From assembly GCA_016000195.1 (NCBI GenBank), contig JAECRO010000022.1:1-46966 (forward strand): a DNA stretch of 46,966 bases. The letters are read 5' to 3'. Source of the stretch: Burkholderiales bacterium. GTDB lineage: Bacteria; Pseudomonadota; Gammaproteobacteria; Burkholderiales; Burkholderiaceae_C. Shown here in pieces: positions 1 to 46,966 of this stretch; the first letter of the stretch is position 1; every line of letters begins with the position of its first letter. Position numbers and translations under genes: made by a program. The notes beneath the pieces were generated by a model that was not told the DNA's origin, ran no database searches, and saw only the letters and a program-made list of their open reading frames with translations.

Positions 1-1
1 G

Positions 2-295
2 AACCGCCTGATCCGCGCCGCCTACAAGCTGCTGGGCCTGCAGACCTATTTCACCGCCGGCGTGAAGGAAGTGCGCGCCTGGACCATCCATGTGGGCGAC
101 ACCGGCCCGCAGGCCGCCGGCGTGATCCATACCGATTTCGAGAAGGGCTACATCCGCGCCCAGACCATCGCCTATGAGGACTTCATCGCCTTCAAGGGCG
201 AGCAGGGCGCCAAGGATGCCGGCAAGATGCGCGCCGAAGGCAAGGATTACGTCGTCAAGGATGGCGACGTGATGAACTTTTTGTTCAGCGCCTAA
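2..295 (+). CDS. ychF: Redox-regulated ribosome-binding ATPase YchF, C-terminal part (5' end outside window)
   Basis: An open frame enters from the left edge and stops at TAA 293-295, giving about 97 residues. They match the end of the YchF/OLA1 family, Obg-like P-loop ATPases that bind the ribosome. Visible are the TGS-domain signatures [29 protein letters not shown] and the terminal [11 protein letters not shown]. The ATPase domain with its NxxE motif lies outside the window. The family's usual length is about 363 residues, so roughly the last quarter is present. The assignment is strong because the TGS end of YchF is highly conserved. Confidence 0.93.
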
Positions 296-314
296 AGCCT
301 GATGTGCGGACGAT

Positions 315-345
315 GCCGGGAAAACCCCGGCGCCGGCCCGTTTTT
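315..345 (+). terminator. Possible terminator after ychF
   Basis: GCCGGG at 315-320 can pair with CCCGGC at 326-331 across an AAAAC loop. A T run follows at 341-345, about 9 bases after the stem, which is further than ideal. It lies 20 bases after the ychF stop. Confidence 0.3.
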
Positions 346-361
346 AAGCATTATTGGCCGT

Positions 362-404
362 TTGCGCAGTATCCACGGGCGCATACAGCTATTTATTTGA
401 TAGC
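362..404. repeat. Dispersed double-hairpin element, copy A
   Basis: It has the two parts seen in the other copies of this window: a TTGCGCA...GGGCGCA arm and the palindrome GCTATTTATTTGATAGC (388-404). It lies between ychF and the RsuA-like gene and ends 44 bases before the latter's start codon. Confidence 0.7.
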
Positions 405-448
405 GTTCAGTTTTGATTTCAACCGGACACACCAGGACGCCTGCAGCC

Positions 449-1204
449 ATGACCGAACCGGTACGACTTGCCAAACGCCTCGCCGAAATGCTCGCTTGCT
501 CACGCCGCGAGGCCGAGCAGTACATTGAGGGCGGCTTTGTCACGGTCGATGGCGTGGTGGTGGAGGAACCCCAGTTCCGCGTCGGCAACCAGTCGATTGT
601 GCTGTCGCCCGATGCCAGCCTGCTGGCGCTGACGCCGGTGACGATTTTGCTGCACAAGCCGGCCGGCTACGAGGCCAGCGACCCGCCGGGCGACAGCAAC
701 GCCTCCGCCGGCAAGACCGCCGCCCGCTTGCTGACCGCCGCCAACCATGCGCCCGACGACCGTTCGGGCATCCGTCCGCTGAAAAAGCACTTCACCGCTT
801 CAGAACTGGTGACGCCGCTGGCCACGGCAGCCAGCGGCCTGGTGGTGTTCACCGGCGACTGGCGCGTGGCGCGCAAGCTGCGCGAAGACGCCCGGGTGCT
901 GGAGCACGAGGTGGTGGTCGAGGTCAGCGGCGAGATCAAGCCCGGCGGCCTGGAGCGCCTGAACCGCATCGACCACGGCTTTACCTACCGGGGGGCGCTG
1001 CTGCCGCCGGCCAAGGTCAGCTGGCAAAGCGAAACCCGGCTGCGCTTTGCGCTCAAGGGCGAGGTGCCGGGCCAGATTGCCTACATGTGCGACAGCGTCG
1101 GGCTCAAGATCACGGCCATGAAGCGGCTGCGCGTCGGCCGCATGCCGCTGAGCCAGTTGCAGCCCGGGCAGTGGCGGTATTTGATGCCCTACGAGCGCTT
1201 TTAA
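449..1204 (+). CDS. RsuA/RluF-like S4-domain RNA-binding protein lacking the catalytic Asp
   Basis: A 251-residue protein from ATG 449; the longer frame from 413 adds a non-conserved leader. The N-terminus is an S4 RNA-binding domain (LAKRLAEMLACSRREAEQYI followed by GFVTVDG), and the LLHKPAGYEASD segment matches the start of the RsuA/RluB/RluE/RluF pseudouridine synthase fold. In active members the catalytic loop reads G-R-L-D, then a few residues, then S/T-x-G-L. Here the same place reads TPLATAASGLVVFT, so the catalytic Asp is replaced by Ala125 (GCC at 821-823) and the preceding Arg is also lost. The C-terminus (ITAMKRLRVGRMPLSQLQPG) retains the family's final strand. It is probably an RNA- or ribosome-binding pseudoenzyme; the target is unknown. 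Confidence 0.85.
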   Translation: MTEPVRLAKRLAEMLACSRREAEQYIEGGFVTVDGVVVEEPQFRVGNQSIVLSPDASLLALTPVTILLHKPAGYEASDPPGDSNASAGKTAARLLTAANHAPDDRSGIRPLKKHFTASELVTPLATAASGLVVFTGDWRVARKLREDARVLEHEVVVEVSGEIKPGGLERLNRIDHGFTYRGALLPPAKVSWQSETRLRFALKGEVPGQIAYMCDSVGLKITAMKRLRVGRMPLSQLQPGQWRYLMPYERF

Positions 1205-1211
1205 ATCGGGC

Positions 1212-1694
1212 TCAAGCGCCGAGCACGCCCGGAAACGCCCAGATCAGGCTGCCGGTCATCAGGAAGTAGCGCATGAACTTGCCCACGGCCATGTAGGCCA
1301 GGCAGGGCCAGAACGGAAACTTGAGCCAGCCGGCCACGGCGCACAGCGGGTCGCCCACCACCGGCAGCCAGGCCAGCAAGCAAGCCTTGGGGCCGAGTTT
1401 TTCCAGCCACCGGACGGCGCGGCCGTGATGGCTGGAATGGGTGTATTTGTCAGCCACCTTGTGCGCGCCGTAACCCAGCCACCAGTCGAGCGCGCCGCCC
1501 AGCGTGTTGCCGGCGGTGGCCACCATGATGGCCGGCCAGAACATGGCCGGATTCAGCTTGACCAGCCCGAAGACCACCGGCTCCGAGCCCAGCGGCAGCA
1601 GCGTCGCCGAAATAAATGAGACGATAAACACCGTGCTCAGTCCGAATTCAGGCAGGGCCAGCAGTTCAGTCAGGTGTTGTATCCAGGCTTGCAT
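1212..1694 (-). CDS. yqaA: YqaA-type DedA/VTT-domain inner-membrane protein
   Basis: A 160-residue hydrophobic protein of the VTT (SNARE-associated Golgi/DedA-like) superfamily, closest to the small YqaA branch. Markers are FISATLLPLGSEPVVFG near the N-terminus, NTLGGALDWWLGYG in the middle, and WLPVVGDPLCAVAGWLKFP, which contains the re-entrant-loop G-D-P. Four or five membrane segments are plausible. YqaA proteins have no settled function; larger DedA relatives are lipid flippases or proton-dependent transporters. It ends 7 bases past the stop of the convergent upstream gene. The length is normal for the branch. Confidence 0.85.
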   Translation of the reverse strand: MQAWIQHLTELLALPEFGLSTVFIVSFISATLLPLGSEPVVFGLVKLNPAMFWPAIMVATAGNTLGGALDWWLGYGAHKVADKYTHSSHHGRAVRWLEKLGPKACLLAWLPVVGDPLCAVAGWLKFPFWPCLAYMAVGKFMRYFLMTGSLIWAFPGVLGA

Positions 1695-1839
1695 AGGGGC
1701 CTGAGTATAGGCAGGCGAGGCGGCCCGGAATGATCTGTCCGGCGTTTACAAATTCACATCCGGATTTCAATTGCTGAAAATTTGGGCAGCTACAATCGTG
1801 CCTCCTTTTTCGGCAACCCCAGGCTTTTACCCTCCCTCC

Positions 1840-2910
1840 ATGAACATCGGTCCTTATGCCTTGGCAAACAATGTGTTTGTCGCGCCCATGGCCGGCGTCA
1901 CGGACCGGCCGTTTCGCCAGCTGTGCAAAAAGCTGGGGGCGGGCTATGCGGTCAGCGAGATGGTGACTTCGCGCCGCGACCTGTGGGACACGCTCAAAAC
2001 CTCGCGCCGCGCCAACCATGAAGGCGAAGCCGCGCCGATTGCCGTGCAGATCGCCGGCACCGATGCGCGGATGATGGCCGACGCCGCCGCCTACAACCTG
2101 GACCGCGGCGCGCAGATCATCGACATCAACATGGGCTGCCCGGCCAAGAAGGTCTGCAACAAATGGGCTGGCTCGGCCTTGATGCAGGACGAAACCCTGG
2201 CGCTGCAGATCATCGAGGCGGTGGTCGCCGCCTGCCTGCCGCACGGCGTTCCGGTCACGCTCAAGATGCGCACCGGCTGGGCGCAAAGCCACAAAAACGC
2301 CTTGAGCATTGCGCGCGCCGCCGAAAGCGCCGGCATTCAGATGCTGGCCGTGCATGGCCGCACCCGCGAGCAGGGCTACAAAGGGCTGGCCGAATACGAC
2401 ACGATGGCCGAGGTCAAGGCCGCGCTGCGCATTCCGGTGGTGGCCAATGGCGACATCGACAGCCCTGAAAAAGCGCGCGACGTGCTGGCCTACACTGGCG
2501 CCGACGCCGTGATGATCGGCCGCGCCGCGCAGGGCCGGCCCTGGATTTTTCGCGAGCTGACGCATTTCATGGCGACCGGCAGCCACCTGGCGCCGCCCCT
2601 GGTGGCCGATGTCAAGCGCCTGCTGCTCGACCATCTGCTCGACCATTACGCGCTGTACGGCGACTTCACCGGCGTGCGCACCGCGCGCAAGCATATTGGC
2701 TGGTATGTGAAGACCCTGCCGGGCGGAGAAGCGTTTCGCGGGCAGATGAACGGGCTGGAGGATTGCCGGGCGCAGCTGGAGGCGGTGAATGACTATTTTG
2801 ACAGCCTGGGTGAGCGGATGGACCGCATCCCGCTTGCTCCCCATGGCCGGAATGCTACGGTAGATGAATTGATGAACAACGATAAAAAGAAGGAGGAAGC
2901 TGCACCATGA
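1840..2910 (+). CDS. dusB: tRNA-dihydrouridine synthase B
   Basis: This 356-residue flavoenzyme reduces specific uridines in the tRNA D-loop to dihydrouridine. I chose ATG 1840 because the family begins with this MNIGPYALANNVFVAPMAG-type segment; upstream codons in frame are not conserved. It shows the FMN-barrel start APMAGVTDRPFR, the catalytic motif NMGCPAKKVCNK with Cys100, the KMRTGW strand, HGRTREQGY, and the phosphate-binding stretch VMIGRAAQGRPW. Its TGA overlaps the fis start codon by four bases (ATGA), the classical dusB-fis operon of proteobacteria, so the two are probably cotranscribed and translationally coupled. Confidence 0.96.
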   Translation: MNIGPYALANNVFVAPMAGVTDRPFRQLCKKLGAGYAVSEMVTSRRDLWDTLKTSRRANHEGEAAPIAVQIAGTDARMMADAAAYNLDRGAQIIDINMGCPAKKVCNKWAGSALMQDETLALQIIEAVVAACLPHGVPVTLKMRTGWAQSHKNALSIARAAESAGIQMLAVHGRTREQGYKGLAEYDTMAEVKAALRIPVVANGDIDSPEKARDVLAYTGADAVMIGRAAQGRPWIFRELTHFMATGSHLAPPLVADVKRLLLDHLLDHYALYGDFTGVRTARKHIGWYVKTLPGGEAFRGQMNGLEDCRAQLEAVNDYFDSLGERMDRIPLAPHGRNATVDELMNNDKKKEEAAP

Positions 2911-3143
2911 GCAAAATTAATCTGGAGGAATGTGTCCGTACCAGCCTGGAAGGCTATTTCACCGACCTCGGCGGCACCGCCCCCGGTGGCATGTACGACA
3001 TGATGGTCCGCGTGGTTGAAAAGCCGCTGCTGGAAGTGGTCATGCAGCATGCCGAGCAAAACCAGTCGCGCGCCGCCGAATGGCTGGGCCTGAACCGCAA
3101 CACCCTGCGCAAAAAGCTGGTCGAGCACAAACTGATCAAATAA
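2907..3143 (+). CDS. fis: Fis family nucleoid-associated regulator
   Basis: A 78-residue Fis-type protein. The C-terminal half carries the helix-turn-helix [20 protein letters not shown] (about residues 51-70), the DNA-binding signature of the family. The N-terminal part corresponds to the dimerisation core. It starts inside the dusB stop (ATGA overlap), so expression probably depends on the dusB promoter and coupled translation. In enterobacteria Fis activates rRNA promoters and shapes the nucleoid; in betaproteobacteria the role is less well defined. The length is slightly shorter than the 98-residue E. coli protein, as usual in this group. Confidence 0.95.
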
Positions 3144-3207
3144 GCCCGAGGCCCGGCCCGGCTTTATTTGCCTGTATCCGAACTTGCATCCCTACAAAAA
3201 GACACCC

Positions 3208-4806
3208 ATGAACGCCTTGATTTCCGTTTCCGACAAAACCGGCATCCTCGAATTTGCCCAGGCGCTGCACGCGCTGGGCATCAAGCTGCTGTCCACCGGC
3301 GGCACCGCCAAACTTTTGCTTGACGCAGGTTTACCCGTGACCGAAGTCGCGGAACACACCGGTTTTCCGGAAATGCTCGATGGCCGCGTCAAGACGCTGC
3401 ACCCGAAAGTCCACGGCGGCCTGCTGGCCCGGCGCGATGTGCCCGAGCACATGGCGGCCCTGACAGAACACCAGATCGACACCATCGACCTGCTGGTCGT
3501 CAACCTCTACCCGTTTGAAGCGACGGTGGCCAAACCCGGCTGCACGCTGGAAAACGCGATTGAAAACATCGACATCGGCGGCCCGGCCATGGTGCGCTCG
3601 GCAGCCAAGAACTGGAAGGATGTCGGCGTGCTGACCGACGCCTCGCAATACGCCGGCGTGCTGGCCGAACTCCAGGCCGACGGCAAGCTGACCGATAAAA
3701 CAAAGTTCGCCCTGTCGGTGGCCGCCTTCAACCGCATCAGCCAGTACGACGGTGCGATCAGCGACTACCTGTCGTCGGTCACGTTTGACGCGGACAAGCT
3801 CGCGGCGGCCTATGTGCCCGAGCGCGCGCTGTTTCCCGGCCAGTCCAACAGCCAGTTCACCAAGCTGCAGGACTTGCGCTACGGCGAAAACTCGCACCAG
3901 CAGGCCGCGCTGTACCGCGACCTGTATCCCGCGCCGGGCTCGCTGGTGACGGCCAGACAGCTGCAGGGCAAGGAACTGTCATACAACAACATCGCCGATG
4001 CCGATGCCGCCTGGGAATGCGTCAAGAGCTTCCTTGACGCGGCCTGCGTCATCGTCAAGCATGCCAACCCCTGCGGCGTGGCCGTGGGCGCCGACGCTTG
4101 GGAAGCCTACAGCAAGGCCTTCAAGACCGACCCGACCTCGGCATTTGGCGGCATTATTGCCCTGAACTGCCCGCTGGACGAGCGTGCAGCGCTACAGATT
4201 TCGAAGCAGTTCGTTGAAGTGCTGATGGCGCCCAGCTTCACGCCCGAAGCGCTGGAAGTCTTCAAGACCAAGGTCAATGTGCGGATTTTGCAGATAGCCC
4301 TGCCGCCCGGCGGCGACACCGCCTGGAAGCAGGGCCGCAACCTGATCGACATCAAGCGCGTCGGCTCGGGCCTTTTGATGCAAACCGCCGACAACCACGA
4401 GTTGGCCCTGGCTGACCTGAAGGTCGTCAGCCAGCTGCAGCCCACGCCGGCCCAGCTGCAGGATCTGCTGTTCGCCTGGAAGGTCGCCAAGTACGTCAAG
4501 TCCAACGCCATCGTGTTCTGCGCCGGCGGCATGACCATGGGCGTGGGCGCCGGCCAGATGAGCCGCCTGGACTCGGCCCGCATTGCCAGCATCAAGGCCG
4601 AGCACGCCGGCCTGTCGCTGGCGGGCACGGCGGTGGCGAGCGATGCCTTCTTCCCGTTCCGCGACGGGCTCGACGTGGTGGTGGATGCCGGCGCGAGCTG
4701 CGTCATCCAGCCGGGCGGCTCGATGCGCGACCAGGAAGTGATAGCCGCCGCCAATGAGCGCGGCGTGGTCATGGTGCTGAGCGGCGTGCGTCATTTCAGG
4801 CATTGA
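3208..4806 (+). CDS. purH: Bifunctional AICAR transformylase / IMP cyclohydrolase
   Basis: This enzyme performs the last two steps of purine synthesis: formylation of AICAR and closure to IMP. The start ATG 3208 gives [13 protein letters not shown], the conserved family start, and 532 residues; a frame open to TTG 3184 adds eight unlikely residues. The cyclohydrolase half shows [11 protein letters not shown] and [14 protein letters not shown]. The transformylase half shows the catalytic [20 protein letters not shown] and the C-terminal end [19 protein letters not shown]. It stands alone after fis with a 64-base gap, and a strong hairpin-T7 terminator follows. Confidence 0.97.
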
Positions 4807-4837
4807 TCTGGATATCGGCGCGTGATGGCGCTGAATC

Positions 4838-4866
4838 AAAAAAAGCGGCTGATGGCCGCTTTTTTT
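4838..4866. terminator. Bidirectional Rho-independent terminator between purH and hemL
   Basis: Seven A (4838-4844), stem GCGGC, loop TGATG, stem GCCGC, and seven T (4860-4866) form a symmetric hairpin. It lies 31 bases after the purH stop and about 85 bases from the hemL stop. The genes converge here, so it can serve both. Confidence 0.9.
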
Positions 4867-4881
4867 ATGAGAAAACAGGCT

Positions 4882-4925
4882 CTTGCGCAGGCTGGGTATG
4901 CGCAAGCAGCTATTGTATTGATAGC
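4882..4925. repeat. Dispersed double-hairpin element, copy B
   Basis: The best-formed copy. CTTGCGCA (4882-4889) pairs perfectly with TGCGCAAG (4899-4906), and GCTATTGTATTGATAGC (4909-4925) forms the second palindrome. It lies between the terminator and the hemL stop codon. Confidence 0.8.
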
Positions 4926-4951
4926 AATTTCAGGCTGACCCGAACTCCCGT

Positions 4952-6280
4952 TCAGCAGCCCGCGAAAAACCGGCTTGCCGCCTCCACCGTGGCTTCGATG
5001 TCCTGGTCCGTGTGCGCCGCGCTGACAAAGCCGGCTTCATACAGTGCCGGCGCGTAATACACGCCGCTGTCGAGCATGGCGTGAAAAAAGCGGTTGAAGG
5101 CCGGGCTGTCCGTCTTCATGACCTGGGGATAATTCTGCGGCAGCGCATCGAGCAGGAAAAAACCGAACATGCCGCCTTCGCTGTCGCCGCAAAACGGCAC
5201 GCCCGCCTGGGTGGCGGCCTGCGTCAGGCCTTCAACCAGGCTGCGGGTGCGCGCGCCCAGCGCCTCGTAAAAACCGGGTTTCTGGATTTCACGCAGCGTG
5301 GCCAGACCGCAGGCGGTGGCCACCGGGTTGCCCGACAGCGTGCCGGCCTGATAGACCCCGCCCAGGGGCGCCAGGTGCTCCATGACCGCGCGGCTGCCGC
5401 CGAAAGCCGCCATCGGCATGCCGCCGCCAATCACCTTGCCCAGCGCGGTCATGTCGGGCTTGAAGCCGGGAATGCTTTGGGCATAAACGCTTTGCGCGCC
5501 GCCCAGTGCCACGCGAAAACCGGTCATCACCTCGTCAAACACCAGCAGCGCGCCGTATTGCGTGCAGAGTTCGCGGCAGCGCTTGATGAAGGGCACGCTG
5601 GCGCGCACAAAGTTCATGTTGCCGGCTATCGGCTCGATCATCAGGCAGGCAATGTCCTTGCCGTGCAGCGAAAAGGCTTCTTCCAGCTGCGCGATGTGGT
5701 TGTATTCGAGCACCAGCGTGTGCTGCACCACTTCCGGCGGCACGCCGGCACTGGTCGGGCTGCCGAAGGTGGCCAGGCCCGAGCCGGCCTTCACCAGCAG
5801 CGCGTCGGAATGGCCGTGGTAGCAGCCTTCAAACTTGATGATCTTGTTGCGCCCGGTCGCGCCGCGCGCCAGCCGGATCACGCTCATTGTGGCCTCGGTG
5901 CCGGAGCTGACCAGCCGCACCATTTCGATCGACGGCACGAGCTTGACGATTTCCTCGGCCATTTCCACTTCGCGCTCGGTCGGCGCGCCGTAGGAGAAAC
6001 CTTCAAGCACGGCTTTCTGGACGGCTTCCAGCACCGCCGGATGGCCATGGCCCAGGATCATCGGTCCCCAGGAGCCGATGTAGTCAATGTAACGCTGGCC
6101 GTCGGCATCCCAAAAGTAGGCACCCTGGGCGCGCTGGATAAAACGGGGGGTGCCGCCCACGGCCCTGAACGCCCGCACCGGTGAATTCACGCCGCCGGGG
6201 ATCAGTTTTTGGGCGCGTTCGAACAAGGCGGCGTTGCGCGATGTCGCGGGGGCGACAGGCTTAGTGTTTGGTTGTTCCAT
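4952..6280 (-). CDS. hemL: Glutamate-1-semialdehyde 2,1-aminomutase
   Basis: A PLP enzyme that converts glutamate-1-semialdehyde to 5-aminolevulinate for tetrapyrrole synthesis (C5 pathway). The ATG at 6280 gives 442 residues; the frame extends to a TTG at 6295 without a better start. Signatures are [20 protein letters not shown], the aminotransferase core [31 protein letters not shown], and [14 protein letters not shown] with the PLP lysine near residue 282. The start lies inside the 3' end of the ThiD-like gene (20-base overlap), so translation is probably coupled to it. No strong ribosome-binding site is visible. Confidence 0.96.
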
Positions 6281-7238
6281 TAGGGGGAAGTTCAAAAGGT
6301 GGTTTGGTGGTCAGGCCGGCATCGTCGTTGCCGGAAAGTCCGGCATCGGCCGCTTCTTCGTCATCAGATGCTTCATCGTCCTCAGCCTGCGCCCAGAACA
6401 GGCGGTCCGGCACGATGTGGCCCATGCCTGGATGAAAGCCGGCGTCCAGGCTGTGGTCCAGGTAGGTCAGTGCTTCGGCCGTGGCGGCCTGCAGGTCGTG
6501 GCCATTGGCCAGCAAGGCGCAAAGGGCTGCCGACAAGGTTTCGCCGGCGCCTTCGAAGGTGGCCTCGAAGCGTTCGAATTTCTCGCTGTACAGCACCGCT
6601 TGCGGCGTGGCCAGCACGTTGTCAATGAACTGGTCGGGCAGCGGAATGCCCGTGACCAGCGTGTAGGGAACGCCCAGGCCAGCTGCTGCCTTGGCAATGT
6701 CGCGGGCCGAGGGATTGCGCTCTGTGGGCCAGTCGGGCAGCAGCCAGCGCCATAGCGTGCTGTGGTTGCCGATCAGCAGGGTGACCTGCGGCAGCAGCAA
6801 TTCACGAAAGGCATCGAGGTAGCTGTCGATCTCGCTTTCATCCCACCATGACAGGCTGGGCATGTAGGCCACCAGCGGCACGTCCGCATAGTCGGAGGCG
6901 ATTTCGGCAATGGTGCTGATGTTCTCGGGACTTCCGACAAAGCCGACCTTGATGGCTGATACCGGCATGTCTTCCAGCGCGGTGCGTGCCTGCTCGGTCA
7001 CGGCTTCGTCGTCGAATGAAAAGTGGTCGAAAATTTCTGCCGTGTCGCGCAGGTAGGTGCCCGTCACGACGGACAGCGGATGAGCGCCCGCCGAGGTGAT
7101 GGCCGTGATGTCGGCCGTGAGGCCGCCTGCGCCGCTGGGGTCGTTGGCATTGAAGGTCATGACGCATGCCGGTGAGGCATCGCTGTCCTCGATCTGGAGT
7201 TGCCGGCTGTCCAGTTGAGGTGTGTGGGGGTTTGCCAT
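6261..7238 (-). CDS. ThiD-like hydroxymethylpyrimidine kinase family protein
   Basis: A 325-residue ribokinase-fold protein related to ThiD, which phosphorylates HMP and HMP-P in thiamine synthesis. It retains the N-terminal pattern [20 protein letters not shown] and the late [17 protein letters not shown] loop. There are clear departures: the usual GTG-C/D-T anion-hole motif reads GAGET, the N-P-x-E-A motif reads IGNHSTL, and the M-K-G-G-H stretch reads VTGIPLP. A 40-residue acidic, Asp/Glu/Ala-rich tail follows. It overlaps hemL and is divergent from rubredoxin. It may be a ThiD paralogue with an altered substrate, so I leave the symbol empty. Confidence 0.8.
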
Positions 7239-7332
7239 AGGCTTTGATTTTGCCTCGTACGCGAATTAGCAACGCCGCCTCGATACAATTGTTGCATTCT
7301 ATTCGAAGGCAATTTAAGCTGTGACTCAATCA

Positions 7333-7494
7333 ATGACCTGGATGTGTTTGATTTGTGGATGGATTTACGATGAGGCTCTGGGCGCGCCCGAACACGGTAT
7401 TGCCCCTGGTACGCCATGGAGTCAAGTTCCCATGAACTGGACCTGCCCTGAATGCGGGGCACGCAAAGAAGATTTCGAAATGGTTCAGATGTAG
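7333..7494 (+). CDS. rubA: Rubredoxin
   Basis: A 53-residue iron protein. Two C-x2-C pairs, CLICG near the start and CPECG near the end, bind a single Fe; WIYDEALG and the late WTCPECGARKEDFE are typical of rubredoxins. ATG 7333 is preferred, though GTG 7321 is in frame and adds four residues. It is an electron-transfer protein, for example for alkane hydroxylase or peroxide detoxification; the partner is not visible here. It is transcribed divergently from the ThiD-like gene and lies 80 bases upstream of pilG, an arrangement I recall from other beta- and gammaproteobacteria. Confidence 0.95.
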   Translation: MTWMCLICGWIYDEALGAPEHGIAPGTPWSQVPMNWTCPECGARKEDFEMVQM

Positions 7495-7574
7495 GCATTT
7501 AGCCTTGCGCGTTGGAGCGCGTGAATGCGGTGAATCCAGCTGCTTCGGCAGTTGCAGAAACAGGAGTTAACACA

Positions 7575-7973
7575 GTGAGCATTCCCAGTTCCGGCCTAAA
7601 GGTGCTGGTCATCGATGACAGCAATACGATCAGGCGCAGCGCCGAGATTTTCCTGAAGCAGGGCGGCCATGAGGTATTGCTGTCGGAAGATGGCTTTGAC
7701 GCCCTGTCCAAGGTGAATGACTATCAACCCGATCTGATCTTTTGCGATATTTTGATGCCACGCCTCGATGGCTACCAGACCTGTGCAATCATCAAGCGCA
7801 ACGCAAGATTCTCGGATGTTCCGATTGTGATGCTGTCCTCCAAGGACGGCGTATTCGACAAGGCACGTGGCCGCATGGTGGGTTCTCAGGATTACCTGAC
7901 CAAGCCCTTCACCAAAGATCAGTTGCTGCAAGCCGTCCAGTCCTTGGGCACCGTTAAACAAAGGGAAGTGTGA
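7575..7973 (+). CDS. pilG: Type IV pilus response regulator PilG
   Basis: A stand-alone CheY-like receiver of 132 residues. AGGAG at 7562-7566, eight bases before GTG 7575, decides the start; the frame stays open to TTG 7512 without another good site. It shows the acidic pocket VIDDSNTIRRSAE, the phospho-acceptor Asp58 in FCDILMPRLDG, the switch Ser in MLSSKDG and Lys in YLTKPF. The GYQTCAIIK and DKARGRMVGSQDYL segments are typical of PilG, which acts with PilH downstream of the Chp kinase to set pilus extension and cAMP signalling. Its stop overlaps the pilH start (TGATG). Confidence 0.94.
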   Translation: MSIPSSGLKVLVIDDSNTIRRSAEIFLKQGGHEVLLSEDGFDALSKVNDYQPDLIFCDILMPRLDGYQTCAIIKRNARFSDVPIVMLSSKDGVFDKARGRMVGSQDYLTKPFTKDQLLQAVQSLGTVKQREV

Positions 7974-8338
7974 TGTCAATCAAAAAAGTACTGGTTGTGG
8001 ATGACTCGAAGACCGAGTTGATGTTCCTGACCGATTTGCTGGTGAAAAATGGCTTTAGCGTCAAAACGGCAGAAAATGCCGAAGATGCCTTTCGCCGGCT
8101 GGCAGAAGAAAAGCCTGAGTTGATCCTCATGGATGTGGTCATGCCGGGACAAAACGGATTTCAGTTAACGCGCGCCATCGCTCGTGATCCGCTGTATTCA
8201 GATATCCCGATCATGATGTGTACCAGCAAGAACCAGGAAACCGACCGTGTGTGGGGTATGCGGCAGGGCGCACGCGACTACATCACAAAACCTGTCAATG
8301 CTGGCGAGTTGATGGCCAAAATCAAGGCTCTTTCCTGA
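7973..8338 (+). CDS. pilH: Type IV pilus response regulator PilH
   Basis: A second single-domain receiver, 121 residues, with pocket VVDDSKTE, phospho-acceptor Asp54 in LMDVVMPGQNG, Thr in MCTSKNQETD and Lys in YITKPVNAGEL. The phrase TDRVWGMRQGARDYITKP is characteristic of PilH. It starts in a TGATG overlap with pilG, with GGAAG just upstream, so the pair is translationally coupled. In Pseudomonas aeruginosa PilH opposes PilG by linking to retraction or acting as a phosphate sink; the same role is inferred here. Confidence 0.94.
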   Translation: MSIKKVLVVDDSKTELMFLTDLLVKNGFSVKTAENAEDAFRRLAEEKPELILMDVVMPGQNGFQLTRAIARDPLYSDIPIMMCTSKNQETDRVWGMRQGARDYITKPVNAGELMAKIKALS

Positions 8339-8360
8339 GTTTTGGCATAAAACCCACAAC

Positions 8361-8891
8361 ATGGCGAACAGACAAGCCCTTAAAGAGCTGCAAACACGGC
8401 TGGCAGAGCGACTGCAGCTGGCCAAGACCCAAGGCATTGCGCCCTTGTGGCTGGCCGTTGAAGCCGGTAATAAAAACTACCTTTTCCCACTGGCTCAGTC
8501 AGGGGAGATTTTTCCCTGGGTCGGGATTCAGCCGGTTTCCTATACCCAGTTCTGGTTTTTGGGTGTGGCGAGCTTGCGCGGTGGTCTCTATGGCGTGGTT
8601 GATCTGGCAGGTTTTGTGAGCGGCCAGGCATCCGTTTCCAGAAATGAGCTTGCCCGTACCGAATCGCGCCTTGTTTCTTTCAATAGTGCGCTTGAGGTGA
8701 ATTGCGTCTTGCTGATCGACAAGCTGGCAGGGCTGCGAAAGCAGGATGCCTTCATCGATTTTTCGGCACGAGCCTCCGATGCACCTGCATTTTTTGGAAA
8801 CCAGTACGTTGATACCAACGGTGCAAGCTGGCAGGAAATCAACCTGCAGCTGCTTGCGCAACAAGTTCATTTTTTGACCATAGCCGCCTAG
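8361..8891 (+). CDS. pilI: CheW-like adaptor PilI
   Basis: A 176-residue CheW-domain protein that would couple the receptor PilJ to the ChpA kinase. The domain covers about residues 20-160. Typical elements are LWLAVEAGNKNYLFPL, the hydrophobic strands around PVSYTQFWFLGVASLRGGLYGVVDL, and the VSFNSALEVNCVLLIDKLAG region. It follows pilH by 22 bases and precedes pilJ by 42, so it belongs to the same operon. The sequence diverges from chemotaxis CheW, as usual for PilI; context makes the call firm. Confidence 0.9.
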   Translation: MANRQALKELQTRLAERLQLAKTQGIAPLWLAVEAGNKNYLFPLAQSGEIFPWVGIQPVSYTQFWFLGVASLRGGLYGVVDLAGFVSGQASVSRNELARTESRLVSFNSALEVNCVLLIDKLAGLRKQDAFIDFSARASDAPAFFGNQYVDTNGASWQEINLQLLAQQVHFLTIAA

Positions 8892-8933
8892 CGCACCCGC
8901 ACCTAGTCACCCGTTTTACCCGAAGGCTTACCC

Positions 8934-11216
8934 ATGTCTGTTATTGAAAATATCCAGAAGCTACTCAAAACCAGGTCAGGCCAGCCTGAAGACAGTATGA
9001 CCATGGCTTCCGCACAGATGGCGGGTGATTCCTTTGCTGCCAGTTCCATGAATGGGAGAGCCCGGATTTCTGCAGCAGAAGCGCAGGAAGAGATTTTTTC
9101 GCCCAGCAGCATGGCGGCGGTTACTGGCGACGGTGTGCTCGTCAACACAGAGCTTCTGAGTCTTCCGGTGCTGGGTTTACGTCCTCTGGGCGAGCACCAG
9201 AAAATTTTGGTGGTGGTGCTGGCCGTCGCGGTCGCAGCGCTGGCGCTGGTGACATTTTTTGCACTGAGCAAGGCGGACCGCGTTGCGCAGCAGGTGGCGG
9301 CAACCGGACAGGTCCTGATGCAGTCGCAGCGACTCGCCAAATCCGCATCGCAGGCCCTGGTCGGCAGTGCCCAAGCCTTTCCCGATGTGCGGGAAAGTGC
9401 TGATGTGATGGCTAAAACAGTGCGTGGAATGAAGTCCGGTGACGAAAGCCTGCGGCTGTCCGCAGTAAGTGGTGCGTTGCAGCCTGTGGTGGATAAATTC
9501 ACTCCTCTGGTCGAGCGGGCCGAGCAGAACGCCAACATCGTCATGGGCCAGCAAACCATTTTGCTGCAGGTTGGGGAAGCTTTGCGAACCATCAACCGGC
9601 AGTCTTCCGACCTGCTCGAAATCGCTGAAACCATTTCCTCTCTCAAGCTTCAGCAGAATGCGGCCCCGACAGAAATTTCTGCATCGGGCCAACTGGTGAT
9701 GCTGACACAGCGGATTGGCAAATCTGCCAACGAGTTCCTGACCATGGCGGGCGTAAGTCCCGAAGCGGTGTTCTTGCTGGGCAAGGATTTGAATTCATTC
9801 AAGGAAATCGCCCAGGGCCTGCTTGAAGGCAGCCCTGAACTGCGCTTGGGTGCAGCCAAGGATTCGCAGACGCGCGAGCGTCTGCAGGCCCTGATAGCGC
9901 TTTACGAAAAGACGCGGGTGCAGGCCGGTGCCATTCTGGGCAATTTACAGGGTCTGGTTTCCGCCCGCGAAGCGCAGGCTTCGATCATTGCAGACAGCGA
10001 ACCTTTGCGTCGCGACCTTGAGGATTTGCAGGAAAAACTGTCTTCCCAAACCGGCCTCGGTGCCGGTGCGCTTGCCACGCTGGTTTCCGCCGCCTTTATT
10101 GCCCTGTTGTGCGCAGCAGGTCTGGCCCGCCTGCAGGTGAAGGACAGTCAGCAGCGCCAGGCCGTGGCGGAGGACCAGCGGCAGGATGCCAAAAGCCAGG
10201 AGCAGGATGCCAAGCGCGTCAATGATGCCAATCAGGCCGCCATTTTGCGTCTGATGAATGAATTGCAGACAGTGGCCGATGGCGATCTGACGCAGGAAGC
10301 AACGGTGACTGAAGACATTACCGGCGCTATCGCCGATTCGGTGAATTACACGGTGGAGGAGTTGCGTCAGTTGGTGGGTAACGTGCAAAGCACGGCTACC
10401 CGGGTGGCCCAGACGACTGCGCAAGTGGAAAACACCTCCACGGAGTTGTTGGCCGCTTCGACCCAGCAACTGCGCGAAATTCGCGAAATCGGCCAGTCGG
10501 TGCTCGACATGGCGACCCGAATCAACGAAGTGTCCACGCAGGCCCAGGAATCATCGCTGGTGGCTCGCCAGTCACTGACGGCTGCCGAATCTGGCCTGCA
10601 GGCGGTGCAAAACACCATCGGCGGCATGAATTCCATTCGTGACCAGATTCAGGAAACCTCCAAGCGCATCAAGCGACTGGGTGAGTCGTCGCAGGAAATT
10701 GGCGAAATTACCGAACTGATTTCAGACATTACCGAGCAAACCAATGTGCTGGCGCTCAACGCAGCCATCCAGGCTGCCTCGGCCGGTGAAGCCGGACGGG
10801 GTTTCTCGGTGGTGGCCGAGGAAGTGCAGCGGCTGGCTGAGCGTTCGGCCGATGCAACCCGCCAGATTTCAGCGCTGGTCAAGGCCATTCAGACCGATAC
10901 CCAGGATGCCGTGGCCGCCATGGAGCGCTCAACGCAGGGTGTGGTCGAAGGGGCCAAACTTTCCGACAGCGCCGGCACGGCATTGTCCGAGATTGACCAG
11001 GTGTCGCGCCACCTTGCTGACCTGATTGAACAAATTTCCGATTCTGCTTCCCGGGAAGCTGTATCGGCCAATGTGGTTGCTGACAACATCCAGCATATTT
11101 TTGTGGTGACGGAAAAAACCGGCGAAGGTACCCGTTCAACTGCCCTGCAGGTGCGCGACCTCTCCCGTATAGCGGAAGAATTGCGGCAATCGGTGTCGCG
11201 ATTCAAGATTGCCTGA
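8934..11216 (+). CDS. pilJ: Methyl-accepting chemoreceptor PilJ
   Basis: A 760-residue receptor for the pilus chemosensory pathway. It has an unusually long cytoplasmic N-terminus of about 88 residues before the first membrane helix (about 90-111, rich in V, A, L). A periplasmic sensor of two similar PilJ-type helical modules follows (the VLMQSQRLAKSASQAL and LVMLTQRIGKSANEFL repeats). The second membrane helix is at about 376-398, then HAMP. The cytoplasmic coiled coil has the conserved hairpin tip FSVVAEEVQRLAERSADATR (about 624-643). No C-terminal methyltransferase tether is visible. In Pseudomonas, PilJ senses surface contact through PilA; the ligand here is unknown. Confidence 0.94.
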   Translation: MSVIENIQKLLKTRSGQPEDSMTMASAQMAGDSFAASSMNGRARISAAEAQEEIFSPSSMAAVTGDGVLVNTELLSLPVLGLRPLGEHQKILVVVLAVAVAALALVTFFALSKADRVAQQVAATGQVLMQSQRLAKSASQALVGSAQAFPDVRESADVMAKTVRGMKSGDESLRLSAVSGALQPVVDKFTPLVERAEQNANIVMGQQTILLQVGEALRTINRQSSDLLEIAETISSLKLQQNAAPTEISASGQLVMLTQRIGKSANEFLTMAGVSPEAVFLLGKDLNSFKEIAQGLLEGSPELRLGAAKDSQTRERLQALIALYEKTRVQAGAILGNLQGLVSAREAQASIIADSEPLRRDLEDLQEKLSSQTGLGAGALATLVSAAFIALLCAAGLARLQVKDSQQRQAVAEDQRQDAKSQEQDAKRVNDANQAAILRLMNELQTVADGDLTQEATVTEDITGAIADSVNYTVEELRQLVGNVQSTATRVAQTTAQVENTSTELLAASTQQLREIREIGQSVLDMATRINEVSTQAQESSLVARQSLTAAESGLQAVQNTIGGMNSIRDQIQETSKRIKRLGESSQEIGEITELISDITEQTNVLALNAAIQAASAGEAGRGFSVVAEEVQRLAERSADATRQISALVKAIQTDTQDAVAAMERSTQGVVEGAKLSDSAGTALSEIDQVSRHLADLIEQISDSASREAVSANVVADNIQHIFVVTEKTGEGTRSTALQVRDLSRIAEELRQSVSRFKIA

Positions 11217-11271
11217 CTCTCTGCATGATGTACTGACTGCGAATCCCGATTCCTGAACCTGCCTGTTATTT

Positions 11272-14200
11272 ATGCACTCCATGGTCACGAATTCAACTGC
11301 CGCCGAACCCGATGTCGTCATGAATGACCTGGGCCCGCTGGCTTGGGTGCTTAACGAGCTCTGCAAGTCGCTGGAGGCTGCTACCAAGGCGCTCAAGCGC
11401 TTTGCCAAGGATGCCGACAGCGCGCGTGGTTCCGATCTGGCAGCAATAGACGCCAGCCAGTTGCGTATTGCGCGGCAGCAACTTCATCAGGCCGTCGGTG
11501 CCCTGGAAGTGGTCGGGCTGGCGGAGCCCGCAATGATGCTGCGGGCCATGGAAGCCGCTGTACAGAAGTTTGTGCAACAGCCTGAGCTTTGCAGCCAGGA
11601 TGCGGTCGCCAAAATTGAGTACGCCAGCTTTGCATTGACTGAATACCTCGAAGGGGTGCTGGCAGACAAGCCGGTTTCTGCCGTGTCCTTGTTCCCCCAA
11701 TACCGCAACGTTCAGGAACTGGTGCGCGCCGACCGTATCCATCCGGCCGATTTGTGGGCCTACGAATGGCGATGGCTGGAGCCGCAACTGTCTGTGATGC
11801 CCGAGGCGCGTCATTACGACGCTGATGCCCGTGCCCTTCTGGACCAGTGGGTTCTGCAACTCATGAAAGGCAAGGCCCCGAAAGCCGCACGCAGTCTCAG
11901 GGATTTGAGTCTCGGATTTGCAGCCAGCCAGACTGAACGGCAGCCCAGGATTTTTTGGTTGATTGCGGCCGGCTATTTCGAGGCCATCGCCCACAACCTG
12001 CTGGGTTCTGATTTGTATGTCAGGCGGGCTGCTTCCAGAATTTTGTTGCAATACGCCTCACTGTCCAGAGGGGAACCTTCAATCTCGGAACGGCTGGCGC
12101 TGGACCTGCTTTTCTTTTGCGTTCAGGCGGTGTCAAACCGGGCCAGTGACACGCCTGTTCTTTCGGCTGTGCGATTTGCCTATGGGCTGACACGGTTCAA
12201 ACCAGTGGATTACGAGTTGGTTCAGTTTGGCCGCTTCGATCCGGCACTGCTGGCACAGGCGCGCAAGCGTATTGTCGTGGCCAAGGAGGCGTGGTCTTCG
12301 CTTTGCGCCGGCGAGATTGCCAAAATCAAGCAGGTTGCGGACCAGTTCAGCCTGGTGGCCGACTCCTTGCGCAAACTCTATGAAGCCAGCGAGCCGCTGG
12401 CGCAAGCCCTGCTTCAGGCGATCGACGCAACAGTGCGCAGAAATCAAATACCTGCGATTGCACTTGCGATGGAAGTCGCGACATCCGTGCTTTACCTGGA
12501 GGCGGTATTTGATGACCTTGATCCCGCCGATCCACAACTGGCGGCAAGGACCGCCAGTCTGGCAGAGCGGCTCCAGGGCGTCATCCATGGTGGCGAACCC
12601 CAGTCGCTTGAAGCCTGGATGGAAGAGTTGTATCGCCGGGTCAGCGATAAACAGACCATGAGCAGCGTGGTCACCGAATTGCGAGTGTCACTGGCTGAGC
12701 TTGAACATTCGCTGGATTTGTTCTTTCGCAACCCGCAAGACAAGGCAAGTTTGCAGTTGGTGCCAGGGCAGCTGTCACAGATGCGCGGCGTACTGTCGGT
12801 ATTGGGGCTTGACCAAGCCTCGAAGGCGGTCCTGCATATGAAGGGCCGTGTCGAGGAAATGCTTGACACTGAAATTGATGAGCAGCAGGTGCGTGCGGCC
12901 GGCACATTCGAGCAGCTTGGCAACAACCTGGGCGTCTTGAGTTTTCTGATCGACATGCTCAATTACCAGCCTGCGCTGGTGAAAAAGCTGTTTGTTTATG
13001 ATGAGGAAAAAGACGAACTCATCTCCCTGATGGGCCGTTCGTCACGCGCCAGCGACGCGGCTTCAAGCATCACCATAAATACCGAACCGTTTTTTGAGCC
13101 GGTTTTGCCGGAACCTGTTTCTGCAGCACACGGTACAGAAAATGATGTGCCCCATGAAATGCTCGGAGCCGAGTTTGATCCGCTTGCGATTTCCACTGAT
13201 GTAGCCGCGCCACTGGAGGTGGAGCAATCCACACATGATGCGCACGATGCCATTTTCGGGCATCCCGCTCAAGCCGAAGCATTGCCCGAGATGGCTTTTG
13301 CCGCGCCGCAGACGCCCCCGGTACGGGTCGAGCCGTTGATCGCCATGGATTTTGAAGAAGATGATTTGCGCGATATTTTCCTTGAGGAAGCTCGCGAAGT
13401 CACAGGCAACGCCGTTCAGGCGATCAATACGCTGGAAAGCCATCCCGAGGACATTGAGCAATTGACGGTATTGCGGCGTGCCTTCCACACACTCAAAGGC
13501 AGTGCGCGGATGGTCAAGCTGAACGAGTTTGGCGAAGCTGCCTGGGCGATGGAGCAAATGCTCAACAGCTGGCTGGCTGACCAGAAAACAGGTACCAGGG
13601 AGTTTCGTACCTTATGCGCCGATGTCATCTCCGGTTTCGAGCGCTGGATTGATGACATAGCCGCAAATCAGGATGGCGCATGGTCGGCGGTTGGGTTTTG
13701 CAGCAGCGCAGATGCCATGCGCATTGACGGGCGCTACCTTGCGCTCAAGCTGTCCGGCCAATCCGGCGATTCATTTGAACTGCCTTCCATTGCGGATAGG
13801 CCGGTTTCTGAAACTGCGACGCAGGCTGATACCGGCTTTGCGGCGCCGATCGGGTTCGACATCATTCTCGATGACGAACCTGCCGCAGCACCAGTTGCCG
13901 TACCGGCCGAACTGGATGAGCTGGAATTTGACAGCCTGTTCGCGCAGTCCTCTGAAAGCAGTGTGCCGTCAGCTGTTGCCGGTTCTGCGGATGCAATCGA
14001 GTGGCCGCCAGCCATGGCGCAATCCGAAACGGTTGTAGCTGCTGCAACCGACAGCGGCAACATTGAAGAGCCGGACGACATAGAAGGAAAAGAAGAGGAC
14101 GCGGTCAAGGTGATTGACGGATTGCGCATCGGCATTCCTCTTTACAACGTGTATTTGAATGAGGCCGATGAATGGTCGCGCCGTTTGGTCAATGAAGTGG

Positions 14201-17166
14201 CTGAATGGGCACTTGAAAGCCATCGGCCTGTCAGCGCTTCCACGGTGGCGCTTGCCCATTCACTGGCGGGAAGCTCTGCAACCGTTGGGTTTATTGCCCT
14301 GTCTGAGATGGCGCGCGCGCTGGAGCGCGCCCTGGAAAATTCCAGAAACCACCATCGCCATGGTGTTTCTTCGCATGGCCCGCTGTTTATGGAGGCTTCC
14401 GAGGACATACGGCGGTTGCTGCATCAGTTTGCGGCCGGGTTCCTGAAGCAGCCCCAGCCGGGCCTCCTTGAGCGCCTGACTGCGCTGGAGTTTTCTGCTT
14501 CCGTCTTGCCACAGGCTGACGACCACTACGGCCTTGACGATTTTGATGACCTGGTGCCGGCAGACGTGTACAAGCCCGATTCGGTATTGGCAGCGTTGCC
14601 CGAAACGCCCGCCGAAGCGCTGGAGGAATCCGGGATCCTTCAATCCGCTGGTCAGGCGCCTGCGACTACAACCGTCCCGCCGGTACTGACTCCGGCCCTT
14701 GTCAATGCTGCAGGTTTTGCATCTTATGACGATGTCCATGACGACATCGATGCGATTGATGCGATCGACCTTGACCTGTTTCCCATCTTCGAGGAGGAGT
14801 GCGCAGAGCTCATGCCTCGTCTGGGATCAGCCTTGCGCCAGTGGGCCAAAATTCCAGCGAATCAGGCGCCACGCCTTGAAGTGCTGCGCGTATTGCACAC
14901 CCTCAAAGGAAGCGCCCGTCTTGCCGGGGCCATGCGCCTCGGGGAAATGGCGCACCGCATCGAGTCCGAGATTGCATCCATTGATGCTGAAGCTGCCGCC
15001 AGCCAGGAGTTTGAATTCCTGTTGACCCATTTTGACGGGATGCAGAATGCCTTTGAAGGCCTGCGCCGTCTCGATGCGACAGCATCCCAGGGCTTGTCGA
15101 CTCCGGCTGGGGGCGTGCCTGCCCTCACCATCGAACCTGATTTGCAGGATAGCCATGTATTCCTACCTGAAAACGATGCTGAGGTTGCCCCCGTCATCGA
15201 CAGCACCCGTGCCACTACCAGTGCCAAAGCCTATGCCAGAAAAATCGAAATCCCCGGGCCGCAAGTCATGGTCATGCAGCCCTTGCGGCAGGCTGCCAAC
15301 GCCACCATACGGGTGCGTACCCAATTGCTTGACCGCATGGTCAATCAGGCCGGTGAAGTCATGATCAGCCGCTCACGCCTTGAAGCTGAAGTTGGCCAGC
15401 TGCGGATTTCCCTGAATGACATGACGGGCAGCCTGACCCGGTTGCGCCAGCAACTGCGAGATATCGAACTGCAGGCTGAAACCCAGATGCAGTCGCGTCT
15501 GGCCCTGGCGAAGGAAGCGCAGGCAGGCTTCGATCCGCTGGAGTTTGACCGCTTTACCCGTGTGCAGGAGTTGACCCGCATGATGGCCGAGTCGGTCAAC
15601 GACGTGGCCACCGTGCAACGCACCCTGCACCGCACCATTGAAGCGACGGAAGACGACCTGGTTGCCCAGGGCCGCCAGACCCGGGAACTGCAGCGCGATT
15701 TGCTGCGTACCCGGATGGTGGAGTTTGAAAGCGTTTCCGAGCGGCTGTACCGCGTGGTCCGGCAAACTTCCAAGGAAACCGGCAAACAGGTGCGCCTGGA
15801 CCTGCATGGCGGCAACCTCGAAATGGACCGCGGCATGCTGGACCGCATGATGCCCGCTTTCGAGCATTTGCTGCGCAACTGCGTGACCCACGGCATTGAA
15901 GCGCCGCAAGCACGCACCAGGGCAGGCAAGGATCCTGTCGGCCTGATCACCATTCATCTTCGCCAGGAAGGCAACGACGTATCCGTCGCGCTCAGTGACG
16001 ATGGTGCCGGCCTGAACCTGGCACGTATCCGTGAACGGGGCATCAGCCAGGGCTTGATAACAGCCAGCCAGGCAATGGATGAGGAAGCCACTGCCAGCCT
16101 GATTTTCCTCCCCGGTTTTTCAACGGCGCAAGAAGTGACTGAACTTGCCGGACGGGGCATCGGGCTGGATGTGGTTCACACCGAGGTGATTTCACTGGGC
16201 GGCAGGATCAAGACATCGACCGTTGCCGGCAAGGGCACGGATTTCACCATGGTGTTGCCGCTGACCACGGCTGTGACGCAGGTGGTGATGATGCGCGCCG
16301 GAAGCATGTCGGTCGGTGTCCCGGCCAATGTGGTGGAAACCGTGCGGCGTGCGTCGGCGGCCGAGTTGCAACAGGCTTACCGTACCGGCACGCTGGATGT
16401 GGGCGGCGAGGCGGTGCCTTTCTTCTGGTCTGGCGCCTTGCTGCAGGCCTCGCATTTCAGTGGCGAGGCCCAGGCCAAAACCACGCCGGTTGTCGTTTTC
16501 CGCAGCGCCGCCCAGCGTATTGCCTTGCACGTCGATGAAGTGCTGGGCAACCGCGAAGTGGTGGTTAAAAATCTTGGTCCCCAGTTGTCGGGATTGCCGG
16601 GTCTGACAGGCATGTCCATGCTGCCTTCAGGTGCCGTGGTGCTGATCTATAACCCTGTGGCACTGGCCGCTGTCTATGGCGAACAGGCCCGCGCATGGAG
16701 CAAGGACTATTTTGACCAGGATGGGGTGCCGGCTTCCGGCCGCCGTGCCGATAACATTTCCCAGGTTCCGGCGGCACCCAAAACGCCGCTCATCCTGGTG
16801 GTTGACGATTCCATCACCGTGCGGCGTGTCACGCAGCGGCTCTTGCTGCGTGACGGCTATCGGGTGGCGATGGCCGCCGATGGATTGCAGGCGCTGGAGA
16901 GGCTGCAGGAAGAACTGCCGGCCGTGGTGCTGTCAGACATTGAAATGCCACGCATGGACGGCTTTGACCTGGTGCGCAACATCCGTGCCGATGCGCGCAT
17001 GAAGGGCCTGCCCATCATCATGATCACTTCGCGCATTGCCGGAAAACACAACGAGCATGCCGTGGAGCTGGGTGTCAACCATTACCTGGGCAAGCCCTAC
17101 TCCGAAGACGAGTTGCTGCGGCTGATCCGGCAATACTGTTCAGTACAAGCTGCTGTTATGGCTTAA
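11272..17166 (+). CDS. chpA: Hybrid CheA-type histidine kinase ChpA/PilL
   Basis: A 1964-residue multidomain kinase. Residues 1-570 are helical, FimL/Hpt-like, without an obvious phospho-His. Three Hpt-like modules follow: His739 (FHTLKGSARMV), His996 (AHSLAGSSATVG) and His1209 (LHTLKGSARLAG), separated by Ala/Glu/Asp-rich linkers. The dimerisation region begins near 1346 (LLDRMVNQAGEVMISRSRLE). The ATPase domain shows LLRNCVTHGIE, LSDDGAGLN and GRGIGLDVV. A CheW-like domain (about 1660-1810) and a C-terminal receiver with Asp1889 in LSDIEMPRMDG complete it. It should receive signals from PilJ via PilI and phosphorylate PilG/PilH. ATG 11281 is an alternative start. The Pseudomonas ChpA is larger, with more Hpt or Spt/Tpt modules. 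Confidence 0.94.
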   Translation: MHSMVTNSTAAEPDVVMNDLGPLAWVLNELCKSLEAATKALKRFAKDADSARGSDLAAIDASQLRIARQQLHQAVGALEVVGLAEPAMMLRAMEAAVQKFVQQPELCSQDAVAKIEYASFALTEYLEGVLADKPVSAVSLFPQYRNVQELVRADRIHPADLWAYEWRWLEPQLSVMPEARHYDADARALLDQWVLQLMKGKAPKAARSLRDLSLGFAASQTERQPRIFWLIAAGYFEAIAHNLLGSDLYVRRAASRILLQYASLSRGEPSISERLALDLLFFCVQAVSNRASDTPVLSAVRFAYGLTRFKPVDYELVQFGRFDPALLAQARKRIVVAKEAWSSLCAGEIAKIKQVADQFSLVADSLRKLYEASEPLAQALLQAIDATVRRNQIPAIALAMEVATSVLYLEAVFDDLDPADPQLAARTASLAERLQGVIHGGEPQSLEAWMEELYRRVSDKQTMSSVVTELRVSLAELEHSLDLFFRNPQDKASLQLVPGQLSQMRGVLSVLGLDQASKAVLHMKGRVEEMLDTEIDEQQVRAAGTFEQLGNNLGVLSFLIDMLNYQPALVKKLFVYDEEKDELISLMGRSSRASDAASSITINTEPFFEPVLPEPVSAAHGTENDVPHEMLGAEFDPLAISTDVAAPLEVEQSTHDAHDAIFGHPAQAEALPEMAFAAPQTPPVRVEPLIAMDFEEDDLRDIFLEEAREVTGNAVQAINTLESHPEDIEQLTVLRRAFHTLKGSARMVKLNEFGEAAWAMEQMLNSWLADQKTGTREFRTLCADVISGFERWIDDIAANQDGAWSAVGFCSSADAMRIDGRYLALKLSGQSGDSFELPSIADRPVSETATQADTGFAAPIGFDIILDDEPAAAPVAVPAELDELEFDSLFAQSSESSVPSAVAGSADAIEWPPAMAQSETVVAAATDSGNIEEPDDIEGKEEDAVKVIDGLRIGIPLYNVYLNEADEWSRRLVNEVAEWALESHRPVSASTVALAHSLAGSSATVGFIALSEMARALERALENSRNHHRHGVSSHGPLFMEASEDIRRLLHQFAAGFLKQPQPGLLERLTALEFSASVLPQADDHYGLDDFDDLVPADVYKPDSVLAALPETPAEALEESGILQSAGQAPATTTVPPVLTPALVNAAGFASYDDVHDDIDAIDAIDLDLFPIFEEECAELMPRLGSALRQWAKIPANQAPRLEVLRVLHTLKGSARLAGAMRLGEMAHRIESEIASIDAEAAASQEFEFLLTHFDGMQNAFEGLRRLDATASQGLSTPAGGVPALTIEPDLQDSHVFLPENDAEVAPVIDSTRATTSAKAYARKIEIPGPQVMVMQPLRQAANATIRVRTQLLDRMVNQAGEVMISRSRLEAEVGQLRISLNDMTGSLTRLRQQLRDIELQAETQMQSRLALAKEAQAGFDPLEFDRFTRVQELTRMMAESVNDVATVQRTLHRTIEATEDDLVAQGRQTRELQRDLLRTRMVEFESVSERLYRVVRQTSKETGKQVRLDLHGGNLEMDRGMLDRMMPAFEHLLRNCVTHGIEAPQARTRAGKDPVGLITIHLRQEGNDVSVALSDDGAGLNLARIRERGISQGLITASQAMDEEATASLIFLPGFSTAQEVTELAGRGIGLDVVHTEVISLGGRIKTSTVAGKGTDFTMVLPLTTAVTQVVMMRAGSMSVGVPANVVETVRRASAAELQQAYRTGTLDVGGEAVPFFWSGALLQASHFSGEAQAKTTPVVVFRSAAQRIALHVDEVLGNREVVVKNLGPQLSGLPGLTGMSMLPSGAVVLIYNPVALAAVYGEQARAWSKDYFDQDGVPASGRRADNISQVPAAPKTPLILVVDDSITVRRVTQRLLLRDGYRVAMAADGLQALERLQEELPAVVLSDIEMPRMDGFDLVRNIRADARMKGLPIIMITSRIAGKHNEHAVELGVNHYLGKPYSEDELLRLIRQYCSVQAAVMA

Positions 17167-17174
17167 ACAGGCCT

Positions 17175-17218
17175 CTTGCGCATGCAGGACGGGCGTGAAT
17201 AGCTATTGAAATAATAGC
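17175..17218. repeat. Dispersed double-hairpin element, copy C
   Basis: CTTGCGCA at 17175-17182, a degenerate second arm (GGGCGTGAA), and the palindrome GCTATTGAAATAATAGC at 17202-17218. It separates chpA from the photolyase remnant. Confidence 0.75.
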
Positions 17219-17228
17219 AAAATGCGCC

Positions 17229-17520
17229 TCAGGAGCTTTTCAGGATCGCGTAATGCTGCAAGGTTAGCGCACGCGCCTCGGCATGTTCCACCACAGGCAT
17301 CGGATCGTTGCTGCCCAGCATCAGGCCCGCGGCAGCCCGCTCCATCGGGGAGGCCAGCCAGGGGCTGTGCAAGGCAGCCTTGGAAAGCTTTGCCAGTACC
17401 GGCAGGCACTTGCGGATGAACATTCCTTCAGCGTCAAACTTTTCGCTTTGGCTGACGGGGTTGAAAATCCGGAAGTAAGGCTGGCATCGCAAGCAGAACA
17501 TTGGTGATGCCCCCGGAATT
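17229..17520 (-). pseudogene. phrB: Remnant of deoxyribodipyrimidine photolyase (C-terminal fragment, frameshifted)
   Basis: About 85 codons ending at TGA (17231-17229) match the end of class I photolyases, which repair UV dimers with FADH. The signature QPYFRIFNPVSQSEKFD is followed by GMFIRKCLPVLAKL, the HSPWLASP segment and VVEHAEARALTLQHYAI. Immediately upstream, the segment normally reading S-A-S-T-G-C-D-A lies in another frame as QCSACDA. One missing base and a three-codon loss would explain this. Nothing of the FAD-binding core or the antenna domain remains, because algH begins at 17572. It has no start of its own and is presumably non-functional. A functional photolyase elsewhere is possible. 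Confidence 0.85.
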
Positions 17521-17571
17521 CCTGCAAATGCCGTGTCTGGCTATCTGCACGGTAACGCGTAAAATCCGCCG

Positions 17572-18162
17572 ATGGCCACGGAATCCAACCCTTCGATCAA
17601 CCTCACGCACCACTTTCTCATTGCCATGCCCGGGCTGGAGGATGAGGCCTTTTCCAAAAGCGTGATCTACATGTGCGAGCACAGCGAGCGCGGGGCTTTG
17701 GGCCTGATCATCAACAAGCCCAGCGACATCAATGTCCAGGGCCTGTTCGACAAGGTCGAGTTGCCGCTGCGCCGGGGCGACCTGACGCAAACCCCGGTGT
17801 TCCAGGGCGGCCCGGTGCAGACCGAGCGCGGTTTCGTGCTGCATGAATCCATGATGCCCGGCAATGAATCGGTCTATGCCTCGACCATGTCGATTCCGGG
17901 CGGGCTGGAAATGACCACCTCCAAGGATGTGCTCGAAGCCCTGTCAACGGGTGCCGGGCCGCTCAAGGTGTTTGTCTCGCTCGGTTACTCGGCCTGGGGC
18001 GAGGGCCAGCTCGAATCGGAATTGCTCGACAACAGCTGGCTGACGGTGGCAGCCGACCTGGGCGTTATTTTTGACACGCCGGTCGAAGAGCGCTATGACA
18101 AGGCGCTCGGGTTGCTGGGCCTTGAAAGCTGGATGATTTCTCCCGTGGCCGGACATGGATGA
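17572..18162 (+). CDS. algH: YqgE/AlgH family protein
   Basis: A 196-residue cytoplasmic protein of the YqgE/AlgH (DUF179) family. Conserved stretches: LTHHFLIAMPGLEDEAFSKS, VIYMCEHSERGALGLIINKP, VFQGGPVQTERGFVLH, and the late FVSLGYSAWGEGQLESEL plus NSWLTV. The biochemical function is not established; Pseudomonas AlgH was named for an effect on alginate regulation. Across proteobacteria it is followed by ruvX, as here, and the next gene starts eight bases before its stop, so they are coupled. The start is the first ATG after the photolyase remnant. Confidence 0.95.
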   Translation: MATESNPSINLTHHFLIAMPGLEDEAFSKSVIYMCEHSERGALGLIINKPSDINVQGLFDKVELPLRRGDLTQTPVFQGGPVQTERGFVLHESMMPGNESVYASTMSIPGGLEMTTSKDVLEALSTGAGPLKVFVSLGYSAWGEGQLESELLDNSWLTVAADLGVIFDTPVEERYDKALGLLGLESWMISPVAGHG

Positions 18163-18625
18163 GCCCGGAGGGCTGGCGGATAGTGATGGTTTCCTGCCCG
18201 AAAATAGCCCGATGGCAGCGCCTCATCCGGCGGCGGGTTGCCAGACCTTTCTGGCATTTGACTATGGCCTCAAGCGCACCGGCGTTGCGTCGGGCAACAT
18301 CCTGACCCGCACGGCTTCCCCGCAAGCCACCATTGCCGCCGAAGGCGTTGCGCGTTTCCCGATCATCCAGGCCAGGCTCAAGGAATGGCAGCCCGATGCG
18401 CTGGTGGTCGGCATCCCGTTTCACCCCGATGGTGCCAGCCACGACAATACCGTGCGGGCGCAAAAGTTTGCCCGGCAACTGCGCGGCCGGTTTGGCCTGA
18501 AGGTGTTCGAGGTCGATGAGCGCTACAGCACCACCGAAGCGCTGGCCAGCGGCGCCAGGGATGCCGATGCCGCGTCGGCCTGCATCATCCTGGAACAATT
18601 TTTAAGGAGTCTTCCCCATGAGTAG
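18155..18625 (+). CDS. ruvX: RuvX/YqgF pre-16S rRNA nuclease
   Basis: A 156-residue RNase H-fold protein of the YqgF/RuvX family, implicated in maturing the 5' end of 16S rRNA and once proposed as a Holliday-junction resolvase. The acidic active-site positions are visible: FDYGLKRTGVASG (first Asp), VVGIPFHPDG, DERYSTTEA, and a late Asp in DADAASACIILEQFL. ATG 18155 overlaps algH by eight bases and is consistent with coupling. ATG 18212 removes a non-conserved 19-residue leader and is an equally credible start. It overlaps pyrR by eight bases. Confidence 0.93.
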   Translation: MDEPGGLADSDGFLPENSPMAAPHPAAGCQTFLAFDYGLKRTGVASGNILTRTASPQATIAAEGVARFPIIQARLKEWQPDALVVGIPFHPDGASHDNTVRAQKFARQLRGRFGLKVFEVDERYSTTEALASGARDADAASACIILEQFLRSLPHE

Positions 18626-19142
18626 TCTGGTCCTTGACGCCGAGGCGCTGTATGCCGATTTGCTGCGCGGCATGCGCCAGCAGCTCGCCTCCCATGGCCG
18701 GCCGCCGCGCCTGGTGGGCGTGGCTTCAGGCGGCGCCTGGCTGGCAGAGCGGCTGCAAAAAGACCTCGGGCTGAATGAAGAGATCGGCATTTTGTCGTCA
18801 TCCATGCACCGCGACGATTTTGCGCAGCGCGGGCTGGCGTCCAGCGGCCAGACCGTGCTGCCTTTTGATGTCAATGGCGCGCACCTGATCGTGATTGACG
18901 ATGTGCTCTACACCGGGCGCACGATACGCGCCGTGCTCAATGAGCTGTTCGATTACGGGCGTCCCGCCAGCGTCAAACTGATGGTGCTGGTGGACCGGGG
19001 CGGACGCGAGTTGCCGGTGCAGGCCGACTTGGCCGTGGCGCGCGTCACCCTGCCGGCGTCGCAGACGCTGGAACTGGCCCGCACCGACGACGGCCGGTTC
19101 CGGTTTCGCCTCCAGGATAGTCAAACCCCCCGTCTGAACTGA
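18618..19142 (+). CDS. pyrR: PyrR bifunctional regulator / uracil phosphoribosyltransferase
   Basis: A 174-residue type I phosphoribosyltransferase. The PRPP loop HLIVIDDVLYTGRTIRAVLN is unmistakable, as are GVASGGAWLAERL and the VKLMVLVDRGGRELPV segment typical of PyrR. AAGGAG at 18604-18609, eight bases ahead, supports ATG 18618. In Bacillus PyrR binds pyr mRNA to cause attenuation; in proteobacteria it may act mainly as an enzyme. The 22-base gap to pyrB holds no attenuator hairpin that I can see. It is the first pyrimidine gene of the algH-ruvX-pyrR-pyrB-pyrC' cluster. Confidence 0.94.
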   Translation: MSSLVLDAEALYADLLRGMRQQLASHGRPPRLVGVASGGAWLAERLQKDLGLNEEIGILSSSMHRDDFAQRGLASSGQTVLPFDVNGAHLIVIDDVLYTGRTIRAVLNELFDYGRPASVKLMVLVDRGGRELPVQADLAVARVTLPASQTLELARTDDGRFRFRLQDSQTPRLN

Positions 19143-19164
19143 AAGCGCAAGAGGAACTTAACGC

Positions 19165-20124
19165 GTGTTGTACCGACGAAACCCCCAACTCAACAAGAAC
19201 GGTGAACTGATCCATCTGCTGTCCACCGAAGGCCTGTCCAGGGCCATCCTGACGCAGATTCTGGACACCGCCGCCAACTTCGTGTCAGTCAGCAGCCGCG
19301 AGGTTAAAAAAGTCCCGCTGCTGCGCGGCAAGAGCGTGTTCAACCTGTTCTTTGAAAACTCCACCCGCACCCGCACGACCTTTGAAATCGCCGCCACCCG
19401 GCTGTCGGCCGATGTGATCAACCTGGACATTGCCCGTTCCTCGGCGTCCAAGGGCGAGTCGCTGCTTGACACCATTGCCAACCTGAGCGCCATGGCCGCC
19501 GATATCTTCGTGGTGCGCCACGGTGAGTCGGGCGCGCCTTACCTGATCGCCCAGCACGTTGCGCCGCACGTCCATGTCGTCAATGCCGGCGATGGCCGCC
19601 ATGCGCACCCGACGCAGGGGCTGCTCGACATGTACACCATCCGGCACTACAAGAAGGACTTCAGCAACCTGACCGTTGCCATCGTCGGTGACGTGCTGCA
19701 TTCCCGCGTGGCGCGCTCCGACATTCATGCGCTGACCACGCTGGGCTGCGCCGAGGTGCGGGTGGTCGGCCCCAAGACGCTGGTGCCCGCCGACATGGCG
19801 CAGATGGGCGTGCGTGTCTGCAACACGTTAGAGGAAGGCATCCGGGGCGCCGATGTCATCATCATGCTCAGGCTGCAGAACGAGCGCATGACCGGCGCGC
19901 TGCTGCCCAGCAGCCAGGAGTTTTCCAAGAGCTTTGGCCTGACGCCCGAAAAGCTGCAACTCGCCAGGCCTGACGCCATCGTCATGCATCCAGGCCCGAT
20001 CAACCGGGGCGTCGAAATTGACTCGGCCGTGGTCGATGGCGCGCAGAGCGTCATCCTGCCGCAGGTCACGTTCGGCATTGCGGTCCGCATGGCCGTGATG
20101 AGCATCGTTGCAGGGAATCTATGA
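19165..20124 (+). CDS. pyrB: Aspartate carbamoyltransferase catalytic subunit
   Basis: A 319-residue enzyme that commits carbamoyl phosphate and aspartate to pyrimidine synthesis. It starts at GTG 19165 behind GAGGA (19151-19155). Motifs: carbamoyl-phosphate loop S66-T-R-T-R in [59 protein letters not shown] and the aspartate-site RLQNERM. The length matches the class A enzyme type that assembles with a dihydroorotase-like partner. The next gene encodes exactly such a dead partner, so a PyrB-PyrC' dodecamer is likely. Confidence 0.97.
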
Positions 20125-20129
20125 GCCCC

Positions 20130-20300
20130 CACGCTCCCCGCTTCGCGTGGTTCGCTGCCCCCCGAGGGGGCCGCTGCGCCTGCGGCCCGGCAGAGCCGGT
20201 TCCGCGGCCCTGGCTGGCTTGGAGGCGACACCGCGCTTGTCGCTTCGCTTGGTTCGCTGCTGCCCGCCAAGGACGGCTGGCTTTGCTTGCGTGTGAGCAG
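20130..20300. repeat. G+C-rich intergenic repeat with CCCCCGAGGGGG hairpin (two diverged copies)
   Basis: Two diverged units containing CGCTTCGCGTGGTTCGCTG and CGCTTCGCTTGGTTCGCTG (the second beginning near 20240) lie in tandem. The first carries CCCCCCGAGGGGGCC, a perfect short hairpin. The whole 199-base pyrB-pyrC' gap is occupied by this material. I recall this kind of sequence as a common intergenic repeat in Comamonadaceae. It could act as an mRNA structure inside the pyr operon. Confidence 0.65.
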
Positions 20301-20323
20301 CAGCCTTTTTCCGGAAAAATAAA

Positions 20324-21619
20324 ATGAAACTCCTCATCAAAAACGGCCGTGTCATCGACCCCGCCACCGGCTTCGACCAGATCGGCGACCTGGCGATTGC
20401 CGCCGGCCGCATCGTCTCGCTGAACGGGCTGCTGGCCGATTTCGTACCGAACAAAACCATCGACGCCACCGGCTGCATCGTCGCGCCCGGCCTGATCGAC
20501 CTGTCGGCCCGCCTGCGCGAGCCCGGCCATGAACATGAAGGCATGCTGCAAAGCGAGTTGGCCGCAGCCGTGGCCGGAGGCGTGACCAGCCTGGTCTGCC
20601 CGCCCGATACCGACCCGGTGCTCGACGAGCCCGGCCTGGTGGAAATGCTCAAGTTCCGCGCCGAAAAGCAGCACCAGTCGCGCGTGTTTCCGCTCGGCGC
20701 CCTGACGCGCGCGCTCAAGGGTGAAGCGCTGACCGAGATGGTCCAGCTGACCGAATCGGGCTGCGTGGGTTTTGGCCAGGCCGAAGTGCCGCTGGCCAAT
20801 ACGCAGGTGCTGATGCGCGCCATGCAGTACGCCGCCACGTTTGGCTATTCGATCTGGCTGCGTCCGCAAGAGCTGCACCTGGGCAAGGGCGTGGCCGCCA
20901 GCGGGGCGCTGGCCACGCGCCTGGGGCTCAGCGGCGTGCCGGTCGCTGCCGAAACGATTGCCCTGCACACGATTTTCGAGCTGATGCGCGCCACCGGCGC
21001 CCGCATCCACCTGTGCCGCATCAGCAGCGCTGCCGGCGTTGCCTTGGTGGCCCAGGCCAAGGCCGAGGGGCTGGCCGTGACCTGCGATGTCAGCATCAAC
21101 AGCCTGCACCTGACCGATGTGGACATTGGCTACTTCGACAGCCGCATGCGCCTGGACCCGCCGCTGCGCCAGCAGCGCGACCGCGATGCGCTGCGCCAGG
21201 GGCTGGCCGACGGCACGATTGATGCGCTGGTGTCCGACCACACGCCGGTCAATGAAGACGCCAAGACCCTGCCGTTCGCCGAGGCCGAGCCGGGCGCGAC
21301 CGGCCTGGAGCTGCTGCTGGGCCTGGCCTGCAAATGGGGCCATGACCGCCAGGCGGGCATGACCCGGGCGCTGGCCGTGCTGACCAGCGAGCCGGCGCGC
21401 GTGCTCGGCAGTGCGCTGGGCACGCTGCAGGCCAGCGCAGGCCACCTGGTCAAGGGCGGCGTTGCCGATATTTGCATATTCGACCCGGACAGCGAATGGA
21501 CGGTGGAGCCGGCGGCCCTGCGCAGCCAGGGCAAGCACACGCCGTTTTCGGGCCACGCATTGCCCGGCTCCGTGCGCTACACCCTGGTCGGCGGGCAGGT
21601 CGCGTTCGAGCGCGCCTGA
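20324..21619 (+). CDS. pyrX: Catalytically inactive dihydroorotase homologue PyrC'
   Basis: A 431-residue amidohydrolase-fold protein, same length and order as dihydroorotase (IKNGRVIDPATGFDQIGDL at the start, VLTSEPARVLG and VADICIFDPDSEW near the end). The zinc ligands are gone: the D-x-H-x-H motif reads D59-L-S61-A-R63 before LREPG, the second His position reads IWLRPQEL, and HLC-H-V reads HLCRISS. Only SDHTPV retains the late Asp/His. It therefore cannot bind the binuclear metal centre in the usual way. In Pseudomonas such PyrC' proteins are structural partners needed for PyrB assembly, and the gene order here is the same. A real pyrC should exist elsewhere. Confidence 0.92.
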   Translation: MKLLIKNGRVIDPATGFDQIGDLAIAAGRIVSLNGLLADFVPNKTIDATGCIVAPGLIDLSARLREPGHEHEGMLQSELAAAVAGGVTSLVCPPDTDPVLDEPGLVEMLKFRAEKQHQSRVFPLGALTRALKGEALTEMVQLTESGCVGFGQAEVPLANTQVLMRAMQYAATFGYSIWLRPQELHLGKGVAASGALATRLGLSGVPVAAETIALHTIFELMRATGARIHLCRISSAAGVALVAQAKAEGLAVTCDVSINSLHLTDVDIGYFDSRMRLDPPLRQQRDRDALRQGLADGTIDALVSDHTPVNEDAKTLPFAEAEPGATGLELLLGLACKWGHDRQAGMTRALAVLTSEPARVLGSALGTLQASAGHLVKGGVADICIFDPDSEWTVEPAALRSQGKHTPFSGHALPGSVRYTLVGGQVAFERA

Positions 21620-21672
21620 CGCATGCGGGTCAGCTCTTTTCCGCCGTCCGGCAACCTGCCTGCAGGCGCGCC

Positions 21673-22410
21673 ATGAGGCGCATGCGGGCCTGCTGGCGCT
21701 TGCTGCGCATATTCGGCCACATCCTGGGCGGCGTGTGGGTGGCCGCCGTGCGTCTGCCGCGCCTGCAGGCCTCCCAGCAAAGCGCACTGGTTCAGGTCTG
21801 GGCGCTGGCCTTCCTGGAGCATGCCGGCATTGCGCTTGAGATTCGCGGGCAGCCGCCCGTAACCGGGCCGGTGCTGCTGGTGTCCAACCATATTTCCTGG
21901 CTCGATATTCCGGTGATGCATGCGGCGCGCCACTGCCGTTTTGTCTCCAAGTCCGATGTGCAGGACTGGCCGCTCGTCGGTACGCTGGCGACGGCCGCCG
22001 GAACGCTTTACATCGAGCGCAGCTCGCGGCGCGATGCCTTGCGGATGACGCACCTGATGCGGGACGCGCTGCTGGCTGGCGAGGTGCTGGCGGTGTTTCC
22101 CGAAGGCACCACCGGCGATGGCCGCGTGCTGCTGCCTTTTCATGCCAATTTGCTGCAGGCCGCCATATCGGGGGATGCGCCCGTCCAGCCGGTCGGCCTG
22201 CATTTTATGGACCAGGCCAGCGGCGACATCAGCCATGCGCCCAGCTACATTGGCGACGAATCGCTGCTCGGCTCCATCTGGCGCACCCTTTGCGCGCCGC
22301 CTATCGTGGCCGTGGTGCATTACGGCGAGCCCGAAGGGGCTCAGGGCCGTGACCGCCGCGCCTGGAGCGAGCATTTGCGCCAGACGGTGGATGGCCTGCG
22401 GCAGCGCTGA
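21673..22410 (+). CDS. plsC: 1-acyl-sn-glycerol-3-phosphate acyltransferase family protein
   Basis: A 245-residue membrane-associated acyltransferase that would make phosphatidic acid. ATG 21673 is chosen because homology begins at MRACWRLLRIFGHILGGVW; the open frame runs back into pyrC'. Motif I is N-H73-I-S-W-L-D78, motif III is VFPEGTTGDGRVLLPF, and motif II is the YIERSSRRDALR segment. An N-terminal hydrophobic helix (about residues 10-25) should anchor it to the inner membrane. It follows pyrC' by 53 bases and is probably cotranscribed. The length is typical. Ornithine-lipid or other acyl acceptors cannot be excluded. Confidence 0.9.
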   Translation: MRRMRACWRLLRIFGHILGGVWVAAVRLPRLQASQQSALVQVWALAFLEHAGIALEIRGQPPVTGPVLLVSNHISWLDIPVMHAARHCRFVSKSDVQDWPLVGTLATAAGTLYIERSSRRDALRMTHLMRDALLAGEVLAVFPEGTTGDGRVLLPFHANLLQAAISGDAPVQPVGLHFMDQASGDISHAPSYIGDESLLGSIWRTLCAPPIVAVVHYGEPEGAQGRDRRAWSEHLRQTVDGLRQR

Positions 22411-22421
22411 AGTCTTAATTT

Positions 22422-22464
22422 GCTATTAAAATAATAGCTGTAGACGCTTGTCAGTCCTGCGCAG
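22422..22464. repeat. Dispersed double-hairpin element, copy D
   Basis: GCTATTAAAATAATAGC (22422-22438) followed by ACGCTTG...TGCGCA. It lies 12 bases after the plsC stop, in the opposite orientation to copies B and C. Confidence 0.75.
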
Positions 22465-22490
22465 ATAGCCATTTTTATGCTGAAATGGCC

Positions 22491-23558
22491 TTACGCGTTG
22501 CGCGCAAAGGTCACGACATGGTCCACTTCGGCCCGAATGCCGACCCATTCGCCGACGGCATGGTCGTGGTGGCTGGGCACATGGGCCAGCACGGCCTCGC
22601 CGCTGGCCAGTTGCATCGTATAAAGAAACTCCGAGCCGCGAAACGCCTTGCGAACAATCCTGGCCTTCACCGGCGAAGCGCCGTCATGCACGATGTCGTC
22701 GGCGCGCAGCAGCACGTCGCATTCGCCGCCGGGGTAGCTTGACGGCAGCGGGCATTCATCCTGTCCGGCCAGGTCGCCCAGCGGCGTGCGCGCCACCACG
22801 CCGCTGCCCTGATGCATCAGCGTGGCCGGAACAAAGACGCCGTGGCCAATAAAGTCGGCCACGAAGCGGGTTGCCGGCCGGTGGTAGAGCGCATAGGCAT
22901 CGTCCCACTGGTGCAGCTGTCCTTCGTGCATCACGCCGATGCGGTCGCCGATGGCAAAGGCTTCGAGCTGGTCGTGGGTCACGAACAGCGCCGTCGCGCC
23001 GGCCGCTTTCAGGATGCCGCGCACCTCATGCGCCAGCCGTTCGCGCAAATCAACGTCGAGGTTTGAAAACGGCTCGTCGAGCAGCAGCAGGCGCGGCCCC
23101 GGTGCCAGCGCCCGCGCCAGCGCCACGCGCTGCTGCTGCCCGCCCGACAGCTCGTGCGGAAAACGCTTGTGCGCCTGGCCCATGCCGACCAGTTCCAGCA
23201 CCTCGTCCACGCGCAGTCTGCGGGCGGCAGCGTTCAAATGCATGAGGCCGAAAGCGACATTGCCCGCAATGCTCAGATGCGGAAACAGCGCGTAATCCTG
23301 GAACACCATGCCAATCTGGCGCGATTCGGCGGGCACATGGACCTGCGGGCTGCTGACGATTTGCTTTGCCAGCCGGATGGTGCCCGCATGGGCGCGCTCC
23401 AGGCCGGCGACAGCCCGCAGCAAGGTGGTCTTGCCGCAACCCGAAGGGCCGATCAGCACGCCAATCTCGCCAGCCGCCAGGCCGAACGACACGCCATTGA
23501 CCGCCGCGTGGGCGCTTCCTGCGTAATGCACGCCGAGTTGAGTGACTTCGAGAAACAT
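22491..23558 (-). CDS. fbpC: Fe3+-type ABC transporter ATP-binding protein
   Basis: A 355-residue ATPase of the FbpC/PotA group. ATG 23558 begins MFLEVTQLGVHY; the frame upstream is an artefact over the promoter. Motifs: Walker A GPSGCGKTT (about residue 37), Q-loop QDYALFPHLS, signature LSGGQQQRVALARAL, Walker B LLLLDEPFSNLD, and H-loop FVTHDQLEAF. The C-terminal 120 residues form the TOBE-type regulatory domain (DVLLRADDIVHDG). It is divergent from its permease over a 92-base region holding a Fur-like site. No substrate-binding protein gene is nearby. Confidence 0.92.
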   Translation of the reverse strand: MFLEVTQLGVHYAGSAHAAVNGVSFGLAAGEIGVLIGPSGCGKTTLLRAVAGLERAHAGTIRLAKQIVSSPQVHVPAESRQIGMVFQDYALFPHLSIAGNVAFGLMHLNAAARRLRVDEVLELVGMGQAHKRFPHELSGGQQQRVALARALAPGPRLLLLDEPFSNLDVDLRERLAHEVRGILKAAGATALFVTHDQLEAFAIGDRIGVMHEGQLHQWDDAYALYHRPATRFVADFIGHGVFVPATLMHQGSGVVARTPLGDLAGQDECPLPSSYPGGECDVLLRADDIVHDGASPVKARIVRKAFRGSEFLYTMQLASGEAVLAHVPSHHDHAVGEWVGIRAEVDHVVTFARNA

Positions 23559-23567
23559 CGTTAAATT

Positions 23568-23586
23568 GTAGATGATTACAATTCTC
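23568..23586. promoter_or_regulatory. Putative Fur box in the divergent fbpC/fbpB promoter
   Basis: On the minus strand GAGAATTGTAATCATCTAC matches the classical 19-bp Fur consensus at 13 of 19 positions, including the central TAATCAT. It lies 9 bases upstream of the fbpC ATG and about 65 bases upstream of the permease, overlapping the A/T-rich stretch where the promoter elements must be. It would make iron transport Fur-repressed. Confidence 0.65.
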
Positions 23587-23650
23587 ATTTGCAGCAACTG
23601 GCTGCAAACACCACGGCGTACGCAGGTGGGGCGCATGACCCGCACCAGCG

Positions 23651-25294
23651 ATGGCCTTTTATTGGGTCTTTATGTTTCGCCGGCTCTTTTCCCGTTTTCT
23701 TCCTTCTGCCTTTTTGTCGCTGCTGGTCGCACTGCTGACGCTGCCGGTGCTGGCCGTGGTGCTGTCCTGGCTGGCGTTCGACAGCGAGGCGCGTTCCATC
23801 CTGACCCAGATGCTGCAGACGGTGCTGCCCGACTACACCTGGACCTCGCTGCTGCTGTGCCTGCTGGTCGGCGCGGGCGTGGCCGGGGTCGGCATGGCAA
23901 CGGCCAGCGCCGTGACGCTGTTCGAGTTTCCGGGCCGGCGCACCTTTGAATGGGCCTTGCTGCTGCCGCTGGCCATGCCGGCCTATGTTCTGGCCTATGC
24001 CTATACCGACTTTCTGCAATACGGCGGGCCGCTGCAGACAGCGCTGCGCGCGGCTTTCGGGCTGCAGGGGCGACTGCTGCCCGAGGTGCGCAGCCTGGGC
24101 GGCGCGGTGCTGGTGTTCACGGCGGCACTGTATCCGTATGTCTATCTGCTGGCGCGCACCGCCCTGTCGGAGCGGGCGGCGCACCTGATGGAAGCGGCCC
24201 GGCTGCTGGGCGCGCCGCTGTCCCGGCGCATTCGCGAGGTTGCCCTGCCGCTGGCGCGTCCGGCCGTGGCCGCCGGCGTGGCGCTGGCGCTGATGGAAAC
24301 GCTGGCGGATTTTGGCGTCTCCAGCTACTTCGGCATCCAGACCTTTACCGCTGGCATCTACAAGGCCTGGCTGTCGATGGACAACCGCATGGCGGCCGCG
24401 CAACTGGCGACCCTGCTGCTGGTTTTTGTCGCGGTGCTGCTGCGCATCGAGCACAGCGCCCAGCAACGCATGCGCTTTGCCGCCGGCCGTGGCGCGCGCG
24501 CCGGGTCTGCCGATGCAGCGCCGGTGCAACTGCGCGGCGGGCGGGCGGCGCTGGCCTGGCTGGTGTGCGCCGCACCGATTGCATTGGGCTTTGTATTGCC
24601 GGTGCTGTTCATGCTGCGTCCCCTGATCCGGGGCTGGGACAAGCTGCTGTGGAGCCAGTTTGCCAGCTGGACATTCAACAGCCTGTGGCTGGCCGGCCTG
24701 AGCGCCGTACTGGCGACCGCGCTGGCCATGGGACTGGCGTTTGCGGTGCGGCGCCAGCCCGATGCGCTGACCCGGGGCGCGGTACAACTGGCCAGCCTGG
24801 GCTATGCCGTTCCGGGCGCGGTGATCGTGGTCGGACTGCTGTTGCCGGTGGGCTGGCTGCAGGCGGCTGCGCCCCAGACCAGCGCCGGCTACTGGATCAC
24901 GGCTACCGTGCTCGGCGTGGTCTGGGCTTACCTGGTGCGTTTTAGCGCCGTGGCGCTGCAAAGCATCCAGAGCGGCTATTCGCGCATTCCATCGAGCTTT
25001 GATGACAGCGCCCGCATGCTCGGCACCACCGGCGCCGGCCTGCTGCGGCGGGTCCACTGGCCGCTGCTCAGGCGCTCGGTGGCGGTCGCTAGCCTGCTGG
25101 TGTTTGTCGATGTGATGAAGGAGTTGCCCGCCACGCTGGTGCTGCGGCCCTTCAACAGCGACACGCTGGCGGTGGTGACTTACCAGCTGGCACGCGATGA
25201 GCGCCTGGGCGAGGCCGCCTTGCCGGCCTTGGCGCTGGTACTGGTGGGCCTGCTGCCGGTGGCCTTGCTGAGCCGCACCCTGCGCTCGAAGTAG
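23651..25294 (+). CDS. fbpB: Fe3+-type ABC transporter permease (fused two-domain)
   Basis: A 547-residue inner-membrane permease with two binding-protein-dependent transport domains, the FbpB/SfuB layout of about twelve helices. The first domain contains the EAA-like loop MEAARLLGAPLSRRIREVAL, the second contains DSARMLGTTGAGLLRRVHWP; both contact the ATPase. Other family stretches are PLAMPAYVLAYAYTDFLQY and DVMKELPATLVLRPFN. The start is 23651 or 23672 (MFRRLFSRF). It is divergent from fbpC and shares the Fur-like site. The periplasmic Fe3+-binding protein is missing from this locus. Confidence 0.92.
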   Translation: MAFYWVFMFRRLFSRFLPSAFLSLLVALLTLPVLAVVLSWLAFDSEARSILTQMLQTVLPDYTWTSLLLCLLVGAGVAGVGMATASAVTLFEFPGRRTFEWALLLPLAMPAYVLAYAYTDFLQYGGPLQTALRAAFGLQGRLLPEVRSLGGAVLVFTAALYPYVYLLARTALSERAAHLMEAARLLGAPLSRRIREVALPLARPAVAAGVALALMETLADFGVSSYFGIQTFTAGIYKAWLSMDNRMAAAQLATLLLVFVAVLLRIEHSAQQRMRFAAGRGARAGSADAAPVQLRGGRAALAWLVCAAPIALGFVLPVLFMLRPLIRGWDKLLWSQFASWTFNSLWLAGLSAVLATALAMGLAFAVRRQPDALTRGAVQLASLGYAVPGAVIVVGLLLPVGWLQAAAPQTSAGYWITATVLGVVWAYLVRFSAVALQSIQSGYSRIPSSFDDSARMLGTTGAGLLRRVHWPLLRRSVAVASLLVFVDVMKELPATLVLRPFNSDTLAVVTYQLARDERLGEAALPALALVLVGLLPVALLSRTLRSK

Positions 25295-25475
25295 CCGGTT
25301 CTCATCGGCGGATTGCGCTCGGCTGTAGGCATGAGACTACCCGCTGCGTATCTTCCTGCCTACCGGTGACGGGCGGCTTCATGGCTACTATTTGTCATCT
25401 GCAGACAGGGCTTGTCGCCCTTGTGGAGTTCCCCGGAACTTCAGGCAGACGCTCAATATTTTTCGAGGAAAAAAC

Positions 25476-25688
25476 ATGAACCAAGATCGCGTAGAAGGTA
25501 ACTGGCTTCAATTCAAGGGCAAGGTCAAGGAGCAGTGGGGCAAGCTGACCGACGATGATCTCGATGTCATCGCCGGCAAGCGCGACCAGTTGCTGGGCAA
25601 GATCCAGGAACGCCATGGCGTCACCCTGGAAGAGGCTGAAAAGCAGGTCAAGGCCTGGCATGAACGCAATCCTTCCAATTTCTTTTGA
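25476..25688 (+). CDS. CsbD family small stress protein
   Basis: A 70-residue hydrophilic protein of the CsbD/YjbJ family. The family motif NWLQFKGKVKEQWGKLTDDD lies near the start, then DVIAGKRDQLLGKIQERHG. CGAGGAA six bases ahead supports ATG 25476. Members are abundant under general stress but have no known activity. It sits upstream of a secreted Cys-repeat protein, possibly in one transcript (65-base gap). Confidence 0.92.
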   Translation: MNQDRVEGNWLQFKGKVKEQWGKLTDDDLDVIAGKRDQLLGKIQERHGVTLEEAEKQVKAWHERNPSNFF

Positions 25689-25753
25689 GCGTTACTGAGC
25701 CGTCGCTCGTGCACCTCACCCTCTCAAGCCATCAAAATTACCAAGGAACCATC

Positions 25754-26323
25754 ATGAAAAACAAGCTTCTTATGCTGACCGTCGCCATGTCTTGTGCTTT
25801 TGCCGGCAATGCCATGGCACTGACCAAAGCCGAATACAAGACGCAGAAAGACCAGATCAGCGCCGACTACAAGGCCAATCGCGACAAGTGCGGCACCCTG
25901 AAGGACAACGCCAAGGACATCTGCGTGTCCGAAGCCAAGGGCACGGAAAAAGTCGCCAAGGCCGAACTCGAAGCCCAGTACAAGCCCAGCGCCAAGCACA
26001 CCCGCGATGTCGCCATGGCCAAGGCTGATGCGGCCTATGACACCGCCAAGGAAAAGTGCGATGACCTGGCCGGCAATGCCAAGGATGTCTGCGTCAAGGA
26101 TGCCAAGGCCGCCCATGTGAAAGCCAAGGAAGATGCCAAGGTCGCCAAGGTTGCCACGGACACCACCGTCAACAAGACTGAAAAAGTGAACGAAGCCAAG
26201 AAAGACGCCAATGCTGAAAAGCGCGAGGCCGACTACAAGGCCGCCAAAGAGCGTTGCGACAGTCTGACTGGCACGGCCAAGGACACTTGCCAGGCTGACG
26301 CCAAGGCCAAGTTCGGCATGTAA
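25754..26323 (+). CDS. Predicted periplasmic Cys-repeat protein, function unknown
   Basis: A 189-residue protein with a clear signal peptide (MKNKLLMLTVAMSCAFAGNA, cleavage probably after AMA near residue 22). The mature part is Lys/Ala/Asp-rich and contains three copies of a unit of the form K-x-K/R-C-x10-C-x3-A-K: CGTLKDNAKDIC, CDDLAGNAKDVC and CDSLTGTAKDTC. The Cys spacing is identical in all three. Between units are long helical, charged stretches. The pattern suggests helical hairpins closed by disulfides. I do not recognise a named family beyond generic annotations; a cell-envelope stress role is only a guess from its CsbD neighbour. Confidence 0.85.
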   Translation: MKNKLLMLTVAMSCAFAGNAMALTKAEYKTQKDQISADYKANRDKCGTLKDNAKDICVSEAKGTEKVAKAELEAQYKPSAKHTRDVAMAKADAAYDTAKEKCDDLAGNAKDVCVKDAKAAHVKAKEDAKVAKVATDTTVNKTEKVNEAKKDANAEKREADYKAAKERCDSLTGTAKDTCQADAKAKFGM

Positions 26324-26376
26324 TGCACGCCTGACCGCTCGTCAGTTCAGGTCATGCCTGTGACATCAGAGCCCTG

Positions 26377-26413
26377 AAAATCCCGGAACTGCGCAAGCAG
26401 GCCGGGATTTTTT
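26377..26413 (+). terminator. Rho-independent terminator after the Cys-repeat gene
   Basis: AAAATCCCGG (26377-26386) pairs with CCGGGATTTT (26402-26411), with a 15-base loop and a six-T run. It lies 54 bases after the stop codon. Confidence 0.85.
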
Positions 26414-26426
26414 GATTCAGCTGAGT

Positions 26427-26470
26427 GCTCTTGTTTTGATAGCTGCTATCGCACATGGAGCAAGCGCTGG
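26427..26470. repeat. Degenerate dispersed element, copy E
   Basis: TTTTGATAGCTGCTATCGCAC...GAGCAAGCGC resembles the double-hairpin family but is rearranged. The remaining bases up to 26627 show nothing I can name. Confidence 0.4.
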
Positions 26471-26627
26471 AGTCTGTTTTTATCGCTCCTGACGCGGATT
26501 GAGGCGCTCACCCCGGTGCGGCAAGGCGCCCCGCAGCGCTTTTGACCAGCTTCAGAAGTTTCAGGCGGCTGCGTAAGGTCGGGTAGTGAGCAAAACTATG
26601 CGTTGAGGAAGCCGCCGGCCGGCTGTT

Positions 26628-27521
26628 TCAGCCCTGCAGCAGGCCGCTGCGCGCGGCGCGCTTGATGGCCTGCGTCAGGCGTTCGGCGGCCAGCGGCTCG
26701 CGCGCCCAGTGCTGCCAGTACAGCACCACATCGACCGGATGGCCGGGCACGACTTCCTGCAGCGGCGCCCGCCCGCTGCGCGCCTGCAGCATCAGGTCGG
26801 GCACCATGCCCCAGCCCATTCCCAGTTCGAGCGCCAACTCGAACGCATCGACCGCCGGCACGAAGTGGCGCGGATACAGCGCACCCTGCAAATTGAAATG
26901 CTGCGCCAGCCAGGCGTCCTGCAGCGCGTCCTTGCGGTTGAAGATCACCGCCGGGCTGCGCAGCATGAGGTGGGGCAGGGCGGCGCCCCACTCGGCCACC
27001 AGCGCCGGCGCGGCCACGCAGCGGTAGCGCATGATGCCCAGCGGCTCGGCCACGCAGCCGCGCATGGCCCGCGCCAGCGTGGTGACGCAGCCCACCACAT
27101 CGCCGCTCTTGAGCGCGTCATGGGTGTGGTCCTGGTCGTCCACCACCACGTCGAGCAGCAGGCGGTGCTGTTGCAGGGCCGGCGCCACGCCGGGCAAAAA
27201 CCAGCTGGTCAGCGAGTCGGCATTCACCGCCACGCTCAAGGTCTGCAGGCGTGCCGTGTCCGCGCCCGCGCCCGGCAGGCCGGCCATCAGGTCGGCCTCC
27301 ATCAGGCGCAGCTGCTTGACATGCGCCAGCAAAGCCTGGCCCGCCGGGGTGGCGGCTACCCGCTTGCCGCGCACCAGCAGCCGCTGGCCGAGCGCGGCCT
27401 CCAGCGACTTGATGCGCAGCGACACCGCCGCCAGCGTCACGCTCAGCGCCTTGGCGGCCGCGCCGAAGCTGCCGCTTTCAATGACGGCGGCCAGCGCTTC
27501 GAGTTGCCTTGCATCCAGCAT
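26628..27521 (-). CDS. argP: LysR-family regulator ArgP/LysG
   Basis: A 297-residue LysR-type regulator. The N-terminal helix-turn-helix is ALAAVIESGSFGAAAKALSV followed by VSLRIKSLEAALGQRLLVRG. Residues 90-290 form the effector domain, with ADSLTSWFLPGV typical of ArgP/IciA. It is divergent from an ArgO/LysE-type exporter over a 133-base A/T-rich region, the textbook argP-argO arrangement in which the regulator activates the exporter in response to arginine or lysine. No truncation is seen. Confidence 0.93.
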   Translation of the reverse strand: MLDARQLEALAAVIESGSFGAAAKALSVTLAAVSLRIKSLEAALGQRLLVRGKRVAATPAGQALLAHVKQLRLMEADLMAGLPGAGADTARLQTLSVAVNADSLTSWFLPGVAPALQQHRLLLDVVVDDQDHTHDALKSGDVVGCVTTLARAMRGCVAEPLGIMRYRCVAAPALVAEWGAALPHLMLRSPAVIFNRKDALQDAWLAQHFNLQGALYPRHFVPAVDAFELALELGMGWGMVPDLMLQARSGRAPLQEVVPGHPVDVVLYWQHWAREPLAAERLTQAIKRAARSGLLQG

Positions 27522-27654
27522 GGAACCTGCTTTAGTTTTTATTGAGTAAAGCTAATTCTAGTTAATTCTGTTTAATAAATGGGCCGGACTGGCGACACTG
27601 GCAGGGCGTCTGCAGAACAGGCGTTTCCCCCTTCACTCCTGGCTTCGTCTCATC

Positions 27655-28290
27655 ATGAACTTCTTCACCGCTCCGGCTTTCTTCGCTGGCCTGGCTTTAA
27701 GCCTGTCGCTCATCATGGCCATCGGACCGCAAAACGCCCATGTCATGCGCATGGGCCTGCGGCGCGAGCACCTGTGGCTGACGGTGGCGATTTGCGTGGT
27801 GACGGATGTGTCGCTGATCGCCGTGGGCGTGGGCGGGCTGGCGCAACTGGGCGGTCTGTCCGGCAAGGTGCTGGGCGCGCTGGCCGGCGCCGGCGCCGTG
27901 CTGCTGTTCATGTATGGCGCGCAGGCGATGCGGCGCTTTGTCCGGCCCGCGCCGCAGGCCTTGCCCGGCGCCGGGCCGCAGGCGGCGCCGGGCATGTCGC
28001 GCCGCCGCGCCATCGGCCTGGCGCTGGCCATGTCCTGGCTCAACCCGCACGCCTGGCTGGACACCGCCGTGCTGATGGGCACCGCCTCGCTGGCCTATGC
28101 GCGGCCCGACAACGCCGTGTTCGGCCTGGGCGCCGCCGCCGGCTCGCTGCTGTGGTTCACCGCGCTGGGCCTGGCCATGTGGAGCCTGGGCAGCCGCCTG
28201 AACGCGCCGTGGGTCTGGCGCACGCTCGATGGCCTGGTGGCGCTGATGATGTGGGGCACCGCGCTGTGGCTGCTGGCCGGGCTGGTTTAG
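27655..28290 (+). CDS. argO: LysE/ArgO family amino-acid exporter
   Basis: A 211-residue membrane protein with about six helices. The LysE signature is present: FFAGLALSLSLIMAIGPQNA near the N-terminus and AMSWLNPHAWLDTAVLMG near residue 125. It would export arginine, lysine or related basic amino acids, preventing toxic accumulation. Regulation by the divergent ArgP is inferred from position. The start ATG 27655 fits the family. Confidence 0.93.
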   Translation: MNFFTAPAFFAGLALSLSLIMAIGPQNAHVMRMGLRREHLWLTVAICVVTDVSLIAVGVGGLAQLGGLSGKVLGALAGAGAVLLFMYGAQAMRRFVRPAPQALPGAGPQAAPGMSRRRAIGLALAMSWLNPHAWLDTAVLMGTASLAYARPDNAVFGLGAAAGSLLWFTALGLAMWSLGSRLNAPWVWRTLDGLVALMMWGTALWLLAGLV

Positions 28291-28308
28291 GTTTTTTTTC
28301 GGGAAAGT

Positions 28309-28352
28309 GCTATCTAATCAATAGCTACTTATGCACTACAGGCAAGCGCAAA
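28309..28352. repeat. Dispersed double-hairpin element, copy F
   Basis: GCTATCTAATCAATAGC (28309-28325) followed by CTTATGCACTACAGGCAAGCGCAA. It lies between the convergent argO and LysR genes. Confidence 0.7.
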
Positions 28353-28398
28353 CGCCTTGTTTTATGCATGAATTCGATGGTCGGCGCGTCCTTTTGCC

Positions 28399-29364
28399 TC
28401 ACTGCCGCCAGAACTCGGGCTGGCTGTAGTGGTGCTTCAGGAAATCAATCCACAGCCGCACCCGCAGCGGCAGATGCTTGGCGCCCGGAAACACGGCGTA
28501 AATGCCGTTGGCCGGCGCGGCAAAGTCTTCCAGCACCGCCACCAGCCGGCCGGCGGCAATTTCGGACTCGACCTCCCAGGTGCTGCGCCAGGCAATGCCG
28601 TAGCCCGCCAGGCACCAGTCGTGCAGCACCTGCCCGTCCGAGCAGTCGAGCGGCCCGCCGGGCTTGAGGTGGATGATCTCTGAGTCGCCGGCAAGCTGCG
28701 CGTCGGCCAGGACGCCTTCACCTTGCCGCCCTGGGGCGTTGCGCGGAACGCGAAACGCCCAGCCGCGCGTCTGCGAGGCTTCGCTCGACAAGCTCAGGCA
28801 GTCAAACCGGGCCAGCTCGCCGGGGTGCTGCGGCGTGCCGTGCAGCTTCAGATAGCGCGGCGTGGCCACGCACAGGCGCCGGTTGTCGGCCAGCCGGACG
28901 CTGACCAGCGACGAGTCGGGCAGGTCGCCGACGCGCACCGCGCAGTCAAAGCCCTCGCCGGCCAAGTCCACCACGCGGTCGCTCAGGTTCAGCGTGATGG
29001 TCACGTCGGCATGCTGCTCGCGGAACTTGGGCACCAGCGGCGCGACATGGCGCCGGCCAAAACCGGCCGGCGCGGTGATGCGCAGGTGGCCGCTGGCCTT
29101 CACGCCACCGGCCGACACGCTGGCCTCGGCGTTCGCCAGGTCGGCCAGCAGGCGCTGGCAGTCTTCGAGGAAGGCGCTGCCCTCGTGCGTCAGGGTGATG
29201 CGCCGCGTGGTGCGCACCAGGAGCTTGACGCCCAGGCGCTCTTCCAGCGCATCGAGCCGCCGCCCCATGATGGCCGGCGCCACGCCCTCGGCCAGCGCCG
29301 CCGCCGTGAGGCTGCCGCGCGCGACCACCGAGACAAAGGATTCGAGCTGCTTGAGTTTGGCCAT
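28399..29364 (-). CDS. LysR-family transcriptional regulator
   Basis: A 321-residue LysR-type regulator of the CrgA/DsdC-like type. The helix-turn-helix is SFVSVVARGSLTAAALAEGV, then MGRRLDALEERLGVKLLVRT. The effector-binding domain runs from about residue 90 (GHLRITAPAGFGRRHVAPLV) to the end. It is divergent from a haloacid dehalogenase gene; the 121-base gap contains a perfect palindrome AACGATGGATCGTT (29434-29447). The target is probably the dehalogenase-exporter pair, by position only. The inducer is unknown. Confidence 0.9.
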   Translation of the reverse strand: MAKLKQLESFVSVVARGSLTAAALAEGVAPAIMGRRLDALEERLGVKLLVRTTRRITLTHEGSAFLEDCQRLLADLANAEASVSAGGVKASGHLRITAPAGFGRRHVAPLVPKFREQHADVTITLNLSDRVVDLAGEGFDCAVRVGDLPDSSLVSVRLADNRRLCVATPRYLKLHGTPQHPGELARFDCLSLSSEASQTRGWAFRVPRNAPGRQGEGVLADAQLAGDSEIIHLKPGGPLDCSDGQVLHDWCLAGYGIAWRSTWEVESEIAAGRLVAVLEDFAAPANGIYAVFPGAKHLPLRVRLWIDFLKHHYSQPEFWRQ

Positions 29365-29433
29365 GGATGCAAATTATGCGGCGGGGTGCGGCGCACCGCC
29401 CGACTGCATTGCATTTAAAAAAGTCCTCAATCA

Positions 29434-29447
29434 AACGATGGATCGTT
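29434..29447. promoter_or_regulatory. Candidate LysR operator palindrome
   Basis: AACGATGGATCGTT is a 6-2-6 inverted repeat midway between the divergent LysR and dehalogenase start codons, 39 bases before the latter. It is a plausible binding site but the assignment is positional. Confidence 0.35.
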
Positions 29448-29485
29448 CATTAATGCCTGCTTGCCGATCAAATAAAGTAGAGCCC

Positions 29486-30232
29486 ATGGAAAAACCACGC
29501 TCTGCCCCGCCTGCCGCGACGATTAAAGCCGTGCTGTTCGACGCCTACGGCACGCTGTTCGACGTGTACAGCGTCGGCCTGCTGGCCGAGCAGCTTTTTC
29601 CCGGTCGCGGCCAGGCGCTGAGCGTGATGTGGCGCGACAAGCAGATCGAATACACCCACCTGGTCAGCACCAGCAGCGGCGGCGCGCACTACCAGCCGTT
29701 CTGGGCGCTGACCCGCGCGGCGCTGGTGTACGCTATCAAAAGAATAGTGGCTGATGCAGGCGCAGACTGCGCAACAGGCCAGTTTGATGCCAAAGTCGAG
29801 CAGCTGATGAACCAGTACCGGCATTTGTCGGCCTTTCCCGAGAATCGCGAGGTGCTGCAGGCGCTGAAAAGCCAGGGCATCGTCACCGGCATCCTGTCGA
29901 ACGGCGACCCGGCCATGCTGGCGGTGGCGGTCAAGTCCGCCGGACTGGGCGACCTGCTCGACCACGTCATCAGCGTCGATGCGGTGCGCAAATACAAGAC
30001 CCATCCCGACGCCTATGCGCTCGGCCTCAAGGCCACCGGCCTGCCGGCGCAGCACATCGCCTTCGTCAGCTGCAACAGCTGGGACGCGCTGGCCGCCACC
30101 TGGTTCGGCTACCAGACGCTGTGGGTCAACCGCAGCCAAGCGCCGTTCGAGGAACTCGGCACCCAGCCGCTGTACACCGGCACCAGCCTGCGCGACGTGC
30201 TGGCGCTGCCTTTGCGCGGTGCGGCGGCATGA
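29486..30232 (+). CDS. L-2-haloacid dehalogenase (HAD type II)
   Basis: A 248-residue HAD enzyme. The catalytic set of L-2-haloacid dehalogenases is present: nucleophile Asp19 in LFDAYGTLFDV, Arg in MWRDKQIEYT, Ser/Asn in GILSNGDP, Lys in VRKYKTHPDAY, and the S-C-N-S-W-D motif. It would hydrolyse short-chain 2-haloalkanoates to D-2-hydroxy acids. ATG 29486 is the start closest to homology. Residues 83-98 are encoded by a copy of the dispersed double-hairpin element, which lengthens a loop in the cap domain in frame. The stop overlaps the next start (ATGA), coupling it to the exporter. Confidence 0.9.
   Translation: MEKPRSAPPAATIKAVLFDAYGTLFDVYSVGLLAEQLFPGRGQALSVMWRDKQIEYTHLVSTSSGGAHYQPFWALTRAALVYAIKRIVADAGADCATGQFDAKVEQLMNQYRHLSAFPENREVLQALKSQGIVTGILSNGDPAMLAVAVKSAGLGDLLDHVISVDAVRKYKTHPDAYALGLKATGLPAQHIAFVSCNSWDALAATWFGYQTLWVNRSQAPFEELGTQPLYTGTSLRDVLALPLRGAAA
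29732..29780. repeat. Dispersed double-hairpin element, copy G, inside a coding region
   Basis: GCTATCAAAAGAATAG followed by GGCTGATGCAGGCGCAGACTGCGCA matches the intergenic copies (GCTAT...ATAG, then two GCGCA arms). It is in frame within the dehalogenase and encodes about 16 residues (AIKRIVADAGADCATG). Confidence 0.7.
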
Positions 30233-31014
30233 CGCCCGCGGACATCCTGCTGATGGGCGCGGGCGGATTCGCTGCCGGCGTGGTCAACGCCGTGGCGGGC
30301 GGCGGCACCTTCTTTTCGTTTCCGGCGCTGCTGGCCGTGGGCCTGCCGCCGGTCGTGGCCAACGCCAGCAACTCGGTCGCACTGTGGCCGGGCAGCCTGG
30401 CGGGCGCCTGGGCATACCGGCGCGAGCTGGCGGCTTACAAGCGCTACCTGCTGCCGATGGGCGCGGCGTCGCTGCTGGGCGGCATTGCGGGCAGCCTGCT
30501 GTTGCTGGTGGCGGGCGATGCGCGCTTTTCGGCGCTGATTCCGTGGCTGCTGGCCTTTGCCACCTTGCTGTTTGCCTTCAGCCCGCAGATTTCGGCGGCG
30601 TTGAAGCGGCGGCGCCCGGCCCGGCCTGCGCGGGCCGGTGGCGACTACGGAAGCGGCTCGCCCGCTGGCTGGCTGGTGCAGCTGCTGGTGTCGATTTACG
30701 GCGGCTTTTTTGGCGCGGGCATGGGCATTTTGACGATGGCCAGCCTGGCCATGGGCGGCCATGAGGATGTGCAGCACATCAATGCCCTGAAAAACCTGCT
30801 GTCGGCGGTCAATTACAGCGTGACCGCCCTGACCTTCATCATCGCCGGCGCCGTCAGCTGGCCGCAGACGCTGGTGATGCTGCTGGCCGCCAGCGCGGGC
30901 GGCTACGGCGGCGCCCGTTTGGCGCGCCGCATCCGGGGGCCGTGGCTGCGCCGCGTGGTGATTGCCGTGGGCAGCGCGCTGACACTTTATTATTTCTACA
31001 AGGCGCGGGGCTGA
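30229..31014 (+). CDS. TauE/SafE family anion exporter
   Basis: A 261-residue membrane protein with about eight helices, in two similar halves. The TauE signatures are FAAGVVNAVAGGGTFFSFPA near residue 15 and SIYGGFFGAGMGILTMASLA near residue 155. Members move sulfite, sulfoacetate or other organic anions. Its start overlaps the dehalogenase stop by four bases (ATGA), so it could export the product or an anion linked to haloacid use. The start within the overlap is preferred over upstream codons in frame. Confidence 0.88.
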   Translation: MTPADILLMGAGGFAAGVVNAVAGGGTFFSFPALLAVGLPPVVANASNSVALWPGSLAGAWAYRRELAAYKRYLLPMGAASLLGGIAGSLLLLVAGDARFSALIPWLLAFATLLFAFSPQISAALKRRRPARPARAGGDYGSGSPAGWLVQLLVSIYGGFFGAGMGILTMASLAMGGHEDVQHINALKNLLSAVNYSVTALTFIIAGAVSWPQTLVMLLAASAGGYGGARLARRIRGPWLRRVVIAVGSALTLYYFYKARG

Positions 31015-31086
31015 TCCGGCAGCGCCCGCCAGCCCCGCCATTTCGCCACTTTTCTTTCCCATTGATGTTTAAAAAAGGACTTGACC

Positions 31087-33267
31087 ATGACCGAACGCAC
31101 CCCCGCCCACCGCCTGCAAGTGGCGACCGAGCTTTTCAACTTCATCGAAGACAAGGTGCTGCCCGGCGCCGGCGTTGCCAGCGAGGCGTTCTGGAGCGGC
31201 TTTGACGCCATCGTCGCCGACCTGGCGCCGAAAAACATCGCCCTGCTGGCCGAGCGCGACCGCCTGCAGCTGGAGATGGACGCCTGGCACAGCGCCCACC
31301 CCGGCCCGATTGCCGACATGCCCGCCTACCGCGCCTTCCTGGAGCAAACCGGCTACATCACGCCCCAGCCGCAGGACGTGACCATCACCACCGCCAACGT
31401 CGATGCCGAACTGGCCGTGCAGGCCGGCCCGCAGCTCGTCGTGCCGATCCTGAACGCCCGCTACGCGCTGAACGCCGCCAACGCCCGCTGGGGTTCGCTG
31501 TACGACGCGCTGTATGGCACCGACGCGATTCCCGAAACCGATGGCGCTGAAAAAGGCCAGGGTTACAACCCCGTGCGCGGCGCCAGGGTCATCGCCTTTG
31601 CGCGTGACTTCCTCGACCAGTCCGCGCCCCTGGCGAGCGGCTCGCACAGGGATTCGACCGGCTACAGCGTCGCAGGCGGCCAGCTCGCCGTCACGCTGGC
31701 TGACGGCTCCACGACCGGCCTGGCCACGCCCGCCCGGTTCGTCGGCTACCAGGGCGAGGCCAGCGCGCCCACGTCCGTGCTGCTGGTTCACAACGGCCTG
31801 CACATCGACATCCTCATCAACCGCGCCACGGCCATCGGCAAGACCGATTCAGCGGGCGTGAGCGACATGGTGATCGAGTCGGCGATCTCGACCATCCTCG
31901 ACCTGGAAGACTCCGTGGCCGTGGTCGATGCCGAAGACAAGGTGCTGGCCTACGGCAACTGGCTGGGCATTTTGCAAGGCACACTGACCGAGGAAGTCAG
32001 CAAGGGCGGCAAGACCTTCACGCGCGGCCTGAACCCCGACCGCGTGTACACGGGCGCCAACGGCCAGCCGGTCACGCTGCACGGCCGCTCGCTGATGTTC
32101 GTGCGCAACGTCGGCCACCTGATGACGAACCCGGCCATCCTGTACGACGGCGGCAAGGAGATTCCCGAAGGCATCATGGACGCGGTCATCACCACGACGA
32201 TTGCCATCCATGACCTGCAGCGCAAGGGCAACTCGCGCACCGGCAGCGTCTATATCGTCAAGCCCAAGATGCACGGCCCGGCCGAAGTCGCCTTTGCCTG
32301 CGAGCTGTTCAGCCGCGTGGAAAGCCTGCTCGGCTTGAGCCCCAACACCGTCAAACTCGGCATCATGGACGAAGAGCGCCGCACCAGCGTCAACCTCAAA
32401 GCCTGCATCGCCGAAGCCCAAGCGCGCGTGGCCTTCATCAACACCGGCTTCCTCGACCGCACCGGCGACGAGATGCACACCGCCATGCAGGCCGGCCCCA
32501 TGATCCGCAAGGGCGACATGAAGACCAGCGCCTGGATTACCGCCTACGAAAAGAACAACGTGCTGGTCGGCCTGAGCTGCGGCCTGCGCGGCAAGGCGCA
32601 GATCGGCAAGGGCATGTGGGCCATGCCCGACCTGATGGCCGCCATGCTGGAGCAGAAAATCGGCCACCCGAAAGCCGGCGCCAACACCGCCTGGGTGCCC
32701 AGCCCGACCGCCGCCACGCTGCACGCGCTGCATTACCACCAAATCCTGGTGTCGGATGTGCAAAAAGAGCTGGAAAAGATCGACGCCAACGCCGAGCGCG
32801 ACACCCTCCTCAACGGCCTGCTGCAAATCCCGGTCACGGCCACGCCGAACTGGTCGGCGCTAGAGAAGCAGCAGGAACTCGACAACAACGCCCAGGGCAT
32901 TTTGGGCTACGTGGTGCGCTGGATCGACCAGGGCGTGGGCTGCTCGAAAGTGCCCGACATCCACAACATCGCGCTGATGGAAGACCGCGCCACGCTGCGC
33001 ATTTCCAGCCAGCACATGGCCAACTGGCTGCACCACGGCGTCGTGACCCAGGCGCAGGTCAAGGAAACCTTCGAGCGCATGGCCGCCGTGGTCGATGGCC
33101 AGAACGCGGGTGATCCGCTGTACAAGAACATGGCCGGGCACTTCGACACGTCAGCGGCGTACAAGGCGGCTTGCGATCTGGTGTTCAAGGGGCTGGAGCA
33201 GCCGAGCGGCTACACCGAGCCGCTGCTGCATGCCTGGCGCTTGAAGGTGAAGGCCGGGACGGTTTGA
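31087..33267 (+). CDS. glcB: Malate synthase G
   Basis: A 726-residue monomeric malate synthase that condenses glyoxylate with acetyl-CoA. ATG 31087 gives [19 protein letters not shown]. Family stretches include [72 protein letters not shown], and near the C-terminus [20 protein letters not shown] with [10 protein letters not shown]. The length is normal and the gene appears intact. A 91-base stretch (32931-33021) recurs 10.5 kb downstream beyond the accessory island. Together with icd at the far end it belongs to the isocitrate/glyoxylate branch point. Confidence 0.97.
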
Positions 33268-33284
33268 TTGTGGCGGCGCGGGTT

Positions 33285-33328
33285 GCTATGAATTGAATAG
33301 CTGCTTGCGCCCGTCCGTTATGCGCAAG
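33285..33328. repeat. Dispersed double-hairpin element, copy H
   Basis: GCTATGAATTGAATAGC (33285-33301) then CTTGCGC (33304-33310) pairing with GCGCAAG (33322-33328), followed by GGCCTTTTT. The second hairpin plus T run could terminate glcB transcription. It separates glcB from the end of the island operon. Confidence 0.78.
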
Positions 33329-33351
33329 AGGCCTTTTTGGCGCGAGGCAAT

Positions 33352-35118
33352 TCAGCCGCCGGTTCCCGTCATCGCCATCAGCTTGGCAAAAAAGCGATGC
33401 ACATCCTCGTGGATTTCATCGGCCGTCATGGCCGTTGCGACACGTTCGCGCAGCACTTCCACCGAGGGCTCACCCCTGCGCAGGGTGTGAAACAGTGAAT
33501 CGTTGTTTTCAAACAGGATGCGTTTGCCGTCCAGCACCGCAAAGATATTGGCCGTCACGGTGCGCCAGGTCTTTCCCGGCGGCAGCGTGAGGTTCTGATC
33601 GGAAAAGAACGCGTCAATCGCCTGAAGCACCGGCTGATTAAAAAGATCTCCGTCCAGGTTGTTCAAGCTCTGGAGCGCCGCACGCCGCCAGGCAGGCGGC
33701 ACCAGCAGATAGTTCTCGATGTTCTTGCGCTTCCACTCCACCAGAGTCGGGTTGCCTTCTGGCGGATGGAAGGCTTTATCCGCATCGTCGTAGTCAAACA
33801 GCATCAGGCGCTTCACGCCGGGCACGATCTGGCTCAGTGCGGCGAAATGCTTGTCAGCCTGCTCTTTCATGGCTTGCTTGTTGCCCCCGCCCATCACCTC
33901 GAAACAGAGCTTGTCCATCACCGGCAGCGCGCCGCACTGCTCGGCCCAGCCGCGCAGGATGCGCTCATCGCTTTCGCCCTCGACATACACCATATAAGGC
34001 GCACCCGCCAGGCGGGCAATGTTTTCGTTCGACACCTCGGACATCGCCCGCAGGATGGCTGGCGTTGATTCAATGCGTGTCGGCACCTGCTTGAGCAAAG
34101 ACAAAATCTGGTGCGCGTCCACGCCCTTGGCGAATTCCTCCGCATGGGTGGCGATCAGGAATTGAACCCCTTTTTCAGCCGCTTTTTTCTTGAAGTAATC
34201 GAGTATTTCACGCTGCAGATTGACGTGCAGATGCGCGTCGGGCTCGTCCAGCAAGATCGTCGTGGGCTGGTAGCCGTACAAAAAAGCCAGCAGCGTCATG
34301 GTTTGATGAAAACCGCTGCCCCCGGAAATCAGGTCGTAGGTCTTGCCGTTCTGCTTGTATTCCACGCCGATGTACACATCCTTGGCAGAGTCGTACTGCG
34401 GGGGAATCAGCTCGACGGAAAACCAGCGTTTGACCACACTGGCCAGTTCGGTCCAGTCGGCGGGCACGGGCGGGCGTTTGGCGGGATTGGCCTGTTCAAG
34501 GGCACCTTCGTCTTCAGCAGGCGGGCGCCACACCTGCAGCAGCAAATTGCGCAGCACACTGCCCGGCTGCCCCTTGCCGACCTGCTGCCGGATGGGCGCC
34601 TTGTCGAGCCATTTTTCCGCCGGCTCCAGCCCGGAAAACGGCGGCACATAGGCAATCCGGGGCAGCTTGCCCTTTTCTTCGCAATCCCTGAACGCTTTCC
34701 AGCCACCCGCCGGAATGGCATACATGGTCTGCGGCGAATGGTAGCGAAGCTCTACCCCGAACGCCTGGGTGGTGCCGCCTGGCGCGCTCCACTCCAGCAA
34801 GATTTCAATCAGGATGAACTTCTGTTTTTTTGCCCCGTTCTCGTCCGTCGGATACGCCCGGTCCGTGCGGTCTTTCCACAGCAGGTTGAATTCAGGAACG
34901 GGCAGGGCCGTGAAGTTGGGCAACACGATTTGAATGCCGGTGCTTCCGCTGCGCCTGGCACGGTGAAACTCGTCCATGCAGAATTGCCAGATCGCCAGCG
35001 ACTGCAGCACGGTGCTTTTGCCGCTGTTGTTGCGCCCCACCAGCAGGTCAAAGTTGGTGAACTTGTAGAGTTGGTCGCCAACACTTTTGAAGTTGCGCAG
35101 GGTCAGCTGGGTAATCAC
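33352..35118 (-). CDS. OLD-like AAA/ABC ATPase with TOPRIM nuclease domain
   Basis: A 588-residue protein built like OLD-family nucleases. The ATPase half opens with LTLRNFKSVGDQLYKFTNFD; Walker A is GRNNSGKST (residues 28-36), the ABC signature is LISGGSGFHQTM (about 262), Walker B is TTILLDEPDAHLH (about 286) and the H-loop is IATHAEE (about 322). The TOPRIM half has VYVEGESDERILRG (about 377) and a DYDD motif (about 437) that would bind Mg2+. It starts within the methyltransferase stop (ATGA overlap), so it is translationally coupled and probably works with it. Gabija GajA has the same overall architecture, but no GajB partner is seen. Confidence 0.87.
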   Translation of the reverse strand: MITQLTLRNFKSVGDQLYKFTNFDLLVGRNNSGKSTVLQSLAIWQFCMDEFHRARRSGSTGIQIVLPNFTALPVPEFNLLWKDRTDRAYPTDENGAKKQKFILIEILLEWSAPGGTTQAFGVELRYHSPQTMYAIPAGGWKAFRDCEEKGKLPRIAYVPPFSGLEPAEKWLDKAPIRQQVGKGQPGSVLRNLLLQVWRPPAEDEGALEQANPAKRPPVPADWTELASVVKRWFSVELIPPQYDSAKDVYIGVEYKQNGKTYDLISGGSGFHQTMTLLAFLYGYQPTTILLDEPDAHLHVNLQREILDYFKKKAAEKGVQFLIATHAEEFAKGVDAHQILSLLKQVPTRIESTPAILRAMSEVSNENIARLAGAPYMVYVEGESDERILRGWAEQCGALPVMDKLCFEVMGGGNKQAMKEQADKHFAALSQIVPGVKRLMLFDYDDADKAFHPPEGNPTLVEWKRKNIENYLLVPPAWRRAALQSLNNLDGDLFNQPVLQAIDAFFSDQNLTLPPGKTWRTVTANIFAVLDGKRILFENNDSLFHTLRRGEPSVEVLRERVATAMTADEIHEDVHRFFAKLMAMTGTGG

Positions 35119-38100
35119 TGGATCAATCCTCTTTCAACATCGCGGCAAGCATTGTGGGCCGCCACCTTGACGGGCTGGGGCACCAGCGGGAAAGTAGCCA
35201 GAATGTGGGCGAATTCGGCTTCGCTCAGGCCGTAGAGATGGGCGGCCAGGCCGTCGAGTTCGGCGCGCAGGCGGGCGCGCTCGGTGGGGTCGGTGGCGCC
35301 GTCCTGGTGGCTTTTCAGGCCCACGGATTTGGCGAGGCCATCGAATTCGGGCGTGGTGCAGGTGAGGCGGGCGGCGCGCTGGACGATGGGAGTAAAGCGC
35401 GGGTCAGTAGCAGCCAGGCGCGGCACTGGCAACTGATGCAGATAAAAGAAATTGATCGTCGTCGTTACTTTCTGGCGCAACACCCAATCCATGACAAAAC
35501 TATTCCAGACGGCGCACAGAAATAGCTGAATGGCATCATCAATCTGCCGACGCCCCTGCGGGTCGAAAACTTTGGCCGTCGGTAGTTTGTTGCCATGAAA
35601 GGTGGGCGGGATCATCGCGCAAATCAGCGTACGTGTGTCTGTATTTCTTGCAATATCCCGAAATCCAAGCCGATAGGCTTGATAGTCCAGTGACTGCCCC
35701 TCATCAGGTCGCCGCCCCAGCACTGACTTTCGGCCTGCCGCCACGTCAACCCAATAACGCGGTTCAAGATAATCCGCATCAAACTGCCAAATCATCTTTC
35801 CTTCATATAGCGGAAGACATCCCGCCTCCGGCTGAGTCTTGAACAAGTGGCTGTCGCTAGTCATATGAAACTCGGCGCTAAAACCAATATTCCATGTCGC
35901 AGGTAATTGCTCACCCAGCAACGGAAAGCGCAGCATCTTTTCGGCAATTAAAACGTCAGCTTCCGCTTTGAACTCCATCACCGAATGACTATCCGGCGAC
36001 AAGCGCTTGATCAGTTCCACTTCCAGCCACAGCGCGCCCTCTTGCGGAAAACGGCTCAGTTCCGCCACATCGTGACGCATGAAAGCCGCTGGAAAACGTT
36101 TAGTGCCGCCGCCGTTGGCTTCTTCAATCGCCTGCGGAGCCAATAAATCATCAGGTGGCGCGCTGGCGTTAGCTTCGCCGGTTTGCTGCAGGCGCGGGGC
36201 GGCTGATTTTTCAAAGGTCAGCACCACGAACTTGAAGCTGCGGTGAACGCCTTCAAAAATCTCCTTGCGGTTTTCAAAACAGAATAAGCCTTGAATGTGC
36301 GTTTGTTCAAACAGCAAGTCGCGCAAACCTTTTGCGCCCAGGTCGGTGTAAATGCCGCTGGGAATCACAATCCCGCAATGCCCGCCCGGCCTGAGCAGGT
36401 GAAAGCTGCGCTCGACAAACAGTTTGTACAAATTCACATCGCTGCCGGTTTTCTTGCCGCCGACCACTGCGCTTTGGTGCCTGAACTCGGGTGCGGCGCG
36501 AAACCAGCCGCTCATGTGCGGAAACCGGCTTTCATACGCCAGCCACGCCGCCTGCACTTCGGGGTTTTGCAGCAGCTTGGCGCTTTCTTTTTCAAACTCC
36601 TTGATGGTCATTTTGTTTTTGCTGACCACGTCGGAATACTCGGCAAAGAACTCCTTGGCCTGCGGTTTAAAAACTTCCCACGGCGGATTGGCCAGAATAA
36701 TGTCAAAGCCGCCGCGCCGCTGCACGATGTCGTCAAACACATAGCCCCAGTGAAACGGCGTCTGGGCCTGAATATCGCCGGTCTCCATCGGGCGTTTTTG
36801 CGGTTTGCCCAAGGCGTGCCTGGCCGCGTCCCAGGTAGCTTGTTCAAACCGGACATCCAGTTTTTCAAACTGGTCGCGCAGCAGCTCGTTCATGACGCCA
36901 TTGGCATCGCGCATTTCCGCATCAATGCCGTCGCGCAGTTCCCGCAGGTTGACATGCTGGCCCAGTTGCTCGGCGCAGTGGCGGTAGGTGTCGAGCTTGC
37001 GGTTCTTGGTCGCCAGCAGTTCGGCAAATGGCCGTGGCTTTATCTGTGCAAACAGGCCCAGCTGGGTGTTCTTCTGGTTGAACTCCACCTCGTCCACCCG
37101 CATCAAGCCCACCAGCGAATTGCCCGGCAGGATGTTGAAGTCGATGTTGGGCAGCGGCTCCAGGTCTTCTACCTTGCGCACACTGGACACCATCGCCAGA
37201 AAGAGCCGCAGCTTGGCGATTTCGCAGGCCTCTTCCATGATGTCCACGCCGTGCAGGTTGTCGGTCACGATGCGGCGCTTGATGTAGTAGCCGACGCTGG
37301 CATGGTCTTGCTGGATGCGGGTCAGCCAGTTTTTCAATTCGCTGCTCGCGCCCATTTCGGCGCGGCCGACGATGGCGTAATAGACGTTGATCAGGCACTT
37401 GAGCGCCGCCACCAGAAAAGCGCCCGAGCCCACCGCCGGGTCCAGGATGGTGATGCCGGGCAGCACGTCGTTGACCAGCTTGAGCGCGGTGCGCGCGTCC
37501 ATGCGGGCCAGCAGGTCGGACACGGTGTTGAAGCTGATTTCTTTCAAGCCCAGTTCGGGAATGGCCGGTTCATGCACCCGCTCCAGAATCATCTGGTGAA
37601 TGCTGCGCTCGGCCAGGTAGCCGGTGATTTCGGGCCGGGTGTAGTAGGCGCCAAAGGCTTTTTGGTTGATGTACTTTTCAAAGATGTAGCCCAGCACGTC
37701 GGGATTGATCTCGTCGGCATCGCCGCCGGGCGTGTCGTCCAGGTGCCAGGTGAAGCTGGCGAACAGGTCAAAAATCCCTTTGAAAGCGGCATCGGCCACG
37801 GTCAGCGTGGCGCCGACACGCGGCTGGCCGGCTGCGTCCAGCTCCAGCTTGTGGTGCAGAAACAGACCGCCGTTGAGGTAGGGAATCTTGCCGGTCAGCG
37901 CTTGGGCGGCAGGGCTGCGCTCGGCTTCGGGCTTGGCGAAGGCTTCAAAAAACAGGGCGTTGAGGAATTCGCCAAAAAAGCGGTTGGGTCCGCGCTGCTC
38001 ACTTTTTTGTAGCTGCTCATGCAGGTAGTCAAAGCGCTGGAGGTCTAAAAAGCCCTTTTTTTGCAGAAACCAGACAAACATCAGCCGGTTCAGCAGCACG

Positions 38101-38723
38101 CTGGCGTACCAGCGCTTGTCGCGCTCGTTGTCTATGCCCTTGATGTGGGCGAGCAGCTCCAGGTGCTGCTGCTGGTAGGCGGTGAAGAATTTTTTCGTGG
38201 TCTTGTCCACGTCCAGCGCGGCCTGGATGCGGCGAGCGGCTTCCAGCACGGGCAGGCGGCCGGTGGCGTCCAGCTCGGACAGCTCCACCACCATCGCTTG
38301 CAGCTTGGAGGCGAACAGGTCCACTGGCTGGCCGCGAAAGTATTCGTGGCGGCGGGCGGTCAATCGGGGCTTGCCGGTTTCTGGATGTTTGTCGCGCTTG
38401 ACCCAGTACCACTGGCTCTGGCTGGCCTTGTCTTGGCTGTCGGTGAAGATCAGCAGGTTTTCGGCATGGCGGTGGGCGATGTGTTTCCAGACGCGCAGGC
38501 GCTGGGCCTCGTCGGGCCAGCCGCCATCGGCCACCACCTGAATGGCGACCACGCCGCCGAGTTCGGCCACGGTGCGGCGGGTGAAAGGGGTTTCACCAGC
38601 GGTGTCGGCTTGCCACTGGCCTTCAGCGGGGGCGCGGTTCCAGCCGAGCACATCGACGAACAGGCGGGAAAAGTCAAAAGCGCGCAGGTGTTTTTCAAAG
38701 GCGGGGAAGTCAAGTTTGGCCAT
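35115..38723 (-). CDS. Eco57I/COG1002-type DNA adenine methyltransferase with C-terminal specificity region
   Basis: A 1202-residue protein. Residues 1-330 are an N-terminal region of unclear fold (AIQVVADGGWPDEAQRLRVW, then a helical part); a degenerate PD-(D/E)xK nuclease cannot be ruled out but I see no clear motif. The methyltransferase domain has motif I DPAVGSGAFLVA (about residue 428), IIEEACEIAK-like NLHGVDIMEEACEIAKLRLF, and motif IV ILANPPWEVF (about 678), an N6-adenine type. The C-terminal 300 residues resemble a target-recognition region (IPPTFHGNKLPTAKVFD, then TTTINFFYLHQLPVPRL). It is preceded by two direct repeats and overlaps the OLD-like gene. Similar proteins occur in class 1 DISARM (DrmMI), BREX (PglX) and type IIG/ISP systems. 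Confidence 0.88.
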   Translation of the reverse strand: MAKLDFPAFEKHLRAFDFSRLFVDVLGWNRAPAEGQWQADTAGETPFTRRTVAELGGVVAIQVVADGGWPDEAQRLRVWKHIAHRHAENLLIFTDSQDKASQSQWYWVKRDKHPETGKPRLTARRHEYFRGQPVDLFASKLQAMVVELSELDATGRLPVLEAARRIQAALDVDKTTKKFFTAYQQQHLELLAHIKGIDNERDKRWYASVLLNRLMFVWFLQKKGFLDLQRFDYLHEQLQKSEQRGPNRFFGEFLNALFFEAFAKPEAERSPAAQALTGKIPYLNGGLFLHHKLELDAAGQPRVGATLTVADAAFKGIFDLFASFTWHLDDTPGGDADEINPDVLGYIFEKYINQKAFGAYYTRPEITGYLAERSIHQMILERVHEPAIPELGLKEISFNTVSDLLARMDARTALKLVNDVLPGITILDPAVGSGAFLVAALKCLINVYYAIVGRAEMGASSELKNWLTRIQQDHASVGYYIKRRIVTDNLHGVDIMEEACEIAKLRLFLAMVSSVRKVEDLEPLPNIDFNILPGNSLVGLMRVDEVEFNQKNTQLGLFAQIKPRPFAELLATKNRKLDTYRHCAEQLGQHVNLRELRDGIDAEMRDANGVMNELLRDQFEKLDVRFEQATWDAARHALGKPQKRPMETGDIQAQTPFHWGYVFDDIVQRRGGFDIILANPPWEVFKPQAKEFFAEYSDVVSKNKMTIKEFEKESAKLLQNPEVQAAWLAYESRFPHMSGWFRAAPEFRHQSAVVGGKKTGSDVNLYKLFVERSFHLLRPGGHCGIVIPSGIYTDLGAKGLRDLLFEQTHIQGLFCFENRKEIFEGVHRSFKFVVLTFEKSAAPRLQQTGEANASAPPDDLLAPQAIEEANGGGTKRFPAAFMRHDVAELSRFPQEGALWLEVELIKRLSPDSHSVMEFKAEADVLIAEKMLRFPLLGEQLPATWNIGFSAEFHMTSDSHLFKTQPEAGCLPLYEGKMIWQFDADYLEPRYWVDVAAGRKSVLGRRPDEGQSLDYQAYRLGFRDIARNTDTRTLICAMIPPTFHGNKLPTAKVFDPQGRRQIDDAIQLFLCAVWNSFVMDWVLRQKVTTTINFFYLHQLPVPRLAATDPRFTPIVQRAARLTCTTPEFDGLAKSVGLKSHQDGATDPTERARLRAELDGLAAHLYGLSEAEFAHILATFPLVPQPVKVAAHNACRDVERGLIQ

Positions 38724-38727
38724 ATGG

Positions 38728-38764
38728 GGGAGAGTTAATGTCGATATCAGGCAGGAAATTTGTC
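38728..38764. repeat. 37-bp direct repeat, copy 1, abutting the methyltransferase start
   Basis: It is identical to the copy at 38797-38833. It contains GATATC within TCGATATCAGG and ends four bases from the methyltransferase ATG, so it covers the usual ribosome-binding position. The 32 bases between copies include a hairpin and T run. Confidence 0.9.
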
Positions 38765-38778
38765 GTGGCCGCGTCCAA

Positions 38779-38801
38779 TTAAAAAATGCCCGCCTCGGGA
38801 G
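38779..38801 (-). terminator. Small terminator-like hairpin between the 37-bp repeats
   Basis: Reading the minus strand, CCCGAGGCGGG (4-bp stem, 3-base loop) is followed by CATTTTTTAATT. It could attenuate read-through from the AlbA-type gene into the methyltransferase gene. The stem is short, so this is tentative. Confidence 0.4.
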
Positions 38802-38833
38802 AGTTAATGTCGATATCAGGCAGGAAATTTGTC
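38797..38833. repeat. 37-bp direct repeat, copy 2
   Basis: An exact repeat of 38728-38764, in the same orientation, 69 bases away start to start. Positioned upstream of the methyltransferase gene, the pair may be operator sites or a local duplication. Confidence 0.9.
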
Positions 38834-38886
38834 TTTAATTTTCAAAAAACACAATGAATTCAATGGCTTAGGTTTTAAACCATGGC

Positions 38887-38936
38887 GTTAATCTGCGTTA
38901 ACTTGTGTTAATTCGTACTAATCTGCACCAGTCTGG
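38887..38936. repeat. Period-10 tandem repeat at the 3' end of the AlbA-type gene
   Basis: Five 10-base units: GTTAATCTGC, GTTAACTTGT, GTTAATTCGT, ACTAATCTGC and ACCAGTCTGG. The last two units are the final codons of the upstream gene; the first three are non-coding. Confidence 0.65.
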
Positions 38937-39949
38937 GTGATGGCCGTGTAGTAGCTGCCCCGCTTTTCACCATGTCGCTCCAGTAGCCCGCGTGCCACCA
39001 TCTGGTCCAGCCGGTGTTTTGCTTGCCGGGGACTCAAGCGGCACAGCGCAATGACATCTTCACGCTTGATGCGCGTTTGCTGGCGCAAGAGGTTGCGAAT
39101 CAACTCCACTTGTTGCAGTTCGTCAAATCCGGCCTGTCGTGCATATTCGGCACTTTGCCCCAATTGCTTGTACACCTGCGGGCTCAAGGTGTACTGCCGG
39201 CCCCGCCCAATGCCGTGCGCCTGAACCAGGCCGTTTTCAACCAGGGGCTCGATCAGCTTGAGAACCTGGGTCGCTGCACATTGCAAATGCGCGCTTAATT
39301 CAGCGGCACTCAGCCGTCTGGCCTCGCGCAAGGATGTGAGGATCAGCAGGGTCTCCACCGGCAATGCGCCATGCTGCCGCGCTTCTTCATGCAGCACCAT
39401 GCGCACAAAAGCCAGGTTGTCGCTGCGAGGGTTGTTGGCGATGACCGAGCGCAGGCGCTCACGCTGGAGCGAGTCAAAGTCTGCCAGCGTGGCGTCGGCC
39501 ATGACTTCGGCGGACAGGTCAATTAGCCGAAAGTCAGCACGGCGGCTGGGGTATTCGTGCGGCAAAAACGGGACGCATTCGGGCTGGCCGTTGCCGCCAA
39601 TGCGCCGGCGCTTGACCAGACCGTCAGAGCGGGCGATCACTTCGGGGCTGCGCGGCACCGTCAGGGCGGCTACGCGCAAATTTTCATGCAACAGGATTTC
39701 GGTGCGAATGTGCAGGCTTGGCGCCGTGCGATTGGCTACCAGAGCCGCCAGGCCGCTGATGTCCTGGGGGCGCTTGATGTGCAAACCCGTGACCTGACCG
39801 TCGTCTTCCACGCCGAGGTACAGAACGCCACCCTGAGCATTGGCCAGGCAGATCAAGGCTTCAATGAGCTGGTCGTCGCTGAGCGAGTCACGGTCGCTTT
39901 TGAATTCAACCTCCAGCGTTTCGCGCAACGGGATCATCCGCGCCGTCAT
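38918..39949 (-). CDS. AlbA_2/Schlafen-type putative DNA-binding protein with winged-helix C-terminus
   Basis: A 343-residue protein. The N-terminal 110 residues have the AlbA_2 (formerly divergent AAA-4) pattern: LRETLEVEFKSDRDSLSDD, then EALICLANAQGGVLYLGVED and HENLRVAALTVPRS. The C-terminal half has winged-helix stretches, including LSAAELSAHLQCAATQVLKL and IKREDVIALCRLSPRQAKHR. ATG 39949 overlaps the helicase stop (ATGA), so I prefer it to the upstream in-frame start at 39982. Such proteins act as regulators or nucleic-acid effectors; some Schlafen-fold proteins are RNases. In this operon it may sense DNA or control expression. Confidence 0.82.
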   Translation of the reverse strand: MTARMIPLRETLEVEFKSDRDSLSDDQLIEALICLANAQGGVLYLGVEDDGQVTGLHIKRPQDISGLAALVANRTAPSLHIRTEILLHENLRVAALTVPRSPEVIARSDGLVKRRRIGGNGQPECVPFLPHEYPSRRADFRLIDLSAEVMADATLADFDSLQRERLRSVIANNPRSDNLAFVRMVLHEEARQHGALPVETLLILTSLREARRLSAAELSAHLQCAATQVLKLIEPLVENGLVQAHGIGRGRQYTLSPQVYKQLGQSAEYARQAGFDELQQVELIRNLLRQQTRIKREDVIALCRLSPRQAKHRLDQMVARGLLERHGEKRGSYYTAITQTGAD

Positions 39950-42900
39950 GCGGACATCCCAGCCACCAGCCCCAACGAACACACCACACGCGGCTCGCGC
40001 AGCGCGCTATCGTCTTCGGCATAGGTCAGGCGGCCTTCTTCGCGCAGGGATTTGACTGCGCCGGCCAGCTCTTCGTCGTGTACGCCGCCGCGCATCAGGC
40101 GGTTGAGGAGGTCGCTTGAGGTTTCGAGCAGCGGGCGCTGGTACAAGTCGTCCAGGGCGCGCTCCAGCGCTTCGTCGCGGAACAGGGTGGCCATTTGCTC
40201 GGCGGCATAGGGTTTGAGCCGCTCGTAGGCGCGGCGGCGCGGGCTGCTGGGGCGGCCCAGGCCACCGCCCACGGCTTTGTCCTGCACCACGGCGAGTTGC
40301 AGGCCGCTGGCGACCAGTTCGTGGTGATTTTCAAGCCGCGCCACGGCGGGCGTGCCGGGCGCGCATTCGGCGGCGCGCAGCACGGCAAATTGCGATTCGG
40401 TGACGATTTTTCCGCTCGCGCCTATCCACGCCAGATGGTCGTTGCCTTCGGGCGACTTGACATAGACCAGTGCCCCGCCTTGGGCGGCATCTAGGCCCAA
40501 GAGCGGAAAGCGCGCCTCGTCCAGCGCAAAGGCTTTGGCCGAATACACCACGGGCGGCAGCGACTCGACGGCGCGGGCCAGGTCGGGGTTGCCCTCGGTG
40601 GCTTCTTTCCAGATTTGCCAGGCGTAGGAAGCCAGGTCCACCTCGTCATCGTTGTCGTCGAGAATGCCTTGCTGCTCGGTGTAGAGGTTGCGGATGGTGT
40701 TGGCTTCTTCGTCGTCGAAAAACTCTTCGTCCGTGCCGACGACTTCGGCGTTTTCCTTCAGGCGCTGGCGAATGCGGGCGCGCAGCTGGATGAGGTTTTC
40801 CACGCCGTCGGCGGGCAGGAATGAATAGCAAAAAATCTCTTCGGCCCGCTGGCCGATGCGGTCCACCCGGCCGGCGCGCTGGATCAGGCGGATGATGGCC
40901 CAGGGCAAATCGAAGTTGACTACGACGTTGCTGTCTTGCAGGTTCTGGCCTTCGGAGAGCACGTCGGTGCAGATCAGCACGCGCACCTCGTCGGCCTTGG
41001 CGATGGCTTTGCTGTTGGACTTGGGCGAAAAGCGGCAGGCCAGCGCGTAGGGGTCGGCGCTCGTGCCGGTGGCGACTTCGACATGCGTGACGCCCGCCCG
41101 GCGCACTTCACGCGCCAGGTAGCGGGCGGTGTCGGCAAACTGGGTGAAGATCAGCACCTTGTCCTTGGCGTGGGTTTTGGTGATGAGCTGGCGCAGGGCC
41201 AGCAGTTTCTGATCCTGCGCCGGTTCCCAGTGGCCTTGGGTGGCTAAAAGTTCGCTCAGGGTTTGGGTGTCTTGCGCCAAGTCAGCCGCCAGCGAGGGCT
41301 TGAACAGGCCGGGACGTATCCATTTAAAACGCTTTTTGTACTGGCCGGCGTACTGCGCATAGACCGCTTTGGCTCTGGCCATATCGCCGGGGATGTTGTC
41401 AGGGATGGCGTCGGGAGCTTGGGTTTGAAGCGCAGTGTCCGGCGCGGCGTCCACCATGCCATCCAATAAATCTTCGGGCTCGCCTTCCACGCCGTCGGCG
41501 TCCTCATCGACGCGCTCCAGATCGAGCAGGCCGGCGTCGAGCACGCCGATGGGCAAATCAAGCCCGTTTTCAATCGCGTAGAGGTAAATCTGGTTGCGCA
41601 AAATGTGCCGGTCAATCGACTGCAGAAACGAAAAGCCGTTGGACTCCAGCCGCTTGAACAGGTTGGTGCGGCAAAAGCCCATCAGCCGTTTGCCGGCGCG
41701 CCCCAGATTGCCGATGATTTTGCGCTCAGTCGGCGTGGCGGACTTTTCCGCCTGCGGCTCGACATACAGGCCCAGGCCGTAGCGCGGCACATGCAGCGCG
41801 TTGATCTGGTCCACCACCGCCGGCGAATACAGCCGGGCGTAGCGGTCAGCTGGGTCGGCGTCGTTGACCGCGAACTGGAGCGAGACGGGTTTGCGCACCG
41901 GGAAATAACGCTTTTCGTCATCCTGTCCCGCGATGTAGCGGCGGCCCTGTTTGTCGGCCTGGGTGTAGTGCTGAATGATGAAGCTGCGGGTGCGGCGCAC
42001 CATGTAGAGGCGGATCAGCTCGCGCCAGTCGTCGAACTCGTCGCTTTTTTCAATCGCCAAAATGGAATTCACCCGGCATTGGTGCTTGCGCTCGAACTCG
42101 GCTTCGCTCACGCCCAGCTTGCGCATGTGGTGCTCGGGGCGAATGCCGATGTTGGCTTTCTCGTCGATGAACAGGCGCAGCTGGGCTGACAGGTCGTGCT
42201 TGGTTTTGTTGTACGGCGTGGCGGTGAGCAGGATGACCTTGGCATCGCAGCTTTTGATGTAGTCGGCAATGGCTTTGTAGCGCCGCCCTTCGCGGTTGCG
42301 CAGGTTGTGGCTTTCGTCAATCAAGACCAGCCGGTAGCGTTTGAGGCCGGGCAGCTTTTTGATGACTTGCGACACCGGCAGCACCATGCCGCGCAGGCCG
42401 TATTCAGTCCGGTAGCGCTCCCACATGGGTTCGAGGTTTTTCGGGCAGATGATGAGGGTTTCATAGCCATGATCGTCCTCGAACATGCGCGCCAGGGCGG
42501 TGGCCATCATGGTTTTGCCCAGACCCACCACGTCGCCTATCATCACGCCGCCTCGGCGGTGCAGATGCCGGGCGGCAATCTTGACGGCGCTTTTCTGGAA
42601 CTCGAACAGTTCGCGCTCAAAGCGCGCTGGCAGGCGGAACTGGCTCAGGCCCGCCCGCGCTTCGGTGCTGAGGTGGTAGGCGATGTTGAGGTAGATATGG
42701 TGCGGCGGAATTGGCTCCTCGCGCGCCCAGCTGTTTTCGATCAGGGCGGCCAGCTCGCCAGAGACATCGAGCGCCCAGCGGTCGCCCCAGCGCGCATCAA
42801 ACCATTTCGACAGTTTTTCCGTGCCCATGTGGTCGAGCACATCCACATTGAGTTCGCCATGCCGCGACAGGCCCGAGAGCGTGAGGTTGCTGCTGCCGAC

Positions 42901-43371
42901 AAAGCCGGTGACGGGGTTGTTCACATCGTCGCGGAACAGTAAATAAAGCTTGGCGTGCAGCGGGTAGGGCAGGAAAAGCTTGACCATGACTTGCCCGGCT
43001 CGCAACTGGCGGGCCAGGCGGCGCAACCCAGCCTCGTCCTGCCCGGTAGGGATGCCCAAGGTGATCTGCTCGCGCAGGTGAGCTGCAAACTGGGTCTTCA
43101 GGCGGCTGGCCGTGGCGTTGTCAATCAAGCCGTTCTCATCGGTCTGGCGGTACAGCTCGCGAATTTCCTCATGAGGAGGCCGCTGCATGCCCACCAAGAC
43201 CCGGCACACTTGCCCGGCAGCAGGGTTCCACGGCGCAACCAGGTCATCAATCGCCTGCCAGCCCCGCAGGTTGAGATAGCCTACACAAAAGTCTGAACGA
43301 CTGGAAACCTGCATGGTCGCGCGCAGCGTGGTCAGCAAGTCGTTGTCAATATTGTCAAATATGCGGGCCAT
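39946..43371 (-). CDS. Phospholipase D-SNF2/DEAD helicase fusion protein
   Basis: A 1141-residue protein. The N-terminal PLD-type nuclease domain has one HKD motif: H139-A-K141 in PLHAKLYLLFRDD, then GFVGSSNLTLSG. The helicase core follows: Walker A GDVVGLGKTMMA (about 280), motif II LIDESHNLRN (about 350), motif III LLTATPYNK, the second RecA domain VLIFTQFADTARYLAREVRR, and motif VI QRAGRVDRIGQ (about 835). The C-terminal 250 residues are undefined. MARIFDNIDNDLL at ATG 43371 is the likely start; a longer frame exists to 43440. A PLD dimer could cut DNA while the SNF2 motor translocates. It is first in the island operon. Confidence 0.88.
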   Translation of the reverse strand: MARIFDNIDNDLLTTLRATMQVSSRSDFCVGYLNLRGWQAIDDLVAPWNPAAGQVCRVLVGMQRPPHEEIRELYRQTDENGLIDNATASRLKTQFAAHLREQITLGIPTGQDEAGLRRLARQLRAGQVMVKLFLPYPLHAKLYLLFRDDVNNPVTGFVGSSNLTLSGLSRHGELNVDVLDHMGTEKLSKWFDARWGDRWALDVSGELAALIENSWAREEPIPPHHIYLNIAYHLSTEARAGLSQFRLPARFERELFEFQKSAVKIAARHLHRRGGVMIGDVVGLGKTMMATALARMFEDDHGYETLIICPKNLEPMWERYRTEYGLRGMVLPVSQVIKKLPGLKRYRLVLIDESHNLRNREGRRYKAIADYIKSCDAKVILLTATPYNKTKHDLSAQLRLFIDEKANIGIRPEHHMRKLGVSEAEFERKHQCRVNSILAIEKSDEFDDWRELIRLYMVRRTRSFIIQHYTQADKQGRRYIAGQDDEKRYFPVRKPVSLQFAVNDADPADRYARLYSPAVVDQINALHVPRYGLGLYVEPQAEKSATPTERKIIGNLGRAGKRLMGFCRTNLFKRLESNGFSFLQSIDRHILRNQIYLYAIENGLDLPIGVLDAGLLDLERVDEDADGVEGEPEDLLDGMVDAAPDTALQTQAPDAIPDNIPGDMARAKAVYAQYAGQYKKRFKWIRPGLFKPSLAADLAQDTQTLSELLATQGHWEPAQDQKLLALRQLITKTHAKDKVLIFTQFADTARYLAREVRRAGVTHVEVATGTSADPYALACRFSPKSNSKAIAKADEVRVLICTDVLSEGQNLQDSNVVVNFDLPWAIIRLIQRAGRVDRIGQRAEEIFCYSFLPADGVENLIQLRARIRQRLKENAEVVGTDEEFFDDEEANTIRNLYTEQQGILDDNDDEVDLASYAWQIWKEATEGNPDLARAVESLPPVVYSAKAFALDEARFPLLGLDAAQGGALVYVKSPEGNDHLAWIGASGKIVTESQFAVLRAAECAPGTPAVARLENHHELVASGLQLAVVQDKAVGGGLGRPSSPRRRAYERLKPYAAEQMATLFRDEALERALDDLYQRPLLETSSDLLNRLMRGGVHDEELAGAVKSLREEGRLTYAEDDSALREPRVVCSLGLVAGMSA

Positions 43372-43468
43372 GTGTGAATTGGATTCGTTTTTGTAGTCGG
43401 AACATTGTGCCTTTGCTGGCAGGCGCTTCCGGCGCGCCAAGGTCGAGGTTCAAAGCCCTGATGTTCAT

Positions 43469-43560
43469 GGGCGTGGGCGGCTCCAAGGCGCCCGGCATCC
43501 ACAGCATCGCGCTGATGGAAGACCACGCCACGCTGCGCATTTCCAGCCAGCACATGGCCG
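43469..43560 (+). pseudogene. glcB: Short fragment of a malate synthase G gene
   Basis: 91 bases align without gaps to glcB 32931-33021 with seven mismatches. Translated, GVGGSKAPGIHSIALMEDHA and ISSQHMA correspond to the C-terminal part of malate synthase G. Homology stops sharply at both ends. It lies 98 bases outside the start of the PLD-helicase gene, in the same orientation as glcB. It cannot encode a product; it is a scar of recombination or of a lost second copy. Confidence 0.85.
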
Positions 43561-43609
43561 CCGTTTTCGCTTTCCGGCCCGCGATGAAAGAGGTGTTGCG
43601 CGCTTGCGT

Positions 43610-44014
43610 TCAAGCGGCACGCGTCCAGTTTTCGACCACCAGGCCAGGGTAGCCGTTGAAATCGGCCTCGTTGTTGGTGACGAGGATGACGCCGACGCTC
43701 AGGGCGTGGGCGGCAATGAGGCGGTCCATGGCATTGCGGCTGCGGTCACGCACGGCAGCGCGAAGTACGCCAAAACTCTCGGCGCCGCTTGCAGTGAAGG
43801 CCAGCACGGGAATGCGGCTTGTCAGCAGCGCGAGCACGCGTTCGTCCTGCTGACGGTGGGCGGTTTGCATCTCCAGCCCGGCGCGCAGCTCGGCATAAGT
43901 GACCACCGACATCACCGCGCTGCCCTGGGCCAGGGCTTCCAATCGTTTGAACACTTGCGGCGGGCGGCGCTTGGTGAGGTAAATGCAAATGTTGGTGTCG
44001 AGCATGTAGCGCAT
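43610..44014 (-). CDS. vapC: VapC-type PIN-domain toxin
   Basis: A 134-residue PIN-domain ribonuclease. Acidic active-site residues: Asp6 in MLDTNICIYL, Glu in TYAELRAGLE, Asp in AMDRLIAAHAL, and Asp near LVTNNEADF. VapC toxins cleave initiator tRNA or 23S rRNA. The gene starts 3 bases after the vapB stop, the standard VapBC order. The 134 residues match the family. It lies between the island's glcB fragment and icd. Confidence 0.93.
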   Translation of the reverse strand: MRYMLDTNICIYLTKRRPPQVFKRLEALAQGSAVMSVVTYAELRAGLEMQTAHRQQDERVLALLTSRIPVLAFTASGAESFGVLRAAVRDRSRNAMDRLIAAHALSVGVILVTNNEADFNGYPGLVVENWTRAA

Positions 44015-44017
44015 GAC

Positions 44018-44302
44018 TTAGCTTTCGGTTTTGTCATCGCCTGCATCGGCGCTTGACGGCCCCGTGCCGCTCCAGTCGCGCTCTTGCTCTTCATGAAATT
44101 CGCGGCCCTCAGCCATGAAGCTGGGACTGAACATGGCAAAAATCTCGCCAATGTCGGCCAGGGTTTCTTGCGCCACCAGCCGCAGCACCAGCGTGTTGCC
44201 TACGCGTTCGACCTCAACATCCTGCGCTGCGTCTACAAAGCCCAGCTCTTTCGGAATGCGCACGGCCAGCGAATTGCCGCTTTTGAATACTCGGGTCAAC
44301 AT
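44018..44302 (-). CDS. vapB: VapB-type AbrB-fold antitoxin
   Basis: A 94-residue antitoxin. The N-terminal SpoVT/AbrB DNA-binding domain (RVFKSGNSLAVRIPKELGF) is followed by an acidic C-terminus that would wrap the PIN toxin. AAGGAG (minus strand, 44316-44311), eight bases before the ATG, supports the start. It should autoregulate through the inverted repeats in its promoter. Confidence 0.93.
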   Translation of the reverse strand: MLTRVFKSGNSLAVRIPKELGFVDAAQDVEVERVGNTLVLRLVAQETLADIGEIFAMFSPSFMAEGREFHEEQERDWSGTGPSSADAGDDKTES

Positions 44303-44325
44303 GGGGTTTTCTCCTTAAAAATAAA

Positions 44326-44353
44326 AGTATATACGGGATGTACACAATGTAAA
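44326..44353 (-). promoter_or_regulatory. vapBC promoter with overlapping palindromes
   Basis: On the minus strand TTTACA (44353-44348), 16 bases, then TATACT (44331-44326) resembles a sigma-70 promoter. The spacer and flanks contain TACA-TTG-TGTA and the palindrome GTATATAC, likely VapB operator elements. The vapB start lies 24 bases further on. Confidence 0.65.
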
Positions 44354-44593
44354 AGGCCTGAAGCCGGCGTGCTCTCAACCACCCGCCGCGCCTGCGTTCT
44401 GGCGGCCAGCACAATATCGCGGATGCCTTGGGACAAGCCCCTGAAAAATTGCATATGCCGGGAGTAAACTTCGCATTCCGAGATGACTTGGCGTTTCTGG
44501 TAGCGCTTGACCGGCGCGCCATTCAGGCTGGCGACAGGCGCGTCCCCTATATTGCCAGGCCAACTCAATCACCCAGAAGCCAAGAGGATCACC

Positions 44594-46834
44594 ATGACAG
44601 CCGGAAAATCAAAAATCATCTACACGCTCACTGACGAGGCGCCACTGCTGGCGACCCACTCTTTGCTGCCCGTCATCCGCACGTTCACCACGCCGGCCGG
44701 CATCGACATCGTCGAGAGCGACATCTCGGTCGCGGCGCGGATTCTGGCTGAATTCCCCGACTACCTGACCGACGCGCAGAAAAAGCCCGACACGCTGGCC
44801 GAACTGGGCCAGCTGACGCAGGATCCCGACACCAACATCATCAAGCTGCCCAACATCAGCGCCTCGGTGGGCCAGCTGGTGAACGCCATCAAGGAACTGC
44901 AGTCCAAGGGCTTCAACATTCCCGACTACCCCGAAAGCCCCAAGACCGACGAGGAAAAGTCCATTCGCGCGCGTTATGCCCGCTGCATCGGCAGCGCCGT
45001 CAACCCGGTGCTGCGCGAAGGCAACTCGGACCGCCGCGCACCCAGGGCCGTCAAGGAATACGCCCGCAAGCACCCGCACGCGATGGCCGACTGGAGCCAG
45101 GCGTCGCGCTCGCACGTCTCGCACATGCACCACGGCGACTTCTACCATGGCGAAAAGTCGCTGACGCTGGACAAGGCGCGCGACGTGAAGATGGAACTGA
45201 GCACGAAAAGCGGCAAGACCCTCGTGCTCAAGCCCAAGGTCTCGCTGCTCGCAGGCGAGATCATCGACTCCATGTTCATGAGCAAGAAGGCGCTGGTCGA
45301 GTTCTACGAAAAGGAAATCGACGACGCCTTCAAGACCGGCGTGATGTTCTCGCTGCACGTCAAGGCGACGATGATGAAGGTCTCGCACCCGATCGTGTTC
45401 GGCCACTGCGTGAAGATTTTCTACAAGGATGCCTTTGCCAAGCACGGCGCGCTGTTTGATGAACTGGGCGTGAACGTGAACAACGGCATGGCCAGCCTGT
45501 ACGACAAGATATCCACCCTGCCGCAAAGCAAGCAGGACGAGATCAGGCGCGACCTGCACGCCTGCCACGAAGGCCGGCCCGAACTGGCCATGGTCGATTC
45601 GGCCAAGGGCATCACCAATTTCCACTCGCCCAACGACATCATCGTGGACGCCTCCATGCCCGCGATGATCCGCAACGGCGGCAAGATGTGGGGCGCCGAC
45701 GGCCGCCTGAAGGACGTCAAGGCCGTGATGCCCGAATCGACCTTTGCCCGCATCTACCAGGAGATCATCAACTTCTGCAAGTGGCACGGCGCCTTCGACC
45801 CCAGGACCATGGGCACCGTGCCCAACGTCGGCCTGATGGCCCAGCAGGCCGAGGAATACGGCTCGCACGACAAGACCTTCGAGATTTCCGAAGACGGCGT
45901 GGCCAACATCATCGACCTGGCCAGCGGCGAAGTGCTGCTGAGCCAGGACGTGGAAGCCGGCGACATCTGGCGCATGTGCCAGGTCAAGGACGCGCCGGTG
46001 CGCGACTGGGTCAAGCTGGCCGTGACGCGCGCGCGCAACTCGGGCATGCCCGCCGTGTTCTGGCTCGACCCGTACCGCCCGCACGAAGCCGAGCTGATCA
46101 AGAAGGTCGAGACCTACCTCAAGGACTACGACACCAGCGGCCTGGAGATCCACATCATGTCGCAGGTGCGCGCCATGCGCTACACGCTGGAACGCGTGGC
46201 CCGCGGCCTGGACACCATCTCGGTGACGGGCAACATCCTGCGCGACTACCTGACCGACCTGTTCCCGATCATGGAACTGGGCACCAGCGCCAAGATGCTG
46301 TCCATCGTGCCCCTGATGGCCGGCGGCGGCATGTACGAAACCGGCGCCGGCGGCTCGGCGCCCAAGCATGTGCAGCAGCTGGTGGAAGAAAACCACCTGC
46401 GCTGGGACTCGCTGGGCGAGTTCCTGGCGCTGGCCGTGTCGCTGGAAGACCTGGGGCTCAAGACCGGCAATGCCAGGGCAAGCCTGCTGGCCAAAACGCT
46501 GGACGCCGCCACCGGCAAGCTGCTCGACAACAGCAAAGGCCCCTCGACCCGCACCGGCGAGCTGGACAACCGGGGCAGCCATTTCTACCTGGCGCTGTAC
46601 TGGGCGCAGGCGCTGGCCGGGCAGACCGAAGACAAGGAGCTGCAGGCGCATTTCGCGCCGCTGGCCAAGGCGCTGACCGAGCAAGAGGCGCAGATCGTGG
46701 CCGAGTTCAAGGCCGTGCAGGGCAAGCCGGCCGACATCGGCGGCTACTACCTGCTGGATGCGCAAAAGGTCGACGCCGTCATGCGCCCGAGCGCCACCTT
46801 CAATGCGGCCTTGAGCGCGGCGCAGGCAGCCTGA
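44594..46834 (+). CDS. icd: Monomeric NADP-dependent isocitrate dehydrogenase
   Basis: A 746-residue monomeric-type isocitrate dehydrogenase that makes 2-oxoglutarate and NADPH. ATG 44594 follows AGAGG (44584-44588). Recognisable stretches: [19 protein letters not shown] at the start, [54 protein letters not shown], and [20 protein letters not shown]. The isocitrate-binding Ser/Asn lie in EGNSDRR. The length is typical (about 740). It competes with the glyoxylate shunt, in which glcB acts, for isocitrate. The remaining 130 bases to the window edge show only a possible start of another dispersed repeat near 46955. Confidence 0.97.
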
Positions 46835-46966
46835 AAGCCGGCGAATGCGGATCTGCGCCCTGCCGCAGGTTCGCGTGGGCAGGTGCCAGAGGCTTCAAAA
46901 AGGCCGCTGGTGGCCGACTAGAGCGAAATCGCCCTGGCTTGCAAGAGTAGTGCTCTGATTGCTATT

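Follow-up and report, generated by a model that had tools for sequence, protein, structure and literature searches.

Do the four genes inserted between glcB and icd in a Burkholderiales bacterium (GCA_016000195.1, contig JAECRO010000022.1) form one dedicated anti-phage system, or do they comprise a smaller conserved unit with passengers? The window that we analyzed is the whole 46,966-nucleotide stretch of DNA at this locus. Open reading frames and Pfam confirmed that the four genes are where the first-pass annotation had placed them, co-directional on the minus strand at 33352-43371. They occupy the interval between glcB (malate synthase G) and icd (isocitrate dehydrogenase), a site that is empty in the relative G024, and blastn junctions against L242 delimit an inserted segment of about 10.2 kb (33339..43555, no strand assigned). 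A repeat search found a 91-bp repeat whose left copy lies within glcB (32931..33021, plus strand) and whose counterpart, a glcB-like fragment of 92% identity, lies on the right-hand border of the insert (43469..43559, plus strand); the latter also matches glcB of relatives by blastn. The same search found two 37-bp direct repeats on the minus strand, one directly upstream of the methyltransferase start (38728..38764) and one at 38797..38833, which are the only copies genome-wide when up to three mismatches are allowed. Two ATGA-coupled gene pairs had been described. The overlap of the HKD-SNF2 gene with the AlbA_2 gene is indeed ATGA, but that of the methyltransferase gene with the ATPase gene is GTGA. 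Since the four open reading frames fill the glcB-icd space, no DrmA, DrmB, DrmC, BrxC, PglZ or GajB gene lies beside them; this absence, claimed earlier for the window, holds for the cassette, whose open reading frames were scanned with Pfam profiles.

The first core gene (39946..43371, minus strand) encodes an 1141-residue protein, counted from ATG, in which a predicted HKD (PLD) nuclease is fused to an SNF2 motor; a longer open reading frame call begins at a TTG at 43440. Pfam identifies PLDc_2 and SNF2/Helicase_C, and the HKD site reads H-x-K ... GSSN ... E. Residues H139, K141, D149, N162 and E173 are identical in all 34 aligned motor relatives, as are the Walker and helicase residues, which bears out the single-HKD PLD-SNF2 fusion reported from the sequence. 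When the comparison was extended to 93 rows, all six checked residues were kept in 82, position 149 is the sole difference in seven (D149 is not universal), three positions are changed in L044, and three rows are unreadable. Fold comparison recovered the SNF2 fold; it covered mostly residues 234-917, so the lack of PLD structures in its list is uninformative.

The second core gene (35115..38723, minus strand) encodes a predicted Eco57I-class N6-adenine methyltransferase (Pfam Eco57I, 76.4 bits) of 1202 residues; it contains the motifs DPAVGSG (residue 428) and NPPW (residue 679), and its length and the NPPW motif had been noted before. Its best PADLOC match is REase_MTase_IIG (332 bits), and Pfam gave no nuclease match; type IIG RM enzymes carry the nuclease active site on the methyltransferase chain itself. 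Mantel tests on 18 subtype 1 loci compared motor identity with parts of the methyltransferase whose borders were set after inspecting identity profiles: rho was 0.79 for the N-terminus (p 0.001), 0.53 for the core (p 0.001), −0.17 for residues 841-1100 (p 0.83) and 0.36 for residues 1101-1202 (p 0.047). Similarly, 60-residue windows in 38 subtype 2 loci gave rho of 0.26 to 0.86 up to NPPY and −0.02 to 0.16 beyond it, where identity averages 20-32% and the missing correlation may partly reflect poor alignment. Past NPPW the methyltransferase thus diverges independently of the motor, whereas its N-terminus follows it, as expected of a swapped DNA-recognition domain. This divergence also bears on whether the pair restricts DNA at all. 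The methyltransferase could instead control expression while the motor remodels DNA, a role compatible with the SNF2 fold and with the regulation of transcription by methyltransferases (e.g., the accessible text of PMC7296061). However, the HKD nuclease residues are conserved, the post-NPPW region diverges independently of the motor, and toxin- and nuclease-like genes occupy the accessory slot at related loci; we consider a purely epigenetic regulator very improbable.

Which of the four genes belong together? Judged from sequence, the conserved unit is two genes, the HKD-SNF2 motor followed by the Eco57I/NPPW methyltransferase. A loose threshold yielded 578 motor relatives, of which the best 80 were analyzed; by record titles these come from about twenty phyla. 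Among these 80, the motor-methyltransferase order, with the methyltransferase at most 2.5 kb downstream, is kept in 68 of the 71 testable loci, a count that includes some short or broken partner open reading frames (e.g., L044, L080, L093, L096, L133). The record titles of the pair loci span Pseudomonadota, Bacteroidota, Chloroflexi and cyanobacteria, and a methyltransferase relative lies downstream of the motor in every viral (5/5) and plasmid (8/8) locus. A viral scan with a single-protein query returned no relatives, and a near-identity search of E. coli genomes returned no matches. Loss of the methyltransferase does not consistently accompany HKD decay: L044, with K141 changed and a methyltransferase open reading frame of 285 residues, fits such a rule, but L053 and L104 do not. 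In L104 the HKD site is intact, yet no methyltransferase lies within the next 2.2 kb, which a strict requirement for self-protection would not predict.

The first-pass annotation had favored a four-gene system, and a new and rare one in which all four proteins act jointly would account for the overlaps of genes 1-2 and 3-4 and for the presence of all four in one glcB-icd insert. An AlbA_2 gene also lies near the motor in L052; L053 retains a fused remnant of one, and in L088 and L122 it is found at a greater distance downstream. In contrast, the four genes fail the test of co-occurrence elsewhere that the first-pass annotation had set: among 92 related loci, not one carries the two accessory genes together near the motor (4 kb upstream to 8.5 kb downstream of it, with many loci ending at contig edges). 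The closest complete relative, L050, whose motor is 80% identical, has a different ATPase and DUF4276-like pair in the ATPase slot. Moreover, relatives of each accessory gene occur in unrelated restriction-modification (RM) operons, and those of the ATPase also in viral contigs. Joint action of all four proteins is unlikely, and we return to a two-gene core with separable accessories.

The accessory proteins themselves resemble passengers. The AlbA_2 gene (38918..39949, minus strand) encodes a short form, 343 residues, of an AlbA_2/Schlafen protein with a winged helix; Pfam agrees with the original assignment (SLFN_AlbA_2, 53.7 bits, plus winged helix). Alignment with homologues of 553 and 554 residues shows that it lacks about 205 internal residues spanning HATPase_c_4. 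It is 47-48% identical to three AlbA_2-HATPase_c_4-winged-helix homologues, one of which sits between hsdS and hsdR in L230, and a search for AlbA_2 gave no plasmid matches. RM proteins of this architecture, of the Schlafen class in the portion of PMC12839542 consulted, share the AlbA_2 and winged-helix parts, and HATPase_c_4 is missing here. On this sequence evidence, the gene is a shorter relative of a passenger already known from type I RM operons.

Likewise, the ATPase gene (33352..35118, minus strand, GTG start) encodes a 588-residue putative OLD-class ABC ATPase-TOPRIM protein. Pfam identifies AAA_15/AAA_21, which supports the ATPase half of the earlier description; it gives no TOPRIM match, and the TOPRIM half stands on aligned acidic residues. 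The candidates E380, D384, D442 and E468 are invariant in 13 of 13 aligned sequences; of these, just E380 and D442 remain at 90% or more once the alignment is widened to 17 rows. The predicted order, in which the ABC ATPase precedes the TOPRIM acidic residues, is that of the OLD class. The protein matches the OLD nuclease 6p74 with 49 bits, in a fold comparison that covers mostly residues 1-367, so that the TOPRIM structures missing from its list are uninformative. It is 24-30% identical to 12 aligned fused relatives and about 60% identical to a 343-residue gene product in two viral contigs. The PADLOC matches are all partial (NsnB 89.2 bits, the best; AriA 65.1; AriAB 51.3), and Menshen, in which NsnA, NsnB and NsnC occur together, was set aside with this partial NsnB match. 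PARIS consists of an AriA ATPase and an AriB TOPRIM nuclease and is triggered by Ocr-like proteins. An OLD-class ABC ATPase with a TOPRIM or similar partner is common to PARIS (AriA/AriB), Gabija GajA, OLD, HEC-01 and Menshen NsnB; the present locus has one fused protein of 588 residues and no GajB. Besides the HKD-SNF2/methyltransferase pair, RM-like operons of four kinds carry relatives of this ATPase, and such relatives also occur in viral contigs with no RM gene among the genes labeled there. The suggestion that the OLD nuclease attacks unmodified DNA consequently lost ground, and the protein is better read as a putative independent effector. Campylobacter rloA/rloB are located inside an R/M region (PMC2928727, as partly consulted). 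Both the AlbA_2 protein and the OLD ATPase fit the back-up effector classes reported for BREX in the accessible part of PMC12839542.

Is the pair a known system? Class 1 DISARM places DrmA, DrmB (DUF1998/MZB) and DrmC beside DrmD and DrmMI, and a derivative of it, or of ARMADA, that had lost its large partner would leave an SNF2 helicase and a methyltransferase. Indeed, the motor matches DrmD with 121.8 bits (NCBIfam) and the methyltransferase matches DrmMI with 80 bits (PADLOC); both DrmD-DrmMI and ArmA-ArmB join an SNF2-type helicase to a large Eco57I/PglX-like methyltransferase. In ARMADA, a helicase of RapA/SNF2 type and a PglX-like methyltransferase are accompanied by a YprA-type helicase (PMC12458937, in the text available). 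However, the present motor carries the nuclease as part of the same protein, the pair is kept without the large partner across many phyla, and MZB/DUF1998 is never nearby in 32 pair genomes. Such a derivative is therefore quite unlikely, and even if ancestry is shared, partner-free conservation and the motor's own HKD nuclease make the pair a stable arrangement. The earlier suggestion of a type separate from class 1 DISARM finds support here. The cassette holds no PglZ or BrxC gene (BREX), no DrmA, DrmB or DrmC (class 1 DISARM), no fifth gene for a YprA-type ArmC (ARMADA), no GajB UvrD-like helicase (Gabija), no DUF499 ATPase (HmaC of BR/Hma) and, by Pfam, no DUF3780 gene (BR type 2). Among the 32 genomes, PglZ (PF08665) occurs in 18, never within 300 kb of the pair on the same, partial, contig; DUF499 (PF04465) in eight (seven over the cut-off), never beside the pair and nearest at 19.5 kb in one genome; and MZB (PF09369), a proxy for the YprA-type helicase of ARMADA, in 15, never on the same, partial, contig nearer than about 200 kb. 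With none of these beside it in the 32 genomes, the pair falls outside the definitions of BREX, BR/Hma, DISARM and ARMADA.

BR type 2 comes close, with an HKD nuclease N-terminal on a Swi2/Snf2 helicase and an N6 methyltransferase (PMC12839542, as far as consulted). BR/Hma further includes the DUF499 ATPase, joined in type 2 by DUF3780, so the pair resembles BR type 2 without belonging to it; Hma/BR, suggested by HmaA in PADLOC, was rejected for want of DUF499. The same genome carries another HKD-SNF2 locus, C31, for which a BR-like assignment was also rejected, Pfam finding DUF4391, an N6_N4 methyltransferase and a ResIII/RE_endonuc protein. Other profiles share an HKD/PLD domain on an SNF2-type helicase: PADLOC C3a139 'HKD+Snf2' (156.5 bits) and PLD_Helicase (81.1 bits), among the best motor matches but of partial coverage, and the NCBIfam model for a phospholipase D-like anti-phage protein, NF042964 (138.8 bits, partial, far under its cut-off of 1100). 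No PADLOC (2023) or NCBIfam (2026) model fits the pair closely. The core pair is thus widespread among bacteria and matches no named system among those checked in PADLOC and NCBIfam. Searches of the freely accessible literature turned up the BR and ARMADA papers and none describing a bare HKD/PLD-SNF2 and methyltransferase pair.

We propose that the locus is probably a two-gene ATP-dependent RM system accompanied by two passenger effectors, in keeping with the earlier idea that an adenine methyltransferase and a nuclease motor tell self from foreign DNA. Type I, type III and ISP enzymes combine an ATP-dependent motor, a variable specificity region and one-strand m6A. The pair shares the first two and likely the third; unlike them, it has no separate HsdS or Mod/Res, its nuclease is of the PLD type, and the methyltransferase has its own variable region. 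First, the C-terminal variable region of the methyltransferase would recognize a short and probably asymmetric site, at which the enzyme would place m6A on one host strand. Second, judging from the domains, the N-terminal domain of the methyltransferase would load the HKD-SNF2 protein at unmodified sites, and the motor would then travel along the DNA. In PLD nucleases a single HKD motif is half an active site, so cutting may require two motors to meet, in the manner of type III or ISP enzymes. The shortened AlbA_2-winged-helix protein may belong, as a regulator or an RNase, to the Schlafen class that RM operons carry, possibly acting at the 37-bp repeats ahead of the methyltransferase gene. 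The OLD ATPase-TOPRIM protein would be a self-standing back-up effector, plausibly firing when a phage blocks restriction, as PARIS does with Ocr.

More tentatively, and with somewhat less than even confidence, we suggest that the HKD-SNF2/Eco57I pair may be a class of ATP-dependent restriction in its own right, minimal and widespread. A single methyltransferase would give both marking and cutting specificity, and cleavage by the single-HKD motor would require the convergence of two motors coming from asymmetric sites. The accessory slot would accept interchangeable guard effectors (OLD-TOPRIM, ATPase plus DUF4276, Schlafen, PIN, KilA-N, DprA-like), some common to type I, type III, BREX and DUF499 systems.

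Finally, the pair has a tractable relative in Synechocystis sp. PCC 6803. On the plasmid pSYSX, the homologue has a subtype 2 methyltransferase, and two small genes, one PIN/VapC, separate it from the motor. Annotation, motif searches and tblastn find two DNA methyltransferases on pSYSX, the pair's partner and a type I enzyme. The published record, as partly consulted, places M.Ssp6803IV, with the motif GAm6AGGC, on pSYSX and credits the type I genes with the remaining pSYSX motif; by elimination, the pair's methyltransferase is the GAm6AGGC methylase. If this assignment holds, a known motif, GAm6AGGC, is tied to a nuclease motor. More broadly, the recurrence of the OLD-TOPRIM family in RM-like operons offers a way to test whether restriction systems routinely carry anti-restriction guards.

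What is the conserved unit at this locus? Four genes of the window, which is a complete contig (C27), run leftward on the minus strand from 43371 to 33352, in the order HKD-SNF2 motor (39946–43371), AlbA_2/winged-helix protein (38918–39949), Eco57I methyltransferase (MTase; 35115–38723) and ABC ATPase with TOPRIM residues (33352–35118; 588 aa). The first-pass annotation had described four co-directional genes in two ATGA-coupled pairs; ORF and Pfam analysis bears out the shared direction, and the first pair does overlap by ATGA, whereas the second overlap is GTGA. None of the four proteins reached an NCBIfam cut-off, the best scores being 138.8 against 1100 bits for the motor and 87.7 against 353.5 bits for the MTase. 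With a 2023 copy of the PADLOC models, the top matches were REase_MTase_IIG (332 bits), C3a139 'HKD+Snf2' (156.5 bits) and NsnB (89.2 bits), and the AlbA_2 protein gave weak matches only.

Comparison of related loci shows conservation of a two-gene unit, the motor and the MTase (the pair). A genome scan with nine aligned motors returned at least 578 relatives among 582 matched stretches, of which the best 80 were kept; chosen by similarity to the motor, these are no random sample, and most compared loci come from metagenome-assembled genomes with short contigs. Seventy-one of the 80 were testable, the other nine being cut by a contig end or carrying a broken motor. Within this best 80 of at least 578 relatives, an MTase relative lies on the same strand within 2.5 kb downstream of the motor in 68 of the 71 testable loci, some of the counted ORFs being short or broken (L080, L093, L096), and the gap is between −3 and 40 bases in 35 of the 68. 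The three exceptions have the MTase directly upstream (L115), a fragment upstream (L098) or none in the following 2.2 kb (L104). By our reading of record titles, the same best 80 name about twenty phyla. Likewise, an MTase ORF accompanies the motor in all five close relatives among 80 listed viral matches (only 188 aa in L133), the remaining 75 being distant and partial, and in all eight plasmid loci examined among 40 listed matches. One of these, L044 from a Dolichospermum plasmid (9892–14100), has an altered HKD site (K141 not kept) and an adjoining MTase ORF of only 285 aa, and is possibly a decayed pair. The window's own genome holds three further HKD-SNF2 genes. Downstream of the motor at L032 (contig C31, 8141–17559) come DUF4391, an N6_N4 MTase and a ResIII/RE_endonuc protein, which together look type III-like. 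The other two, L033 (C58, 7932–16045) and L031 (C75, 3–5799), are motor-MTase loci of distant subfamilies in which two small ORFs separate the two genes, the L031 MTase being truncated by the contig end.

The expectation that all four genes would recur as one system was not borne out: AlbA_2 and window-type ATPase genes occur together near the pair in 0 of 92 related loci (L066, whose motor is missing from the gene list, was left out). Weak ATPase-profile matches in L046, L058, L060, L094 and L098, and weak AlbA matches that fall inside the L077 and L113 MTase ORFs, leave this count unaffected. The gene content of the accessory slot differs between loci. A co-directional gene follows the MTase within 60 bp in 33 of the 55 loci with enough contig, and an ORF of at least 70 aa separates motor and MTase in 13 of 81. 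For example, the slot holds an ATPase with a DUF4276-like protein in L039, L050, L060, L083, L085 and L114 (the Pfam DUF4276 cut-off was passed only in L039 and L060 of five tested), PIN in L041–L043, KilA-N in L087 and L090, DUF3800 in L076 and MTaX1-HNH in L063. A window-family ATPase-TOPRIM sits between motor and MTase in L057, and AlbA_2 genes lie after the pair in L052 (AlbA_2-HATPase), farther downstream in L088 and about 3 kb past the MTase in L122. Pfam scanning covered 66 of the 114 accessory proteins picked, upstream ones left out; with 25 of 70 families listed, AAA_21 occurs in eight, a DprA-like domain in six, and SLFN_AlbA_2, KilA-N, TIR_2, MTaX1 and DUF3800 in two each. Queried with the L058 protein, phmmer found small DprA-like proteins downstream of eight MTases (L058, L063, L069, L079, L128, L130, L131, L132). 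An unusual neighbour, an LRR-Roc-COR protein, lies immediately past the MTase in L081 (9133–12426).

Both accessory families also occur elsewhere. The window AlbA_2 protein has homologues at 47–48% identity that measure about 554 aa and have the architecture AlbA_2-HATPase_c_4-winged helix; their middle part is absent from the window copy in alignment. Eleven of the 299 family genomes, counting the window's own, have matches at E 1e-10 or better. One homologue lies between hsdS and hsdR in a Pfam-confirmed type I operon (L230), L233 shares this arrangement going by ORF sizes and sequence starts only, and in L236 the gene lies upstream of an SNF2-Eco57I pair. In Polaromonas sp. UBA5171 (L053, 10001–12647), a broken copy fuses motor residues 1–696 to the HATPase portion of an AlbA_2-type protein whose winged-helix portion occupies the following ORF. 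Similarly, of 369 genomes in the class, 12 (again including the window's own) carry an ATPase-TOPRIM relative at E 1e-15 or better; fourteen stretches were examined for context. Pfam supports the order hsdS-PIN-ATPase-hsdR in the own genome (L240), an ATPase between a NERD-kinase (PglW-like) and a DUF7008 Eco57I MTase (PglX-like) in L289, one adjoining a DUF1156 MTase with DUF499 nearby in L284, and ATPases with an N6_N4 MTase and a ResIII protein in L291 and L285. In L296 the match, outside the ORFs picked, is flanked by ORFs that blastp labels hsdR and hsdS; the ORF labels of the other eight stretches (L286–L288, L290, L292–L295) include no restriction-modification gene. Viral-collection contigs carry a recurrent single ATPase gene of 575–604 aa (e.g., L299–L306, L309), with no restriction-modification gene among the labelled ORFs. 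In viral contigs L297 and L298 (8001–10219), a 343-aa gene, with a separate gene of 396 aa after it, encodes the relative nearest to the window ATPase (about 60% identity).

How did the four genes come to lie together? In L242, from a relative, icd directly follows glcB; window homology to this locus ends at 33338 and restarts at 43556, with 30 L242 bases between (comparison run on five relatives). The right edge of the insert (43469–43559) carries a 91-bp fragment resembling glcB, with 92% identity to 32931–33021 within the glcB of the window, which hints at how the cassette arrived. The four genes therefore sit in a single inserted block, which may have arrived in one or more steps. Within flanks of at most 1.5 kb, icd was found in three of 29 non-own glcB loci (L242, L243, L244) and not seen in the other 26, some of which end at a contig edge. 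G+C content in the insert is 60.0%; the flanks have 62.6% and 62.5%. The 194-bp gap before the MTase start contains an exact 37-bp direct repeat (38728–38764 and 38797–38833, starts 69 bp apart), a possible operator; no further copies occur elsewhere in the own genome at up to three mismatches.

The helicase-MTase theme is common to the pair and to BREX, BR/Hma, DISARM and ARMADA. Thirty-two genomes were selected among the 80 loci for their long flanks; 18 encode PglZ, eight DUF499 and 15 MZB, never next to the pair. The smallest distance on a shared contig is 19.5 kb, for DUF499 in a single genome. By these parts, therefore, the pair is none of the four systems. Its accessory genes are members of classes already described as back-up effectors in BREX and BR systems (PMC12839542); another report catalogues candidates embedded in Hma operons as HEC (PMC12988326). 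In the literature searched, we have not seen the bare pair, its breadth or its specificity-swap signal described.

What determines target specificity? Catalytic residues of motor and nuclease are conserved in 34 of 34 aligned relatives, fold comparison gives the motor an SNF2 fold, and the MTase catalytic motifs are present. In 18 loci with an MTase of subtype 1, the identity of the motor correlates with that of two MTase regions, the N-terminus (rho 0.79) and the core (0.53). The correlation is weak for the last 100 residues (0.36) and absent for residues 841–1100 (−0.17, Mantel p 0.83), the region borders having been chosen after inspection of identity profiles. In subtype 2 (38 loci), the correlation is gone after NPPY, where identity is just 20–32%. 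We read this pattern as a putative swapped target-recognition domain on a frame co-evolving with the motor. The gene name for M.Ssp6803IV is slr6050. The Synechocystis plasmid pSYSX, which carries a subtype 2 homologue of the pair, has two DNA MTases by annotation and by tblastn with catalytic motif (ORFs of at least 200 aa), SGL_RS01600 of the pair and a type I enzyme. Two reports state that pSYSX carries two MTases, one being M.Ssp6803IV (PMC6604393), and that this enzyme makes GAm6AGGC (PMC7296061). We propose that the MTase would mark one strand at an asymmetric site and load the motor onto DNA, and that two converging motors may complete a two-HKD active site, leading to cutting.
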